Assembly: GCF_951230155.1 (NCBI RefSeq)
Contig: NZ_CATNVD010000001.1
Location: 372,001 to 436,000 of the forward strand
Reading direction: 5' to 3'
Length of the DNA: 64,000 bases
From: Parablautia sp. Marseille-Q6255
Lineage (GTDB): Bacteria > Bacillota > Clostridia > Lachnospirales > Lachnospiraceae
This document shows positions 1 through 64,000 of this stretch, one piece after another. The notes beneath the pieces were generated by a model. The model was not told the origin of the DNA. It made no database searches and saw only the letters and a program-made list of their open reading frames with translations. Position 1 is the first letter of the stretch. Each line of letters begins with the position of its first letter. The position numbers and the translations under genes are program-made.

Positions 1-644
1 TCATCACAGATCTCAAAGATCTCATCCATCTTATGAGAAATGTAGATCAGTGAGATCCCCTGCTCCTTGAGCATACGCATCATTCCGAAAAGCTTCTCTA
101 CCTCCTGTACGGTCAGGGACGAGGTAGGCTCATCCAGAACGATTACCTTTGCATTATAGGAGATCGCCTTTGCGATCTCACACATCTGCCGCTGTGAAAC
201 AGACATATTTCTCATCGGCTGTGTCAGGTTTACGGTCATGCCAAGCTTTCTGAAAAGCTCAGACGCTTCTTTTTTCATTCTGCCCTCATCGACTATCCCC
301 ATCGAGTTGACCGGATAGCGGCCGAGAAACAGATTATCGATCACGTTGCGCTCCAGACACTGGTTCAACTCCTGATGCACCATCGCGATACCGTTTTCAA
401 GAGCATCCTTCGGACCTGAGAAGCTTACTTCCTTTCCATCAAGGAAGATGCTTCCCTCATCCTTCTGGTATGTACCAAAAAGACATTTCATCATTGTTGA
501 CTTACCGGCGCCATTTTCTCCCATGAGTCCCATAACCGTGCCGCGCTTCACATTCAGATTGATGTGATCGAGGACCCGGTTGCGTCCAAAGGACTTGCTC
601 ATGCCGCGTATCGATAAGACAATATCATCTTTCTTATCTGCCAT
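1..644 (-). CDS. mglA: Sugar ABC transporter ATP-binding protein, MglA type (3' end outside window)
   Basis: This is the ATPase of a galactose/methyl-galactoside type importer; it binds and hydrolyses ATP on the cytoplasmic face to drive sugar uptake. About 214 codons are present. Visible motifs are the Walker A GENGAGKST at residues 42-50, a Q-loop (MVHQELNQ), a signature region reading SVSQRQMCEIAKA, the Walker B VIVLDEPTSSL and the switch histidine in YISHKMDEIFEICD. The family is about 500 residues with two tandem ATPase domains, so the second domain lies beyond the left edge. The ATG at 644 is preceded by an AGGAG site. It follows the binding-protein gene, with a strong hairpin between them. 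The MglA assignment rests on similarity and on the neighbour. Confidence 0.9.
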   Translation of the reverse strand, partial: MADKKDDIVLSIRGMSKSFGRNRVLDHINLNVKRGTVMGLMGENGAGKSTMMKCLFGTYQKDEGSIFLDGKEVSFSGPKDALENGIAMVHQELNQCLERNVIDNLFLGRYPVNSMGIVDEGRMKKEASELFRKLGMTVNLTQPMRNMSVSQRQMCEIAKAISYNAKVIVLDEPTSSLTVQEVEKLFGMMRMLKEQGISLIYISHKMDEIFEICD

Positions 645-703
645 TTTTTTACTCCTGTATACATGGTTTACTGTGTTTTCATACAAATTTTCCCGAACAA
701 AAG

Positions 704-731
704 GATTAGGGAGAATTTCTTCTCCCTAATC
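704..731 (-). terminator. Intercistronic stem-loop between mglB and mglA
   Basis: A perfect inverted repeat has 12-bp arms (704-715 and 720-731) and a 4-base loop. On the minus strand it lies 25 bases after the mglB stop. No long T-run follows, so it probably acts as a partial terminator or an mRNA 3'-end stabiliser. Such hairpins commonly make the binding protein more abundant than the ATPase; that role is inferred. Confidence 0.7.
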
Positions 732-755
732 TTAACATCCTTATTTCAATAGATA

Positions 756-1991
756 TTACTGATTAAGCAGAGCTGTGTAAGAAGCTGCGTTGTCTGTCTT
801 AACCATGTTGATCGCAAATGCATCATACTGGCTCGGGTTTCCAAGACGGTTTGTAATGTTGGACTCTGTCTGTCCGTCACCGCCGATGTATTCAACCTCA
901 AGGTTCAGAATGTCATCATAGTTCTGAAGCAGCGGCTGGTATGTGGAGCTCAGGAAGTTATCAGCTGCATTGTAGATATTGAGCCATACCTTCTTAACCG
1001 GTGATGTAGCCTCATCCAGCTGGTTGGATACCGGCTCATAAACCTTTGTAGAATCTGTGAACTCTTCGTAGTTCTCAGCTGTAACTGCTACGTTCAGTGC
1101 ATAGTAGGAACGCTGCTCCTCGTTGTATACATATACATCCTCAGAAAGAACATTGCCTGCCTCATCTGCTGTACCGATACCTGTGTCAATATCAACACCG
1201 TCAAGAGCGTTACGAAGCACACGAAGTGTCAGGTAAGCCTGTACGTCTGCATGCTGGCTGATCGTTCCGCCGTATCCCTCTGCGATCGCTGCTACTGCAT
1301 CGTTGTTTGCATCGTATCCGAATGTCGGAACCTTGTTATCTTTTGACCATGCGTTGAACATGGACATTCCCATACCATCGTTGTTGGAAACTACTACATC
1401 GATCTGATCGCCGAAAGAAGAAGACCATGTACCGATCGCATTTCCTGCTGTAGCTGCATCCCATGTAGCACCTGCAGAGTTCTTCATCTCCTGAGAAGCC
1501 AGCTCACGAACTGTATATGTTGTTCCGTCAACTTCCAGTGTACCATCCTGAACAACTGTTGCAGAACCGTCTGTATTTGTACCAACCGGCTCGCTGTTGA
1601 TGTTGCCGTCTTTGTCTACGCCTGTGCCGAGAGCCTTGCGGACACCTCTTGTACGTGCGATAGAATCGTTATGTCCGATATCGCCGATTGCCAGAACATA
1701 TCCGATCACACCGTCACCATTACGGTCAATCGTTGCCGCATTTGCCTTGATGTAATCAAGAACCATCGTACCCTGAAGTTCTGCACCCTGATTTGCATCA
1801 AAGCCTACATAATATGTATTGTCGTTGAAGGAAAGCGCTGCCATATCGAGCTCACCTGTAGAGCTGTTAGACGGCTGGCGGTTAAACCATACGAGCGGCT
1901 TATCCTTGTTTGCCACTTCGCCCTCTGCGGAAGCTGTAAGGGAAAGACCCATAACTGCTGCCATTGTCAATACAAATAATTTCTTTTTCAT
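756..1991 (-). CDS. mglB: Galactose/glucose-type ABC substrate-binding protein, apparently circularly permuted
   Basis: This is the extracytoplasmic sugar receptor for the importer. The ATG at 1991 has a GGAGGA site and begins a signal peptide (residues 1-22, ending TASA). The mature chain starts directly at PLVWFNRQPSN (32-42), which matches the middle of lobe 1 of E. coli MglB (PVVFFNKEPS). It then runs in the usual order: YYVGFDANQG, an EF-hand-like loop DRNGDGVIG, GHNDSIARTRG, VVVSNNDGMGM and VPTFGYDA. The segment that normally opens the protein (KKVWLNIYNAADNF to DAFAINMVKTDNAA) is instead the last 80 or so residues, about 330-411. The order is that of a circular permutant with a roughly 20-residue linker joining the old ends. 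There is no lipobox cysteine, unlike most Gram-positive binding proteins. Confidence 0.85.
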   Translation of the reverse strand: MKKKLFVLTMAAVMGLSLTASAEGEVANKDKPLVWFNRQPSNSSTGELDMAALSFNDNTYYVGFDANQGAELQGTMVLDYIKANAATIDRNGDGVIGYVLAIGDIGHNDSIARTRGVRKALGTGVDKDGNINSEPVGTNTDGSATVVQDGTLEVDGTTYTVRELASQEMKNSAGATWDAATAGNAIGTWSSSFGDQIDVVVSNNDGMGMSMFNAWSKDNKVPTFGYDANNDAVAAIAEGYGGTISQHADVQAYLTLRVLRNALDGVDIDTGIGTADEAGNVLSEDVYVYNEEQRSYYALNVAVTAENYEEFTDSTKVYEPVSNQLDEATSPVKKVWLNIYNAADNFLSSTYQPLLQNYDDILNLEVEYIGGDGQTESNITNRLGNPSQYDAFAINMVKTDNAASYTALLNQ

Positions 1992-2235
1992 ATTGCTAGT
2001 TCCTCCTTCTTTTCGGCACATTTTGTCCGTACCATTGTTTATGTTGATACTATACACAATCTGCTTCCGGTAAAACATAGAATATTTTTTGCTGTTCATT
2101 GAAATTCTTAAGATTTTTATTCGTTATATTGAACAACAGCTTTTTCCTTTTTCGACCTATATCGAGCAATCCACCCATATTTCGCTCTTTCCTGTCATTT
2201 CTTTTGCATCCTGCATGCACCGGCAGGCACACAGC
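1992..2235 (-). promoter_or_regulatory. Upstream region of mglBA, no gene
   Basis: This gap holds the leader of mglB. The best minus-strand promoter element is a TATAGT hexamer near 2048-2053 without a good -35 partner. Short open frames here lack ribosome sites and recognisable sequence, so I see no gene. No clear operator was identified. Confidence 0.35.
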
Positions 2236-2279
2236 AAAAAAGACTGCGCCACGCCTTTTTCCGCGTACTGCAGTCTTTC
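2236..2279 (-). terminator. Rho-independent terminator of the ferritin gene
   Basis: Arms AAAGACTGC (near 2239-2247) and GCAGTCTTT (2270-2278) form a long hairpin with an inner GC-rich pairing. On the minus strand the second arm runs into TTTTTT. It lies about 55 bases after the ferritin stop and insulates it from mglB. Confidence 0.7.
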
Positions 2280-2331
2280 TCCCAAACAGCTGTCTGCGTT
2301 CGCCGCAGTCAGACCATATCTGTGTTGTTGA

Positions 2332-2844
2332 TCATAATACCAGGGACGGCGCTGTATACACACGCGCCTTTAATTCGTTATCCAGCATATAGAGACTTCT
2401 CGGCTCACTTCCAAACAGCTCCATCTTCGTGACGAGATCCTGCGTGTTCTTCTCTTCCTCTCCCTGCTCCTTTACAAACCAGTCAAGGAACTGTACGGTC
2501 CGAAAATCCTTGGCACTCTGTGCAGCGTCGTACAGGTTATTGATCAGAGAGGTCACGTATGCCTCATGCTTCACTGCCTCATGCAGCGGATCCTCCAGTC
2601 TCTCCAGAGAGATCTCCGGCTTCGGGATCATGAGGAGCTCCACGTCTGCACTGTTATTTTGCAGATACTTCATAAACAGCATCGCATGATCTCTTTCTTC
2701 CTGTGTCTGGATATAAAACCAGTTGTAAAAACCGTCCAGTCCTCTGCGGTTATAGAAATTGGCAAAATCCAGATACAGATAAGCTGAATAAAACTCTTTG
2801 TTGACCTGTTCGTTCAACAGCTCTTTTACTTTTGCATCCAGCAT
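2332..2844 (-). CDS. ftnA: Ferritin (non-heme, FtnA type)
   Basis: This is a cytoplasmic iron-storage protein that forms a 24-mer and oxidises Fe(II) at a di-iron centre. The chosen start, MLDAKVKELL, has an AAGGGG site upstream and gives 170 residues, the normal length; a longer frame to 2892 is unlikely. Ferroxidase ligands are where FtnA has them: E17, E50, H53, E94 and Q127. It is a single-gene unit with its own terminator, downstream of xerD on the same strand. The assignment is secure. Confidence 0.95.
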   Translation of the reverse strand: MLDAKVKELLNEQVNKEFYSAYLYLDFANFYNRRGLDGFYNWFYIQTQEERDHAMLFMKYLQNNSADVELLMIPKPEISLERLEDPLHEAVKHEAYVTSLINNLYDAAQSAKDFRTVQFLDWFVKEQGEEEKNTQDLVTKMELFGSEPRSLYMLDNELKARVYTAPSLVL

Positions 2845-2904
2845 CTTCTTATCCCCTTTCCAGCTGCCCTGCAGCCCTGTGATTTCCGGCATGATATGCC
2901 TTAT

Positions 2905-3765
2905 TTATGCAAAGCGCCCCCGCTGTGCATTCATATTTAAATAAACCTGCGTTGTGGCAATATCGGAATGTCCAAGCCGCTCCTGCACCGCGCGGAGATC
3001 CTCCCCGTTTTGTACCAGATGCGCCGCAAAAGAGTGCCTCAGCGTATGCGGCGTAATATCTGCCTCGATCCCGGCCTTTGCCGCATATTTCTTTACAAGC
3101 TTCCAGAAGCCCTGACGGCTCATCATCTGCCCGGAGCAGTTCACAAACAGATACTCTGAATCAGCCTCCTTGAGCAGCGCTTTTCTCCCGTCCTTAAGGT
3201 ACTGATCTACTGCACGCTTCGCATTCTCCCCGAATGGGATCACCCGCTCCCGATCGCCATCCCGGCATACGACATAATTCATCTGCAGATGGATATCCGA
3301 AAGCTTTAATGAAATCAGTTCTGTGACCCGCATACCTGTCGCATACAAAAGCTCCAGCATCGCGCGGTCGCGCCGCTCCTTCGGCTTCGTTCCGCAAGGC
3401 TGCTCCAGCAGACGCTTCGTCTCCTCCTGACTTAAGATCCCGGGAAGCTTTTTCTCAATGTGCGGCGCCTTTATAGACGCCGTGGGGTCCTCATCTATCG
3501 TATGGCGAAAGCATTCGTAATGAAAAAATGCTTTCATTGACGCAACGTTGCGCGAGACAGTCGCGGTAGACATTCCCTGATTTTCCAGATACAGTACGTA
3601 GGAATTCAGATTCGTCGCAGTGACATTGCGCACGTTCTCGATCCCATGCTCCAGCAGATACTGGTTCAGCTTCTTCAGGTCGCACCGATACGAATTCACC
3701 GTACTTTCTGACGCATTTTTCTCTTCTTTCAGATAATCAATAAAAAGGGGCAGTTCTATTCCCAT
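2905..3765 (-). CDS. xerD: Tyrosine recombinase, XerD/XerC type
   Basis: This is a site-specific recombinase, presumably for chromosome dimer resolution at dif. It has an N-terminal SAM-like core-binding domain (about 5-85) and a C-terminal catalytic domain (about 105-280). The catalytic residues are visible in ATGMRVTEL (Arg), HTLRHSFAAHL (His, Arg), LGHSDIATTQ (His) and VYLN (Tyr). The strand position that carries the GKG lysine in E. coli XerD reads CRDGDRER here, with no lysine. The length of 286 is slightly short but normal. It follows spoIIM, a common clostridial order, and has its own promoter. Confidence 0.92.
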   Translation of the reverse strand: MGIELPLFIDYLKEEKNASESTVNSYRCDLKKLNQYLLEHGIENVRNVTATNLNSYVLYLENQGMSTATVSRNVASMKAFFHYECFRHTIDEDPTASIKAPHIEKKLPGILSQEETKRLLEQPCGTKPKERRDRAMLELLYATGMRVTELISLKLSDIHLQMNYVVCRDGDRERVIPFGENAKRAVDQYLKDGRKALLKEADSEYLFVNCSGQMMSRQGFWKLVKKYAAKAGIEADITPHTLRHSFAAHLVQNGEDLRAVQERLGHSDIATTQVYLNMNAQRGRFA

Positions 3766-3844
3766 ACCACATAACTCCTCGCCTCAAAATTTCTCCCAAA
3801 ACAGGCTTTCCTCCTGTTTCTCCCGTATCCTGTAAAGCATAGTG

Positions 3845-3873
3845 ATTATAACGGATTTTTCGGGTGAAATCAA
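3845..3873 (-). promoter_or_regulatory. Sigma-A promoter for xerD
   Basis: Minus-strand TTGATT (3868-3873), a 17-bp spacer and TATAAT (3845-3850) make a near-consensus promoter 80 bases before xerD. A 7-bp hairpin (3799-3805 with 3813-3819) lies in the leader. Confidence 0.7.
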
Positions 3874-3910
3874 TGAGAATTTCCGTGAAAATACGCGGTT
3901 TTTATCGTTT

Positions 3911-4549
3911 TTATCGAAAAAGCCCCAAATATATTTTCAAAGTCCATATTCCAAGGAAGGCTTCTGCCGCACAGCCCAGAAAACAGTTTCCGAGAAGTAC
4001 GAAAAACTCAGACAGCTCCCGCCTTACAGATCCCTGCATCACAGTCAGGATTTTCCCGCTGTACGACTCTGCTGCTGAAGCAGGCAGACTGGCCCACGGC
4101 CGGCTGCCGCCTCCTCTCTGGTCAAAATGCCGCAGCAGCACCTGCAGCTCCCTGCGCCACATAGACGCATAGATGATCCACTGCGGAAACAGACAGCACC
4201 CAAACAAAAGAAGTCCCTCGTATCCATCCCGTATCAAAAAGACCGATAAAAGCATTCCGGCAGAAGCAGACAGCCACCAGATGTATCCGAGATGGAATAA
4301 AAATCCCGCCGGCGTATAGCAGCTCATCCACAGAAAAAGCAGCACCGGGACACGCACAGAAACAATATAAGGAAACAGGCGTGCCGCCGCCACTTCTGTG
4401 GCTTCATACTTTCCCAGACTGTAAAGACTCAGCAGCCCGCTGTAATCCCCCGTCCCCATCCGAAACAGCTCCGGGATCGCGCTCCCTGCCAGCAGTCCTG
4501 CCAGTGCAGTAAATATCAGTAAGGTGATCCTGCGTCTTTCGGCTTCCAT
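3911..4549 (-). CDS. spoIIM: Stage II sporulation protein M-like membrane protein
   Basis: This is a 212-residue integral membrane protein with about five hydrophobic segments (near residues 8-26, 55-75, 85-105, 110-130 and 180-205). In Bacillus, SpoIIM acts with SpoIID and SpoIIP in peptidoglycan remodelling during engulfment. The assignment rests on hydropathy, length and position directly before xerD, as in many clostridia; sequence conservation in this family is low. It starts 12 bases after the DUF362 gene stop, so the two may be co-transcribed. Most transmembrane proteins of this size would look similar, hence moderate certainty. Confidence 0.7.
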   Translation of the reverse strand: MEAERRRITLLIFTALAGLLAGSAIPELFRMGTGDYSGLLSLYSLGKYEATEVAAARLFPYIVSVRVPVLLFLWMSCYTPAGFLFHLGYIWWLSASAGMLLSVFLIRDGYEGLLLFGCCLFPQWIIYASMWRRELQVLLRHFDQRGGGSRPWASLPASAAESYSGKILTVMQGSVRRELSEFFVLLGNCFLGCAAEAFLGIWTLKIYLGLFR

Positions 4550-4561
4550 TCAAACCCCCGA

Positions 4562-5749
4562 CTAGCTCTCCTTTGCTTCTATTCTATGGATATACTCCTT
4601 CAGAAATTCATAAATCTGTCCCTCTGTCGGCGGACAGCCTGCCACATGATGCGCAAACCCGGCAGTACATTGTCCGATCCCGATATGCCCGGTCCTGCCC
4701 CGATACCCCTGTCCAATACAGATCTTATCGTCCAGCTTTTTTAACAGCCCCTCCTCCCGGAGCCTGTCAAGCGCAGGGATCAGATATCCATAGCATGCGC
4801 TGCAGGATTCGACCTCCTCCACGGCGTCCCGAAGCTCCACGGTCCGGCGGGAAAGCGGAAGCTCCTCATCCGGTCCCTCCAAAAACCACAAAGTCTCCTT
4901 CTCAAGCCCTGTCTCAGCGGGATGCCCCTGCGCTTCCAGAGACTCCAAAACGTCTCTGCGGCAGGTCAAAATCTGCGCCTGCTCCAGATTGGCACTGCCT
5001 GCTCCGAGTGCCTCTGCCATTTTTATGTAGGGAACCTCCGCCACATCATAATGAAGCAGACGGCAGGCATATGCGTCCGCCAGCACCGGATCACAGGCTG
5101 CCATTACGCAGTTGCGCACTACAGGGTTCCCTCCATCCTCAAAATCAAGATCTCCGCATATATGATCGATCACTACAAAATCCTGACGGATCCCCATTGC
5201 CAGATGTGCAATCGGCTCATGAAGCCCCATCGCATGAAATCTGCGCTTCTCCTTATTGGGCAGCAGTCCCTTCATATTTTTCAAAGCACAGGTGATCCTG
5301 GTCTGACAGTGTCCTTTGAGCACAGGCACATTGATCATAAAGTCCACGTCACGCACACAATCGCAGATACGAAGCTCAAGACCAGCACAATCCTTTGCAT
5401 ACGCCCCTTCCTTCTGCGTATCAATAAAGGGGACACCGTACTCCTTCGCGAGCACATCATAGCCACAGACTCCGATCGCCTCACTCGTCTTATCACCCAC
5501 CCATGAGCCTTCCATCAATACAATGTTGCTGCAGCCGCCTGACCGCAGATACTCAATGATCCCTGCCACCACCTCCGGATGTGTCGTTGCCCCACAGGAG
5601 GCAGGACTTGGAGAGACAAGATTTGGTTTGATGCCGATACGGCAGCTTTTATCTTTGATCCTTCCCAGAAGATCCGCTCTGGTGAGCAGCTCTGCCGTCA
5701 TTTCCTTATAATCTGTGCCGTATATTTTCAAAATCTGATTGTTCTTCAT
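4562..5749 (-). CDS. DUF362 domain-containing protein
   Basis: This 395-residue cytoplasmic protein contains the DUF362 core: KPNLVSPSPASCGATTHPEVV near residue 41, VLMEGSW near 78, INVPVLKGHCQTRITCALKNMKGLLP near 138, and a DPVLADAYAC segment near 216. A C-terminal cysteine-bearing part (SCSACYGY, then GQCTAGFAHHVAGCPP) suggests a metal or Fe-S site. The biochemical role of DUF362 proteins is not settled; several are found beside ferredoxins. It lies between a phosphoesterase gene and spoIIM on the same strand. Confidence 0.8.
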   Translation of the reverse strand: MKNNQILKIYGTDYKEMTAELLTRADLLGRIKDKSCRIGIKPNLVSPSPASCGATTHPEVVAGIIEYLRSGGCSNIVLMEGSWVGDKTSEAIGVCGYDVLAKEYGVPFIDTQKEGAYAKDCAGLELRICDCVRDVDFMINVPVLKGHCQTRITCALKNMKGLLPNKEKRRFHAMGLHEPIAHLAMGIRQDFVVIDHICGDLDFEDGGNPVVRNCVMAACDPVLADAYACRLLHYDVAEVPYIKMAEALGAGSANLEQAQILTCRRDVLESLEAQGHPAETGLEKETLWFLEGPDEELPLSRRTVELRDAVEEVESCSACYGYLIPALDRLREEGLLKKLDDKICIGQGYRGRTGHIGIGQCTAGFAHHVAGCPPTEGQIYEFLKEYIHRIEAKES

Positions 5750-5771
5750 CCTCTATACCACCAAATATCCT

Positions 5772-6989
5772 TTATTCTTTCTGACCCAAATCCCCGCTTC
5801 CGTCAAAATTGACCCGAATCGTACAGATCTCACTCTTCGTCCCCACACGCATATTCGGTCCAAATACGCCGACGCCTGAGGTCACGATATTGTGCATCTG
5901 TCCCTTTTTCAGATATCCATAAGAATTTTCCCAGAAAAACGAGGTCACGATATTGCCGGGGAACAGTTGACCGTCATGTGTATGTCCGCACAGGTCAAGA
6001 TCAACGCCTGCATCTGCAAGCGCAGAGAGCTCACGCGGCTCATGATCGATCACAATGACCGGTTTCGTCCGGTCAAGCTCCTGCGTGATCTCACCGGCGC
6101 TCTTTCTCTTATCAATCCCACGTCCCGGGCGCTCATAATCCGGGCGTCCGTATACATAAAAAGAATCATCGATCAGCACTGCCTCATCTCTGAGCAGACG
6201 GATGTCTGCCTTTTGCAGCAGCTCATCCATGCGCGGATCACTCATCTTCTTTCCTTTCTGCGGGAACGTAAAGCCTGCCAGGATTTTTTCCTGGATATCA
6301 TGATTGCCATAGCAGGCATACACACCGTACGTACTCTCGATCGAGGAAAGGATCTTTGCCAGGCGCTCCGGATCATCAAGTGCCTCATACTCGTTGTCAA
6401 AAATATCTCCCGCGATCACCACGAGATCCGGCTTCTGCGCGTTGATCTTTTTCACCATCTGCTGCATATTCCAGCAGCCGATGCTGTACCCAAGATGCAG
6501 ATCTGCCACCAGCACAATATCCAGTGTTTTCCGGTCTCCCGCTTTTTTGTGGATGGTTACCTCATACTCCGTCCGGCGGATCGTACCTGCGCTCCAGATC
6601 CCGGCCGCGCTGATCACTGCCACAATGACCAGACAGAGCGCTCCGATCAGCGCATGTCCTGTAGTGCCAAACAGCTTCTCATTTTTTTGCAGGCGGGTTC
6701 TTTTGAGGATCAGCCGCACAATATCTGCCGCTGCGGTCACCATCAGCGCATACATCATCGTGCCAAGCCAATAGTTACTGATCAGCTTCATGACTCTTTG
6801 GATCGGGGATGGAGGCAGTAAAAATGCGATCAGCACGCTGCATGCCAGAAACGCATAGAGCAGCACGATCAGAAGCCGCAGATCACGCCTGCCTGCACGC
6901 GGATGGCAATCCTTCAGCCAGGAAAGCATTCTCATCAGAACGTATATACACAAAATAAGATAAACCGGCGATAGATAAACTGCTGTCAT
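5772..6989 (-). CDS. Membrane-anchored metallophosphoesterase (YkuE/YaeI-like)
   Basis: This is a calcineurin-like phosphoesterase with about four N-terminal transmembrane segments (near 5-22, 40-58, 74-92, 113-135) followed by the catalytic domain (about 155-400). The metal-binding motifs appear in order: ADLHLG (DxH), GDIFDN, GNHD, DHEP and GHTHDGQ. This family hydrolyses phosphodiesters, including UDP-diacylglucosamine-type lipids in some members; the substrate here is unknown. It ends 22 bases before the DUF362 start and may lead that transcription unit. Confidence 0.88.
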   Translation of the reverse strand: MTAVYLSPVYLILCIYVLMRMLSWLKDCHPRAGRRDLRLLIVLLYAFLACSVLIAFLLPPSPIQRVMKLISNYWLGTMMYALMVTAAADIVRLILKRTRLQKNEKLFGTTGHALIGALCLVIVAVISAAGIWSAGTIRRTEYEVTIHKKAGDRKTLDIVLVADLHLGYSIGCWNMQQMVKKINAQKPDLVVIAGDIFDNEYEALDDPERLAKILSSIESTYGVYACYGNHDIQEKILAGFTFPQKGKKMSDPRMDELLQKADIRLLRDEAVLIDDSFYVYGRPDYERPGRGIDKRKSAGEITQELDRTKPVIVIDHEPRELSALADAGVDLDLCGHTHDGQLFPGNIVTSFFWENSYGYLKKGQMHNIVTSGVGVFGPNMRVGTKSEICTIRVNFDGSGDLGQKE

Positions 6990-7131
6990 TGTTCGGATGT
7001 CCCTTCTTTCGTTTCGAGCAAAAATCTGAACTCAAATATGCCCTATTCTATCACGCTTTTCTTTATATTTCCACATTCTTTCTGCTTTTCGTATCATCTT
7101 CCAGAATATACTGTCACCATCGCTTGCTCCT

Positions 7132-9756
7132 CTACTCTGTGATCCGCAGCCGCTCTACCACCGTCCCATTATTGAAGAAATGCAGCACAAGGAGGGGGAT
7201 CACAGACGCCAGTATCAGATATAGTACACTGATCATCACTGCCGGTGTCAATGTCACATGCAGACTGAAAAACCACATAGACGGCGAATTCAGCATGTTT
7301 TTCAATACAGTCATGGCCAGAGCCGCCGCAGTCAGGATCCCGATCACATCCGCTCCTGCCGCATAGCATACGCCTTCGCAGACGACCAGACGGCGCAGCT
7401 GCCGCTTTGTCATGCCAATACTCTGCAGGGTAGCAAACTCATGACGCCGCGTAATGATGCTGGTGATGAGCATGTTTGTAAAATTGATCAGTCCGGCAAA
7501 AGCCATGATGCCTCCGATCAGGCTGCCCACAACCAGAACCATGCTGCGGATCGAAGCCACCTGCTCTTTAAGCAGCTTTGTAGAGGTATAAGCAGCCGAA
7601 GCATCCTGTTCCACATAGCTGCTTAACATCTCTTCCATCTGTGGCTGCAAGGACTCCTCTACATTAAAGCCATAGCTTAACAGCGTCGGCACCTCATACA
7701 GCTCCTTAAATGCGGTGTCCGGCAGAAATACGAAGGGGGCATCGCCGCCGATCTGTCCCTGCGCAGTAGTCGTGCTGGGCGTTTCTGATTCTGTTCCCAC
7801 CAAAGTGGCCCTGGCAAGGATCGTGCAGGTTTTTGCGATTTTCCCATCCTTATAAAATGAAATGCTGTCTCCGACCTGCAGTGCATCCGTAAGCCGTGTA
7901 TGCCGCGGATCTCCGGTCAGTTTATCAATATCGCATCCTACAATGACATAGTCTCCCGTCAGCATCTTCTGCTTCAGGACCTGAGGATCCTTCTCTCCCT
8001 CAAAAATCGTCATATCCTCCCAGAAGTTTTCTGAAGCGCCCATCACATTTCCATAGCAACGGCCTTCCTCATCCGCCTGCATGGCCAACGGATAGCCATT
8101 CTCGCCCTCACATTTCAGATCTCCATATTCATTTCGTGTAAGCTCCAGCCCTTCAAATCCATAATCTACCTGTACATTTGTATCATCCGATGTATTCCGG
8201 TACAGGTACCGTTCATTTTCCACACCCGGCTGCTGTGAAATCCTGTCGATCACTGCCTGAGGTACGCCATCGCTGCGATAGTGAAAGCCTTTTTCCACAT
8301 TAAAGGCGATCGAGTTGTAAACTGTAAAATCTGTTTTTGTGTTTCGGCTGATCGCCTTTTCTTCATCCATGCTCTGCGTTATGACAATAACCGAATTAAA
8401 TAATACGATGCACAGCAGCATGGAAAGCATGATAAAGGCTGACCGGCGCTTATTTCTCCCCAGATTGGAAAACGCCATATGCGACAGCTTTACCCCTCTG
8501 CCGCGACGGGCCGTCCGTTTTTTATATGTGCTGTGCTCCGTGTAGCGCACTGCTTCCAGCGGAGATACCGTGGCCGCCTTCCGGGCAGGCTTTCTGATGC
8601 TGATACACACGGTCAGGATCGTAAACAGCGCCGCAATCACAAAGATCAGCGGAGAGGTAGAAACCTGGATACCGGATACGCGCCGATCCAGGCTGACGAT
8701 CTCCATCACTGTCGGAAGCATCATCCAACCTGCAAAAAATCCAAGGATCAGTCCCACAGGCAGAGCGATCGCGGTAAGCCACACAGCCTGATACCGCACA
8801 AGACTCCTGATCTGCTTTGAGGATACGCCGATGGTACGCAGCAGCCCATACTGGCGCACATCCTGCATAACAGAGATATCGAAAATATTGTAGATCAGCA
8901 GGTAGCCGCATACGACAAACATCAGGACAAACACCACGGCAAACAAAATGGATTCCGGCGATGTCAGACCCTGAGATACCCTGTTTTCCGCGGCAAGAAT
9001 AAAGTTCGCCGCGCTCATATCCTCCGAATTCCCGCCGATCGAACGGACAAAGTCATCCATCTGTTTCTGAATATTGTTCTTATCCTTTAGTACAACATCC
9101 GAGTAGGTGACGCCGGCCATCTCCCGGTCCTCTCGATATGTGTTTTGAAATACCTCCGGGTTTTCTTCTACAAATGGTTCCGATACAATGGCAACACTGA
9201 TCATATCGTTGCCTGCCTCCCACCAGCCGGAAAGGATCATATCATAATGATATGATTTTCCGCGTATCTCAAATTCCAGAGGAACTGCCGCTCCTTCTTT
9301 CGGTTCTACGCCAAACGCCTTTAACGCACGGTCCGTAGTCGCGATCTCATTTGCCGCTTTTGGTGCTTTCCCATGTGTCGGCTCACAAAAGGTCAGCTCC
9401 TGCTGCACGCTGTCTGCATAATTGATTTCAATGGAATGCCCCTTGACATTGCTGGCATAGCCAACGACGCGCCTGTGTCCCGCCTGTTCTACAAAATCAC
9501 TTTCTGCAAGCTGCTCATACTGCTCCTCTGTCAGATAGCCAAACGTTCCATCCGCCTTGCTGCCCTTTTGCATCTGCATAGAAAGCTGCATCGAGGAAAC
9601 GACATGAAAGCCCAGAGCGGTAATAGAGGAAAATAAAAATGCGGTCAAAAGGATTGCCAGCATCGCAGCGATGTTTCGTATCCTGTTTTTCTTAAAATAC
9701 TGCTTTGCCAGATGCTTTACTGCTTTTTTCTTCCTGCGCTGGTACGATTGTCTCAT
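7132..9756 (-). CDS. FtsX-type ABC transporter permease (peptide resistance/export family)
   Basis: This is a large permease of 874 residues that works with the ATPase encoded just before it. It has an N-terminal transmembrane helix (about 29-50), an extracytoplasmic domain, an FtsX three-helix block near 275-400, a second transmembrane helix near 445, a second extracytoplasmic domain, and a C-terminal FtsX block near 735-865. This is the two-repeat plan of MacB-like and Bce-like antimicrobial-peptide transporters. The ATG at 9756 has a GGAGGGAG site; an upstream GTG in frame lies over the ATPase stop and lacks a site. It is paralogous to the permease at 11493-14051. The substrate is unknown; resistance to cell-envelope peptides is inferred from the linked two-component system. 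Confidence 0.88.
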   Translation of the reverse strand: MRQSYQRRKKKAVKHLAKQYFKKNRIRNIAAMLAILLTAFLFSSITALGFHVVSSMQLSMQMQKGSKADGTFGYLTEEQYEQLAESDFVEQAGHRRVVGYASNVKGHSIEINYADSVQQELTFCEPTHGKAPKAANEIATTDRALKAFGVEPKEGAAVPLEFEIRGKSYHYDMILSGWWEAGNDMISVAIVSEPFVEENPEVFQNTYREDREMAGVTYSDVVLKDKNNIQKQMDDFVRSIGGNSEDMSAANFILAAENRVSQGLTSPESILFAVVFVLMFVVCGYLLIYNIFDISVMQDVRQYGLLRTIGVSSKQIRSLVRYQAVWLTAIALPVGLILGFFAGWMMLPTVMEIVSLDRRVSGIQVSTSPLIFVIAALFTILTVCISIRKPARKAATVSPLEAVRYTEHSTYKKRTARRGRGVKLSHMAFSNLGRNKRRSAFIMLSMLLCIVLFNSVIVITQSMDEEKAISRNTKTDFTVYNSIAFNVEKGFHYRSDGVPQAVIDRISQQPGVENERYLYRNTSDDTNVQVDYGFEGLELTRNEYGDLKCEGENGYPLAMQADEEGRCYGNVMGASENFWEDMTIFEGEKDPQVLKQKMLTGDYVIVGCDIDKLTGDPRHTRLTDALQVGDSISFYKDGKIAKTCTILARATLVGTESETPSTTTAQGQIGGDAPFVFLPDTAFKELYEVPTLLSYGFNVEESLQPQMEEMLSSYVEQDASAAYTSTKLLKEQVASIRSMVLVVGSLIGGIMAFAGLINFTNMLITSIITRRHEFATLQSIGMTKRQLRRLVVCEGVCYAAGADVIGILTAAALAMTVLKNMLNSPSMWFFSLHVTLTPAVMISVLYLILASVIPLLVLHFFNNGTVVERLRITE

Positions 9757-9770
9757 CTGTCTCCCTCCTC

Positions 9771-10436
9771 TCACTGTATGATCCTGCCATCTTCAATGCG
9801 AACAATACGGTCTGCCATCCGGGCAATCTCAGTATTATGTGTGATCATGATCAGTGTCTGATGAAACGTTTCACTGGTCATCTTTAAAAGCTCCATCACA
9901 TCCTGACTCGTATGGCTGTCCAGATTTCCTGTCGGTTCGTCTGCCAAAATGATCGCCGGCTTTGCCACAAGAGCGCGGGCGATCGCCACCCTCTGCTGCT
10001 GTCCGCCAGAGAGCGCTCCCGGCAGGTTGTCAAGCTTCTCATCCAGAGATAACACCTTTACTACTTCTTTTAAAAATGCTTCATCTGTCTTTCTTCCATC
10101 CAGCTCCACTGGCAGCACGATATTCTGATAAACATTCAGCACCGGGATCAGATTGTAGTTCTGAAAGATAAACCCGATGTTTCTTCTTCGGAACGTGGTA
10201 AGCTCCTCATCCTTCATGTTCAGCAGATCCTTCTTTCGGATCGTCACACTTCCTGACGTAGGCCGGTCCAGGCCTCCGATCATGTTGAGCAGCGTAGACT
10301 TGCCACTTCCGGAAGTGCCGACTACAGCGACAAATTCCCCTTCGTCTACGGTAAAGGACACGCCGTCCAGCGCATGTACCTGGCTTTCTCCCGTTCCGTA
10401 TATCTTTCGTAAATCCTTTGTTTCCAATATCGTCAT
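9771..10436 (-). CDS. ABC transporter ATP-binding protein (MacB/BceA type)
   Basis: This is a 221-residue single-domain ATPase that powers the adjacent FtsX permease. Motifs are the Walker [10 protein letters not shown] near residue 42, the Q-loop FQNYNL, the signature [15 protein letters not shown], the Walker [15 protein letters not shown] and the H-loop MITHN. It is very similar to the ATPase at 10817-11503, so the two ATPase-permease pairs are likely an ancient duplication in head-to-head arrangement. Its promoter region carries the same tandem 11-bp repeats as the other operon. The permease starts 14 bases after its stop. Confidence 0.95.
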
Positions 10437-10471
10437 AATGAAAACCTCCTAACTCTTTTTTATAGTCTCAG

Positions 10472-10504
10472 CTTATCAGATACTTCTTACAATCTCCTTA
10501 CAAT
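10472..10504 (-). promoter_or_regulatory. Response-regulator operator and promoter for the minus-strand ABC operon
   Basis: On the minus strand two tandem 11-mers, ATTGTAAGGAG (10504-10494) and ATTGTAAGAAG (10493-10483), are followed after 5 bases by a GATAAG hexamer (10477-10472). No -35 hexamer is needed if a regulator binds there, as in activator-dependent promoters. The second 11-mer is identical to one in front of the divergent operon. Confidence 0.7.
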
Positions 10505-10704
10505 GTCCGGAAAATTTACCCTCTCTTTTGTCCCGTCGCAGGCACACAAAACGGTTGATGTCTGAGCATAAAACCTGCATAGCGCGATTTCTTTCATTAT
10601 GATATAATAAGGAAACCGAAAAGATATCTGCGAGCCTGGCAGGAACAGATATCCGGGTGCTTTATGAACCAAAGACACAGAGAACTTCCTGAAAAATGTC
10701 TTTG

Positions 10705-10739
10705 ACTGTAAGAAGATTGTAAGAAGTGTCTGCTATACT
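10705..10739 (+). promoter_or_regulatory. Response-regulator operator and promoter for the plus-strand ABC operon
   Basis: Tandem 11-mers ACTGTAAGAAG (10705-10715) and ATTGTAAGAAG (10716-10726) are followed 7 bases later by TATACT (10734-10739), a good -10. Direct repeats with one helical turn of spacing are typical sites for OmpR-type regulators. The likely binder is the regulator at 14122-14787. The DNA between the two operators (10505-10704) holds no gene I can support. Confidence 0.72.
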
Positions 10740-10816
10740 GACGCTATAAAAACACAACAGTTCAGCCATCCGTTTAAATGAGCTGTTACGTAAAAATAAA
10801 GGAGGAGGTCATAGCT

Positions 10817-11503
10817 ATGACAATCTTGCAAACAGAAAATCTTCGAAAAATATATGGCAGCGGCGAGAGCGAGGTCCGCGCATTAGACGGTGTATCCATC
10901 ACAGTAGACGAGGGTGAATTTGTCGCTGTAGTCGGCACTTCCGGAAGTGGAAAATCCACTCTTTTAAATATGATCGGAGGACTGGATCGTCCCACCTCCG
11001 GAAGCGTCATGATACGCGGCAAAAACCTGCTGAAAATGAAGGACGAAGCATTGACGATCTTCCGAAGAAGGAACATCGGATTTGTCTTTCAGAACTACAA
11101 CCTGCTTCCGGTTCTGAATGTGTACGAAAACATCGTATATCCCATTGAAATTGACGGCGGAAAAACAGATACTGCTTTTGTGCGGGAGATCATCCGTACG
11201 CTCGGACTGGAAAAGAAGCTCAAAAGTATGCCAAATACACTCTCCGGCGGCCAGCAGCAGAGGGTGGCGATCGCCCGCGCACTTGCCACAAAACCGGCAG
11301 TTATTTTAGCAGATGAACCGACCGGAAATCTGGATTCCAGAACAAGTACAGATGTGATCCTTCTGATGCAGTCTATCAGCAGACAATTCCATCAGACAAC
11401 GGTAATGATCACTCATAATGAAGAAATCGCTCAGATGGCAGACCGGATCATCCGTATTGAAGATGGAAAGGTTGTTTCGGGAGGTGTCCGGTATGCATGC
11501 TAA
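10817..11503 (+). CDS. ABC transporter ATP-binding protein (MacB/BceA type), second copy
   Basis: This is a 228-residue ATPase with the Walker [11 protein letters not shown]-loop FQNYNL, signature [15 protein letters not shown], Walker [14 protein letters not shown] and MITHN. The ATG at 10817 is preceded by GGAGGAGGT; an upstream ATG at 10778 has no ribosome site. It overlaps the start of its permease by 11 bases, so the two are translationally coupled. The N-terminal 60 residues are nearly the same as those of the divergent ATPase. It probably exports or detoxifies a cell-envelope-active compound; the substrate is not evident. Confidence 0.95.
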   Translation: MTILQTENLRKIYGSGESEVRALDGVSITVDEGEFVAVVGTSGSGKSTLLNMIGGLDRPTSGSVMIRGKNLLKMKDEALTIFRRRNIGFVFQNYNLLPVLNVYENIVYPIEIDGGKTDTAFVREIIRTLGLEKKLKSMPNTLSGGQQQRVAIARALATKPAVILADEPTGNLDSRTSTDVILLMQSISRQFHQTTVMITHNEEIAQMADRIIRIEDGKVVSGGVRYAC

Positions 11504-14051
11504 CCGAAACAAGGGAGCTCTTAAACGTGTGGAAAAGGGCATGATGAAAGCGAACCGCACACGAAATCTTTTTGCAATACTCGCGATCATCCTCACGACA
11601 TTTATGATCACCACTGTGTTCAGTCTGGGGATCAACTACAAAGAAAATGCTGCGCTCATGCAGATCCGCATGGCAGGCACAACCGCACAGGTTTCTTTGC
11701 CTACGCCCACGCCTGCACAGGAACAGCAGATCCGCAAGCTGGATTATGTGACCTCCGCCGGTATCCAGTATCCGGTAGGCTCTGTTTCTCAGAAAAACGA
11801 AGAAGGCCGTGAGCTTTCTATCCTTCTCTCCTGCTACGATGAGGCAGAATGGGATACGCATTATCTGGATACGATCAGCCGGGTAAATGGTTCGTATCCC
11901 GCAAAGGAAAATGAGATCATGCTCTGTGAAGATGCGCTCTCACAGCTTGGGATCACAAAACCGACGCTGGGGATGGAGCTGACCCTGTCTTATACCGATA
12001 AAAACGGACCACAGCAAAAAACCTTCCTTTTAAGCGGATGGTTCCGCTCTTATACCGGTACAGGTATGGGCTTTGTATCAGAAAGCTACTGTAAAAACGC
12101 AGGCTATACGCTGGAGTCGGACGGACTTCTTTCCTTATCTTTAAAAAATATGCCGGATGACTTTTACCGGATCCAGGAAGACATATCCCTGCAGGAAGGG
12201 CAGTCTTTTCAAAGCTCCATTGAGATAAAATCCTCCAGCGGCTCTGTGTTTGTTATGCTGCTTCTGCTCGTGCTTTTTATTATTGGAAGCGGTTATCTGC
12301 TGATCTACAATGTCCTTTACATCTCCATCGCAAAGGACACTCGCTTTTACGGTCTGGTCAAAACACTGGGCACTACACAGACGCAGATCAAAGCTCTGGT
12401 AAAAAATCAGGCGGCCCGTTTCGCTCTCATCGGCATTCCTGTGGGGATTCTTCTCGCCACTGCCGTCTCCTTCGGGCTGGCTCCCTTTGTCCTCAAAAGA
12501 GCCTTTGACGAGGGAAAATCCGCGATGGACATTGTTGTATTTTTCCACCCGTCCATTTATGTGCTGTCTGTCCTGTTTTCATCCGCCACTGTCTTTCTCG
12601 CCTGCAACGCACCTGCAAAGGCAGCCGCCAGGATCGCACCTGTCGAAGCCTTAAAATACCAGAGCTTTACTGCCGGAAAAAGAAAAGACCGAAATTCTAC
12701 AAACGGAGGAAAGCTGCACGTGATGGCTGTGCACAATGTCTTCCGTGATAAAAAACGGGCGGTCCTTGTATTCCTGTCACTCTTTATGGGGATCACCATG
12801 ATCCTCGGGGTAAACGGGATTGTCAAAAGCTTCAAAGTGGAAAATTTTATCAGGGAAGATATGGATTACCACTTTGAATATCAGGACATTCAGTTTGTCC
12901 AGCCGGACCAGCCCGAAAAAGAGGTATCTCAGTTTGACGATCATTTTGTAGAACAGCTTCGTCAGCTTGACGGCGTCAGATCTGTTGACCTGCGCAAGAC
13001 TGTATGGGCCTCCATTGCTTTTGATGAAGCGGCTCTCGGAGAATTTATGCGTGTGCATTACCCGGACAGTGGATATTGTGCAAAAGGAACATCTTATGAA
13101 GAAATGGTAGAGGATCTGCGGCAGGTCGCCGCTGCCGGCGAATACGGGTGCTATATTATGACCCTCGATGATGAGGCTGTGCTGGAGACGTACAATCAGA
13201 CACACTCCGTCCCCATAGATATAAAAGCTTATCAGCGCGGCGAGGTCGCAATCTCCGGAACTGACAACGACTTTTTTGCCCCCAACGCCGCTCTGATCGG
13301 AAAGACACTCACACTGACTGCCGACAGCCCGGATGCGTCAGCGACAGACTTCTACATCGGCGGGGCATTTGACGTGCATGATTACAGCAGTAACAGCTCA
13401 GACCGTGTCGGACGACGTACCTTTGTGGATACTGTGCCCCATGTGATCTACGTCAGCGAAGCAGGCATGCAGCGTCTGACCAAAACACCGGTGATCTCAT
13501 ACATTGGAGTGGATATCCAGGAGCTTGACCAGCTGGAGCAGATGGATGCAAAGCTGCAGGAGATCAACCGTACGATCCCTTCCTCACAGTGGGAATTTAA
13601 AAGTGCTCTCTCCCGTATGCAGTTTTTTAATCAGACGAACTACTCCCTGAATCTGCTGGGCAACGGTGCAGCGATCCTGCTCATTGTCATTGGTCTGGTA
13701 AATTTCATCAATGTCATGCTCACCAGCGTCGTATCCCGGAAATACGAGTTTGCTGTCATGGAGAGTATCGGAACAACGAAAAAACAGATCCGGATGATCC
13801 TCACTATGGAGGGCGGCATTTATGCCCTCATCTCTACCGGACTGATCATGACCTTTGGAAATGCCTTTTTATTCCTGGTCGCACGCGCCGTCCCACATAT
13901 CGCAAGCTATGCGGCGTTTACGTATCCCTTCGGGCTTGTGCTCGGCCTCATCGCAGCTATTTTTGTGATATGCCTTGGCACTCCGGGGATTGTTTATCAG
14001 GCGATCTCCAGAGAAACTGTGATCGAACGGCTGCACAATTTTGAAACCTGA
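11493..14051 (+). CDS. FtsX-type ABC transporter permease, second copy
   Basis: This is an 852-residue permease beginning MHANRNKG, with a GGGAGGTG site inside the end of the ATPase gene. Its layout matches the divergent permease: an N-terminal helix (near 27-47), an extracytoplasmic domain, an FtsX block near 255-385, a helix near 430-450, a second extracytoplasmic domain and a C-terminal FtsX block near 715-845. Similarity to the paralogue is clearest in the helices; the extracytoplasmic domains diverge, suggesting different ligands. It is followed by an attenuator-like hairpin and then the two-component genes. Confidence 0.88.
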   Translation: MHANRNKGALKRVEKGMMKANRTRNLFAILAIILTTFMITTVFSLGINYKENAALMQIRMAGTTAQVSLPTPTPAQEQQIRKLDYVTSAGIQYPVGSVSQKNEEGRELSILLSCYDEAEWDTHYLDTISRVNGSYPAKENEIMLCEDALSQLGITKPTLGMELTLSYTDKNGPQQKTFLLSGWFRSYTGTGMGFVSESYCKNAGYTLESDGLLSLSLKNMPDDFYRIQEDISLQEGQSFQSSIEIKSSSGSVFVMLLLLVLFIIGSGYLLIYNVLYISIAKDTRFYGLVKTLGTTQTQIKALVKNQAARFALIGIPVGILLATAVSFGLAPFVLKRAFDEGKSAMDIVVFFHPSIYVLSVLFSSATVFLACNAPAKAAARIAPVEALKYQSFTAGKRKDRNSTNGGKLHVMAVHNVFRDKKRAVLVFLSLFMGITMILGVNGIVKSFKVENFIREDMDYHFEYQDIQFVQPDQPEKEVSQFDDHFVEQLRQLDGVRSVDLRKTVWASIAFDEAALGEFMRVHYPDSGYCAKGTSYEEMVEDLRQVAAAGEYGCYIMTLDDEAVLETYNQTHSVPIDIKAYQRGEVAISGTDNDFFAPNAALIGKTLTLTADSPDASATDFYIGGAFDVHDYSSNSSDRVGRRTFVDTVPHVIYVSEAGMQRLTKTPVISYIGVDIQELDQLEQMDAKLQEINRTIPSSQWEFKSALSRMQFFNQTNYSLNLLGNGAAILLIVIGLVNFINVMLTSVVSRKYEFAVMESIGTTKKQIRMILTMEGGIYALISTGLIMTFGNAFLFLVARAVPHIASYAAFTYPFGLVLGLIAAIFVICLGTPGIVYQAISRETVIERLHNFET

Positions 14052-14068
14052 CACCGACAAGCTCTGCC

Positions 14069-14090
14069 GGGGGCTGTTGCAGCAGCCCCC
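14069..14090 (+). terminator. GC-rich hairpin between permease and response regulator
   Basis: GGGGGCTG (14069-14076) and CAGCCCCC (14083-14090) form an 8-bp stem with a 6-base loop, followed by TTTATATT. The T-run is short, so partial termination that lowers regulator expression relative to the transporter is likely. Confidence 0.6.
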
Positions 14091-14121
14091 TTTATATTCT
14101 ATTATAGGAGGAGGAAAAACC

Positions 14122-14787
14122 ATGGCCCATATCTTTTTGCTGGAGGATGATACGCTTTTGTGCAGGGGCATCTCTATTGCTCTGCAGAAGGATCATCATA
14201 CGGTTACCGCCGTTTCCGGCTATCTGGAAGCCCTGCAAAAGTACCAGCGGCAAAAGTATGATCTGTTCCTGCTGGACATTAACCTGCCCGATGGCAGCGG
14301 ACTGACACTGTGTCAGAAAATCCGTGAGATCTCTGAAACACCGGTTTTATTCTTAACAGCCAACGATACCGAGGAGGATATGCTCTCCGGCTTTTTGGCT
14401 GGCTGTGATGACTATGTCTCCAAGCCGTTTCCACTGGAGGTATTGCGAAAAAAGGTTCTGGCAATCTTAAAACGGACTATTTCCGAAACCTCCCGGATCC
14501 ACTACCGGGATCTGGATGTAGATACGGATAAATGTCTCGTGTTTTTAAAGGGGGAAGAGATCCATCTTACTTCTACAGAATACAAGCTGCTCACCTGCCT
14601 GATGCAAAACAAAGGAATGGTCGTAACAAAAGCCATGCTTCTGGAAAAGCTGTGGGATGTGGACGGAAACTTTATTGACGATAATACCGTCCGTGTCCAC
14701 ATCAACCGCCTGCGTCAAAAGCTGCACGATGATAAACAGGAATATATTATTACTGTCTTTGGTATGGGATATACTTTTGGAGAATAG
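14122..14787 (+). CDS. OmpR-family response regulator
   Basis: This is a DNA-binding regulator of 221 residues with a receiver domain (1-115; acidic pocket E8-D9-D10, phospho-acceptor D52, K near 101) and a winged-helix domain (about 125-220, containing DDNTVRVHINRLRQKL). The ATG at 14122 has an AGGAGGAGG site; the longer frame from 14041 is not needed. The kinase starts 2 bases after its stop. The tandem repeats before both ABC operons are the natural candidates for its targets. Confidence 0.94.
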   Translation: MAHIFLLEDDTLLCRGISIALQKDHHTVTAVSGYLEALQKYQRQKYDLFLLDINLPDGSGLTLCQKIREISETPVLFLTANDTEEDMLSGFLAGCDDYVSKPFPLEVLRKKVLAILKRTISETSRIHYRDLDVDTDKCLVFLKGEEIHLTSTEYKLLTCLMQNKGMVVTKAMLLEKLWDVDGNFIDDNTVRVHINRLRQKLHDDKQEYIITVFGMGYTFGE

Positions 14788-14789
14788 AC

Positions 14790-15803
14790 ATGAAATATTT
14801 TAAGCTATACCGCAAACTGATTTTAACGCTTGCTGCCTGTGTCACCATCGGAGCAGGCATTTTGGCACTGTTGTGGAACCAGTCTTCTTTTTTGGAAAGG
14901 TTTGTGTGCCTGACGCCTCTTTTGCTGTGCAGTCTCCTGTTTTTACTGGATTTCCTGCATAACCGGTATGACGATGACCTTCTGGAAAAGATCACGCTTC
15001 TGATCGAAGCGCTTGTCGAACAACAGGAAGCGCTCGCTTTTCCCGAGGACGAAGACACACTGACCGCCCGGCTGCAGCATCAGCTCCTGAAGCTTCGGAA
15101 TATTCTTATCGCACAAAATCAAATGCTGTCGCAGGAAAAAGAACAGATCAAAACGCTGATCTCCGATATTTCTCACCAGATCAAGACGCCCGTGGCAGCT
15201 GCCAATACCTTTGCCCAGCTGTTAAATGACGAAGAGCTGTCTTTTGGCGAACGCAGCGACTATACCGCCGCACTGCAGACTGCACTGAAAAAGCTGACCT
15301 TTCTGACGAACAGCCTGATCAAAATGTCCCGCCTGGAAAGCGGTATCATCTGCCTGCATCCAGAACGAAACAGCTTAAACGATATTATCCTGCAGGCGGT
15401 AAAAACGGTATATGCCAAAGCAAAAGAAAAAAACAGTCAGATCACCTTTGATGCCACACAGAATTTTGAAGCAGAGCTTGATTTTAACTGGACAGCGGAA
15501 GCCATCACAAATATTCTGGATAACGCGATCAAATATACTCCCTGCAATGGTCTGATCCGCGTATCCGTCTCAGAATACCCATCTTATCTGCGTCTTGATA
15601 TCTGCGATAACGGCCCCGGAATCCCCGAAGACGAGCAGGCAAAAATCTTCGGAAGATTTTACCGTGGAAAATATTCCTCCGGTGTGGACGGCGTAGGGAT
15701 CGGTCTGTATCTGACCCGCGACATTATCACAAAGCAACACGGATACATCAAGGTTTCCTCCGATCAAAACGGAAGTACATTTTCACTGTTTTTAAAAAAA
15801 TAG
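14790..15803 (+). CDS. Sensor histidine kinase, short intramembrane-sensing (BceS-like) type
   Basis: This is a 337-residue kinase with two N-terminal transmembrane helices (about 8-28 and 36-54) separated by a loop of only a few residues, so it has no extracellular sensor domain. The phosphorylation site is H129 in SDISHQIKTP. The ATPase domain carries the N box ILDNAIKYTP, DNGPGIP, FGRFYRG and GIGLYL. Kinases of this build usually sense the activity of a partner ABC transporter instead of the drug itself. That fits the two permeases upstream. Confidence 0.93.
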   Translation: MKYFKLYRKLILTLAACVTIGAGILALLWNQSSFLERFVCLTPLLLCSLLFLLDFLHNRYDDDLLEKITLLIEALVEQQEALAFPEDEDTLTARLQHQLLKLRNILIAQNQMLSQEKEQIKTLISDISHQIKTPVAAANTFAQLLNDEELSFGERSDYTAALQTALKKLTFLTNSLIKMSRLESGIICLHPERNSLNDIILQAVKTVYAKAKEKNSQITFDATQNFEAELDFNWTAEAITNILDNAIKYTPCNGLIRVSVSEYPSYLRLDICDNGPGIPEDEQAKIFGRFYRGKYSSGVDGVGIGLYLTRDIITKQHGYIKVSSDQNGSTFSLFLKK

Positions 15804-16047
15804 TTACGCACCCATACGGCAAGGACAATATCTCAGACCTTCAGATGAGCTGTATCACAAATGCGGGGCAGGGCATGTCGTATTTTTTCGTCTACTATCT
15901 GAAATATGATCATATAGCGTTTCTCAATTTTGCCACTTCTGGAAGGACCTGTGCCAGAAAAGCAGCGTGGAAAACAAGCACCCCCGTTCTTAACTTCATT
16001 ATATAGAAGAACGGTCATGGTACTCAAATGTGCAATAGGGGTAAAAA
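15804..16047. other. Intergenic scar between the kinase gene and the relaxase remnant
   Basis: This stretch has an open plus-strand frame without a start or ribosome site that runs on from the kinase stop to about 16005, with no family I recognise. Its composition and position beside a relaxase tail suggest leftover mobile-element DNA. Confidence 0.4.
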
Positions 16048-16097
16048 ATAAGCGTACCACTATTTCTAATGATACGCTTATCTTATTTTATTTTTTA
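16048..16097 (+). terminator. Rho-independent terminator
   Basis: ATAAGCGTA (16048-16056) pairs with TACGCTTAT (16073-16081) and is followed by a T-rich tract to 16097. It could end the transporter-kinase transcript or belong to the mobile-element remnant. Confidence 0.7.
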
Positions 16098-16173
16098 ATT
16101 AAGGTCTATGAGAACCCGTACAATGGTATCTGTCCATTGATAATTCCTACCTGTTCGCGATAGCTGCCTGTAA

Positions 16174-16581
16174 AGGTTCCAGCTAGGCATCCTGATACCA
16201 ACAGGAACGGAAGATAGACCAGCACGCCCGTTCCCGGAAGTCAATGAACAGATCCATTACGCGGGACAATATCTGGCAAATAAAACTGTTTATGAACAGT
16301 TTCTGAAATTCAAAAACAAAAAGCAATTCCGGCAGGAACACCAATCCGAAATTACTCTTTACGAAACTGCTCGTCGTATTCTGAAAGAACACTCCGAGGG
16401 CAGAAAACTGTCTTCCATGAAATTTCTAAAAGCCGAAAAAGAAAAACTGACCACATTAAAAGCCAGTCAGTATGAAGCCTACCAGAATGAATTAAAAACA
16501 ATCTGCTCAAACGTGGATATGATTTTGGGGAAAAATCTTTCCAGGCAGGAAGAACCACAGAAAAATCAGGATATTTCCTGA
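16174..16581 (+). pseudogene. Relaxase/mobilisation protein, C-terminal remnant
   Basis: A plus-strand frame closes at 16581 and has no start codon in a useful position; an in-frame stop sits at 16171. The recognisable part begins near 16228 (PFPEVNEQIHYAGQYLANK) and goes on through ETARRILKEHSEG, SLKAEKEKL-like KFLKAEKEKLTTLKASQYEAY and TNVDMILG-like SNVDMILGKN. This matches, from memory, the tail of MobA/VirD2-like relaxases of clostridial integrative elements. The catalytic N-terminus is missing, so the gene is dead. It marks a former conjugative or mobilisable insertion. Confidence 0.65.
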
Positions 16582-16675
16582 TTCTTACTATGTATGATGG
16601 ATGCCCATACTACATACACTATATTGAGCCGATGGCAGACTCCGGCAAATGGATATGGCTGATCTTTTCAGGCTA

Positions 16676-16704
16676 TTGACTTCTGCCTCTATTTCTGCTA
16701 TATT
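16676..16704 (+). promoter_or_regulatory. Promoter of the AbiF-type small RNA
   Basis: TTGACT (16676-16681), exactly 17 bp, then TATATT (16699-16704). This is the strongest promoter match in the region and predicts a start near 16711, just before the hairpins. Confidence 0.78.
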
Positions 16705-16710
16705 AAGCTC

Positions 16711-16780
16711 AGTGATCGTTCTGTGGAAACTTGCGAAGCCCACAGGCGGGGGAGAACCTACGGGTCTCTCCCTCTTTTTT
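16711..16780 (+). ncRNA. abiF RNA: AbiF-type structured small RNA upstream of the HEPN toxin
   Basis: The predicted RNA is about 70 nt. The first hairpin pairs CTGTGG (16721-16726) with CCACAG (16740-16745) and has a small inner CTT/AAG stem around GCG. The second is a terminator: GGGAGA (16750-16755) with TCTCCC (16767-16772), an inner ACC/GGT pair, then a run of T (16775-16780). The toxin start codon follows 22 bases later. A short promoter-driven RNA ending in a leaky terminator before an Abi_2 gene is the arrangement reported for abiF RNAs and resembles type III toxin-antitoxin loci. Identity with the catalogued motif is from memory. Confidence 0.65.
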
Positions 16781-16801
16781 ATTTTATGGGAGAACAAGCA
16801 T

Positions 16802-17736
16802 ATGGCTACATCAAAAAGTTTTTTAACCTTTACGCAACAGGTTACTTCATTAAATGACAAAAACATAATAATATCGAATAGCCAGTATGCTGAAGAAATG
16901 CTCCAACGCATCGGTTATTTTTCTTTGATGGGATATAATCACTTATTCCGGATACCTCTTACCAAAAAGTATAAGTCTGGAACTTCCTTTGACGAGATTG
17001 TTGCCCTGTATCAATTTGATGCTGAACTAAGAGAGTTATTTCTGAAATATCTGCTTCAGATTGAACGTCACATAGGCAATTTGATTGCCTATTATTTTAC
17101 AGAATTATACGGCGACTCTCAATCCGAATACATGAACCCAAACAATTATAATAACAGTTCCCGAAACCGTAAAACTATCGGCGGCTTAATTAAAAAATTG
17201 CACGGTGCCATTACTACAACAGAATATGAGTATGTTAATTATCATAGAAACCAATATGGAAATATCCCTCTCTGGGTAACAGTAAATGTATTGACTTTTG
17301 GTAGTATATCGAAAATGTATGAGGTATTGCCACAATCACTCCGTGCCAAGGTCTGCAAGCATTTTCCATCTGTCAATCAGAAACAGTTAGGACGATATTT
17401 ATCTGTACTGACGAAATACAGGAATGCCTGCGCTCATGGTGACCGCTTATTTACTTATAAGACTGTTGATCAGATTCTGGATACCCCACTTCATGCAAAA
17501 CTGACAATTCCGCAAAAAGGAAACCAGTATATGGTAAACAAGACTTATTTTCTGTTGTGATTACATTCCGCTATCTTCTGCCGAGTAAAGAATTTATAGC
17601 TTTCAAAAAGCGCCTGGTACAAGAAGTTGGAAAGCTTAACAAAAAGCTGATACATATTACAGAACAGGAATTACTTGAACAGATGGGGTTTCCACCCAAC
17701 TGGAAGAATATTACCCGCTACCGTTTAACATCATAA
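16802..17736 (+). pseudogene. abiF: Abi_2/AbiF family HEPN toxin gene, frameshifted near the 3' end
   Basis: AbiF proteins are abortive-infection RNases or RNA toxins neutralised by a small RNA. The ATG at 16802 has a GGGAG site. The open frame runs to a stop at 17560 (252 residues) and includes the family N-terminus (QRIGYFSLMGYNHLF), the Asp/Glu-rich helix LYQFDAELRELFLKYLLQIERHIGN, and the HEPN motif R207-NACA-H212. The expected C-terminus (GKQDLFSVVITFRYLLP, then QMGFPPNWKNI) continues in the -1 frame and stops at 17736. The switch falls between the A5 run at 17514-17518 and about 17533. Restored, the protein would have about 310 residues, normal for the family. The break may be a disabling mutation, a slippage site or a sequencing error. 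Confidence 0.8.
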
Positions 17737-18034
17737 AAGCGAAAAAAGGAAGATGCCGCCATCAAACTCATACTGCCATTTTCAACTTCGAACCGGAACA
17801 CATAACAGCATTTTTTGATGGATTTTATCCTTAAAACAGCAAAAGGGAAGCTGCCGCTTCACGAAAATATATTCGTTAAAGCGACAGCCTCTTTCGAGAG
17901 TTATATATAGATTTTACAAATAATATCTTTAAATCGGTTTGCTTTCGTGCAATCCAGATGATATGCCATATATTCTCTGACATCTTTTCTGGTTACTACA
18001 AGCGTTGTGAAATAAATATATTTGTCAGTATCTA
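17737..18034. other. Mobile-element scar with imperfect inverted repeat and a minus-strand gene tail
   Basis: A plus-strand piece reading AIFNFEPEHITAFFDGFYP then stop (about 17779-17834) looks like a gene tail. An imperfect inverted repeat (AAAGGGAAGCTGCCGCTT near 17840 and AAAGCGACAGCCTCTTT near 17877) may be a terminator. On the minus strand, 18030-17901 reads DTDKYIYFTTLVVTRKDVREY and on to a TAA, with no start codon; it looks like a truncated protein end. None of these is a complete gene. Confidence 0.4.
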
Positions 18035-20665
18035 TTATTTCCCACTTTCGTTGATAGCTGCCTGTGCTGCCGCCAGTCTTGCGATCGGCACTCTGAACGG
18101 TGAACAGGAAACGTAGTCCAGACCGATCTTGTGGCAGAACTCTACGGATGACGGATCGCCGCCGTGCTCACCGCAGATACCTACATGCAGATCCGGATTC
18201 TCGGACTTGCCGAGACTGATCGCCATTTCCATCAGCTTGCCGACACCATTCTGGTCGAGCTTTGCGAACGGATCGTTCTCAAAGATCTTTCTCTCATAGT
18301 ATGCCTCCAGGAACTTGCCTGCATCATCACGGGAGAATCCGAAAGTCATCTGTGTCAGGTCATTTGTACCAAAGCAGAAGAAGTCCGCTTCTTTTGCGAT
18401 CGCATCTGCCGTCAGAGCAGCACGCGGAATCTCGATCATCGTTCCTACGTGATACTTCAGGTCGCTGCCTGCTGCTGCGATCTCAGCATCTGCCGTCTCT
18501 ACAACTGTTTTCTTTGCAAATTTCAGCTCCTTATCATCGCCGATCAGCGGGATCATGATCTCCGGGCATACGTCCCAGTCCGGATGAGCCTTCTGCACAT
18601 TGATCGCTGCACGGATGACTGCTCTTGTCTGCATCTTTGCAATCTCCGGATAAGTAACTGCCAGGCGGACGCCTCTGTGTCCCATCATCGGGTTGAACTC
18701 ATGGAGACCGTCGATGATCGCTTTGATCTGCTCTACTGTCTTGCCCTGACTGTCTGCCAGCTTCTTGATATCTTCTTCGGTCTGCGGTACAAACTCATGA
18801 AGAGGCGGATCAAGGAAACGGATCGTTACCGGGTTGCCCTCAAGAGCCTCGTACAGCTTCTCAAAATCGCTCTGCTGTACCGGAAGGATCTTCTCCAGTG
18901 CAGCCTCTCTTTCCTCTACTGTATCGGAGCAGATCATCTCGCGGAATGCATCGATTCTGTCCCCTTCAAAGAACATATGCTCTGTACGGCAAAGACCGAT
19001 GCCCTCTGCGCCAAGCTCGCGGGCTTTCTTTGCATCTGCCGGAGTATCCGCATTTGTTCTTACCTTCAGCTTTCTGAACTTGTCTGCCCAGCCCATGATC
19101 CTGCCGAACTCGCCTGCGATCGTAGCATCTACAGTCGGGATCACGCGGTCATAGATATTACCTGTCGAACCGTCAATGGAGATCCAGTCTCCCTCATGAT
19201 ACTCTTTTCCTGCCAGTGTGAATTTCTTATTTGCCTCATCCATCACGATCTCAGAGCAGCCGGATACACAGCAGGTACCCATACCACGTGCAACAACTGC
19301 TGCATGAGAGGTCATACCGCCGCGGACAGTCAGGATACCCTCAGCAGCCTTCATGCCTTCGATATCCTCCGGTGAAGTCTCAAGACGTACCAGAACGACC
19401 TTCTTGCCCATTGTATGCCAGCTCTTTGCGTCCTCTGCTGAGAATACGATCTGTCCGCAGGCAGCTCCCGGTGAAGCAGCCAGAGCTTTTGCGACCGGTG
19501 TCGCGCGAACGATCGCTGCACGGTCAAACTGCGGATGAAGCAGCGTGTCAAGGTTACGCGGATCGATCATGGCAACTGCCTTTTCTTCTGTGATCATTCC
19601 CTCGTCTACGAGGTCGCAAGCGATTTTAAGAGCAGCCTGAGCCGTTCTCTTGCCGTTACGTGTCTGAAGCATGTACAGCTTCTTATCCTCGATCGTAAAC
19701 TCCATATCCTGCATATCTCTGTAGTGATCCTCAAGCTTTGCACAGATCTCTGTAAACTGCGCATAAACTTCCGGCATCACCTCTGCAAGCTGAGAGATCT
19801 TCTGCGGTGTACGTACACCTGCAACTACGTCCTCGCCCTGAGCGTTCATCAGGAACTCACCCATCAGGTGCTTCTCTCCTGTTGCCGGGTCACGTGTAAA
19901 GGCAACGCCTGTACCGGATGTATCGCCCATATTTCCAAACGCCATCATCTGGACATTGACTGCAGTACCCCAGGAATACGGAATATCGTTGTCGCGGCGG
20001 TATACATTTGCACGTGGGTTGTCCCAGGAACGGAATACTGCCTTGATCGCTTCCATCAGCTGTACCTTTGGATCCGTCGGGAAGTCAGCCCCGATCTTTT
20101 CCTTATATTCTGCCTTAAACTGATCTGCAAGCTCCTTCAGATCCTCAGCTGTCAGCTCAACATCCTGCGTCACGCCCTTTTCCAGCTTCATCTTGTCGAT
20201 CAGCTCTTCAAAATATTTCTTTCCTACTTCCATTACTACGTCGGAGAACATCTGGATAAATCTGCGGTAGCAGTCCCATGCCCAACGCGGATTACCGGAT
20301 TTTTCAGCAAGGACCTCCACTACCTCTTCATTCAGACCGAGGTTCAGGATCGTATCCATCATACCCGGCATAGAAGCTCTTGCTCCGGAACGTACAGAAA
20401 CGAGAAGCGGATTTTCCTTATCACCGAATTTCTTTCCTGTCACACCTTCCATCTTCTCAATGGCTTCCATGATCTGATCCATGATCTCATCGTTGATCTT
20501 TCTGCCGTCCTCATAATACTGGGTGCAGGCCTCCGTCGTGATCGTAAAGCCCTGCGGTACCGGAAGGCCAAGATTCGTCATCTCAGCAAGGTTCGCACCT
20601 TTTCCGCCGAGGAGATTTCTCATCGTGGCATTTCCCTCCGTAAACATATAAACCCATTTTGCCAT
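18035..20665 (-). CDS. ppdK: Pyruvate, phosphate dikinase
   Basis: PPDK interconverts PEP, AMP and PPi with pyruvate, ATP and Pi in the cytoplasm. The start MAKWVYMFTEG at 20665 has AGGAGG 10 bases upstream and gives 876 residues, the usual length; the ATG three codons earlier sits too close to the site. N-terminal nucleotide-binding domain: LLGGKGANLAEM. Central phosphohistidine domain: GGMTSHAAVVARGMG near residue 450. C-terminal PEP-binding barrel: GLCRTEHMFF, MMGHRGVRL, GTNDLTQMTFG and GICGEHGGDP. Its position after the PPi-phosphofructokinase gene suggests PPi-linked glycolysis. Confidence 0.97.
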   Translation of the reverse strand: MAKWVYMFTEGNATMRNLLGGKGANLAEMTNLGLPVPQGFTITTEACTQYYEDGRKINDEIMDQIMEAIEKMEGVTGKKFGDKENPLLVSVRSGARASMPGMMDTILNLGLNEEVVEVLAEKSGNPRWAWDCYRRFIQMFSDVVMEVGKKYFEELIDKMKLEKGVTQDVELTAEDLKELADQFKAEYKEKIGADFPTDPKVQLMEAIKAVFRSWDNPRANVYRRDNDIPYSWGTAVNVQMMAFGNMGDTSGTGVAFTRDPATGEKHLMGEFLMNAQGEDVVAGVRTPQKISQLAEVMPEVYAQFTEICAKLEDHYRDMQDMEFTIEDKKLYMLQTRNGKRTAQAALKIACDLVDEGMITEEKAVAMIDPRNLDTLLHPQFDRAAIVRATPVAKALAASPGAACGQIVFSAEDAKSWHTMGKKVVLVRLETSPEDIEGMKAAEGILTVRGGMTSHAAVVARGMGTCCVSGCSEIVMDEANKKFTLAGKEYHEGDWISIDGSTGNIYDRVIPTVDATIAGEFGRIMGWADKFRKLKVRTNADTPADAKKARELGAEGIGLCRTEHMFFEGDRIDAFREMICSDTVEEREAALEKILPVQQSDFEKLYEALEGNPVTIRFLDPPLHEFVPQTEEDIKKLADSQGKTVEQIKAIIDGLHEFNPMMGHRGVRLAVTYPEIAKMQTRAVIRAAINVQKAHPDWDVCPEIMIPLIGDDKELKFAKKTVVETADAEIAAAGSDLKYHVGTMIEIPRAALTADAIAKEADFFCFGTNDLTQMTFGFSRDDAGKFLEAYYERKIFENDPFAKLDQNGVGKLMEMAISLGKSENPDLHVGICGEHGGDPSSVEFCHKIGLDYVSCSPFRVPIARLAAAQAAINESGK

Positions 20666-20765
20666 GTTACGCATTCCTCCTAAATATATAGTCAGTTTTC
20701 ACCGCCAAAAAAAACCGGCAGCAAAAACCGGCGTGAAACGACTTATTTTATTGTCGCACACATTA

Positions 20766-20793
20766 AGTCTATCATATTAATTCAAAAAGTCAA
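20766..20793 (-). promoter_or_regulatory. Promoter for ppdK
   Basis: Minus-strand TTGACT (20788-20793), 16 bp, TAGACT (20766-20771). The leader then holds a hairpin with arms TTTCAC and GTGAAA around two CCGG blocks (about 20698-20738), possibly regulatory. Confidence 0.6.
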
Positions 20794-20863
20794 ATATATT
20801 TTTCATTTTTTTGTATATTTTGACGTATTTTGAGTTGCTGCATACGTATTGCAAAGCAAGGAA

Positions 20864-20938
20864 ATGCTGCTGCAACATGTATCCGGTGACAAGCTCTTCT
20901 GATACCATCCGACCGGACTGCATATTTTGCAGCAGCAT
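20864..20938 (-). repeat. Nested inverted repeat after the PPi-phosphofructokinase gene
   Basis: Perfect 12-bp outer arms (ATGCTGCTGCAA at 20864-20875, TTGCAGCAGCAT at 20927-20938) enclose inner arms CCGGT (20883-20887) and ACCGG. It begins 16 bases past the minus-strand stop. The following tract (TTTCCTTGCTTTG) is only weakly T-rich. It is either an unusual terminator or a structured 3' end. Confidence 0.6.
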
Positions 20939-20954
20939 CTCATTCAAAGCCTAT

Positions 20955-22196
20955 TTATTTCGCGATCACTTTCTTCAGATGTACGAATCTCGGAAGAGAG
21001 TTCTCCTTCTTCATCTCGATCTCACCCTGGATCAGCGGCAGAGCGTAGTCAATAAACGCATCTGTCACATTGTTTCCGCGCTCGTTGATCCATTCTACCG
21101 GAACTTTCTTCTCATAGTTTGCTACGGAAGACAGATCCAGAAGCTCCGGCTCACACTTGTAGCCGGCAGCATCGCGTGTGCACTTGAAGCCTACCATCTT
21201 GTCTGTCACACCGGCGATCGCCTCTTTTACTGCTGTCTGTCCTGCCATAAAGGACTCGTCAGAGTCTGTCTGGGATGCGCAGTGCTCTGCACATCTCTGG
21301 AGCAGAGAAAGCTCGATCGGACGAACCTTAACACCCGGGATTGCTTTCTTTACTACATCGCCAAGCTTTGCAGCCAGACCGCCAAGCTGTGCATGTCCAA
21401 ATCCGTCTGTTGCAGATGTCTCAGCCTCAGATACGAACTTGCCGTCTGCATAATGAATACCCTCAGATACTGCTACGAGTACATTCTGGTTTTCATTCCA
21501 GATCTTCTCAACATCCTCAAGGAACTCGTCCATGTTGAAATCAACCTCCGGAAGGTAGATCAGATCCGGACCAAAGCCTGTCACGCGTGCCAGAGAAGCA
21601 GCGCCTGCCAGCCATCCTGCATGACGGCCCATGATCTCAACGATCGTCACCTGTCCTTTATCGTATACGTGAGCATCCTGATAAACCTCTACCAGAGATG
21701 TTGCGATATACTTCGCTGCTGAAGAGAAGCCCGGGCAGTGGTCTGTTCCGAACAGGTCGTTGTCGATCGTCTTCGGAATACCCATTACACGGCACTCATA
21801 TCCTACTTTATTCATATATTTGGAAATCTTGTTGCATGTATCCATGGAGTCATTTCCGCCGTTGTAGAAGAAATAACGCACATCATACTTTTTGAAGATC
21901 TCAAGGATTTTCTTGTAATCTGTATCATCTACATCTGGATCTGCGATTTTGTAACGGCAGGAGCCCAGAGCGGATGACGGTGTATATTTCATGATAGCCA
22001 GCTCTTCCGGATCCTCTTCATCCATCACATACAGTCTGTCGTTGAGCACGCCAACGATACCGTTTGCTGCGCCGTATACCTTTGTGATCACATCAGAGTC
22101 AAGACCTGCCTTGATCGCACCGTAGCAGCTCGCATTGATTACGGAAGATGGTCCGCCGGACTGTCCGATGATCATTGCACCTTTTAATTCACTCAT
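20955..22196 (-). CDS. pfp: Diphosphate-dependent 6-phosphofructokinase
   Basis: This enzyme phosphorylates fructose 6-phosphate, here probably with PPi. It has 413 residues in the long group-II phosphofructokinase class. ATP enzymes have glycines in GGDGS and PGTIDND; this protein has GGNDS (D116) and PKTIDND (K142), the signature of the PPi-dependent type. Other sites are GQSGGPSSVIN at the N-terminus, MGRHAGWLA and the YLPE region. It lies between glyS and ppdK on the same strand and has its own promoter. PPi use is inferred from these two residues. Confidence 0.92.
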   Translation of the reverse strand: MSELKGAMIIGQSGGPSSVINASCYGAIKAGLDSDVITKVYGAANGIVGVLNDRLYVMDEEDPEELAIMKYTPSSALGSCRYKIADPDVDDTDYKKILEIFKKYDVRYFFYNGGNDSMDTCNKISKYMNKVGYECRVMGIPKTIDNDLFGTDHCPGFSSAAKYIATSLVEVYQDAHVYDKGQVTIVEIMGRHAGWLAGAASLARVTGFGPDLIYLPEVDFNMDEFLEDVEKIWNENQNVLVAVSEGIHYADGKFVSEAETSATDGFGHAQLGGLAAKLGDVVKKAIPGVKVRPIELSLLQRCAEHCASQTDSDESFMAGQTAVKEAIAGVTDKMVGFKCTRDAAGYKCEPELLDLSSVANYEKKVPVEWINERGNNVTDAFIDYALPLIQGEIEMKKENSLPRFVHLKKVIAK

Positions 22197-22292
22197 TTTA
22201 AATTCCTCCTAATGGTAATGTAAAATGTAATATCATAAGAACCGATGGCAAAAATCGCACCCGTTCCCAGTTACCTGAAACAGCCATTCGTC

Positions 22293-22321
22293 ATTATAGC
22301 AAAGTTGATTTATACGCGCAA
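22293..22321 (-). promoter_or_regulatory. Promoter for pfp
   Basis: Minus-strand TATAAT (22293-22298) lies 17 bp after TTGCGC (22316-22321), in the gap after the glyS stop. The -10 is perfect and the -35 is weak. Confidence 0.55.
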
Positions 22322-22324
22322 GCC

Positions 22325-23722
22325 TTAAAATGCAAACTTCTTCTCAAAATAGGCTTTCAGATCCTCGATCTTGACACGCTCCTGCTCCATCGTATCGCGG
22401 TCGCGCACCGTCACTGCTCCGTCCTCCTCAGAGTCAAAATCATACGTTACGCAGAACGGCGTACCGATCTCATCCTGTCTTCTGTAGCGCTTTCCGATAT
22501 TTCCTCTGTCATCGAATTCGCAGTTGTAATATCCGGACAGCATTGTATAAACCTTCTCCGCGCCCTCATTGAGCTTCTTGGAAAGAGGCAGCACACCGAT
22601 CTTGACCGGCGCCAGTGCCGGATGGAAATGAAGCACCGTTCTCATATCCGGCTTTTCCTCTGTCCCGATGTTTTCTTCGTCATACGCACTGCACAGGAAC
22701 GCAAGCACGACTCTGTCTGCTCCAAGAGACGGCTCTACGACATACGGTACGTATTTCTCTTTTTTCTCATCATCAAAATAAGACATATCTTCGCCGGACA
22801 CATTCTGATGCTGGGTGAGGTCGTAATCCGTACGGTCTGCGATCCCCCACAGCTCGCCCCAGCCAAACGGGAACAGATACTCAATGTCTGTCGTGCCCTT
22901 GCTGTAGAAGCAAAGCTCCTCCGGATCATGATCGCGCAGACGCAGCTCTTCTTCCTTCATGCCAAGGCTCTTGAGCCATTCATAGCAAAAGCTTCTCCAG
23001 TAATGGAACCAGTCAAGGTCTGTCCCCGGCTGGCAGAAAAACTCCAGCTCCATCTGCTCAAACTCACGTGTACGGAACGTAAAATTCCCCGGTGTGATCT
23101 CATTACGGAAAGACTTTCCGATCTGACCGATACCAAACGGAAGCTTTTTGCGGGAGGTACGCTGCACATTTTTGAAGTTTACAAAGATACCCTGCGCTGT
23201 CTCCGGACGGAGATATACGGTGTTCTTTGCATCCTCCGTAACACCCTGAAACGTCTTAAACATCAGATTGAACTGGCGGATGTCTGTGAAATTATGCTTG
23301 CCGCAGGTCGGGCACGGTACGTTGTTGTCCTCAATAAAGGTCTTCATTTCTTCCTGAGAAAACGCGTCGATCGGCTTCGGAAGCTCTATCCCCTTTTCTG
23401 CACAGTAATCCTCGATCACCTTATCTGCGCGGAAACGCTCATGACACTCCTTGCAGTCCATCAGCGGATCTGCAAATCCGCCAAGATGTCCGGATGCCAC
23501 CCATGTCTGCGGATTCATCAAAATCGCGCAGTCCACACCGACATTATACGGATTTTCCTGGATAAATTTTTTCCACCATGCACGCTTTACATTATTTTTC
23601 AGCTCCACACCGAGGTTTCCGTAGTCCCATGTATTTGCCAGACCACCGTAAATCTCGGAACCCGGATATACAAATCCTCTGCCCTTTGCAAGCGCTACGA
23701 TCTTTTCCATCGTCTTTTCCAT
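22325..23722 (-). CDS. glyS: Glycine--tRNA ligase (single-chain, class II)
   Basis: This enzyme charges tRNA-Gly with glycine. The native start [17 protein letters not shown] gives 465 residues, the expected size. Class II motifs are visible: [26 protein letters not shown] (motif 2 region), [16 protein letters not shown] and the anticodon-binding C-terminus with [13 protein letters not shown]. The zinc ligands CKECHERF and CPTCGKHNF are present. An IS110 copy abuts the start codon and separates the gene from a GGAGGAG site now at 25392-25398. The frame stays open upstream into the element to a TTG at 23758, so an extended N-terminus is possible. The gene is probably essential, so it must be expressed across or from the element. 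Confidence 0.96.
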
Positions 23723-24038
23723 GTTTATATCCATTCCTTTCGCTTCGCTCAGGCACAAAACGTTATGAAAATGTTTTCCTGAGCTTATTTTTTCTTTATA
23801 ATTCTTCTTATAGGGAACTCGGTATACTACAAATCACGGGGAGGTGAGTGGGCTGTCCGGCTTGCCGGATGACCGTATGTTTATATGTGTAGTCCGCCTT
23901 TTCAAGCACAAATAAGTGTGATTTCAAGCACGTAATCTTATCTTTGTATAAACATTCTCGTTTATGGCTTAGGCGTTCAGTCAATGCCGTCTCTCCCTAT
24001 AATCTTTAGTGAACCTTCTGGTTCTGAAAGGAGTCCCT
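23723..24038 (+). ncRNA. Candidate IS110 bridge-RNA region, copy 1
   Basis: IS110-group elements encode a guide RNA upstream of the transposase. This stretch is non-coding and rich in hairpins: GCTCAGG...CTGAGC (23751-23786), CCGGC-TT-GCCGG (near 23858) and GAACC-TTCT-GGTTC just before the ribosome site. It contains GTTTTCC and GGGGAGG, which resemble the two target halves (TTTTCC and, on the other strand, GGAGG). RNA boundaries cannot be fixed by eye. Confidence 0.45.
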
Positions 24039-25286
24039 ATGGCTTTAAAAATCGTGTACAAAATCTGCTGTGGCATTGATGTCCACAAGACTTTTGTAGT
24101 TGCCTGTATCGCTTCTACTAACGATAAAGGTGTCACTTCTTACGAGAGCCGCCGGTTTTCGACCTACACGAGCGGTCTGAAAACTTTGTTACAGTGGTTA
24201 CTCGATCGCAATTGCAAGGATGTCTGTATGGAATCTACCGGTAAATACTGGATCCCTGTTTATAACATCTTGGAATCGGATTGTTCGATTGTCCTTGCTC
24301 ATCCTAAATATGTTAAGGCTATCCGTGGAAAGAAAACTGACAAAAAAGATGCCAAATGGATTGCTGACCTGTTTAAGCATGACCTTGTTGCCGGAAGCTT
24401 TATGCCACCTGCTGACATTCGCCAGCTTCGCGACCTAATGCGTTACCGTTTCAAACTAACCTGCTTCAAATCAAGCGAAAAGAATCGTTTGCAGAACTGT
24501 CTCACGGTTTCCAATATCCAGTTGGGAAACGTTGTTTCGGACACCTTCGGCAAATCTGCTCAGGCGATACTGGATAAACTTTTGGAAAATCCCGCAAATA
24601 CTTCCTTTGACCTTGAACCTCTTGTTTTCAGAAGCCTGAAGAAAAAACTTCCCGAGCTTCGCAATGCCATTGATGGCTATATCACTCCGGAACAGGCTGG
24701 CAAACTCAAAGTAATCAAAGCTCATTATGAAAACCTTGAATCCCGGAAAGCAGAGCTTGAAGAACTCATTCTTGCGCTCGCCGCTCCCTATCAGCAGGAA
24801 CTTTCCATTCTTCAAACCGCTCCTGGTATCAGCAGTACTTTCACTGCCATCGGAATCATTTCCGAAATCGGTACCAATATGGAGGCTTTTCCTTCGGCGA
24901 AACACTTGTGCTCATGGGCTGGGCTTACACCAACCAACAATGAAAGTGCAGGGAAGAAAAAATCTGTCCGGGTGTCCAAGGCCGGATGCTACATCAAACC
25001 GCTTTTAGTACAGTGCGCAAACGCTGTCGTAAAAAGCACTAAGCATCCTGAAATGCGTAACCGTTATCTCCGTATCAGAAAGCGTCGCGGTCACAAGAAA
25101 GCAATCCTTGCAATAGCAAGAATGCTTCTTACCGCATTATACCACATGTTGAAGAACGGGGAAAACTATAATGCAGAACTTTACCAAAAATCCGACCTAC
25201 CGCCTGCGGACCGTGAGATTACAGTAGAGCAGGCAATCATCATAGCAAGGAATCAAGGTTATAAAATCAAGTCAGCAACTGCATAA
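24039..25286 (+). CDS. IS110-family transposase (bridge-RNA-type recombinase), copy 1
   Basis: This 415-residue DEDD recombinase starts at MALKIVYKICCG, with GAAAGGAG upstream; a longer ATG at 24009 lies over the hairpin. The RuvC-like domain shows D in CCGIDVHKTF, E in CMESTGKYWIPV, and DD in KKTDKKDAKWI. The C-terminal Tnp domain shows LQTAPGISSTFTA and the nucleophile serine in NNESAGKKKSVRVSKAG. The protein is identical to copy 2 and appears intact. It is transcribed opposite to the surrounding genes. Confidence 0.95.
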   Translation: MALKIVYKICCGIDVHKTFVVACIASTNDKGVTSYESRRFSTYTSGLKTLLQWLLDRNCKDVCMESTGKYWIPVYNILESDCSIVLAHPKYVKAIRGKKTDKKDAKWIADLFKHDLVAGSFMPPADIRQLRDLMRYRFKLTCFKSSEKNRLQNCLTVSNIQLGNVVSDTFGKSAQAILDKLLENPANTSFDLEPLVFRSLKKKLPELRNAIDGYITPEQAGKLKVIKAHYENLESRKAELEELILALAAPYQQELSILQTAPGISSTFTAIGIISEIGTNMEAFPSAKHLCSWAGLTPTNNESAGKKKSVRVSKAGCYIKPLLVQCANAVVKSTKHPEMRNRYLRIRKRRGHKKAILAIARMLLTALYHMLKNGENYNAELYQKSDLPPADREITVEQAIIIARNQGYKIKSATA

Positions 25287-25408
25287 CCTTAACATTTCTA
25301 ATATTCAATTTTTAAAGCAGCCACCGAAAGATGGCTTATTTGTCGTGTACTTAAGGGAATGGATACCCTCTACTTCTCATTTTCAATCTTTCTCCTCCAT
25401 CTATACTG

Positions 25409-26119
25409 TTATTCCATCTCAAAAATGATATAGGCGCGTTTTGCCGCCTCCTGCTCCTCGTAGGACGCTTCCTCACCGTGATAAACGGCACTCGACGGGA
25501 GCACCAGCCCTTCCTTCTCATCCTCCTCGGACTCACCTGTCGCATTGACGACATCAGAAGAGAGGACCTCGGTATTCGTACTTGTAAACAGCACGCTTCC
25601 CGGTACCTGCACCTCGAGCGGCGCACGCAGGATCAGTACCTGATCGCCCATCTGCTTGATGACCTCGCTCCCTGTCACCGGAGAACCCTGTACAACGCCA
25701 TCCTTTACTTTTTTAAAGGGAACATCAAAGAGATAGCCCTCCAGCTGGGCATTGATCATGGAGCCGTAATAAAACTCCGTATGATTAAACGCGGCATAGT
25801 CATCCGCGGAGGCATATTCCATCTGAAGCCGGAATACGCCGTCTGTATGCTCCAGCTTTTTTACTGTGACAGAATCCTCTCCGTTTTGTGCATTATATTT
25901 GCTGACTTCATCCGTGATCATCTTCTCAAGCTCGGCAGCATCATAATAAGATTCGTCCAGTGATTCCTGTACGATTTCCGTGATAGAACCGTCTTTTGCA
26001 ATCGATATGGCGGCCGGTTCCTGCGGCGTCCATTTTTTCTGTTCCAGCATCCCGCAGCCGCCAAGCAGCGCCATGCCTGCAGCCAGTGCTGCAATCGTCA
26101 AAATTTTCTTAGCAATCAC
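25409..26119 (-). CDS. Predicted lipoprotein of unknown function
   Basis: This 236-residue exported protein starts at a GTG (26119) with an AGGAGGAACGACA leader. The signal peptide ends in the lipobox LLGGC, so it should be lipidated and anchored outside the membrane. The rest is acidic, with no motif I recognise, and ends YIIFEME. A longer frame from 26209 overlaps recO by 4 bases but would hide the signal peptide. It sits between recO and glyS; the IS110 insertion lies 18 bases beyond its stop. Confidence 0.75.
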   Translation of the reverse strand: MIAKKILTIAALAAGMALLGGCGMLEQKKWTPQEPAAISIAKDGSITEIVQESLDESYYDAAELEKMITDEVSKYNAQNGEDSVTVKKLEHTDGVFRLQMEYASADDYAAFNHTEFYYGSMINAQLEGYLFDVPFKKVKDGVVQGSPVTGSEVIKQMGDQVLILRAPLEVQVPGSVLFTSTNTEVLSSDVVNATGESEEDEKEGLVLPSSAVYHGEEASYEEQEAAKRAYIIFEME

Positions 26120-26205
26120 TGTCGTTCCTCCTAATAAAATCTCATTTATTATACATAGAAACTCCTGCTGTTTCAACCATTTCTTTCTGAATTGCCGCTT
26201 TTTCC

Positions 26206-26871
26206 TCATCCGGCATCCAAAACGAGCGTTTTCAGGATCTCAAATGATTTAAACGTTCTGTCAATATTCTTTCTGTTGAAATGGTCCTGCACCTGCCGGA
26301 ACTGCGCAAACACCTCCGGCGTCAGTGTAAAGGTATACAGCTTCTGGAGCGGCGCCCGGATCACATACGTCAGCGCATACCGCGTGGATTCTAAAAGCAA
26401 TCCATCCTCTGCCGCCTCATACGGATATTCTCCATTTAACACCATCGCTTTCATTTCAAAAATGCACCGGATCAGTTCATTGTCCAGCTTTTCATTCATC
26501 AGAGCGCGCAGCGTTGCATACAGGAGATTCAGCACAGCAGATCCATCAAGATTTTCCCTCGTATAATATTCTGCCACCTCCATAAAGTAGCAGCCATAGC
26601 ACGCAGCCGCAAAATCCTCCCGCACCTGTGTAAAATAATTGGAAATATCCGCCCGCACCATCGTATACGCATTTTTCCCCTCATAGACGGTAAATGTCCC
26701 AAAGACAAACGGTGTGGTAGCGCCAAGCAGCATGCTGTTCGCCCTTCTTGCTCCGCGCGCAAACGCAGTGATCTTCCCACGCTCCTTTGTCAGGAGCACG
26801 GTTCTTCTGTCATATTCTCCGGACGGTGCTGACTGCAGCACCATTCCTGTGACCTTAAGTGGTTCCCCCAT
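26206..26871 (-). CDS. recO: DNA repair protein RecO
   Basis: RecO loads RecA with RecR and anneals SSB-coated DNA. The 221-residue protein has the N-terminal OB fold (KVTGMVLQSAPSGEYDRRTVLLTKERGKITAFARGARR) and the helical C-terminal domain. It lacks the four-cysteine zinc motif found in many RecO proteins and is a little short. It follows era by about 70 bases, the common Firmicutes order. Confidence 0.92.
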   Translation of the reverse strand: MGEPLKVTGMVLQSAPSGEYDRRTVLLTKERGKITAFARGARRANSMLLGATTPFVFGTFTVYEGKNAYTMVRADISNYFTQVREDFAAACYGCYFMEVAEYYTRENLDGSAVLNLLYATLRALMNEKLDNELIRCIFEMKAMVLNGEYPYEAAEDGLLLESTRYALTYVIRAPLQKLYTFTLTPEVFAQFRQVQDHFNRKNIDRTFKSFEILKTLVLDAG

Positions 26872-26942
26872 CTCTCACCCTGTATTGTATTTCCTGTATT
26901 GTATTTCCTGTACTGTTTTCTTTACACGCTTCTTCAGATCTC

Positions 26943-27851
26943 TCAGATTTCTTTCTTGTCATATCCAAAGTTCTTGATCATGTAATCACTGTCACGCCAG
27001 TCCTTCTTTACCTTGACCCAAAGCTGCAAGTTGACCTTCATTTCCAGCATCTTTTCAATCTCATGGCGTGCCTGTGAACCGATCCGACGCAGCATCGCGC
27101 CGCCCTTTCCGATCACGATCCCCTTATGGGATTCCCGCTCACAGATGATCGTCGCCTCAATATCCATGATCTGTCCGCCGCTTCTCTCAGTCATCCTTTC
27201 GATCGAGACAGCAATCCCATGCGGGATCTCTTCTTCCAGGCAGCGCAGCGCCTTTTCCCGGATCAGCTCCGCCGCTATCTGCCGCTGCGGCTGGTCCGTC
27301 ACCGTATCGTCATCATAGTACTTCGGACCATACGGAAGATACCGGAAGATCGCCCGGATCACCCGGTCCATGTTCACACCGCGCAGTGCACACACCGGTA
27401 TCATATCTGCAAAATCAAGCAGATCCCGGTAGCCTTCCATAAATCCCCCGATCCTGCTCTTATCTACCGTATCGATCTTATTCATGATCAGGATGACCGG
27501 AACGTTTGCCTTTTTCAGCTCGGAGGCAATATGCTGCTCTCCCTTTCCAATAAAATCGGTCGGCTCTACGAGCCACAGCACGACGTCTACCTCCTTCAGC
27601 GTACGCTCTGCGACATTTACCATGTACTCGCCAAGCTTGTTCTTTGCCTTGTGGATCCCCGGCGTGTCGAGAAACACGATCTGCCCCTCGTCGGATGTGT
27701 AGACGGTCTGGATCCTGTTCCTCGTTGTCTGCGGCTTATTTGATGTGATCGCGATCTTCTGCCCGATCAGATGGTTCATCAGCGTCGACTTACCTACATT
27801 CGGACGTCCGATCAGTGTAGCAAATCCTGATTTAAATTTTGCGTTTTCCAT
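26943..27851 (-). CDS. era: GTPase Era
   Basis: Era is an essential GTPase that binds 16S rRNA during 30S assembly. The 302-residue protein has G1 GRPNVGKST (residues 14-22), a G2 region with TTRNR, G3 LDTPG, G4 NKID and a C-terminal KH domain with the GKGGAMLRRIG loop. It lies 9 bases after the M16 peptidase stop and before recO. Confidence 0.97.
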   Translation of the reverse strand: MENAKFKSGFATLIGRPNVGKSTLMNHLIGQKIAITSNKPQTTRNRIQTVYTSDEGQIVFLDTPGIHKAKNKLGEYMVNVAERTLKEVDVVLWLVEPTDFIGKGEQHIASELKKANVPVILIMNKIDTVDKSRIGGFMEGYRDLLDFADMIPVCALRGVNMDRVIRAIFRYLPYGPKYYDDDTVTDQPQRQIAAELIREKALRCLEEEIPHGIAVSIERMTERSGGQIMDIEATIICERESHKGIVIGKGGAMLRRIGSQARHEIEKMLEMKVNLQLWVKVKKDWRDSDYMIKNFGYDKKEI

Positions 27852-27860
27852 AAATTCCCC

Positions 27861-30779
27861 TTACTCTGCCAGCATCTGGATCGATGTAAACAGATCCTGA
27901 TCCTGCTTTATCCTGTCTTCATTTCCGATCACGCAGATCGCCTGGCAGGCAAGAACCGCGCGCACGAGATCTGCCAGCTCCCGGATCTGCTGCGGCGTTG
28001 CGCCAAGTATCTCGTCCCGCTCTCTTTGCAGATCCTCCTGCGTCACCTTACTGAAATATGCGCCGAGTGAACGATAGCCTCTGGAAGCCGGAGGCAGCGG
28101 CGTATCCAGCTCACTCACTGTACCGATGATATACTTCGTCATCTCCCGCTCACTGGCATGAAAGGCAGCCAGATAAGCCGGGATCCCCTCATACACCTCA
28201 TCGGTTGCACGCAGGTTCGGATCGCGGTACGAAACGAAATAGGCATCTCCGGTCGGTCCGAAGGAGCTCATGCATCCGTATGCTCCGCCCTTCACTCTGA
28301 TATTCGTCCACAGATAATCATAGCTCATCAGTACCTTTACAATACGCAGCACACCCGTGTATGAAAAGCCTGCTTCCCGGAAATTTCCAGTCCGCGCCAC
28401 ATACTGTACCTGCCCCGGCGTCATAAAGCCTTCATTCTTTTTCTCCGTTCTCAGGCGATTATCCTGTACCGCATCCTGCGCAGCCGGCAGTTTTTCCAGA
28501 AATGCCTCAAATGGTCCGCGCATCCTTGCAAGCCCTTCTTCCTCACAGGTCAGACTCACAAAAAGTCCCTCCCGGTGAAACAGCTGCCGCATCATCTGAA
28601 GCAGCTTCGACCTCAATTCCTGCTTACGCTCCTCAAAATGCTTTTCCAGATCGTCAACGAGGCGATAGAAGGTGATCCCGCCCACTGCATCATTAAATGC
28701 CGCTGACTGTGAAAAATATGACAATGCCCGGCCGGCAGCCGTCGCATGGCCGGCAGAGGGCAGCTGCATAGACAGTCTGGATTTTAACCGCGCAAGGATC
28801 TCATACAGCCGCTTATCCTGCTCAAGGCTCGAATGCAGCAGGATCTCTTCTGCCATCTCAAAAGCAAACGGAAGCTTATCGTACAGCACCCGCGCGCGCA
28901 GACCGACAAATGCCCGGAGCTCTTCTCCTTCCGGAAGCACAGGGTATACATTTAAGCCGGCGCTGATCCCTCCTGTGTTGATGAGGATCTCACTGTTGAG
29001 GTTCTGATACGTATAATGTTCTGTATCCACCATCCCGAGCACTGCCTTCAGCACGCCAAGGTATGGGATGTCTTCCCGGGCAATGCGGCTGATGTCAAAC
29101 AGCAGATCCAGGTACGCGATCCCGTTTGTAAAAATATTGTGGTGCAGCACCGTAGTGCCGTTCCAGTGGTATTCCGTATTATACAAAGACGCAGCCCTGC
29201 GTCCAATGTCCTCTCTTGAGAGCATCGGTATCTTTTCCAGCTCCCCGAGAGTGGAAGGAGTCTCCTGAAACTGACGCAGCTTCGCCGTCTTTTCTATCAG
29301 CTCCTGCACCTGCTCATCTGTAAGAGACGCCCGGTACGCCTCCAGCTTCTTTCGAACAGCTTCCCCTGTGCGCGCAGTCAGACCGCGCTCCGGCTCTACG
29401 ATCACACAGGACGTATGCGGATTTTCCAGCAGATACGTGCGGATCAGCTCTTCATAATAATCCTCCTGTGTCCGTCTCCTCAGCGTCTCATATACGTCAA
29501 ATTTAAGATAATCAAATGGCATATTCTCATCATAAAGCCAGCTGTCAAACAGATCAAGACCATACATCAGCCCCTTGGGATAACTGCCGTAGTCTGCCTC
29601 CCGTGCTTTAAACTCCATCGCATTGATCCCAGCCAGAAGGACATTGCGATCAATCCCCTCCCGGGCAACCTGCGCAAGTGTAGTCCGAATCACCTCCTGA
29701 AAACGTGCCAGATCTCTGCGGTTGGCATTCTTTGCAATAATGCTGAATACCGGCTGATAGATGCCGCTGTCATAGGAGCTCATAATATCATTCCCGATCC
29801 CCGCATCAAGAAGCGCCTGCTTTAAGACTGCTCCCGGAGCAGATAACAGCGCGTACTCCAACACTGCAAATGCATTGGAAAGCTCCACATCAAGGCTTGT
29901 CCCGACAACTGTATTGTAGGAGAGGTAGGTACTGTCTTCAAGCTCATCCGACTCCGTTACCGGATATTTGCGAAACACCTCGATGGGCGCCTGAAACGGC
30001 TCCTGCCGGCGAATCGCAGAATCTACCTGCTTATATTCAAAATTGTCCAGATACTCTCTGTCAAGCCATGCAAGGCGCTCCTGCACATCCATATTTCCGT
30101 ACAGATAAATATAGCTGTTTGACGGATGGTAATACCGTCTGTGAAAATCAAGAAACTCCTCATACGTCAGATCCGGGATACATTTGGGATCTCCGCCCGA
30201 TTCCACGCCATACGCAGTATCCGGGAAGAGCGAATTCATGATCTCACGCTCCAGCACATCCTCCGGCGAGGAAAAAGCTCCCTTCATTTCATTGTAGACC
30301 ACACCATTGTAAATCAGCTCGTCTTCCGGCGATCCCAGCTGATAGCTCCATCCTTCCTGACGGAAAATCTCTTCTTTTTTATAGATGTTCGGATAAAAAA
30401 CTGCATCAAGATATACGTGCATCAGGTTGCAGAAGTCCTTATCGTTGCAGCTTGCGACCGGATACATGGTCTTATCCGGATACGTCATCGCATTGAGGAA
30501 AGTGTTCAGAGAACCCTTCACCAGCTCAACAAACGGATCCTTCGCCGGAAACAGCCGGCTTCCGCACAGCACACTGTGCTCCAAAATATGCGCCACTCCT
30601 GTGCTGTCTGCAGGCGGAGTACGAAATGCAATGTTAAACACCTTATTCTCATCCTCATTTTCCAGAACAAGGATTCTGGCTCCGCTCTTTTTATGGCGCA
30701 GCAGATACCCATCTGAACGAATATCCTCCAGACGCTCCTGCTTTAGCAGCTCATACTGTGGTAATTTTTCAATATTCAT
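27861..30779 (-). CDS. M16 family zinc metallopeptidase (M16C/presequence-protease type)
   Basis: This 972-residue cytoplasmic peptidase begins MNIEKLPQYELL, with an AGGAG site 8 bases upstream. The inverted zinc motif is HILEH near residue 66, and the distal glutamate lies in a VYNEMKGAFSSPEDV segment. The catalytic half is followed by the M16C-associated domain and an inactive C-terminal half, as in the Cym1/PreP group that clears peptides. The substrate is unknown. It is followed closely by era. Confidence 0.9.
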   Translation of the reverse strand: MNIEKLPQYELLKQERLEDIRSDGYLLRHKKSGARILVLENEDENKVFNIAFRTPPADSTGVAHILEHSVLCGSRLFPAKDPFVELVKGSLNTFLNAMTYPDKTMYPVASCNDKDFCNLMHVYLDAVFYPNIYKKEEIFRQEGWSYQLGSPEDELIYNGVVYNEMKGAFSSPEDVLEREIMNSLFPDTAYGVESGGDPKCIPDLTYEEFLDFHRRYYHPSNSYIYLYGNMDVQERLAWLDREYLDNFEYKQVDSAIRRQEPFQAPIEVFRKYPVTESDELEDSTYLSYNTVVGTSLDVELSNAFAVLEYALLSAPGAVLKQALLDAGIGNDIMSSYDSGIYQPVFSIIAKNANRRDLARFQEVIRTTLAQVAREGIDRNVLLAGINAMEFKAREADYGSYPKGLMYGLDLFDSWLYDENMPFDYLKFDVYETLRRRTQEDYYEELIRTYLLENPHTSCVIVEPERGLTARTGEAVRKKLEAYRASLTDEQVQELIEKTAKLRQFQETPSTLGELEKIPMLSREDIGRRAASLYNTEYHWNGTTVLHHNIFTNGIAYLDLLFDISRIAREDIPYLGVLKAVLGMVDTEHYTYQNLNSEILINTGGISAGLNVYPVLPEGEELRAFVGLRARVLYDKLPFAFEMAEEILLHSSLEQDKRLYEILARLKSRLSMQLPSAGHATAAGRALSYFSQSAAFNDAVGGITFYRLVDDLEKHFEERKQELRSKLLQMMRQLFHREGLFVSLTCEEEGLARMRGPFEAFLEKLPAAQDAVQDNRLRTEKKNEGFMTPGQVQYVARTGNFREAGFSYTGVLRIVKVLMSYDYLWTNIRVKGGAYGCMSSFGPTGDAYFVSYRDPNLRATDEVYEGIPAYLAAFHASEREMTKYIIGTVSELDTPLPPASRGYRSLGAYFSKVTQEDLQRERDEILGATPQQIRELADLVRAVLACQAICVIGNEDRIKQDQDLFTSIQMLAE

Positions 30780-30798
30780 AATGAATGCTCCTATCTGT

Positions 30799-31599
30799 TC
30801 ATAGTTTTCGTCCGCCTGCCGTATTGCACCGGCGATATTTTCTCGTAGCAAAACGATACAACGCTCCTGTGATCAGGCCTCCAAGCAGCAAAAAAAGGAT
30901 CACTGCAGCCAAGCAGTGAAAAAAGAATGCGTCCGGCAGGATCTGTATCACAGGGTCTGTGACCGGATCAAACAGCCAGTAGTCATTCTGAAAAAACAGT
31001 TCATGGAATCCGGTAAAAAATGCTTCCCAGTCCCACACTGCCAGCACGCCCAGTATAGCCGGGATCAGAACCGTAAAGATGGACATCAGCTTCAGGCTCC
31101 CATAGTCCCGGTGCAAAAGCTTTCTGACAAGCCCGATCGCCGTAACCGCACCGCAGACCACGCACAGCACCTGGACCGCAATAAAAATACGCTTTACCTC
31201 ACGGAAATGAAGCTCTCCCTGCTCTGACATCGGGAAATCCGGAAATTCCAGTTTTTTTACACGTTTTGTCATCAGATTATAGTCTATCAGCGTATCATAA
31301 TTCTTTCGGATCTCCTGCTCGGAAAGTCCGGTCTGCTGCACAAGCTGCTGCGCCTGGATATCAAAGTAATATATCGTGCGCAGATTCAGGACCAGCACCA
31401 CAGAAAAAGCTGCGATAAATAAAAAACCGATCCATCCCAGCAACAGGTTCGTGACGGAAAGAACTCTGCGCGGCCTTGCTTCTGTCCCCGATTTCCTGTG
31501 TCTGGGAGGACTGCTCTTCCTGCCGGTTCTTTTCTGCCCCGGCGCGCCTGTCGCTGTATTCCTGCTGTTATATCCTCTGTGATCTTTCTGTTTTCTCAT
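30799..31599 (-). CDS. DUF1461 (TIGR01906) integral membrane protein
   Basis: This 266-residue membrane protein has a basic N-terminal tail of about 45 residues and four hydrophobic segments (near 50-75, 138-158, 172-190 and 224-248). The family signature is seen in NLRTIYYF, DYNLMTKRVKKLEFP, and QNDYWLFDPVTDPVIQILP. Its function is not known. It starts 42 bases after the orphan response regulator gene and ends 19 bases before the M16 gene start. Confidence 0.8.
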   Translation of the reverse strand: MRKQKDHRGYNSRNTATGAPGQKRTGRKSSPPRHRKSGTEARPRRVLSVTNLLLGWIGFLFIAAFSVVLVLNLRTIYYFDIQAQQLVQQTGLSEQEIRKNYDTLIDYNLMTKRVKKLEFPDFPMSEQGELHFREVKRIFIAVQVLCVVCGAVTAIGLVRKLLHRDYGSLKLMSIFTVLIPAILGVLAVWDWEAFFTGFHELFFQNDYWLFDPVTDPVIQILPDAFFFHCLAAVILFLLLGGLITGALYRFATRKYRRCNTAGGRKL

Positions 31600-31641
31600 T
31601 TCATCTCCAGTATTTTATTATACTACAAAACTCGGAACAAG

Positions 31642-32361
31642 TCACCCTGTAAAAATGTAGCCCATCCCCCGGACCGTCCGAATATGCCCTGGCTGCGCCC
31701 CGTCGTCGTTCAGCTTCCGGCGAAGCCTGCGGATAGCAACCTGTAATGTATTCTCATCGACAAAGCTGCCGCTATTGTCCCACACGTGTGCAAGGATCTG
31801 CTCCTTTAGCATAACCTGTCCGCAGTTTTCCATCAGATACTGCAACAGACGGTACTCTGTCACACTACAGTCGACTTCCTTCCCGTCACAGTATACCTTC
31901 ATTTTTCCGGTGAGAAGCCGTATCCCTCCTCCGACAAGCTCCGGCTGGTTCTCTCTGTCCGCAGTCTCCTGCGCCTCTTCTTCCGGATCCATGCAGTTTC
32001 CGGCGCGGCTCCGGCGCATCACCGTATCCAGCCGTGCCTTTAAAACAGCCAGGGAAAACGGTTTCGTCAGGTAATCATCCGCTCCGCACAAAAGCCCCTG
32101 CACCTCATCCGTCTCCATATCGCGCGCCGTCAGCATGATCACCGGCACCTGTGACGTTTTCCTTACATTCCGGCAAAAGTCAAGCCCGTCGCCATCCGGC
32201 AGATTTAAGTCCAGCAGGACAACATCCGGACATTCCTCCTCAAGCTTCTTCGCCGCATCCCTCAGTGTCCCTGCATGGATCACCTCATAGCCTTCCCGTT
32301 CCATGTAAAATCCGATCCCGGTTGCCAGCCCCGCGTCATCCTCTACCACTAATAATCTCAT
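31642..32361 (-). CDS. OmpR-family response regulator, orphan
   Basis: This 239-residue regulator starts at MRLLVVEDDAGL; the longer frame from 32427 runs into the upstream gene. The receiver domain has D8-D9, phospho-acceptor D51 and KPF; the winged-helix domain has VDENTLQVAIRRLRRKL. No kinase gene lies beside it, so its partner is elsewhere or absent. The upstream gene is yqeG, 16 bases away. Confidence 0.92.
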   Translation of the reverse strand: MRLLVVEDDAGLATGIGFYMEREGYEVIHAGTLRDAAKKLEEECPDVVLLDLNLPDGDGLDFCRNVRKTSQVPVIMLTARDMETDEVQGLLCGADDYLTKPFSLAVLKARLDTVMRRSRAGNCMDPEEEAQETADRENQPELVGGGIRLLTGKMKVYCDGKEVDCSVTEYRLLQYLMENCGQVMLKEQILAHVWDNSGSFVDENTLQVAIRRLRRKLNDDGAQPGHIRTVRGMGYIFTG

Positions 32362-32377
32362 AAAGCAATCCTTCACC

Positions 32378-32896
32378 TTACTTATCTGCACATTTTTTCC
32401 GGTCTCTTTTGTAAAAATACAAAACAACCTTTTCCAGATATCGTTTCAGCACAATCTGGATCTCTTCCTTGGGGTGGATCGGTTTTACGAGAATCGAATA
32501 CAGCCCTGTCCGTCTCGCGCCGTATACATCGGTAAAAAGCTGATCGCCTACAAAAAGCGTATTTTTTTTGTCCGTGTGCATCAGCTCCATCGCGCGCAGA
32601 TAATTCTTCGTCGAAGGCTTGTGCGCATTCTCAATAAAGTGTACGCCTATCTCCTCATTAAACATCTCCACTCTCGGACGCTGGTTGTTGGAGAGCAGAC
32701 AACAGGAAAAGCCCAGCTCTTTCAAATGCGCAAACAGCTTCTTCGCACGCTCGTCAGCAGGAGCGCCGTGCGGCACGAGCGTATTATCAATATCAAAGAT
32801 CACACCTCTGTAACCTGTCTTATACAATTCGTCAAAATCAATTACATATGTCGAATCCAGATATGCATCCGGATAGAACTTTTCAAATAAACTCAT
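32378..32896 (-). CDS. yqeG: YqeG family HAD IIIA-type phosphatase
   Basis: This 172-residue HAD enzyme has motif I VIFDIDNTLVPHG, motif II LLSNNQ, a lysine in AHKPSTKNY and motif IV FVGDQLFTDVYGARRTGL. Related proteins act on phosphatidylglycerophosphate (PgpP-like) or remain uncharacterised. It sits between polC and the orphan regulator on the same strand. Confidence 0.9.
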   Translation of the reverse strand: MSLFEKFYPDAYLDSTYVIDFDELYKTGYRGVIFDIDNTLVPHGAPADERAKKLFAHLKELGFSCCLLSNNQRPRVEMFNEEIGVHFIENAHKPSTKNYLRAMELMHTDKKNTLFVGDQLFTDVYGARRTGLYSILVKPIHPKEEIQIVLKRYLEKVVLYFYKRDRKKCADK

Positions 32897-32947
32897 ATAT
32901 GATAAATCCTTTCTTCGGTAAACCAGATCTGGCGTCTGCGCGCCGCA

Positions 32948-35900
32948 TTATCCGGCCAGTGTATCAAACAGGGAGAGCTGGTTGGATTCCGGCAGACCGT
33001 CCAGGATCTTCAGATCGGAAAGCAGATCTGTCACTGTCTTGCTCGCCTTTGTCCGCGTCTGGAAATCATCCTTGGAAAGGAACGGCCCATCCTTTGCCGC
33101 ATCCACGATCGCAGCAGCAGCCTTGTCACCCAGGCCGGAGATCGAGCTGAACGATGGCATAATTTTATTATCCACGATCTGAAAACGTACTGCCTGTGCC
33201 CGGTAGACATCAATCGGAGCAAACTCAAATCCCCGGGCGTACATCTCAAGCACGCTCTTCATATCCTTGTACGTATCCTGCTCTTTTTTGCTGAGTGTAT
33301 CCATCCTTTTCTCATAATCATGCATGTGATACAGAAGCTTCTCCTTCCCGAGACACATCAGTTCGTAATCAAACCCTGATGCACGGATGCTGAAATACGC
33401 TGCGTAATACGCCAGAGGATAATTAATCTTGCAGTAAGCGATACGCCATGCCATCATCACGTACGCCGCCGCATGCGCCTTCGGGAACATATATTTGATC
33501 TTTTTACAGGACCAGATATACCAGTCCGGCACCTCATGTTCGATCATCGCCTGCTCCCACTCCGGCTTTAATCCCTTACCTTTTCTCACGCTCTCCATGA
33601 TCGTAAAGGAAAGCTCGCTGTCCATCCCTTTTCCGATCAGATAGATCATAATATCATCTCGCGTACAGATCGCCGTGGAAATGGTTGCCTTTCCCTCCTG
33701 GATCAGTGTCTGCGCATTGCCAAGCCACACATCCGTACCGTGTGCCAGTCCGGCGATCCGCACCAGATCAGAAAAATACTGCGGCTTCGTGTCAATAAGC
33801 ATCTGCATCGCAAACTCTGTACCGAACTCCGGGATGCCCAGAGAGCCAAGCGGTACTCCTCCCATATCCTCCGGTGTGATGCCGAGTGCTTTTGTGCTCG
33901 AAAACAGCGACATGACATCCGGGTCATCAAGCGGGATCTTCTTTGCATCAATGCCAGTGAGATCCTCCAGCATACGGATCATGGTCGGATCATCGTGTCC
34001 GAGTATGTCGAGCTTTAACAGGTTGTGGTCGATCGAATGATAGTCAAAATGTGTCGTGACAATATCCGTTGTCATATCATTTGCCGGATGCTGTACCGGA
34101 GTGAACGAATAGATCTCCTCACCGAGCGGAAGCACGATAATACCTCCCGGATGCTGTCCCGTCGTACGGCGCACGCCGACGCATCCCTGCACGATACGGT
34201 CGATCTCACAGTTTCTCTTTCTCTGGTCACGCTCCTCATAATACTTTTTCACATAGCCAAACGCCGTCTTGTCCGCAAGTGTACCGATCGTTCCCGCACG
34301 GTACGTCTGCCCTGCCCCGAAGATCACCTCTGTGTATTTATGTGCCTTACTCTGATACTCTCCGGAAAAGTTCAGGTCAATATCCGGCTCTTTGTTCCCC
34401 TTAAATCCAAGAAACGTCTCAAACGGGATATCAAATCCTTCCTTTTTCAGAGGAGTCCCGCACTTCGGGCAGTCCTTATCCGGCATATCACAGCCCGCCA
34501 TTCCCGCATACTTTCTGACTTCCTCTGATTCAAAATCACTGTAATGACAGTTCGGACAATAATAATGCGGGCTTAACGGATTCACCTCTGTGATACCGGA
34601 CATGGTGGCAACAAAAGAGGACCCGACGGATCCTCTCGATCCGACCAGATAGCCGTCTGCATTTGATTTCCACACCAGCTTCTGCGCAATAATATACATC
34701 ACGGCAAACCCGTTTGAAATAATCGAGTTGAGCTCACGCTCCAGACGCTCGGAGACGATTTCCGGGAGATCCTCCCCGTAGATTTCATGCGCTTTCTCAT
34801 AGCAGAGATTACGCAGGATCTGATCTGAATTCTCGATCACCGGCGGACACTTGTCGGGGCGCACCGGTGAAATGCGCTCACACATATTTGCGATCATAAC
34901 CGTATTGTCGATCACGACCTCCTGCGCCTTTTCCTCTCCAAGATAAGCAAACTCCGCAAGCATCTCTTCTGTCGTACGCAGATACAGCGGCGCCTGATCA
35001 TCCGCATCCTTAAAGCCCTTGCTCGCCATGATGATCCGCCGGTAGACCTCATCCTGCGGATCAAGGAAATGGACATCGCACGTCGCCACAACAGGCTTTC
35101 CGTACTGTGCTCCAAGCTCTACGATACGGCGGTTGAGGTCCTTCAGGTCTTCGACCGTCTTGCGGTCCTCCCGGTCCTCGCGCGTCATGAACATATTGTT
35201 GCCAAGCGGCTGGATCTCCAGATAGTCATAAAAATCTACGAGGCGCGCCACCTCCTGCTCCGGCGAGCCGCGCAGCAGCGCCTGATACAGCTCTCCTGCC
35301 TCACAGGCGGAGCCGATGATCAGACCCTCCCTGTATTTTTGCAGTATGCTTTTTGGTACGCGCGGGCGGCGCGCGTAATACTGCAGATGCGACCAGGAAA
35401 CAAGGCGGTACAGGTTCACCCGCCCCACATCATTTTTTGCGAGCAATATGATGTGATACGTCGGCAGCTTTTTAATCTGGCTCTCAGATGACTTTCCGAG
35501 CGCATTAAGCTGCTCGAGCGTCCTTATCTCCTGCTTGCCGAGCATCTCCAGAAATTTTACAAAAATATTTGCGGTACATGCCGCGTCATCTACTGCCCTG
35601 TGGTGATTTTCCAGAGAGACGCCAAGCGCCTTCGCCACCGTATCCAGCTTAAACCGGTTCAGATTTGGCAGCAGCACACGCGCCATTGCCACCGTGTCCA
35701 CCACTGTCTTATCACAGGGCAGTCCCTGCCGCTCACAGTTCTTATCTATAAAGCTCATATCAAAGGAAGCGTTGTGCGCCACCATAATGCAGCCCTCACA
35801 AAACTCCAGGAACTTTGGCAGTACTGTTTCGATCACAGGTGCATCGAGCACCATATGATCATTGATCCCGGTCAGCTCCTCAATACGAAATGGGATCGGC

Positions 35901-37438
35901 ACCTCCGGGTTGACAAAGGTACTGAAGCGGTCTGTGATCTTCCCGTTCGCCACCTTCACTGCTCCGATCTCAATGATCCTGTTTTGTTCCGGCGAAAATC
36001 CGGTGGTCTCCAGGTCGAAAACAACAAATGTTTCATCCAGACTCTGTCCCTTTGTATTTGTCGCGATCTCCTTGAGGTCGTCCACAAGATATGCTTCCAT
36101 CCCGTAGATGACCTTAAAGCTTCCATCATTCGGCACCGCATGGTTCGCATCCGGGAAAGCCTGTACCGCTCCGTGGTCCGTGATCGCGATCGCCTGATGC
36201 CCCCAGCTGATGGCACGCTTGATGATATCTTTTACATCGGAGACGCCATCCATATCGCTCATTTTTGTATGGCAGTGCAGCTCTACACGCTTCTGTGCGT
36301 ATGTATCCTCCCGCTTCTGCCTGAAATCTGCGATTTTTTTGATCCCTCTGACATTTCCGATCGTCAGCTGACTGTCAAAACGGTCGATCGTCGTCACTCC
36401 CGTAAGCATCAGAAATGCGCCTGCCTTGATCGAAGACGCAAGCTCTTCCCCCTGCTCCTTCGTCATAAACAGCTTGATGCCGATGGAATCTGTAAAATCT
36501 GTCATACTGAAAATAAACAGCATTTTTTCATTTCGCAGCTCACGAAGCTCCACACTAAGTACCTGACCGCGGATCGTGACTGCCCCGATTTCTCCGGTGA
36601 TCGCCTCGATCGGTATCGCCTCTCCATCGAAGTCCCGGCCATAGATCACATCTGGGTTATCACAGCGCCTGCCGCCATAGCGATCGCCCGACTGATAAAA
36701 GCTCTTCTTTTTGGGTGCCTCCTTCTGGATGCCTGCGCCTGATGCAGCAGCTTCGGACGATCGTTTCTCTCCGGCAGGTTTTCCTGCTGCCCTTCCCTGC
36801 CTCTTTTTCCCGTCACTCTGTGCGTTTTCTGTATCCTGTGATTCATTTTCCTTTACAGCCGCATAATTTTTCGCGATCGCAGCAACCTCCTGCTCCAGCT
36901 CAAGCTCCTGCATCTGCCGTTTTTTATTCTCTTTTGGCAGAACGCGCTGTGTACTGACATGGAAATTCATCCCGCAGCGCTCACAGAAAATCTTTTCCAG
37001 AATAGATAAAAGCTCCTCCTCCTTGCCATCTGCGATAACCGTATCCGGCACCTTCAGACACAGGGTCTCCTCATCGGAGAATACCTGCTCCGACTCGCGC
37101 AAAAGGCTGTAAAGAAGCGCATTGTAATTTTTAAGCTCCAGTAAAATACTGTCTTCGTACACAGACATAAGCTTTCGCGGCGTATACTGTCTGGACAGAT
37201 GAAATTTTTCAATGATCTTCACAGTTGTCTGCGCATCATAAAAAAGCTGGTTTTTAATAGCCTGCTCGATCTCAATAATATCTTTTTTGTAAATCAGCTT
37301 TTCGCTTTCCAGATACACGTGCATAAACGTGCGTTCCCGGTTCATCGTCACACGCGCGACCTGCACGAACTCAAGCAGGCCGTGCAGATCGTCACTCAGT
37401 TCAAGAACCGGGAAAACTTCAAAAAACGGTTTTAACAT
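32948..37438 (-). CDS. polC: DNA polymerase III PolC-type alpha subunit
   Basis: This is the main replicative polymerase of low-GC Gram-positives, 1496 residues. Order of domains: N-terminal region with a low-complexity basic/Ala linker (about 200-245), OB fold (RGQVLSVELRELRNEK), PHP domain (VELHCHTKMSDMDG, AITDHGAVQAFP), inserted DEDD proofreading exonuclease (VVFDLETTGFSPEQNRIIEIGAV), and the polymerase with a zinc site (CPNCHYSDF, CPKCGTPL) and catalytic EPDIDLNFSGEYQ. It is a little longer than the 1430-1450 usual for Bacillus. It starts 18 bases after ispG. Confidence 0.97.
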   Translation of the reverse strand: MLKPFFEVFPVLELSDDLHGLLEFVQVARVTMNRERTFMHVYLESEKLIYKKDIIEIEQAIKNQLFYDAQTTVKIIEKFHLSRQYTPRKLMSVYEDSILLELKNYNALLYSLLRESEQVFSDEETLCLKVPDTVIADGKEEELLSILEKIFCERCGMNFHVSTQRVLPKENKKRQMQELELEQEVAAIAKNYAAVKENESQDTENAQSDGKKRQGRAAGKPAGEKRSSEAAASGAGIQKEAPKKKSFYQSGDRYGGRRCDNPDVIYGRDFDGEAIPIEAITGEIGAVTIRGQVLSVELRELRNEKMLFIFSMTDFTDSIGIKLFMTKEQGEELASSIKAGAFLMLTGVTTIDRFDSQLTIGNVRGIKKIADFRQKREDTYAQKRVELHCHTKMSDMDGVSDVKDIIKRAISWGHQAIAITDHGAVQAFPDANHAVPNDGSFKVIYGMEAYLVDDLKEIATNTKGQSLDETFVVFDLETTGFSPEQNRIIEIGAVKVANGKITDRFSTFVNPEVPIPFRIEELTGINDHMVLDAPVIETVLPKFLEFCEGCIMVAHNASFDMSFIDKNCERQGLPCDKTVVDTVAMARVLLPNLNRFKLDTVAKALGVSLENHHRAVDDAACTANIFVKFLEMLGKQEIRTLEQLNALGKSSESQIKKLPTYHIILLAKNDVGRVNLYRLVSWSHLQYYARRPRVPKSILQKYREGLIIGSACEAGELYQALLRGSPEQEVARLVDFYDYLEIQPLGNNMFMTREDREDRKTVEDLKDLNRRIVELGAQYGKPVVATCDVHFLDPQDEVYRRIIMASKGFKDADDQAPLYLRTTEEMLAEFAYLGEEKAQEVVIDNTVMIANMCERISPVRPDKCPPVIENSDQILRNLCYEKAHEIYGEDLPEIVSERLERELNSIISNGFAVMYIIAQKLVWKSNADGYLVGSRGSVGSSFVATMSGITEVNPLSPHYYCPNCHYSDFESEEVRKYAGMAGCDMPDKDCPKCGTPLKKEGFDIPFETFLGFKGNKEPDIDLNFSGEYQSKAHKYTEVIFGAGQTYRAGTIGTLADKTAFGYVKKYYEERDQRKRNCEIDRIVQGCVGVRRTTGQHPGGIIVLPLGEEIYSFTPVQHPANDMTTDIVTTHFDYHSIDHNLLKLDILGHDDPTMIRMLEDLTGIDAKKIPLDDPDVMSLFSSTKALGITPEDMGGVPLGSLGIPEFGTEFAMQMLIDTKPQYFSDLVRIAGLAHGTDVWLGNAQTLIQEGKATISTAICTRDDIMIYLIGKGMDSELSFTIMESVRKGKGLKPEWEQAMIEHEVPDWYIWSCKKIKYMFPKAHAAAYVMMAWRIAYCKINYPLAYYAAYFSIRASGFDYELMCLGKEKLLYHMHDYEKRMDTLSKKEQDTYKDMKSVLEMYARGFEFAPIDVYRAQAVRFQIVDNKIMPSFSSISGLGDKAAAAIVDAAKDGPFLSKDDFQTRTKASKTVTDLLSDLKILDGLPESNQLSLFDTLAG

Positions 37439-37456
37439 GAAAATCGCTCCTGTCGA

Positions 37457-38521
37457 TCATAAACATCTGTCATTCCAGTGAAGCAGCTCTTCCCGAAGCA
37501 CAAAAAGCAGCTCATCCTCCGGCACCTTGCGCACGATCTCGCCCTTTTTGATCAGCAGACCTTCGCCCTTACCTCCGGCAATACCAATATCTGCTTCCTT
37601 CGCCTCGCCTGGGCCGTTGACTACACAGCCCATGACTGCCACCTTTATATCAAGCGGAATATCCTCCACCATTGCCTCAACCTGATTGGCCAGCCCGATC
37701 AGATCGATCTTTGTCCGGCCGCAGGTCGGGCAGGAGACGACCTCAATCCCGCCCTTTCTAAGACCGAGTGTGCGCAGGATCAGCTTTGCAGACTTTACTT
37801 CCTCCCGCGGATCTCCTGTCAGGGATACGCGGATCGTATCCCCGATCCCCTCGGAGAGTATCAGGCCAAGTCCGATCGCAGACTTGATATTTCCAGAAAG
37901 CAGTGTCCCCGCCTCTGTGATGCCGACATGCAGCGGATGGTCCGTCCTGTCGACAAGCAGCTTATGCGCTGCCGTACACAGCATCACATCAGACGCTTTA
38001 ATACTGATCACCAGATTATCGTACCCCATATCCTCGATCACGGCGGTCTGCCGGAGCGCGCTTTCTACGATCCCCTCTGCCGTTACGCCGTGGTCGCGCT
38101 CAACGATCTCCTTTTCCAGAGAACCGCTGTTTACCCCTACGCGGATCGGAATATGGCGCTCCCGCGCCGCATCGACAACTGCCCGCACACGGTCGGCGCT
38201 TCCGATATTGCCGGGATTAATACGGATCTTGTCCGCCCCCGCCTCGATCGCTGCGATCGCCAGCTTATAATCAAAATGAATATCTGCAACAAGCGGAATA
38301 CTTATCTGCTTTTTGATCTCCCGAAGTGCTGCTGCCGCCTCCATCGTCGGAACTGCACAGCGGATAATATCACAGCCCGCCTTCTCCAGGGAATGGATCT
38401 GCGCAACCGTCGCAGCCACATCCTCTGTCCTCGTATTTGTCATAGACTGGATCAGGATCGGATTTCCGCCTCCGATTGCGCGATCGCCAATCCTTACCAC
38501 TTTTGTATTATCACGATACAT
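37457..38521 (-). CDS. ispG: 4-hydroxy-3-methylbut-2-enyl-diphosphate synthase
   Basis: This MEP-pathway enzyme makes HMBPP with a [4Fe-4S] cluster. The 354-residue protein has the TIM-barrel half (IQSMTNTRTEDVAAT, VADIHFDYKLA, RINPGNIG) and the cluster cysteines in SCPTCGRTKID and GCVVNGPGEAKEADIG. It indicates isoprenoid synthesis by the MEP route. It lies between ppk and polC. Confidence 0.96.
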   Translation of the reverse strand: MYRDNTKVVRIGDRAIGGGNPILIQSMTNTRTEDVAATVAQIHSLEKAGCDIIRCAVPTMEAAAALREIKKQISIPLVADIHFDYKLAIAAIEAGADKIRINPGNIGSADRVRAVVDAARERHIPIRVGVNSGSLEKEIVERDHGVTAEGIVESALRQTAVIEDMGYDNLVISIKASDVMLCTAAHKLLVDRTDHPLHVGITEAGTLLSGNIKSAIGLGLILSEGIGDTIRVSLTGDPREEVKSAKLILRTLGLRKGGIEVVSCPTCGRTKIDLIGLANQVEAMVEDIPLDIKVAVMGCVVNGPGEAKEADIGIAGGKGEGLLIKKGEIVRKVPEDELLFVLREELLHWNDRCL

Positions 38522-38542
38522 CTCTGCCTCTCCTTTCCTGCT

Positions 38543-40669
38543 TCACTGAGCCGCCTCTGCCGGCACAAACACGTGGCTCCTGATGGCCCCGGGCTCCTCC
38601 GCCGCCAGCTGCTTTGCCTCTTCACAGAAATAATCCTGCGCGCACAGCAGTACCTTGCCGCGCTTATCTACTTTTTCATAGCTTCCATCTGGCTGCAGGA
38701 TATGCGCTTTTACATTATCCTCAAGCTGAATCTGCAAAATATGACGTACGCGCTCCTTAATTCCCGGATCCTCGATCGGAAACAGGATCTCAACACGTTT
38801 ATCGAGATTTCTGGGCATCCAGTCCGCGCTTGCCATGTAGAACTCCTCATTTCCGCCATTCTGAAAGTAAAAGATACGGGCATGCTCCAGAAAATTTCCA
38901 ACGATCGAACGGACATGGATGTGCTCGCTCACCTTTGGTATCCCCGTCTTCAGACAGCAGATCCCTCTTACGATCAGATCGATCTCCACACCTGCGGCTG
39001 ACGCCTCATACAGCGCCTCTATGATCTCTTTGTCGCACAGGGAGTTCATCTTTGCAATGATCCTCGCCGGCTTGCCGTCCCTTGCATGCTGGGTTTCGCG
39101 CTGGATCAGCCGCATAAAACGCTTGCGCATCCAGATCGGAGCCAGCACCAGGCGGTTCCAGTGCTTCGGCTCTGAATAGCCGGAAAGCATATTAAACACA
39201 GCGGTCGCATCCTCACCGATCGGTTCCGAGCATGTCAGGATTCCGCAGTCCGTGTAGAGCTTTGCCGTAGAATCATTATAGTTTCCGGTCCCGAGATGGA
39301 CGTATCTGCGGATCCCGTCCTCCTCACGGCGCACCACCAGCGTGATCTTACTGTGCGTCTTAAGCCCCAGCAGGCCATAGATCACATGGCATCCCGCTTT
39401 TTCCAGCATTTTTGCCCAGATAATATTATTTTCCTCATCAAATCTTGCCTTGAGTTCTACCAGCACAGACACCTGCTTGCCGTTCTCCGCTGCCTGCGCA
39501 AGAGCGGCAACAATCGGTGAATTCCCGCTCACACGATAAAGCGTCTGCTTGATCGCAAGTACATCCGGATCAACAGATGCCTGACGGATAAACTGCACCA
39601 CAGGATCAAACGTCATATACGGATGGTGCAGCAGGATATCCCCCTTTCGGATCTGGGTAAAAATATCCTCCTCATCATTCATTCCCGGGACCGGCTGCGG
39701 GCGGTACGGTCTGTACCGGTGTCCGTCAAACCCCTCCAGGCCGTACAGCTTCATCAGAAAGGTCAGGTCAAGCGGACCATTGATCCTGTAAATATCCTCT
39801 TCCTTTACCTGAAACTCTGATTTTAGTATCTTAAGGAGCTTCGGATGCATTTTTTCTTCAATCTCCAGCCGGATCACCTCGCCCCACTGACGCTTTTTCA
39901 GCTGCTTTTGAATCTCCTTTAACAGATCCGCCGCCTCATCTCCATCATAGGACAGATCGGCATTGCGCATGATCCGGTACGGATGCGCGCATACGACATC
40001 GTAGTTTAAAAACAGTTTGTCAATATTGCGCTCGATCAGCTGCTCCAGAAGGATCACACACTTCTGCCCGCTCTCAGACGGCGGCAGCTCCACGATCCTT
40101 GGCAGCACAGAAGGCACCTGTACAGTCGCAAACTCCGCTTTTCCCTTTTCGCCCTTTTTTGAGATCAGAGCGCCGATGTTAAGCGTCTTATTGCGCACAA
40201 GCGGAAAGGGTCTGGAAGGATCCATCGCCATCGGCGTCAATACCGGGTATACATTTTCTTCAAAGTATTTATCTGCATACTGCTTCTGCTGCTCTGTCAT
40301 CCGCTCATGCTCCGTCACTGCCTCAAGCCCGGCGAGCTTCATCTGAGGAAGCAGGGAACGGTTATAGGTAGAATACTGCACCGCTACAAGCTCGTGCGCC
40401 TGATCCGCGATCTTTGCAAGCTGCTCCGACGGAGTCAGCCCCGCAATATCTCTTTTTGTATATTTTGCATGCACCATATCCTTGAGAGAAGCGACCCGCA
40501 CCATAAAAAATTCATCCAGATTCGACGCAGTGATGCTCAGAAATTTCAGACGCTCCAGAAGCGGCAGGCTCTTATCCCTGGCTTCGCTTAAAACACGGCT
40601 GTTAAATCCCAGCCAGCTGCACTCTCTGTTTGTAAAATATTCCGGCTTTCCAAAATCAAATTCCGCCAT
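38543..40669 (-). CDS. ppk1: Polyphosphate kinase 1
   Basis: PPK1 polymerises the gamma phosphate of ATP into polyphosphate. The 708-residue protein shows FTNRECSWLGFNSRVLSEA at the N-terminus, the phospho-acceptor histidine in GLKTHSKITLV, VHLGTGNYNDSTAKLYTD, and RGICCLKTGIP. It ends 21 bases before ispG and is preceded by ppx, so synthesis and breakdown of polyphosphate are encoded side by side. Confidence 0.95.
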   Translation of the reverse strand: MAEFDFGKPEYFTNRECSWLGFNSRVLSEARDKSLPLLERLKFLSITASNLDEFFMVRVASLKDMVHAKYTKRDIAGLTPSEQLAKIADQAHELVAVQYSTYNRSLLPQMKLAGLEAVTEHERMTEQQKQYADKYFEENVYPVLTPMAMDPSRPFPLVRNKTLNIGALISKKGEKGKAEFATVQVPSVLPRIVELPPSESGQKCVILLEQLIERNIDKLFLNYDVVCAHPYRIMRNADLSYDGDEAADLLKEIQKQLKKRQWGEVIRLEIEEKMHPKLLKILKSEFQVKEEDIYRINGPLDLTFLMKLYGLEGFDGHRYRPYRPQPVPGMNDEEDIFTQIRKGDILLHHPYMTFDPVVQFIRQASVDPDVLAIKQTLYRVSGNSPIVAALAQAAENGKQVSVLVELKARFDEENNIIWAKMLEKAGCHVIYGLLGLKTHSKITLVVRREEDGIRRYVHLGTGNYNDSTAKLYTDCGILTCSEPIGEDATAVFNMLSGYSEPKHWNRLVLAPIWMRKRFMRLIQRETQHARDGKPARIIAKMNSLCDKEIIEALYEASAAGVEIDLIVRGICCLKTGIPKVSEHIHVRSIVGNFLEHARIFYFQNGGNEEFYMASADWMPRNLDKRVEILFPIEDPGIKERVRHILQIQLEDNVKAHILQPDGSYEKVDKRGKVLLCAQDYFCEEAKQLAAEEPGAIRSHVFVPAEAAQ

Positions 40670-40680
40670 GACGCTTCCTC

Positions 40681-42225
40681 CTACATCTGTTTTCTCTGCT
40701 TCAATACAGGATGCACATTAAAAATTTCCTCAAAAAACTCTGCCTTGCTCTCAAAGGTACCCGCCTCAAGCGAAAGATCTGCGGCGCTTGCGATCGTGAT
40801 CCGCAGCTCATGCTCTTTTAATGTCACGGTCACATTCCTGCATTTCTGCCGGTGTGTGCGATCCAGCGCATTCACTATACGCAAAATCGCTGTCAGCTTC
40901 GCAACGACCATATATTCTGACCGGGTCAGCGCCGTGCGCACGGCAAGATCCTCATAATTTTCAAACGGGCTTGTATTAAACTTGACGGTGTACGCGATCA
41001 TCTCCCGCTCTGTGTGAGAAAGCCCGATGATCTCCGTCGCCATGATAATATAGTATGCGCACTCCGATACATTTTCCAGGCTGATAAACTTCCCGCAGTT
41101 GTGCAGGATAATGGAAATCTGAAGCAGCAGCCGCTCTCTTTTTCCCATGCCATGCACCTTTTTCATGCGGTCAAATACCAGAAGCGCGATCTCCTCCAGA
41201 TTGCGGATATGCGCCTGATTGCACTTGTAGCGCTTGGCGATGCTGCGCGCTGCAGCGATAATGTCCTCTTCAAAATCGTGGCTGTTTTTCAGATACCGAT
41301 TCTTTACGCCATAGTCATATGCCAGCCCGTCACACAGACTGTAATCCGGAAACCAAAGCGTCTGCGCCCCCAGATTTTCCATCAGGCAGCGGCAGAACAC
41401 GGCGGACGGCGCGATCGGCCCTGCCTGATCATACGATATATTGTACTGCTCCGCTATTTCATCCTGATCCAGACGCACCGCATCCTCATAAACCTTCTCA
41501 AACTGCGCCTTTGTCACCGATGTGATCTTGCGGCTCTCCTCCCGGTATGATGTCATCAGCCCCAGCAGATTTCCTCCGATCACGATCAGATTTTTTAACT
41601 GTCTGTCCTTCTGATACAGCTTCGCAAAGCCTGCAAGCTCATGATCCAGAAGCTCTGTCACAAGCTGCTCAAAATGTCCGCTGCTTTTTGCAAAGGGTGC
41701 AAGCTGCTCCTTCGTCGTGACGCTTCCGATACGGATATTCTGTGTCGTGATCAGCTTATCCTTGTCAAACAGCGATATCTGCATGCTGCTGCTCCCGATA
41801 TCAACGATCGCCGCCGGACTTTGAATGATCTTCTCAAACTCTGCGGTGACAGATGCTATGGACTTATAGTCCACAAAGCGCTGCTCCGAATTGCTTAATA
41901 CTGTGATCTTAAGCCCCGTCTGCTTCTCAATATAATCCTGCATGATCTCCGTATTGCGCGACTCGCGAAAAGCGCTCGTTGCGCACGCCCGGTACGCATC
42001 CACATGGTAGACCTGCATCAGCCGCACAAAGTCCCTGAGCACCGTGCACAGCTTTTCGATATTTTCCCTGCTGATCCGTCCGTTCTTATATACATCCAGT
42101 CCAAGCGTCATGCGCTCGGACAGCCACTCCACCTCACGCATCGGCTTCTTTGCGCCCCATTCAAAGATCTTCATTTCTGTCTCTGCCGATCCAATACTGA
42201 TGGCTGCAAAATACTTTACTGCCAT
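40681..42225 (-). CDS. ppx: Exopolyphosphatase, Ppx/GppA family
   Basis: This 514-residue enzyme of the ASKHA fold removes terminal phosphates from polyphosphate or pppGpp. It shows FAAISIGSAETEMKIFEW, ATSAFRESRNTE, VDIGSSSMQISLFD, and a C-terminal HD-like helical domain (ISIILHNCGKFIS). It is 11 bases upstream of ppk1. Which of the two substrates is used cannot be told from sequence alone; the neighbour favours polyphosphate. Confidence 0.9.
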   Translation of the reverse strand: MAVKYFAAISIGSAETEMKIFEWGAKKPMREVEWLSERMTLGLDVYKNGRISRENIEKLCTVLRDFVRLMQVYHVDAYRACATSAFRESRNTEIMQDYIEKQTGLKITVLSNSEQRFVDYKSIASVTAEFEKIIQSPAAIVDIGSSSMQISLFDKDKLITTQNIRIGSVTTKEQLAPFAKSSGHFEQLVTELLDHELAGFAKLYQKDRQLKNLIVIGGNLLGLMTSYREESRKITSVTKAQFEKVYEDAVRLDQDEIAEQYNISYDQAGPIAPSAVFCRCLMENLGAQTLWFPDYSLCDGLAYDYGVKNRYLKNSHDFEEDIIAAARSIAKRYKCNQAHIRNLEEIALLVFDRMKKVHGMGKRERLLLQISIILHNCGKFISLENVSECAYYIIMATEIIGLSHTEREMIAYTVKFNTSPFENYEDLAVRTALTRSEYMVVAKLTAILRIVNALDRTHRQKCRNVTVTLKEHELRITIASAADLSLEAGTFESKAEFFEEIFNVHPVLKQRKQM

Positions 42226-42234
42226 ACGCGCCTC

Positions 42235-43530
42235 CTATCTTATCTGTCCAAGCAGATAGTCAATAAACTGCTGTGCCGTACGCCCGGAGAGTCCTCCATG
42301 ACTCAGCTCCCACTTATTTGCCTCTCCAAGCAGCTCCTCCGGCGGCAGGGAGATCCCATAGCGATCCGCCAGCGTCTTCACAATCGCCTGAAATTCTTTC
42401 CGGTCCGGCGCTCCGAAAAAGATCGTCACGCCAAAGCGGGAAGCAAGCGAAAGCTTTTCCTGCACCGTATCATTCGTATGAATATCCCCGTCCCGCGTCT
42501 CCTTATTGTCGCTGAATTTTTCCCGGATCAGATGACGGCGGTTCGAGGTCGCATAGATCAGGATATTATCCGGCTTTTTTTCAAGCCCGCCTTCTATGAC
42601 TGCTTTTAAATATTTGTACTCGATCTCAAATTCCTCAAAAGAGAGGTCGTCCATATATATGATAAAACGATAATTTCTGTTTTTGATCTGTGCGATCACA
42701 TCATTCAGGTCCTGGAACTGGTGCTTATAGATCTCGATCATCCGAAGCCCCTGATCATAATACTGATTGAGGATCGCCTTGATGCTCGATGATTTCCCGG
42801 TCCCGGCATCTCCAAAAAGCAGGCAGTTATTTGCCTTTCTGCCCTGCACAAACGCCTCCGTATTATCCACGAGCTTCTTCTTTGCGCTCTCGTAGCCGAC
42901 CAGATCATCCAGATTCACATGGCGGATATTTGTGATCGGCAGGATCTGCACCCCATTTTCTCCATGCGCTACGCGAAACGCTTTGTGCAGCCCCAGCTTT
43001 CCGACGCCAAATTCCTGATAAAAATGGATCATATACTGTGTAAATGCATCCAGATCAGCAGCATTGCCAAGCTGCTCTCCCAGTTCACAGATCCTTGTGC
43101 TGATCCGTCTGTTAAATACCCTGCCCCCTGTGCCTGCGCTGCGATAATCCAGGATCTCCTCAAAAACACCCGCGCCAGTCATCTGCTCAAGCGGCGCAAA
43201 GTCATAGGCAAAGAGCTGCCTGAAAATCGCAAAATCGTGCTTTGCCAGACGCAAAAGGCTTCCCTGCGCGATCCCCCGTATCTCGCAGGAAGTACTGAAA
43301 ACATTTTCATTATTGACAAGAAGATAGGTCAGATACGCATGCCACAGATTTTTCTCAAACCCATAATCTCCTGCCAGCTCAACAAGCGCGTGCATGCACC
43401 CGAAAAATTTTATCCGGACCTGCTCACGCAGCTCCTGCACGCAGTAATGATCCATGATCCATGTCATATCACGCAGGATCGTCCCATTTTCAAAATCACG
43501 GTATAGGATCAGCTCCTCTATCCCTGTCAT
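42235..43530 (-). CDS. DUF815 AAA+ ATP-binding protein
   Basis: This 431-residue AAA+ protein has a helical N-terminal region and, from about residue 190, the DUF815 ATPase: Walker A LLFGDAGTGKSS, Walker B FIIYMDDLSFEEFE, sensor YATSNRRHLI. The role of this family is unknown. It lies 9 bases before ppx and 12 bases after pheA. Confidence 0.85.
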   Translation of the reverse strand: MTGIEELILYRDFENGTILRDMTWIMDHYCVQELREQVRIKFFGCMHALVELAGDYGFEKNLWHAYLTYLLVNNENVFSTSCEIRGIAQGSLLRLAKHDFAIFRQLFAYDFAPLEQMTGAGVFEEILDYRSAGTGGRVFNRRISTRICELGEQLGNAADLDAFTQYMIHFYQEFGVGKLGLHKAFRVAHGENGVQILPITNIRHVNLDDLVGYESAKKKLVDNTEAFVQGRKANNCLLFGDAGTGKSSSIKAILNQYYDQGLRMIEIYKHQFQDLNDVIAQIKNRNYRFIIYMDDLSFEEFEIEYKYLKAVIEGGLEKKPDNILIYATSNRRHLIREKFSDNKETRDGDIHTNDTVQEKLSLASRFGVTIFFGAPDRKEFQAIVKTLADRYGISLPPEELLGEANKWELSHGGLSGRTAQQFIDYLLGQIR

Positions 43531-43542
43531 CGTATATTCTCC

Positions 43543-44673
43543 TTAATAATTTCCAAGTATTTTCATGTTGATCGCTTCTTCACGTATGCCCCGCAGCGCA
43601 TTTTTTACAGAACTGTCGTTTAAGTTTCCGTCAAAATCAATAAAAAAACGATACTCCCAGTTTCGCCCCGGTATCGGCCGCGATTCGATCCGATTCATGT
43701 TCAGATTATTGTAAATAAAATGTGACAGGATATTGTACAGCGCTCCGCTTGCATGCGGCAGCTCAAAACAGATACTGATCTTTCCTGCATCCCGCCGGAA
43801 CACCCGCTGATTTGTCACAATAATAAATCTGGTTGAATTTGCCTCATTATAATAGATATGCTCCTCCAGCACGTCCAGACCAAACACCTGCGCTGCAAAA
43901 ACACTGCCGATCGCCGCCTGTGACGGGTCTTTCTCCTGCGCGACCTTCTTTGCTGCCCGCGCCGTATTATCATACGGGATAAGCTGCCACTGTCTGTGAC
44001 GGTCCAGATATTCCTCGCACTGGGAAAGCGCCTGCTGATGGGAATAAACCGTCCGGATATCGGAAAGCTTTGTTCCCGGCAGGCCCAGAAGCGCGTGCTC
44101 ACATTTAATGATCTGCTCGCCCACGATATAATTTTCAAAATTTACAAGCAGATCATAATTGTCTGCCACAATGCCTGCCGAAGAATTTTCAATGGGAAGG
44201 ACTGCATAATCCGCCGCGCCTTCCGCGATCGCTTCCATAGCATCACGCCACTTTTTGACATGAAAGCAGTTCACATCCTCACCAAAATACGCCCGCATCG
44301 CCGCATGGCTGTACGCGCCCTCAACCCCCTGATAAACAACCCGGATATTCTCCCGCTCAATATCATCAACTGCAATAAAAGGAAGGCGGCCTGCGGCCCC
44401 ATGAGCCGCAAGAAGCTGATACTGCAGCTTGCGGCTCATAGACATGATCTGTGAAAACAGTTCCTCCACCCCATGCCGGTTAAAATCATTCGACGCCAGC
44501 ATCCGCAGCGTCTCAAGCTTCGCGTGTTCCCGCTCCTTGTCAAACACCTTTTTCCCATTTGCAATCTTATATTCTGCAACCTCTGCGCTGATCTTCATCC
44601 GATCCTCAAACAGCCGGACAACCTGCCGGTCAATCTCATCTATCTCATCTCTTAATTCCAGTAAATCTCTCAT
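43543..44673 (-). CDS. pheA: Bifunctional chorismate mutase/prephenate dehydratase
   Basis: This protein converts chorismate to prephenate and then phenylpyruvate for phenylalanine synthesis. The 376-residue chain has an AroQ mutase domain (1-85; RDEIDEIDRQVVRLFEDRM), a dehydratase domain (about 110-290; YQGVEGAYSHAA, LPIENSSAGIV, STRFIIV) and an ACT domain (about 300-372) with ESRPIPGRNWEYRFF, the phenylalanine feedback site. Its ATG overlaps the folC stop by 4 bases. Confidence 0.95.
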   Translation of the reverse strand: MRDLLELRDEIDEIDRQVVRLFEDRMKISAEVAEYKIANGKKVFDKEREHAKLETLRMLASNDFNRHGVEELFSQIMSMSRKLQYQLLAAHGAAGRLPFIAVDDIERENIRVVYQGVEGAYSHAAMRAYFGEDVNCFHVKKWRDAMEAIAEGAADYAVLPIENSSAGIVADNYDLLVNFENYIVGEQIIKCEHALLGLPGTKLSDIRTVYSHQQALSQCEEYLDRHRQWQLIPYDNTARAAKKVAQEKDPSQAAIGSVFAAQVFGLDVLEEHIYYNEANSTRFIIVTNQRVFRRDAGKISICFELPHASGALYNILSHFIYNNLNMNRIESRPIPGRNWEYRFFIDFDGNLNDSSVKNALRGIREEAINMKILGNY

Positions 44674-45983
44674 CCCTGTTCTCCGTTTGTGTATACTCTC
44701 TCATACTGCTCAACAGCCTGCTCTGCCTCAGCCAGAAAAGATAAGGATCCAAACACGAGGATCACATCCTCGTCCCCTGACAGCGCAAAGCTTTTTTCTA
44801 CAGCTGTTTTTATATCGCCGCAGGCTTCCACTGACGGATTCACGCGCGCCACTGCCTCGGCCAGCTTCTGTGCCGGAAGCGCACGTGGATTTCCCGGTGT
44901 CTGCACCGTATAGATCCTCTCTGCCAGTCCTGCCGTGATGTCTATAATTTTATCATATTCTTTGTCAGAAAACACGCCAAAGATATAATATTTTTTTCTT
45001 CCCTTAAAATACATTTCTACAGAATCCCGAAGACGGCTGGCCGCGTCTGGATTATGCGCTCCGTCAAGGATGACAAGCGGTTTTTGATGAATGGCTGTAA
45101 AACGCCCTTTCCAGACCGTCTGCTCCATGCCTGCCACAACTGCCCCGTCTGATATCTCATAGCCCTGCCGGCGAAGCGCTGCCACTCCCTCAAGGGCCAG
45201 GGCCGCATTCTCAATCTGATGCCTGCCCGCCAGATGGATCACGATCCGTCCGAAATCTCCATAAACAAATGACTGCTCTTCCATCCCATAGCAGATGTCT
45301 GTGATCTTCTGCGGCTGTACAAAGGTATATCCGCTCCCCTGTTTGTCCGCCTCCTCCACGATCACCTGCTTCGCCCCGGCGCTCTGGTGCGCACAGACTA
45401 CCGGAACGTGCGGCTTGATAATACCGGCCTTATTCCACGCGATCTGCTCGATCGTATCGCCAAGGAATTCCATATGATCCATACTGATCGACGCGATCAT
45501 GGTAAGCACCGGGGTTTTTATCACATTTGTCGCGTCAAGACGGCCGCCAAGCCCCGTCTCAAGCATGACAAGATCACAGCCTTTTTTCCTGAAATACAAA
45601 AATGAGATCGCCGTCTCTACCTCAAACACGGTAGGAAGCGCCATACCGCGCCGTTCCATTTCCCGGTACGCATCACACACCTGCGATGCAAGCGCAGCAA
45701 AATCTTCCCTGCTGATATTCTCCCTGTTGATCTGTATCCTTTCCCGGTAAGAAAACAGTGTCGGCGATATGTAGCGTCCAACAAGGTATCCCGCCTGCTC
45801 CAGTATCGTGGATAAATAGGCGAGTACCGATCCCTTCCCATTTGTTCCTGCAATGTGGATAAACTTCAGATCATCCTGCGGATTTCCCAGCAGGGCAAGG
45901 AGATTCGTCACGGTCTCCATTCCCAGCATACTTCCCCGCACAGATATTTCCTGAATAAATGTTCTCGCTTCTTTGTAATTCAT
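44670..45983 (-). CDS. folC: Bifunctional folylpolyglutamate synthase/dihydrofolate synthase
   Basis: FolC adds glutamate to dihydropteroate or folates, using ATP. The 437-residue protein has the P-loop GTNGKGSVLAYLS near residue 46, the SPTLFSYRERIQIN loop, ETGLGGRLDATN and the C-terminal Mur-ligase domain with LDGAHNPDAA. It overlaps pheA by 4 bases. It lies downstream of folT, the folate importer under a THF riboswitch, so it may share that control, although a strong hairpin intervenes. Confidence 0.95.
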   Translation of the reverse strand: MNYKEARTFIQEISVRGSMLGMETVTNLLALLGNPQDDLKFIHIAGTNGKGSVLAYLSTILEQAGYLVGRYISPTLFSYRERIQINRENISREDFAALASQVCDAYREMERRGMALPTVFEVETAISFLYFRKKGCDLVMLETGLGGRLDATNVIKTPVLTMIASISMDHMEFLGDTIEQIAWNKAGIIKPHVPVVCAHQSAGAKQVIVEEADKQGSGYTFVQPQKITDICYGMEEQSFVYGDFGRIVIHLAGRHQIENAALALEGVAALRRQGYEISDGAVVAGMEQTVWKGRFTAIHQKPLVILDGAHNPDAASRLRDSVEMYFKGRKKYYIFGVFSDKEYDKIIDITAGLAERIYTVQTPGNPRALPAQKLAEAVARVNPSVEACGDIKTAVEKSFALSGDEDVILVFGSLSFLAEAEQAVEQYERVYTNGEQG

Positions 45984-46011
45984 AGCTGCCTCCGATTTTT
46001 TATATGATTAC

Positions 46012-46038
46012 GGGGGCGCTGCAAAATGCAGCGCCCCC
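46012..46038 (-). repeat. Strong GC-rich hairpin between folT and folC
   Basis: GGGGGCGCTGC (46012-46022) and GCAGCGCCCCC (46028-46038) form an 11-bp perfect stem with a 5-base loop. No T-run follows on either strand, so it is not a standard terminator. It may stabilise the folT transcript or limit read-through into folC. Confidence 0.6.
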
Positions 46039-46126
46039 GGTGTACGGCTCCAAGGGGAATCTGTCTGGAGCTGTCTTTCTTATGTAATTTATAATTGCGG
46101 ATATACCCGGTCAAAAGCGCACCCGG

Positions 46127-46687
46127 TCATGCATTTGCCGCGCGTCCGGATCTGCCAACCGTTGCGCTCAGTACTACATTCGTGAGCGGACTGTAATACA
46201 GCGCGCAGGTCAGTACGCAGTAGATCGGCGTCATCAGGGCCCACTGGATGACTCTGCCCGGTATGATCGCATAAAAATTATTTCCGATCAATACGAGTCC
46301 TGCCGTCGTAAACACCAGCGTAGACAAAATACTTGTGACCGCTATGGCAACGCACATAACAGCTGTCTTTCTGACCTTTCCTCCACTGATCCACGGCCGC
46401 ATCAGCGCCGGGATCACACCCCACAGGACTGCCGCCAGTGTGATCAGCGGATTGACTGCATAGCCCTTCAGCACGCAGCCGAGCAGATCCGCGATCAGTC
46501 CGCTCATGCCTCCTGCCACAGGACCAAACCAGAGTCCTGCCAGGATCGTACAGACACTGCCGACTGTGATACGGTAAGCCCCCAGGTCGATCACTACCAG
46601 ACGCACCAGCACGATATGCAGCGCGACCAGCAGACCCAGAAAGACAAGTGTACGGGTATCCCATGCTGTTTTCTTATTTTTCTGCAT
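46127..46687 (-). CDS. folT: Folate ECF transporter S component
   Basis: FolT is the membrane substrate-binding subunit of an energy-coupling-factor folate importer. The 186-residue protein has about six helices and the family opening TRTLVFLGLLVALHIVLVRL, then RITVGSVCTILAGLWFGPVAGG. The ATG at 46687 has GGAGGTG upstream; the reading one codon longer uses TTG. A THF riboswitch precedes it, supporting the folate assignment strongly. ECF ATPase genes are not in the window. Confidence 0.93.
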   Translation of the reverse strand: MQKNKKTAWDTRTLVFLGLLVALHIVLVRLVVIDLGAYRITVGSVCTILAGLWFGPVAGGMSGLIADLLGCVLKGYAVNPLITLAAVLWGVIPALMRPWISGGKVRKTAVMCVAIAVTSILSTLVFTTAGLVLIGNNFYAIIPGRVIQWALMTPIYCVLTCALYYSPLTNVVLSATVGRSGRAANA

Positions 46688-46768
46688 CAAAAAACACCTC
46701 CACTAATGTGAAATTAATAATTACTGATAAATAATATTCGCTCCACATTATGAGATGTTCTCATATTG

Positions 46769-46879
46769 TAGCAACGGGTGCGGAAAAAGCATCGCAAACA
46801 CATTCCCACGGAATGGCTTTTCGGTTCAGGGCGACTCCCCAGCCGCTGACAACTTAACGCGCTGATTCCTACTTCGCTA
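46769..46879 (-). promoter_or_regulatory. Tetrahydrofolate riboswitch upstream of folT
   Basis: On the minus strand P1 pairs TAGCGA (46879-46874) with TTGCTA (46774-46769). It is followed by AGTAG and closed by GCACCCG, the conserved joins of class I THF riboswitches. The invariant GCGTTAAGT is at 46860-46852, a P3 arm TCAG...CTGA carries the loop TGGGGAGTC, and CCGAAAAGCC follows. Downstream, a TAATGTG/CACATTA pairing next to the GGAGGTG site could control translation. Class assignment is by motif recall and by the folT context. Confidence 0.85.
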
Positions 46880-46895
46880 TTATTTATGCAGACAC

Positions 46896-46923
46896 ATTAT
46901 AGCACACTTCCCGCATAATGCAA
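46896..46923 (-). promoter_or_regulatory. Promoter for the THF riboswitch-folT transcript
   Basis: Minus-strand TTGCAT (46918-46923), 16 bp, TATAAT (46896-46901), about 17 bases before the riboswitch P1. Confidence 0.7.
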
Positions 46924-46958
46924 CAAAATTTGTCAGAAAGTTTTCAAATCGAAAGTTT

Positions 46959-47744
46959 TCAAAGCTCCCCCTGCAGCTTTTGCAAAAGCTGTAAAAGAAC
47001 GTTCGAAAACGCCCCGGGCATATCCTTTGCCACATTATGACAGCCGGGAAATGTTGCGACCGGCCAGCCGATCCAGCTGGCTGCTGTTTCGGAAGAGGTC
47101 GCGAATATACTGTCTCTGCCCTCCTGCGTCACCCCGATCACAACAGGTACCCGGATCGCCCGCAAGTGCTCCTCTTCCGGAAGATAGCTCTGCACCTCAT
47201 TGAGTTCACCATAAAGAAAATTATCAAGATTCCGGTATGTCCGCTTTAGCTCCCCAAAAGATGTTTTCCTGTCCGCTTCTGACACCGTTCCCATCACACG
47301 GGCAAATGCAGGCAGCGCCCGCTTCGTTTTCCCCATCCGGACATAGCCATTTAGCTCTTCGTTCCACGCTGCCAGCTTTTCTCTTTCTCCCGGATCATAC
47401 CCAAGAGACGGCTCCAGCAGCACAAGTCCCTTTACAAGCTCAGGCGCCTGCATCGCAAGTGCAAGCGCGATCAGACCACCCGCGCTGTTACCAAATATCC
47501 ACGCCGGTTCTGATGCATATTCTCTCAGAATGCCTGCCGCATCCTCCGCCTGTGTCTGCACACGAAAATCACAGTATCTGCACTGTGTACTGTTTCCATA
47601 CCCCCGTCTGTCATAGGAAAGCACATGATACTGCTCCTGAAGGTACGGCATACAGCCGTCAAAAAAACTGCTGTCACTGATAATACCATGGATCAGCAGA
47701 AGCGGTGTTCCCGCTCCGCTCTCCCGCACATACAGCTGTCCCAT
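46959..47744 (-). CDS. Alpha/beta hydrolase
   Basis: This 261-residue hydrolase shows the oxyanion region LLLIHGIISDSSFF, the nucleophile elbow GNSAGG (near residue 90) and a late histidine in FPGCHNVAKDMPGAF. The substrate is unknown. As the last gene of the acylation cassette (24 bases after the SGNH-like gene) it may act as a thioesterase or deacylase; this is inferred from position only. Confidence 0.8.
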   Translation of the reverse strand: MGQLYVRESGAGTPLLLIHGIISDSSFFDGCMPYLQEQYHVLSYDRRGYGNSTQCRYCDFRVQTQAEDAAGILREYASEPAWIFGNSAGGLIALALAMQAPELVKGLVLLEPSLGYDPGEREKLAAWNEELNGYVRMGKTKRALPAFARVMGTVSEADRKTSFGELKRTYRNLDNFLYGELNEVQSYLPEEEHLRAIRVPVVIGVTQEGRDSIFATSSETAASWIGWPVATFPGCHNVAKDMPGAFSNVLLQLLQKLQGEL

Positions 47745-47768
47745 AATCTCTGTTTCACACCCTTTAGC

Positions 47769-48815
47769 TTACGCAACCGCTCCTGAAGCGATCTCTGCCT
47801 TGCGCTCCTGATATAAAATAAGATCCTGATCCCAGTCCGCATTCTTTCCTCGCTGGTCTTCCATTTCGAAGTTGTTCTGCATATATTTCATCATATAGCC
47901 GGACACCTTCTCTGCGCCATACTGGTTCAGATGGTTTTTCCTGTCCCGGAAATCCGTTGCGGGATCAAGCCCTATCTCATCCACGCAGTAAAAAAGTTCC
48001 AGAAACGGAACGCCAAATTCCTCTGCCAGCTCCGCCGATCCGTCCGACTGCAGCTTGTACCACGTCGGAGCCGGGATCTTATACAGGACAAGCTGTATCC
48101 CCTCGTCTTTGCACAGCTGATCGATCTTGCGCAGACACTCAAGGGCGCGTCCTTCAATATGGCATTCTCCGTCTTTCCTGCCCTCTTCATAAAAATAGTA
48201 CTCTGTTGCTGCCACACGATAATTTACATAATGCCCTCTCCATACCGGCGCTTCTATGCTTCCCGCTGCATACTGGAAATCCTGCTGCTCCAGCATTTCC
48301 CATCTGCTGTGATACCGGAACAGCGGAAAGAGCGCATCCAGCGTACTCAGCTCGTCATTATCGGTATGAAAGGCAAATTTCAGCTTTTCTTTCGACAGCG
48401 GAAGCTGATCCAGCACTTTATGAATCCGTCCTTCCGTCTGCTGTCTGTCAAAATGCACCGATGACATATCCAGAAAAACAACCTTCGGCTTCTGGGTCTT
48501 AAGCGCATCCTTTAGTACCATATACGTCAGGTCAAAACGCATTCCCGGTCCTGACAGCGCGAAGCTCGTAATCCCTGAATTTTCATATATATACATCGGG
48601 TCTATTCCGGAGTATGTATGACTTGTGCCAAGGAATAGCGCATCCACTGTATCCGGCTCCAGCTCCCGGAATTCCATCCATGCACCCGTCTGCCCCGCTC
48701 TGTCAAGCCATTTTGCCGAAAGCAACCTCTGTGCCACCCAAAACAGCAGACAAAATCCCAGTACAAAGCATACCCCTTTTATGATCCACTTTCTGTATTT
48801 CTGTAATAATCTCAT
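47769..48815 (-). CDS. Membrane-anchored SGNH-like protein (DltD-like partner of the MBOAT)
   Basis: This 348-residue protein has one N-terminal transmembrane helix (about 12-30) and an extracytoplasmic domain. LFLGTSHTYSGIDP carries a serine like the SGNH block I, and DRKNHLNQYGAEKVS near the end supplies the Asp-x-x-His. This resembles DltD and AlgJ/AlgX-type proteins that complete acyl transfer outside the membrane. It starts 11 bases after the MBOAT gene. The exact reaction is inferred. Confidence 0.7.
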   Translation of the reverse strand: MRLLQKYRKWIIKGVCFVLGFCLLFWVAQRLLSAKWLDRAGQTGAWMEFRELEPDTVDALFLGTSHTYSGIDPMYIYENSGITSFALSGPGMRFDLTYMVLKDALKTQKPKVVFLDMSSVHFDRQQTEGRIHKVLDQLPLSKEKLKFAFHTDNDELSTLDALFPLFRYHSRWEMLEQQDFQYAAGSIEAPVWRGHYVNYRVAATEYYFYEEGRKDGECHIEGRALECLRKIDQLCKDEGIQLVLYKIPAPTWYKLQSDGSAELAEEFGVPFLELFYCVDEIGLDPATDFRDRKNHLNQYGAEKVSGYMMKYMQNNFEMEDQRGKNADWDQDLILYQERKAEIASGAVA

Positions 48816-48826
48816 TGCCCTGACTC

Positions 48827-50416
48827 CTAATACTGTTCATATAAAAATGCAGACGCATCATATCCGAGTCCATATACGCCGAAAATAAGAATGGCAAAGA
48901 TCGCAAGATAAATAACCGCCCATCGGAACACGATATTTTGTTCTGCCAGTTTTTCTCTGATGCTAAACCGCTCCTGCATCATACTCACGGCCCACAGGAT
49001 AAGCAGGCAGACCGCAATCAGCAAGAAGGAACGGCTGCCAAGTCCAAAGGTATACAAAGAGCCATCCGTAAGCTGCCATGGCTGCGGATCAGTAAAGATA
49101 CTTTTTATTACCTGAAGCGTACGGCGAAGACCATTCGGAACGGTCAGAAGACGCCCTCCCATAAAGCACAAAAAGGTGCGGGTCATCTGAAACAGGCGCC
49201 AGGAAAAGCAGTCTGTGCGGATATGCAGACGCTGTGTGAGCATCTGGAACTCCGGTGCAAACGCGACAGATATAGTGATCAGTGTTCCATAATACAATCC
49301 CCAGCAAAGATACGTCTTACCGGTCCCATGCCACAGTCCTGTGAGTATCCATGTCGTAAAGACCGGGATCACAACAACTAAAAAACGCGCCATGCGGTCT
49401 GAGTATGCTTTCTTTACCTTTTTGCTAAGCCGCTTGACCGGACCGGAGATCGTACATGGATAGTAGACGTAATCCTTAAACCATCCTCCAAGCGTCATAT
49501 GCCATCTGCGCCAGAATTCCGGCACAGTTTTTGAGAAGAATGGATGATTAAAGTTCTGCTCCAGCTCTACGCCAAATACCTGAGAGACTCCCCTTACGAT
49601 ATCTGTATAGCCGGAAAAATCGGTATAAATCTGAAACACATCCAGAAACATGGCAACGACAAATATCGTCCCGGAGTGCGGCTGACCGTCAAAGACCGCT
49701 GATACGAATATATTCAGTCTGTCTGCGATCACAAGTTTTTTAAAATAGCCCCACAGCATCAGTTCCAGTCCGAATATTACCCGTTTTGCATCAAAGCGCA
49801 GCTCTTTTTTCAGCTCCTGCCCTAAAAGATTGTAGCGGGAAATCGGTCCCTGTACGATGTGTGGAAAATAGATCGCATATAAAAAGAAACGGAAAAAATT
49901 CTTTTCATATGCGTACCGTTTCCAGTATACATCCAGCAGATACCCCACTGTAGAAAAAGTATAGTAAGAAATCCCCAGCGGTACGAGAAGCCATTTCGCA
50001 TGAAACGGTTCGCTTCCGTTTAATGACAGAGCGATCAGATTCAGATACCGCACCGCATACCGTGTAAACTTTGTCACACAGAGAAATCCGATGCACAGTA
50101 CCAGCGCAAGAAGCAAAAAACGCTTTGCTCTTTTTTTGTAGCCTTCTTTTATTTCCTTTTTTGCCTTCCGGTCCATCCCCGGTGCGCGAAGCGCTTCGTC
50201 CTGTTCCTCATACAGCAGACCGATCTGTCTTGCGCACAGCCATACGACAGCTGAGGTGAACACAAGAAACGGCAGGAACTTAAGCGCTCCTGCGACAACA
50301 TAAAAATAAATGCTGCCAGCCAGAAGCACAAGCCACCGCCGTTTCACCGGACAGACAAAAAATACGACAATACTTACGAAAAAAAATGCAAGAAATCTTG
50401 CTGATGTGATTGTCAT
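48827..50416 (-). CDS. MBOAT family O-acyltransferase (DltB/AlgI type)
   Basis: This 529-residue multi-pass enzyme would move an acyl group across the membrane to a surface polymer. The start MTITSARFLAFFF has GGAGGGAG upstream; the track to 50524 would overlap the carrier gene. MBOAT marks are NHPFFSKTVPEFWRRWHMTLGGWFKDYVYYP and the catalytic histidine in LTGLWHGTGKTY. It follows the acyl carrier protein by 13 bases and is itself followed by the SGNH-like gene, the order of a dlt-like unit. Confidence 0.9.
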   Translation of the reverse strand: MTITSARFLAFFFVSIVVFFVCPVKRRWLVLLAGSIYFYVVAGALKFLPFLVFTSAVVWLCARQIGLLYEEQDEALRAPGMDRKAKKEIKEGYKKRAKRFLLLALVLCIGFLCVTKFTRYAVRYLNLIALSLNGSEPFHAKWLLVPLGISYYTFSTVGYLLDVYWKRYAYEKNFFRFFLYAIYFPHIVQGPISRYNLLGQELKKELRFDAKRVIFGLELMLWGYFKKLVIADRLNIFVSAVFDGQPHSGTIFVVAMFLDVFQIYTDFSGYTDIVRGVSQVFGVELEQNFNHPFFSKTVPEFWRRWHMTLGGWFKDYVYYPCTISGPVKRLSKKVKKAYSDRMARFLVVVIPVFTTWILTGLWHGTGKTYLCWGLYYGTLITISVAFAPEFQMLTQRLHIRTDCFSWRLFQMTRTFLCFMGGRLLTVPNGLRRTLQVIKSIFTDPQPWQLTDGSLYTFGLGSRSFLLIAVCLLILWAVSMMQERFSIREKLAEQNIVFRWAVIYLAIFAILIFGVYGLGYDASAFLYEQY

Positions 50417-50429
50417 AGCTCCCTCCGTA

Positions 50430-50657
50430 TCAGCCTTCCTGAATCTCCTGTACCATCTCCCAGATCGCCTCGACAGAATCAAAATTTTCGTTTTCCATAT
50501 ATTCCATACTGATCTCAATGTCAAATTCGTCTTCCAGCATGGAGATCATCGTTGCAATATCGATCGAATCAATGATCTTGTCTGTCACGATCCCCTGCGC
50601 CGTGCGAAAATCCACACCTGATTTTAAGCTGCTAAGTATTTCAATAATCTTTTCCAT
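50430..50657 (-). CDS. Acyl carrier protein (DltC-like)
   Basis: This 75-residue carrier has the phosphopantetheine serine S31 in IIDSIDIATMISMLEDEF. The native start is MEKIIEIL. IS110 copy 2 abuts the start codon and has moved the original GGAGGA site to 52328-52333. An extended in-frame start (TTG at 50693) inside the element gives the same 12 extra residues as at glyS. It would load an activated acyl group from the AMP ligase upstream and pass it to the MBOAT. Confidence 0.88.
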   Translation of the reverse strand: MEKIIEILSSLKSGVDFRTAQGIVTDKIIDSIDIATMISMLEDEFDIEISMEYMENENFDSVEAIWEMVQEIQEG

Positions 50658-50973
50658 GTTTATATCCATTCCTTTCGCTTCGCTCAGGCACAAAACGTTA
50701 TGAAAATGTTTTCCTGAGCTTATTTTTTCTTTATAATTCTTCTTATAGGGAACTCGGTATACTACAAATCACGGGGAGGTGAGTGGGCTGTCCGGCTTGC
50801 CGGATGACCGTATGTTTATATGTGTAGTCCGCCTTTTCAAGCACAAATAAGTGTGATTTCAAGCACGTAATCTTATCTTTGTATAAACATTCTCGTTTAT
50901 GGCTTAGGCGTTCAGTCAATGCCGTCTCTCCCTATAATCTTTAGTGAACCTTCTGGTTCTGAAAGGAGTCCCT
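50658..50973 (+). ncRNA. Candidate IS110 bridge-RNA region, copy 2
   Basis: This is the same 5' non-coding end as in copy 1, with the same hairpins, directly upstream of the transposase. RNA ends and guide loops need structure modelling. Confidence 0.45.
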
Positions 50974-52221
50974 ATGGCTTTAAAAATCGTGTACAAAATC
51001 TGCTGTGGCATTGATGTCCACAAGACTTTTGTAGTTGCCTGTATCGCTTCTACTAACGATAAAGGTGTCACTTCTTACGAGAGCCGCCGGTTTTCGACCT
51101 ACACGAGCGGTCTGAAAACTTTGTTACAGTGGTTACTCGATCGCAATTGCAAGGATGTCTGTATGGAATCTACCGGTAAATACTGGATCCCTGTTTATAA
51201 CATCTTGGAATCGGATTGTTCGATTGTCCTTGCTCATCCTAAATATGTTAAGGCTATCCGTGGAAAGAAAACTGACAAAAAAGATGCCAAATGGATTGCT
51301 GACCTGTTTAAGCATGACCTTGTTGCCGGAAGCTTTATGCCACCTGCTGACATTCGCCAGCTTCGCGACCTAATGCGTTACCGTTTCAAACTAACCTGCT
51401 TCAAATCAAGCGAAAAGAATCGTTTGCAGAACTGTCTCACGGTTTCCAATATCCAGTTGGGAAACGTTGTTTCGGACACCTTCGGCAAATCTGCTCAGGC
51501 GATACTGGATAAACTTTTGGAAAATCCCGCAAATACTTCCTTTGACCTTGAACCTCTTGTTTTCAGAAGCCTGAAGAAAAAACTTCCCGAGCTTCGCAAT
51601 GCCATTGATGGCTATATCACTCCGGAACAGGCTGGCAAACTCAAAGTAATCAAAGCTCATTATGAAAACCTTGAATCCCGGAAAGCAGAGCTTGAAGAAC
51701 TCATTCTTGCGCTCGCCGCTCCCTATCAGCAGGAACTTTCCATTCTTCAAACCGCTCCTGGTATCAGCAGTACTTTCACTGCCATCGGAATCATTTCCGA
51801 AATCGGTACCAATATGGAGGCTTTTCCTTCGGCGAAACACTTGTGCTCATGGGCTGGGCTTACACCAACCAACAATGAAAGTGCAGGGAAGAAAAAATCT
51901 GTCCGGGTGTCCAAGGCCGGATGCTACATCAAACCGCTTTTAGTACAGTGCGCAAACGCTGTCGTAAAAAGCACTAAGCATCCTGAAATGCGTAACCGTT
52001 ATCTCCGTATCAGAAAGCGTCGCGGTCACAAGAAAGCAATCCTTGCAATAGCAAGAATGCTTCTTACCGCATTATACCACATGTTGAAGAACGGGGAAAA
52101 CTATAATGCAGAACTTTACCAAAAATCCGACCTACCGCCTGCGGACCGTGAGATTACAGTAGAGCAGGCAATCATCATAGCAAGGAATCAAGGTTATAAA
52201 ATCAAGTCAGCAACTGCATAA
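50974..52221 (+). CDS. IS110-family transposase (bridge-RNA-type recombinase), copy 2
   Basis: This 415-residue DEDD recombinase is identical in translation to the copy at 24039-25286, with the same catalytic D, E, D, D residues and the serine in NNESAGKKK. Perfect identity implies recent duplication or gene conversion. Confidence 0.95.
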   Translation: MALKIVYKICCGIDVHKTFVVACIASTNDKGVTSYESRRFSTYTSGLKTLLQWLLDRNCKDVCMESTGKYWIPVYNILESDCSIVLAHPKYVKAIRGKKTDKKDAKWIADLFKHDLVAGSFMPPADIRQLRDLMRYRFKLTCFKSSEKNRLQNCLTVSNIQLGNVVSDTFGKSAQAILDKLLENPANTSFDLEPLVFRSLKKKLPELRNAIDGYITPEQAGKLKVIKAHYENLESRKAELEELILALAAPYQQELSILQTAPGISSTFTAIGIISEIGTNMEAFPSAKHLCSWAGLTPTNNESAGKKKSVRVSKAGCYIKPLLVQCANAVVKSTKHPEMRNRYLRIRKRRGHKKAILAIARMLLTALYHMLKNGENYNAELYQKSDLPPADREITVEQAIIIARNQGYKIKSATA

Positions 52222-52402
52222 CCTTAACATTTCTAATATTCAATTTTTAAAGCAGCCACCGAAAGATGGCTTATTTGTCGTGTACTTAAGGGAATGGATA
52301 CCCTCTACTTCTCATTTTCAATCTTTTTCCTCCATATATTTGCATTTGTGTCTTTTATTTTTCTCCCGGATCCGTCATGGGCGATGTTCACACCTGCCCC
52401 AC

Positions 52403-53821
52403 TCATACCGGCAGCTCTTTATAGAGCGTCTTTCCTGCTTCATTTTTTGGTATTGCTTCAATGTAACGCACAGTAAAAGCAGACTCGCTTAAATGCGTTG
52501 TGTTTGACAGATACCGGCGCACCTCATCAATATACTGCTCCTGTGTGATAAAGGTCTGCATCCGGTCATCCACACCTGTGGAAGCACAATCCATGCCCTC
52601 ATAACGCGTCTTGATCATACGGTCGATCTCGTCCAGATTCACACGATTACCGAATATTTTCAGGAAACGTTTTTTTCTGCCCACAATGTAATAAAATCCG
52701 TCTGCATCGCGCTTTGCCATATCCCCTGTGATCAGCCGTCCGCCCCGCTCATCGCCCTTTTGCAGATCTTCTCTGCACTGCGCATAGCCCAGCGTTACAT
52801 TATCGCCATCATAAACAAGCTCACCAACCTGTTCCGGCGCATTGATCACCTCACCATCCGCATCGATCAGGGAAAAACTGCCGCCCGGGATCGCGATCCC
52901 CATACTCCCGTATTTTTCCAGGCTTTTGTCCGCCGGAAGATACGCCATACGTGCCGTCGCTTCCGTCTGGCCATACATGACAATAAACTTTTTGCCGTGC
53001 TCCACCGCCCACTGAGCAAACTCCCTGTGAAGCTCCGGCGACAGCTTTCCACCGGCCTGTGTCATATACTGCAGCGCAGGAAGATCCATCTTAAAGAACC
53101 GGATCTTCTTTAACAGCTCATAGGTAAATGGAACGCCTGCGATCGAGGTCGCCTGATGCTCCTTCATAAAATCCCAGAACTTTTTCATCATCATCGTCTT
53201 GTCTGTAAGCAGAATCGTTGCACCGACCTGCAAATGGCTGTTGATCACAGACAGACCATAGGTATAGTTCATCGGCAGCGTTGACACCGGGCGCTGTGCC
53301 TCATCCAGCTCCAGGTACTCGGCGATCGCTTCCGCATTCGACTGGATGTTTTTGTAGCTCTGGCGCACCAGCTTGGGGCTTCCGGTTGACCCGGAGGTCG
53401 TAAGCAGCAGCGCAAGCTCTTCATACAAAACGGTATGCGGCGCATCCGGCACTTCCGCCAGTACGTACCCATACTCCTCATGCAGCACACGTACAGAGTC
53501 CCCAAAGCGCTCTTGTGTATCTGCCGGATAATACAAATACTCCGGCCGATATACCTCCATCAGATGGTCAAGCAGGTCGCGGTCGATCTTCCGGTCCAGA
53601 AGCAGCGGCACGATCTCTGCACGCAGGAACGTCAGATATCCAAGCGCAGATCCGACGCTGTTTTCACAGAGCACGAATGCCAGAGAGCGCGGACGCAGCC
53701 CGCAGTCCTCCTTCCTTCGCATCGTCCATTGTTCCAGCTCACGGTATGTCAGAGATATTCCTCTGTCATCCAGAAATGCGGTCTGTTCTCCAAACCTTCC
53801 ATAATCATTATAAAAGCTCAT
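52403..53821 (-). CDS. AMP-dependent acyl/amino-acid ligase (DltA-like)
   Basis: This 472-residue adenylate-forming enzyme activates a carboxylic acid with ATP and would load it on the acyl carrier protein. The start MSFYNDYGRFGEQTAF has GGAGAAGAACG upstream. Core motifs: A3 LLLTTSGSTGSPK, A5 MYGQTEATARMAYL, A7 GRLITGDMAKRDADGFYYIVGRKKRFLKIFGNRVNL and a final lysine in IPKNEAGKTLYKELPV. DltA-type D-alanine ligases and acyl ligases look alike here, so the acyl group is not known. Confidence 0.85.
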   Translation of the reverse strand: MSFYNDYGRFGEQTAFLDDRGISLTYRELEQWTMRRKEDCGLRPRSLAFVLCENSVGSALGYLTFLRAEIVPLLLDRKIDRDLLDHLMEVYRPEYLYYPADTQERFGDSVRVLHEEYGYVLAEVPDAPHTVLYEELALLLTTSGSTGSPKLVRQSYKNIQSNAEAIAEYLELDEAQRPVSTLPMNYTYGLSVINSHLQVGATILLTDKTMMMKKFWDFMKEHQATSIAGVPFTYELLKKIRFFKMDLPALQYMTQAGGKLSPELHREFAQWAVEHGKKFIVMYGQTEATARMAYLPADKSLEKYGSMGIAIPGGSFSLIDADGEVINAPEQVGELVYDGDNVTLGYAQCREDLQKGDERGGRLITGDMAKRDADGFYYIVGRKKRFLKIFGNRVNLDEIDRMIKTRYEGMDCASTGVDDRMQTFITQEQYIDEVRRYLSNTTHLSESAFTVRYIEAIPKNEAGKTLYKELPV

Positions 53822-53841
53822 CGTTCTTCTCCATTTCTTTT

Positions 53842-54840
53842 TTAAGCGGTCACGCGCGCTTTTTTTCGTCCGCCATGCATCAGCCAGTCGAAAAATGGCT
53901 GCCATATCCGCAGTGAAAGTACGATCGTAAGGATCAAAGCCAGCACGGGAACCACGCAGCCATACCGCGGGATCCATGCTGCAAGGTGCTCTTCCAGGTG
54001 AAAATTCTGCATCAAAACACGGATGATCGGCATATGCAGAGCAAATACCTGGACGGTTCTCTGTCCCCATGTGGTAAAGCAGGTCCGCACAGACGGCACT
54101 ACCGCGATCACCGCGATAATCAGAGCAAAGACAAAGAGATAATAAAAGCCCCTGCAGATGCCCCCGTACACTGCCATATCCACCTTTGCATACGTTGTCT
54201 TCCCCTTGAAAAAGTTCATGTATCTCCTGAGCTGCGGCTCATAGAGGTAGCTTGCGGCAAGCACTGCCAGCAGGAACACTGCTGAGGACACCTTTACCCA
54301 GCGCTTCTGCGTCCACTGCGTCAGACGGTCCAGCGGTATGCAGTAGCCCAGCAAAAAGAATGGGTAAAATGTAAAAAACCGCATCCCGGACAGAAATGAC
54401 CCAAGGTTTGTCGCGTATCCTGCCAGCATCCCCATGCCAATGGAAACGATCAAAAGATAGCTGTGCGACAGCCTGCTCACCTGTGCTGTTACGATATAAA
54501 ACAGGAACAGCACCAGCGCAAACCACGGCAGTCCCGCCTCTGAAAAAAGCCGGATGCTTTTTACGCTTCCGCCTGCAACAGAATATACGAGGAAGCGAAA
54601 GGCAACCATAAAGAAATACAGCACCAGATACGGGAACATCTTATCGTATCTGCGCTCATCCACGGTCTTCTTTGAAAAAAGTCCGGAAACAAACAAAAAC
54701 GCAGGCATATGAAACATGTAAACAAACACCTGCATGCCTGAAAGAAGCGTGGAATCCGTCTGTAATAAATTTGTAAAGTGGCCAAGGACCACCGTATACA
54801 TCAAAATAAATTTTAAATTATCCCATTTTGCCAGTCTCAT
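53842..54840 (-). CDS. Acyltransferase family 3 membrane protein
   Basis: This 332-residue protein has about ten helices and the acyltransferase-3 signature RLAKWDNLKFILMYTVVLGHF and MFHMPAFLFVSGLFSKK. This family O-acetylates surface sugars or lipids. It is the first gene of the cassette, 20 bases before the AMP ligase, and has a strong promoter. Its presence beside an MBOAT means two acyltransferases in one operon. Confidence 0.88.
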   Translation of the reverse strand: MRLAKWDNLKFILMYTVVLGHFTNLLQTDSTLLSGMQVFVYMFHMPAFLFVSGLFSKKTVDERRYDKMFPYLVLYFFMVAFRFLVYSVAGGSVKSIRLFSEAGLPWFALVLFLFYIVTAQVSRLSHSYLLIVSIGMGMLAGYATNLGSFLSGMRFFTFYPFFLLGYCIPLDRLTQWTQKRWVKVSSAVFLLAVLAASYLYEPQLRRYMNFFKGKTTYAKVDMAVYGGICRGFYYLFVFALIIAVIAVVPSVRTCFTTWGQRTVQVFALHMPIIRVLMQNFHLEEHLAAWIPRYGCVVPVLALILTIVLSLRIWQPFFDWLMHGGRKKARVTA

Positions 54841-54920
54841 CTTTTGTACCGCCTGTCACATATCATTGTCTTATCCGACATATTCCTGCCTGAATCAGCA
54901 AAAATCTGCCTGTTGAATTT

Positions 54921-54950
54921 ATATTATCGCTTTTATCACTGCTTTGTCAA
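54921..54950 (-). promoter_or_regulatory. Promoter of the acylation cassette
   Basis: Consensus TTGACA (54945-54950), 18 bp, TAATAT (54921-54926) on the minus strand, 80 bases before the first gene. Confidence 0.7.
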
Positions 54951-55057
54951 CAATTACCTGCTCCGGCTGTCTGTATATATTTTCCAAAAGCGTCTGCATA
55001 TTTCCTGCATTTTCGGAAAAAATAGAACTAACACACAGCAATACACGGAGGTATCCC

Positions 55058-55444
55058 ATGCATTTAAAATTTATCCGCTGCGGCATGTACGGCTGGTGCA
55101 TCGAAGTACTCTGGACAGGACTCAATTCCCTGCTCCGGCACGATCCGAAACTGATGGGCTTTTCTTCCCTGCGCATGTTTCCGATCTATGGTATGGCGTC
55201 ACTGATCTCCCCGCTTTCTGCACTGTTAAAGAGCTGCCGGACTGTGACCCGCGGGCTGATCTATATGCTGGGTATCTTCACCGTAGAATACACCTCCGGC
55301 ATGTATCTGAAAAAACGCGGCTGCTGTCCCTGGGATTACAGCGATTCCCGTTACCACGTAAATGGCGTAATACGCCTTGACTATGCGCCTTTGTGGTTCC
55401 TGACCGGTCTCTTTTATGAAAAAAGGCTGCGCAGCAATCCGTAA
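55058..55444 (+). CDS. Small membrane protein of the putative ABC-transporter-permease (CmpB-like) family
   Basis: This 128-residue protein starts at MHLKFIRCGMYGWCIEVLW, with GGAGGTATCCC upstream. The pattern of a short first helix, RMFPIYGMASLI, FTVEYTSGMYLKKRGCCPWDYSDSRYH and NGVIRLDYAPLWFLTGLFYE fits PF06541-type proteins, which are named ABC permeases without firm evidence. It is transcribed away from the cassette. Confidence 0.75.
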   Translation: MHLKFIRCGMYGWCIEVLWTGLNSLLRHDPKLMGFSSLRMFPIYGMASLISPLSALLKSCRTVTRGLIYMLGIFTVEYTSGMYLKKRGCCPWDYSDSRYHVNGVIRLDYAPLWFLTGLFYEKRLRSNP

Positions 55445-55456
55445 CCGCACAGCCTT
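55419..55456 (-). terminator. Terminator for the HPr-like gene
   Basis: Minus-strand arms AAGGCTG (55456-55450) and CAGCCTT (55429-55423), then TTTTTT (55424-55419). It overlaps the 3' end of the convergent plus-strand gene. Confidence 0.7.
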
Positions 55457-55484
55457 CTCCACCGCCTGTATCATCCAGACTGTA

Positions 55485-55742
55485 TTATTTTACCTTTGCA
55501 AGTGCTGACAAAATACCTGCAAGAGCCTGATCCTCATCCGGTCCTTCACATCTGAATTCGACCTGATCGCCTTTGACGATCGCTGCAGAAACAATATTTA
55601 ACAGGCTTCTTGCATTTACAATGTTATACTTGTACAGGATCTCTGTCCTTGACTCGTAGGTCTCCGCTGCCGCCGCTATAACCTCAGCAGTTTCAATATC
55701 AAACCCCTGATCCTTATTCACGACTATTTTCTTGCTGACCAT
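55485..55742 (-). CDS. HPr-like protein lacking the catalytic histidine (Crh-like)
   Basis: This 85-residue protein has the HPr fold length and the conserved second half: NIVNARSLLNIVSAAIVKGDQVEF contains the regulatory serine (Ser46 in HPr). The first motif, GLHARPA in HPr, reads GFDIETA, so the phosphorylatable histidine is an aspartate. It cannot relay PEP-derived phosphate but could be phosphorylated on serine, like Bacillus Crh, which has Gln15 and acts with CcpA. It has its own promoter and terminator. Confidence 0.85.
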   Translation of the reverse strand: MVSKKIVVNKDQGFDIETAEVIAAAAETYESRTEILYKYNIVNARSLLNIVSAAIVKGDQVEFRCEGPDEDQALAGILSALAKVK

Positions 55743-55780
55743 CTGAACCTCACCCCACTCTTTTTGTCATTTTCGTTGAT

Positions 55781-55809
55781 ATTATAGTGGGTTATATCTT
55801 TTTTTTCAA
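55781..55809 (-). promoter_or_regulatory. Promoter for the HPr-like gene
   Basis: Minus-strand TTGAAA (55804-55809), exactly 17 bp, TATAAT (55781-55786), 39 bases before the ATG. GGGGTGAGG serves as ribosome site. Confidence 0.75.
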
Positions 55810-55836
55810 CACTTTTCACAATAATTAATGATATGT

Positions 55837-56517
55837 TTACATTTTGTTCATTTTTGTTGCGTGTCCAGGCAAACGCCCCTCCTCTATTGCGCGCATTGCT
55901 TCCAAAAGTCCCGGAAAGATCCCTGCGCACAGAGCGCGCAGCTCCTCATCAGGCGCCGTCAGGTCCGGGATCATCACTGTCACGCAGCCGGCCGCCGCGC
56001 CTGCCCGAATGCCGTTCGCTCCGTCCTCAAAGACATAGCACGCTCCCGGATCACAGCCTATACGCCGCGCAGATTCCAGAAAAATATCCGGCGCCGGCTT
56101 TCCCCGCGGAACACAAAAACCGCTGACGACTGCGCCGAAGGCTTCTGTCAGACCTGCCCGTTTTATATTCAACTCAATAATCTCCTGAGGACTTCCGCTC
56201 GCCACTGCCAGCTGGAACCCCCGCGCTTTCAAAAATCCTATTATCTCATGCAGCCCGGGCTTCTCATCCGGCTGCACCGCCAGTACCGTATCATGTACCC
56301 GCGCATATCCCGCATCCATAAATGCGTCCGCGTCAATCCCCGGAATATGCTCCCGGACAATGCGCTTTAAATCCTCCCCGCTCGTTCCGCAGACTGCCTC
56401 TCCCAGCCCCGGACATGCCGGAAAGCCAAACTCTTCCGGCAGATGATCCCATACATTCCTGTATATTTTTTCTGTGTCAAACATCAGCCCATCCATATCA
56501 AAAATCGCACCCTGCAT
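55837..56517 (-). CDS. HAD family hydrolase (beta-phosphoglucomutase-like)
   Basis: This 226-residue HAD enzyme has motif I IFDMDGLMFDTE, a cap domain (about 18-85), motif II AVASGSP, a lysine in PRGKPAPDIFLESA, and motif III/IV VFEDGANGIRAGAAAG. This subgroup includes sugar phosphatases and beta-phosphoglucomutase; the substrate is not evident. It reads divergently from the patatin gene. The 290-base gap between them (56518-56807) shows no gene. Confidence 0.88.
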   Translation of the reverse strand: MQGAIFDMDGLMFDTEKIYRNVWDHLPEEFGFPACPGLGEAVCGTSGEDLKRIVREHIPGIDADAFMDAGYARVHDTVLAVQPDEKPGLHEIIGFLKARGFQLAVASGSPQEIIELNIKRAGLTEAFGAVVSGFCVPRGKPAPDIFLESARRIGCDPGACYVFEDGANGIRAGAAAGCVTVMIPDLTAPDEELRALCAGIFPGLLEAMRAIEEGRLPGHATKMNKM

Positions 56518-56807
56518 CTTCTATCCTCCAGCTTCTCCCTTTCCTGTGTGATCATTTTCCTGTCTGTTCCGTATCATGATTTCTTTTTCTGACCTTCGGC
56601 AGACTTCTTACGCCACGTCTGTTTCCCGCGTGAGCCTTCACGCCGTTTTTCATCTCCATTATACCCTACGCCAGGATATTGTAAAGAAAAATCAGCGCCA
56701 TCTCTGACCACAAAAACATTGATTTCTACTGCAGAACGCGCTAAAATTAAAATCCGGCACAGCACAAATCTATATTTTGCGAACGAATAAAAAGGAAGTG
56801 AAACTAC

Positions 56808-57653
56808 ATGACAACCGGATTGCTCCTCGAAGGCGGCGCTATGCGTGGAATGTATACTGCGGGCGTACTCGATGTACTGATGCAAAATAAAATTCCCATC
56901 GACGGGATCATCGGCGTATCAGCAGGTGCTCTATTTGGGATGAATTATAAATCAAAGCAGATCGGACGCGTCCTGCGATACAACAGAAAATACGCCGCAA
57001 ATAAAGATTACATAGGATTCCATTCGCTCCTCACCACTGGAAACATTATGAACGAAGAGTTCTGCTTTCATAAGCTTGTAACCGATCTCGACCCTGTCGA
57101 TTTCGAAGCGTACCGAAACGCGAAAGAAGATTTCTATGCAGTGGTCACAAATATGAACACCGGAAAAGCTGAATATATAAGGCTGGATGATCTGGAAAAA
57201 GAAGACCAGCTTGAATACCTGCGTGCATCCGGCTCCATGCCTTTCCTGTCCAGACCAGTCTCCATAAACGGTCAGCTATACTTGGACGGAGGGATTGCGG
57301 ACAGTATCCCGATCGACCGGCTACTGCGCATGAATTACGAGAAAATAATCGTAGTCCTCACCAGGCCAAGGGATTACCGCAAGAAAAAGAGCCCCGCCAT
57401 GCTTCCAAAATTATATTACAGAAAGTACCCCCGTCTCGTATCCGCGATCAACAGCCGGTATAAAACATATAACAAACAGCTGGAACAGGTACTTGAACTG
57501 GAAGCTGCAGGACGTATCTTCGTATTCAGACCCTCAAGATATGTCCCGATCAGGCGCATCGAAAGAAATGTGGCAAAAATCCAGGAAATGTATGACCTTG
57601 GAAAAACCGATGCACTCGAACGTAAGAATGCACTCCTTCATTATTTATCATAG
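56808..57653 (+). CDS. Patatin-like phospholipase family protein
   Basis: This 281-residue serine lipid acyl hydrolase has the glycine-rich oxyanion loop LLLEGGAMRGMYTAGVL, the nucleophile GVSAGAL (near residue 39) and the catalytic aspartate in LDGGIADSIP. AAGGAAGTG precedes the ATG. It belongs to the YjjU-like bacterial group. No partner gene is obvious. Confidence 0.9.
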   Translation: MTTGLLLEGGAMRGMYTAGVLDVLMQNKIPIDGIIGVSAGALFGMNYKSKQIGRVLRYNRKYAANKDYIGFHSLLTTGNIMNEEFCFHKLVTDLDPVDFEAYRNAKEDFYAVVTNMNTGKAEYIRLDDLEKEDQLEYLRASGSMPFLSRPVSINGQLYLDGGIADSIPIDRLLRMNYEKIIVVLTRPRDYRKKKSPAMLPKLYYRKYPRLVSAINSRYKTYNKQLEQVLELEAAGRIFVFRPSRYVPIRRIERNVAKIQEMYDLGKTDALERKNALLHYLS

Positions 57654-57712
57654 GACAGCCGCATTCCTGTCATAAAAAATCACAAGATCAGAAAAGCCGG
57701 GCAGGCAGCGGA

Positions 57713-58558
57713 TCATATAGACGCTTTTTTGTTTAAATCCATTTTAGTTAAACCAACTGCCAACAATCCAATAAAAACTACCGTGTTCACAAACAATACT
57801 ACTACAATACTTTTTACCACTCCGAAAGTAAAAAGTATTGAAAAAACTTCTATTGACAGCACAATAAAACACATATAGTTGATCAAATACTCTGTTATAA
57901 ATTCTCCATAATAATTGTTCATCTGTAATTTCGCATAGATAAGAGGTTTTAGCAGATAACGGATCAGGATGCATATAACCGGACAAATAAAAATCCAGTT
58001 TTTATTTACCAACGATGTCGCCACGCCATTATTCCATTGTACCGGAATCTCTGTGGGCAGCTTAGAATAAGACACGATCCCAATAATCAGGCACAATACA
58101 GTAATCGCTGTCCAAGTAAGCATACTTCCCCATATATACAAAAAGCTGACTGAATCCAGCTTAAAAATAGTCTGATTATCCTTCCAGTACCCCTGCAGCT
58201 CTGCTACATATCGTTCTACCTGTAATTTTTCGTAGCTAATGCTTTCTTCAGCCAGCATCTTTTCACACAGGAGTTTCGCCTTATTCAAATCAATAATCTG
58301 ACTTTTTAATACTTCATTCTGCCGCTCAATCACTTCCTGCAGTGTCACTTTCTCAGATATAATGCTTCGTATATCCTCAACAGAAATTCCCAATGTGCGC
58401 AGATATGCAATCTTCTTTATATTTTTCACATCATTTTCGGAATAATCTCTATAACCGTTACTTTCGTTTCTTAAAGGCTCAATAAGTTTTTCCTTTTCAT
58501 AAAAACGAATATTAGAACGAGATAAACCGGTTCGCGCTTCCACTTCTTTTACAGTCAT
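57713..58558 (-). CDS. MerR-family regulator fused to a DUF1648-containing membrane domain
   Basis: This 281-residue protein has an N-terminal MerR winged helix (1-70; TVKEVEARTGLSRSNIRFYEKE), a coiled-coil-like segment (about 75-125) and a C-terminal part with about four membrane helices that contains the DUF1648/SdpI-type motif KLPTEIPVQWNNGVA. It is therefore a membrane-bound transcription factor. The ATG at 58558 has AAAGGGG upstream. Its own promoter has a MerR-type long spacer, so it is probably autoregulated. The gene is AT-rich relative to those before it. Confidence 0.85.
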   Translation of the reverse strand: MTVKEVEARTGLSRSNIRFYEKEKLIEPLRNESNGYRDYSENDVKNIKKIAYLRTLGISVEDIRSIISEKVTLQEVIERQNEVLKSQIIDLNKAKLLCEKMLAEESISYEKLQVERYVAELQGYWKDNQTIFKLDSVSFLYIWGSMLTWTAITVLCLIIGIVSYSKLPTEIPVQWNNGVATSLVNKNWIFICPVICILIRYLLKPLIYAKLQMNNYYGEFITEYLINYMCFIVLSIEVFSILFTFGVVKSIVVVLFVNTVVFIGLLAVGLTKMDLNKKASI

Positions 58559-58570
58559 GTTATATACCCC

Positions 58571-58626
58571 TTTCAAGTTTCTCTATTTTAACTTGAAAAT
58601 AGGCTATAAACAAGGTTTACAGTCAA
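58571..58626 (-). promoter_or_regulatory. MerR-type promoter and operators
   Basis: Minus-strand TTGACT (58621-58626), a 19-bp spacer and TATTTT (58596-58601). The spacer holds the dyad TAAAC-CTT-GTTTA, as expected for a MerR site. A second inverted repeat, TTTCAAGTT (58571-58579) with AACTTGAAA (58590-58598), lies downstream. Confidence 0.65.
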
Positions 58627-58690
58627 GTCTTTTAAAACAAAATCCCTTCAATCGTGCGATATTCCCTTCTCATGGAGTTGTATACTATCA

Positions 58691-59614
58691 TCAACTGTAC
58701 AAAAGGGGATTATATACATTTTTTAAAAAGTATGACACTCCACTTTCATCATTTGACTTTGTAATAAAAGTTGATCTCTTTTTCACTATCTCTTCTGCAT
58801 TTTCGGTAGCCACTGAATATTTAGCAACCCCAAACATGCCCAAGTCGTTATAATTGTCCCCAAAAACCAGTACCTCATCTAAATTAATTCGTAACATTTT
58901 ACATAATCTTTTTAACGCGTTTCCTTTATCCGATTCCATATGCTTCGCACAATAAAAATCCCCTTCAGATTTTGAACATGCTGTATTTATACAGTTTTTA
59001 TTAAGTTCTGAAACAAAGTAATGTAAAATGGAAGCCTGCTTATGATAAAGCATGATTTTCTGCACCTCTTCTTGTGCTATTATACCTGGATCAACATCAC
59101 TTAATACAGGAAGAATTCCATCAAATCTTTCTGCAAACACTCTCATATAATTAACTGCCCCCATGGTATATACACATTTATCACAATTTATCAAACACTC
59201 AATTTCTAACCTTTCAGCCAAATTTAGTATATACATTAACTCTTTTCTTACGATACTTTTTTGATAAATTATTTTATTTCCAAGCACGATTTCCGCTCCA
59301 TTATTTGCTATATATGGTATCCCAATATTCAATTCTCTAACATAGCTTTTTATTAAATCTTTATTTCGACCGGACGCAATTGTAAATAAACACCTGTTAT
59401 TTTCTATTTCGGAAGAAATATTCGGATCAAGTCTTCCATCTGATTGCAACAGTGTACCATCCAGATCAGATACTATTAACCTTATTTTAGATTTTTTCAA
59501 CATATTTTGCATATGTTTTGCATTTGCTCCAAGGTGACCCACCAAAGTGCTCCGAACTTCACTTCTGCCGCAACTATCCTGTACCCTTTCCCCAAAAAGC
59601 TTATCTGAATACAT
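58691..59614 (-). CDS. HAD family hydrolase (Cof type)
   Basis: This 307-residue phosphatase has motif I RLIVSDLDGTLLQSDG, motif II ASGRNK, the C2 cap and motif III/IV KGNALKRLCKMLRIN and VFGDNYNDLGMFGVA. The HAD core starts only near residue 43; the first 35-40 residues are not typical. The ATG at 59614 has GGAGGG upstream, while an internal ATG (about 59512) has only a loose site, so the start is uncertain. It is the last gene of the sugar operon and may dephosphorylate its product. Confidence 0.85.
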   Translation of the reverse strand: MYSDKLFGERVQDSCGRSEVRSTLVGHLGANAKHMQNMLKKSKIRLIVSDLDGTLLQSDGRLDPNISSEIENNRCLFTIASGRNKDLIKSYVRELNIGIPYIANNGAEIVLGNKIIYQKSIVRKELMYILNLAERLEIECLINCDKCVYTMGAVNYMRVFAERFDGILPVLSDVDPGIIAQEEVQKIMLYHKQASILHYFVSELNKNCINTACSKSEGDFYCAKHMESDKGNALKRLCKMLRINLDEVLVFGDNYNDLGMFGVAKYSVATENAEEIVKKRSTFITKSNDESGVSYFLKNVYNPLLYS

Positions 59615-59652
59615 CTATTTCAGTCCCTCCTCCCTCTTCAAATAGTTAAATT

Positions 59653-61773
59653 CTACTCTTTACTTCTCAGCTCAAATATTTTCAGTATCTGTAAGAATTC
59701 TTCTTTTGTCTGAGCTTGCGAAAGATATCTAAATATATCTTTATTGCACATGCATTTATAAATTTGAAACAACAAAAAAACGTGATTCATTTCATTCGGA
59801 ATGCTCATACAAATAACAAACTTTACTTTAACATCCTCTACTCCAAAATCTATCGGTTTAACTAAGCGGATAACACTCACTCCTAATTTTTCAGCTCCAT
59901 CTTCAGGTCCTGCATGAGCAATCACAAAGCCTGGTGAAAACACTATATATGGCCCATTTTCCTTTACCAAATCTATCATTGTATTAATATAATTTTGTGT
60001 TAAGTAATGATCCTTCAATAAAAGATTACCAACACATCGAATAGACTCTTCCCAATCAGAAACATATTCATTCAGTAAAATGTGTTCCTGTGTAAGAGCC
60101 TTATAGAAATACAGCAAATTTGTACTATCTTCAGGAGTATATTTCGCGTTTAATTCGTTTAATGCTTTGCCAAACTGTATTATATTTTTATTAGACAGCA
60201 TTTGATATTGATCCAAATAATATTGAATATCATTTAATATTAATTTTTGCTCTCTTGATAAAATCATTTTATCTATTTGTTTTTCCATATTTCTTATATC
60301 ATTCTCAGATAGCATTTGATTCACGTGTATCACCGGCAAATTACTGACATTTAGCGGTACCGTTGATATAATAAAATCAACATCCAAATCTTCATTGACT
60401 TTGTAAGAAGGAATTATATCCTTTATAATTACATCAAAGTATTTCAATATTCTTGCCTTCAGCAGTAACGAAGTGCATCTGCCTGTAGGACAAACGATTA
60501 TGGCTGTTAAGGAAGACTTATTTGGTTTTCTTCCTTCTATCACAGATGCTATATGCATCGCCATATAAGAAACATCATTTTCATTTATTTTTCTGTCGAC
60601 CAGATCCTGAATGATATAAATATTCTGTTCCAGACTTTTAAATATCTCTGGATATTTATTTTTAAGTTCCTCGCAAAAAGGATTTAATGAAACCGACTTT
60701 TTTGCAGTTAAATACTGTATAGTCAGTTCGATATGATTATACAAATTACGATAATTATCATAACCAAATAATCCTATAATATCAAAATCCTGACATACCT
60801 TCCATATATAGGAAGATATCTTCATTTGCTCATCAGCATTTTTCAACTCTAAATCTGTTGTTCCTTCTTTATTACTTGACAGCAAATCGTTCAACTTTAT
60901 AATAAACTCGTCTTCCAAAGCATCGTCAACAGCTAATAAATCATTATACTTTTTAGCACAAGTTCCTAATAAAGAATTTGTAGTATTTTCAGCTCTACTT
61001 TTACTGGGTTTAATTCTTTTAACGTATACAATAAGCAAAGCTAACGAGCAATAAAACAATTCATCCGTCATTGTTATATGCAGCGTATCCAGATATTTCA
61101 ACAAGCTGTTACTGAAATAGTCTAAATCAATATCCTGATACAAAATATTTTCAATTTCTTTCTTTAAAAACTGATTCGAACGATGGTTCATATTAAATAT
61201 CGTTTCTAAAATTCTTTGTTTTATATCTGACTCATTCCCCTTCATGGTATAGCCATGATTCGTTAATGATACTATTTTCATCCCTGTTCCATATAGCTGT
61301 TTTCTTAAACTCTTTAAGTCTGCCAATATGGTTCCCCGGCTAACCATTAATAAATGACACAGTTCATCTACGGTTAAAAACTTTATGGTAAAGCAAAGAT
61401 ACAAAAATTCCAAAATTATACGTTCAGACTTATTCAACTTATAATTCGTAATATCACTGTTATCAATAATAATATTACTGATACGTCTAAACTCTTCTAA
61501 TTCTCCGACTTCTAATCTATCGCTTTTCATTTGAATCACTGAAGGTTTTAGTAAAAAATTTAATTCTTTAATTTCCATTTTAAGCGTTCTTTCTGAAATA
61601 TTCATGATATCCATCAGCTCAGATGTCTTCAGGCTCCCAGTCGCTTGTAGTCTATACAAAATATAACTTTTTCTATAATCCAATCTCATCCCTCTTTTCA
61701 AAAGCAGAGCTATCTCAGAAGCTCTACAACTCCCATATTTCTGCCCTTCTTTATCATTCTTTTCCGTATTCAC
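59653..61773 (-). CDS. PRD-containing PTS-dependent transcriptional regulator (BglG/LicR/ManR type)
   Basis: This 706-residue regulator has N-terminal helix-turn-helix domains (ATGSLKTSELMDIMNISERTLKMEI; LMVSRGTILADLKSLR), two PRDs (about 190-400), an EIIB-like domain with the cysteines of IIVCPTGRCTS, and a C-terminal EIIA-like domain with the histidine in VIAHAGPEDGAEKLG. It likely activates the adjacent operon according to PTS phosphorylation. The frame opens at a GTG; an internal ATG (codon 29) is possible. Confidence 0.9.
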   Translation of the reverse strand: MNTEKNDKEGQKYGSCRASEIALLLKRGMRLDYRKSYILYRLQATGSLKTSELMDIMNISERTLKMEIKELNFLLKPSVIQMKSDRLEVGELEEFRRISNIIIDNSDITNYKLNKSERIILEFLYLCFTIKFLTVDELCHLLMVSRGTILADLKSLRKQLYGTGMKIVSLTNHGYTMKGNESDIKQRILETIFNMNHRSNQFLKKEIENILYQDIDLDYFSNSLLKYLDTLHITMTDELFYCSLALLIVYVKRIKPSKSRAENTTNSLLGTCAKKYNDLLAVDDALEDEFIIKLNDLLSSNKEGTTDLELKNADEQMKISSYIWKVCQDFDIIGLFGYDNYRNLYNHIELTIQYLTAKKSVSLNPFCEELKNKYPEIFKSLEQNIYIIQDLVDRKINENDVSYMAMHIASVIEGRKPNKSSLTAIIVCPTGRCTSLLLKARILKYFDVIIKDIIPSYKVNEDLDVDFIISTVPLNVSNLPVIHVNQMLSENDIRNMEKQIDKMILSREQKLILNDIQYYLDQYQMLSNKNIIQFGKALNELNAKYTPEDSTNLLYFYKALTQEHILLNEYVSDWEESIRCVGNLLLKDHYLTQNYINTMIDLVKENGPYIVFSPGFVIAHAGPEDGAEKLGVSVIRLVKPIDFGVEDVKVKFVICMSIPNEMNHVFLLFQIYKCMCNKDIFRYLSQAQTKEEFLQILKIFELRSKE

Positions 61774-61860
61774 CTTGTGCTTTTACATCTTCTCCTGCCA
61801 CCGGACAATCAATCGAACGCTTAATGATCATCCGGTATTAGTATACAAATAATACAGCCC

Positions 61861-62313
61861 CTATTCGTCATTCATCATAGTCAAAAATTCCTGATTAAAC
61901 TCTTCTGCATCTGCATAAAACATTTCTTCTAATTTTTTACTATCTTGTACTAACCTTATAATTTTTGACAAAAAAATGACTTGATTCTTTTTTTCTTTGA
62001 TTGCCAAATTAAACACATAATGAGCTGCAACAACCCTTTCAGGATTCTCCATATTTTGAAACACAACAGGCTTTTTTAAACGCAGCACAGAAACAGCAGT
62101 TTCATTAACAAATTCAGATTCTGTATGAGGTATCGCTACCGAAAAATCAGTTGCTAATCCCGTCGGATATACCAGCTCCCTTTTTATACAATTCTCTCCA
62201 AATTCTTTTTTTACATAACCATTTTCATACAATTTTGACGAAGCTAATGTAATAGCATCTTGCCAGGTATTTAAATTAGCATCTTTCTCAACATCACTAA
62301 TAACAATTTTCAT
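61861..62313 (-). CDS. PTS sugar transporter EIIA component (galactitol/fructose type)
   Basis: This 150-residue cytoplasmic phosphocarrier has the phospho-histidine H63 in YPTGLATDFSVAIPHTESE, typical of GatA. GGAGGAG precedes the ATG. EIIB and EIIC are not in the window and probably lie beyond its right edge. It sits between the epimerase and the PRD regulator. Confidence 0.92.
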   Translation of the reverse strand: MKIVISDVEKDANLNTWQDAITLASSKLYENGYVKKEFGENCIKRELVYPTGLATDFSVAIPHTESEFVNETAVSVLRLKKPVVFQNMENPERVVAAHYVFNLAIKEKKNQVIFLSKIIRLVQDSKKLEEMFYADAEEFNQEFLTMMNDE

Positions 62314-62355
62314 CTTTGTTCTCCTCCAAATTTAAAACGCTATATGAAATATAGA

Positions 62356-62403
62356 GATTTGAAACATCTTAACGCAAGATATCGGTACGAAATGTTCCAA
62401 ATC
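62356..62403 (-). repeat. Inverted repeat between epimerase and EIIA genes
   Basis: GATTTGAAACAT (62356-62367) pairs with ATGTTCCAAATC (62392-62403) with one G-U on the minus-strand RNA and a 24-base loop. It could be a partial terminator or an antiterminator target of the PRD regulator. No T-run follows. Confidence 0.5.
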
Positions 62404-62412
62404 CCTATTAAG

Positions 62413-63063
62413 TTAAAGTTTATATAATGTATCTACTGCTTCTGGGATATTGTTTTTAAATACATAACTGCCAGCCACTAATACATCCGCTCCTGCTTTT
62501 GCACATTGCCCTCCTGTTTCTGCATTTATTCCGCCATCAACCTGAATCAAATAATGATAATTATGTTTTTTGCGTAAATCATTCAACCACTTAATTCTCT
62601 CAATAGCATCTTCACGAAATGGCTGTCCACCAAACCCCGGCTTTATAGACATAACCAGCGCTAAATCCACCTCGTCTAAATATGGCAAATATTCGTGCAT
62701 ATCGGCTTCAGGGTATACCGTAATTCCAACTTTTTTTCCGCGGGCCTTAATTTTATTTATTAATGCCAAACTCTTTTCAATGCTATTAACAGCGTCCAGG
62801 TGAAAGGTTATTCCATCTGCACCGGCATTCATAAAAATGTCTGAATAATATTCCGGATCTGAAATAACAAGGTGTACATCTACATACATCTTTACAGAAC
62901 TTTTTACAGCTTTCAGAACATCCGTGCCAAAAGATATATTAGGGACAAAATGTCCGTCAAACACATCGAAATGGATCCACTGTGCATGACTTTTTTCCAC
63001 TTCTTTAAGCTGATCTCCTAATCTGCTAAAATCAGCACTTAAGATTGAGGGGGCTACTATCAT
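62413..63063 (-). CDS. rpe: Ribulose-phosphate 3-epimerase family protein
   Basis: This 216-residue TIM-barrel enzyme interconverts ribulose 5-phosphate and xylulose 5-phosphate, or a related ketose phosphate. It shows APSILSADFSRLGDQL, HFDVFDGHFVPNISFG, VDVHLVISDPE, SIKPGFGGQPF and QVDGGINAETG. AAAGGAG precedes the ATG. Its place in a PTS operon hints at a catabolic role, so allulose-6-phosphate epimerase is an alternative. Confidence 0.9.
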   Translation of the reverse strand: MIVAPSILSADFSRLGDQLKEVEKSHAQWIHFDVFDGHFVPNISFGTDVLKAVKSSVKMYVDVHLVISDPEYYSDIFMNAGADGITFHLDAVNSIEKSLALINKIKARGKKVGITVYPEADMHEYLPYLDEVDLALVMSIKPGFGGQPFREDAIERIKWLNDLRKKHNYHYLIQVDGGINAETGGQCAKAGADVLVAGSYVFKNNIPEAVDTLYKL

Positions 63064-63069
63064 CTGTTT

Positions 63070-63993
63070 TTACTCCTTTCCGAAGAAATCTAATATATGG
63101 TCAACTGCCATCATTGAGGTTCTATCTGTGGCTTCTTTTGTGATTGCAGCATTATGTGGTGTCAGAATAACGTTATCATATTTTTTTAATCTATTATCAT
63201 ATTCCGGTTCATTTTCATGTACATCCAGGCCAGCAGCAAAGACAGTTTTATTATCTAAACTTTTTATCAATTGATCATAATCTATTAAGGAAGCCCGCGC
63301 GGTATTAATTAGTACCATACCTTTTTTCATTTTTTCAAATTCAGCTTTGCCAATTAAAGGTTTATTATCTATAGCAGGAGCATGCAAAGTAATTACATCT
63401 GCATTTTTTACAATTTCATCTATACTTGCTTTTTTGATATTATATTTTTGAACAAATTCATCGTCATAATAAACATCATAAGCCAATATATTTAAATCAA
63501 ATCCCTGCAAACGTTTTACTACGGTTTTCCCGATCGCACCCAGACCAATCACCCCGAGTGTTTTTCGTTCTAAATCTAAACCACTAAACTTTTTCCATAT
63601 TCCATTTTTTGCATAATAAGAAGAAGAGCCAATACCTTTAGATGCTGCTAATATAAGTGTAACTGCAAACTCCGCAACTGCGTTGCTATTTCCACCTTTT
63701 GTTACTGTTACAGGAATCCCTTTTTCCTTACAATATTTCAGGTCTATATTGTCTAACCCAACTCCATATCGTGAAATTATTTTTAATTCGGGAGATGAAT
63801 CAATTACTTTCTTATTCACAGTTTCCGTACTTAAGATCAGTGCGTCTACTCCTTTAAGTTCGTTAATAAATTCTTCTTCATTCATCATTCTTTTATATTT
63901 ATTACGAATGACCTCAAATCCAGAATCCTCTAATTTTTTTATTGGTTCTTGAGAATATTCACAAAAACTATTTGATGTAACTAATATTTTCAA
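63070..63993 (-). CDS. D-2-hydroxyacid dehydrogenase (phosphoglycerate dehydrogenase family)
   Basis: This 307-residue NAD-dependent enzyme has the Rossmann motif GVIGLGAIGKTV near residue 148. The catalytic triad is Arg in SRYGVGLDNID, Glu in HENEPEYD and His in LTPHNAAIT. It is close to serA-type enzymes but lacks an ACT domain. Clustered with a PTS and an epimerase, it is more likely catabolic than for serine synthesis. It starts 8 bases from the window edge. Confidence 0.9.
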   Translation of the reverse strand: MKILVTSNSFCEYSQEPIKKLEDSGFEVIRNKYKRMMNEEEFINELKGVDALILSTETVNKKVIDSSPELKIISRYGVGLDNIDLKYCKEKGIPVTVTKGGNSNAVAEFAVTLILAASKGIGSSSYYAKNGIWKKFSGLDLERKTLGVIGLGAIGKTVVKRLQGFDLNILAYDVYYDDEFVQKYNIKKASIDEIVKNADVITLHAPAIDNKPLIGKAEFEKMKKGMVLINTARASLIDYDQLIKSLDNKTVFAAGLDVHENEPEYDNRLKKYDNVILTPHNAAITKEATDRTSMMAVDHILDFFGKE

Positions 63994-64000
63994 GATATAC

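Follow-up and report, generated by a model that had tools for sequence, protein, structure and literature searches.

A naturally circularly permuted MglB-type sugar-binding protein of Parablautia sp. Marseille-Q6255, a relative of Tp0684 encoded with an N-terminally extended MglC

Near the left end of the window, as we call the whole stretch of 64,000 nucleotides analysed here (Parablautia sp. Marseille-Q6255, contig NZ_CATNVD010000001.1, positions 372,001 to 436,000), lies a gene whose product resembles the galactose-binding protein MglB with its sequence blocks in rotated order. This raises the question of whether the gene encodes a true circular permutant of MglB and, if so, where the moved block came from and what the protein does. 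The rotated order claimed in the original prediction was confirmed on a minus-strand ORF of 411 aa (ATG at 1991, TAA at 756-758, RBS AAGGAGG upstream; Table 1), and the parts lie where they had been placed. A signal peptide stands at the new N-terminus, and directly after it the sequence from residue 31 onward, KPLVWFNRQPSN, corresponds in the alignment to PVVFFNKEPS, around residue 85 of mature E. coli MglB, so the mature protein does open at the equivalent strand. The usual C-terminal part of MglB ends with ALNVAVTAENYEEF (residues 298-311), and a short linker of about 20 residues (312-331) joins it to residues 332-411, VKKVWLNIYNAADNF...YDAFAINMVKTDNAASYTALLNQ, the block that opens an ordinary MglB and is here C-terminal.

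Table 1. Positions of the permuted gene, its sequence blocks and the neighbouring mgl genes (window positions unless a genome locus is given)
Feature	Position	Strand	Basis or remark
Circularly permuted MglB-type glucose/galactose-binding protein, 411 aa	756..1991	-	ORF and RBS; collinear with 5jx2; PF18610 and PF13407 matches
Signal peptide with a short spacer (about residues 1-27); no lipobox cysteine	1911..1991	-	sequence
Residues 31-311, corresponding to mature E. coli MglB from about 85 to its C-terminus; contains inserts specific to the family	1059..1901	-	alignments
Junction linker, residues 312-331, from old C-terminus to old N-terminus	999..1058	-	alignment
Moved block (residues 332-411), counterpart of about 3-84 in mature E. 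coli MglB; includes D344 and F346	759..998	-	alignments, profiles
mglA, 5' part; ATPase gene next in line, runs past left window edge	3..686	-	followed beyond the edge by mglC
mglC with N-terminal extension	G000:C1:369462-371117 (L012 7462-9117)	minus	just left of window

Alignment to mature E. coli MglB supports this layout. With a single reference, the best local alignment scores 240 and stops at residue 265, and it reaches the N-terminus only through a poor opening stretch of some 25 residues, which starts in the signal peptide and pairs with MglB positions 54 and up at little similarity; a linear alignment over the N-terminus, which would have spoken against permutation, was therefore not found. 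With a doubled reference, the check that the original prediction had proposed, the alignment continues to residue 408 and scores 256 (maximum of 200 shuffles, 71), a modest gain, given how short and diverged the moved block is. Among the best eight rotated references listed, starts 78 to 85 (counted from 0) tie at 252, and start 85 corresponds to PVVFFNKEPS. Taken alone, the moved block scores 46 against residues 1-87 of E. coli MglB, a value equalled in 2 of 1000 shuffles, versus 25 against the remainder, equalled in 834 of 1000; instead of forming an unrelated domain, the last 80 residues resemble the first 80 of MglB. Profile models divide the protein in a similar manner. PF18610 (Peripla_BP_7), the Pfam family for the moved block, matches at residues 333-402 (E 4e-42), and PF13407 matches residues 57-265 only from its own position 94 on. 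A canonical MglB would be linear and cover the equivalog model NF011924 in one stretch at more than 420 bits; the window protein is permuted and reaches 95.7 bits in two stretches, although the curated cut-off of 420 bits is no test on its own, as it is reached in none of 199 genomes of the phylum, linear MglBs among them.

The protein has closer relatives than E. coli MglB. A phmmer search of PDB sequences placed 5jx2, the Treponema pallidum protein Tp0684 (MglB-2), first (E 7e-93, collinear over residues 28-409); 5jx2, 6bgd and 6bgc are all collinear with it over residues 27/28-409 (E 7.1e-93 to 6.6e-91), whereas E. coli-type MglBs match in two pieces at E about 1e-20. Tp0684 was described in 2016 as circularly permuted relative to E. 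coli MglB, as bilobed with the N-lobe strand order 5-4-6-1-2-3 and a fourth cross-over, and as binding glucose with a conformational change; the names Type Ic and Cluster Bc were proposed for substrate-binding proteins (SBPs) of this kind, and relatives were noted in Gram-positive gut bacteria (PMC4990184). Collinearity with a protein that is itself described as permuted supports a natural circular permutation of an MglB-type protein. The novelty implied by the original prediction does not stand, as the arrangement has been in print since 2016 and occurs in many gut Firmicutes: the window protein is a further example of a described permuted type, and the arrangement itself was already known. 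The two proteins share their block order over the matched 382 residues, their sugar-binding positions, including a glutamine for N256, and their departures in the calcium loop (in the window protein, G97 for Q142 and D198 for E205). They differ in that Tp0684 has N311 where the window protein has D344, and in that the window protein lacks the lipoprotein cysteine and carries some longer inserts. With its C-terminal N-block, its collinearity with Tp0684 and its retained sugar-binding residues, it belongs to Type Ic/Cluster Bc (TpMglB-2-like, PF18610). We base the fold on homology to 5jx2 because our own AlphaFold2 models, built with 5 and 38 close homologues, are of low confidence (pTM 0.49 and 0.51); a Foldseek search with the low-confidence model from 38 homologues also returned 5jx2, 6bgd and 6bgc first, at TM-scores of 0.37-0.39 and an rmsd of 12 Å or more.

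In regard to function, ten sugar-binding positions were mapped from the E. coli and T. pallidum lists in Table 2 of PMC4990184. E. coli MglB (GGBP; 1glg, 2fvy) aligns with the window protein over all blocks, and nine of the ten residues are identical (D344, F346, N37, H107, D109, R113, W177, N204 and D227); the tenth is Q246 in place of E. coli N256, as in Tp0684. Eight of these positions lie in residues 31-311, and D344 and F346 lie in residues 332-411. Across 85 permuted sequences nine of the ten are invariant; the exception is the D344 position, where 84 sequences have D and Tp0684 has N. The gene order is SBP, ATPase, permease, with mglA following the permuted gene and mglC lying beyond the left edge; the E. 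coli system differs in the linear order of its MglB, which has no junction linker, and in its MglC of 336 aa, which has no extension. Because the binding positions are conserved and mglA and mglC follow, we conclude, with a probability of roughly 0.94, that the gene product serves an MglABC (CUT2) glucose/galactose importer as its SBP, in a circularly permuted version of the canonical MglB chain. Such a protein would have a bilobed fold with a fourth cross-over between the lobes, for which the junction linker would be the place by analogy with Tp0684. Glucose, and perhaps galactose, would be held in the cleft, and a Venus-flytrap closing would precede delivery of the sugar to MglC and MglA.

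Two other accounts of the gene deserve weighing against its reading as a transporter SBP. The order could be an artefact of assembly, or a frameshifted fused gene pair, and the window genome is indeed a draft of 40 contigs; yet 80 contigs of other records, the best 80 of 464 relatives, each have a gene whose match begins by residue 26 and extends to residue 406 at least, and a homologue has a crystal structure (5jx2), which leaves this explanation with a negligible chance. It is also very unlikely, though not to that degree, that the permuted protein is a sensor for a neighboring two-component system instead of a transporter SBP. What suggests it is a cluster about 14-20 kb from the permuted gene, with other genes between (G000:C1:352914-358437; L013, L141), which encodes a linear MglB lipoprotein, a second SBP, a Cache-type histidine kinase and an AraC-type response regulator. 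In the best 80 of the 464 related loci, which extend to a 10 kb flank or less, a linear MglB occurs in 54, and 48 of those have it on the strand of the permuted gene, at a distance of 7-11.5 kb downstream; on an Agathobacter rectalis plasmid the permuted SBP gene is followed in turn by those for ATPase, permease, response regulator, kinase, SBP and linear MglB. Against a sensor role, the permuted gene stands directly before mglA and mglC, and the better sensor candidate is the linear lipoprotein inside the kinase cluster (G000:C1:352914-353957). That protein belongs to the MglB family like the window protein (NF011924, E 2.8e-69), but it is linear, has a lipobox and adjoins the kinase and response regulator genes, none of which holds for the window protein. 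Judging from these neighborhoods, it is likely that the linear MglB senses and the permuted one transports.

A further rival concerns the source of the moved block. The C-terminal 80 residues could come from a different gene by fusion, their likeness to MglB being convergent. The 2016 authors considered a different-gene source possible for Tp0684, whose last 100 residues share 13% identity with the first 100 of E. coli MglB (PMC4990184). The single-sequence score of the moved block is likewise low, though few shuffles equal it, and most single MglBs score no higher than other SBPs against it: MglBs reach at most 34.3 and have a median of 15.4, which falls below the top score of 18.7 among 29 further PF13407 proteins of the window genome, six of these being LacI-type regulators. 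Profiles speak against a fusion. A moved-block profile from 85 permuted sequences (84 in an earlier version) was searched against 297 ORFs from fetched linear loci, and the ten best distinct matches are all MglBs, of which the top two, L024 (E 4.3e-6) and L154 (E 4.9e-6), are in register with the MglB N-terminus; the first non-MglB ORF, an unrelated one, appears at E 0.22, with E. coli MglB just behind at E 0.27. In a profile-profile comparison, the moved block aligns with the MglB N-terminal block nearly over its whole length, 75 columns in register (E 5.4e-6, probability 86% for this one pair), versus E 0.18 for the rest of MglB. These single-sequence and profile-profile comparisons drew on 51 distinct MglBs, with L025 and L173, which are short or partial, left out. 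In addition, the equivalents of the sugar-binding residues D14 and F16 are kept in 84 and 85 of the 85 permuted sequences, respectively. A fusion is therefore improbable, and because the moved block resembles MglB N-termini, true permutation is favored over fusion with an unrelated gene; at the level of sequence comparison, MglB's own N-terminus is the best-supported source. As a separate observation, a linear mgl operon in another genome (G048, L142 4537-5565) has a second, diverged MglB after mglC; of the single sequences compared, the N-terminal block of this MglB matches the permuted C-terminal block most closely.

The permutation most likely arose, we infer, by duplication of mglB and partial losses: the first copy would have lost its N-terminal block and the second copy its remainder, events that would leave the signal peptide before the new N-terminus. 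In a quick tree, a single branch (SH-aLRT 92) sets apart the 14 permuted sequences, two of them from Treponema, and they lie outside all 49 linear MglBs sampled; their point of attachment is unsure, as the branch leading to them is long and the outgroup does not form a single clade. A derivation from the window genome's own linear MglB was considered and is not supported by this placement of the permuted clade, unsure as it is. A single origin accounts for the permuted members sampled, with descent or lateral transfer explaining why Treponema and Firmicutes share them.

PF18610 occurs in 32 of 299 genomes of the window's family and in 2 of 398 genomes of its phylum, the window genome included in both. 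A whole-protein search matched 12 of 60 near genomes, seven of them weakly over about 70-95 residues in the manner of linear MglBs; five, the window's own included, have permuted copies, one of which (G018) is partial. A scan of contigs found 464 relatives, of which the best 80 were retained, each matching from residue 26 or earlier to residue 406 or later; judged by record titles, most of these come from Lachnospiraceae or from genera commonly assigned to that family. The Agathobacter rectalis copy is 85% identical to the window protein and a Treponema saccharophilum plasmid copy 46%. In both species the permuted mgl operon is plasmid-borne (A. rectalis NZ_CP143948.1, L197; T. saccharophilum pTS2, L196), and on the A. 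rectalis plasmid it lies near MobA/MobL, integrase and IS91-family transposase genes, a setting that is consistent with lateral movement. Among viral contigs, 38 stretches matched a peptide pattern and none encodes a relative.

The permease encoded with the window protein is itself unusual. This MglC has 551 residues, about 215 of which precede the BPD_transp_2 domain (256-539). Searches with the extension gave no Pfam match at E 0.01 and, among PDB sequences, nothing better than E 0.1; a likeness to septin-2 at E 0.1 was dismissed as a chance helical match. Its composition (40% D, E, K, R or H; few P and G), the lack of a hydrophobic stretch before residue 220 and the lack of a family match lead us to predict a cytoplasmic, helical segment. 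In the best 80 of the 464 related loci, the extension is found in all 75 with a readable MglC, five ending before it; two MglCs of permuted loci are broken by frame, three are cut by locus ends and three have 508 residues. The extension and PF18610 occur in the same 32 of 299 family genomes, two of them weak cases (G697, cut by a contig end, and G657, which matches over only 30 residues and on another contig), and in the same 2 of 398 phylum genomes. In the 562-residue MglC of T. saccharophilum, the extension profile matches the first part at E 5.9e-11, in a search of 5 sequences with a large composition bias, and at E 5.6e-9 in a second search. The extension is absent from all 20 linear-MglB operons examined (18 fetched, plus L142 and L143), whose 19 complete MglCs have 328-367 residues. 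The passages of the 2016 study on the permease gene mention it for a similar distribution and make no mention of an extension (PMC4990184), and a search of open-licence literature found no published description of one. The two genes share an operon, so inheritance as a unit could be enough to account for their pairing. We raise only tentatively, and think it rather doubtful, that permuted MglB and extended MglC form one co-evolved, mutually dependent importer type shared by Firmicutes and treponemes, which in the window's genus would also work with a binding protein free of a lipid anchor. If true, this type would be distinct from canonical MglABC and would reflect more than joint inheritance, and the recurrence of the pairing across two phyla makes it worth testing.

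The window protein also bears on a published rationale for the permuted topology. Membrane tethering was seen as a commonality of permuted SBPs, and the topology as perhaps an adaptation to anchoring (PMC4990184). None of the 411 residues of the window protein is a cysteine, and it lacks a lipobox. Of the best 80 of 464 relatives, 73 have a lipobox, the first strand being preceded by a median of 57 residues, and seven do not; six of the seven have a short N-terminus (30-33 residues) like that of the window protein, and the seventh (L057) has one unlike it. All four complete copies in the window's genus (the window's, L015, L016 and L017) are free of a lipobox. The window genome has both lgt and lspA. 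When 30 of its 36 other PF13407 places were inspected, with N-termini judged by eye, 18 proved to be exported SBPs without a lipobox, three to have one (L003, the linear MglB L114, and L123), six to be LacI-type regulators (L122 and L129 among them) and three to be unclear (L002, L121, L124). From the sequence, then, the lipid anchor appears to have been lost in the window protein with the permutation retained, and this weakens the tethering rationale, though an uncleaved signal peptide could serve as an alternative tether.

Our findings place the window protein firmly in the family that Tp0684 founded, and they address two points of the founding paper: the origin of the moved block, which looks MglB-derived, and the tethering advantage, which is weakened. 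The additions to this known family are the origin of the moved block, the MglC extension and the absence of the lipoprotein cysteine in the window protein. How a fold tolerates new termini can be learned from natural circular permutants whose linear parent is clear, and the pairing with an extended permease offers a new handle on what an importer built around a permuted MglB does differently.
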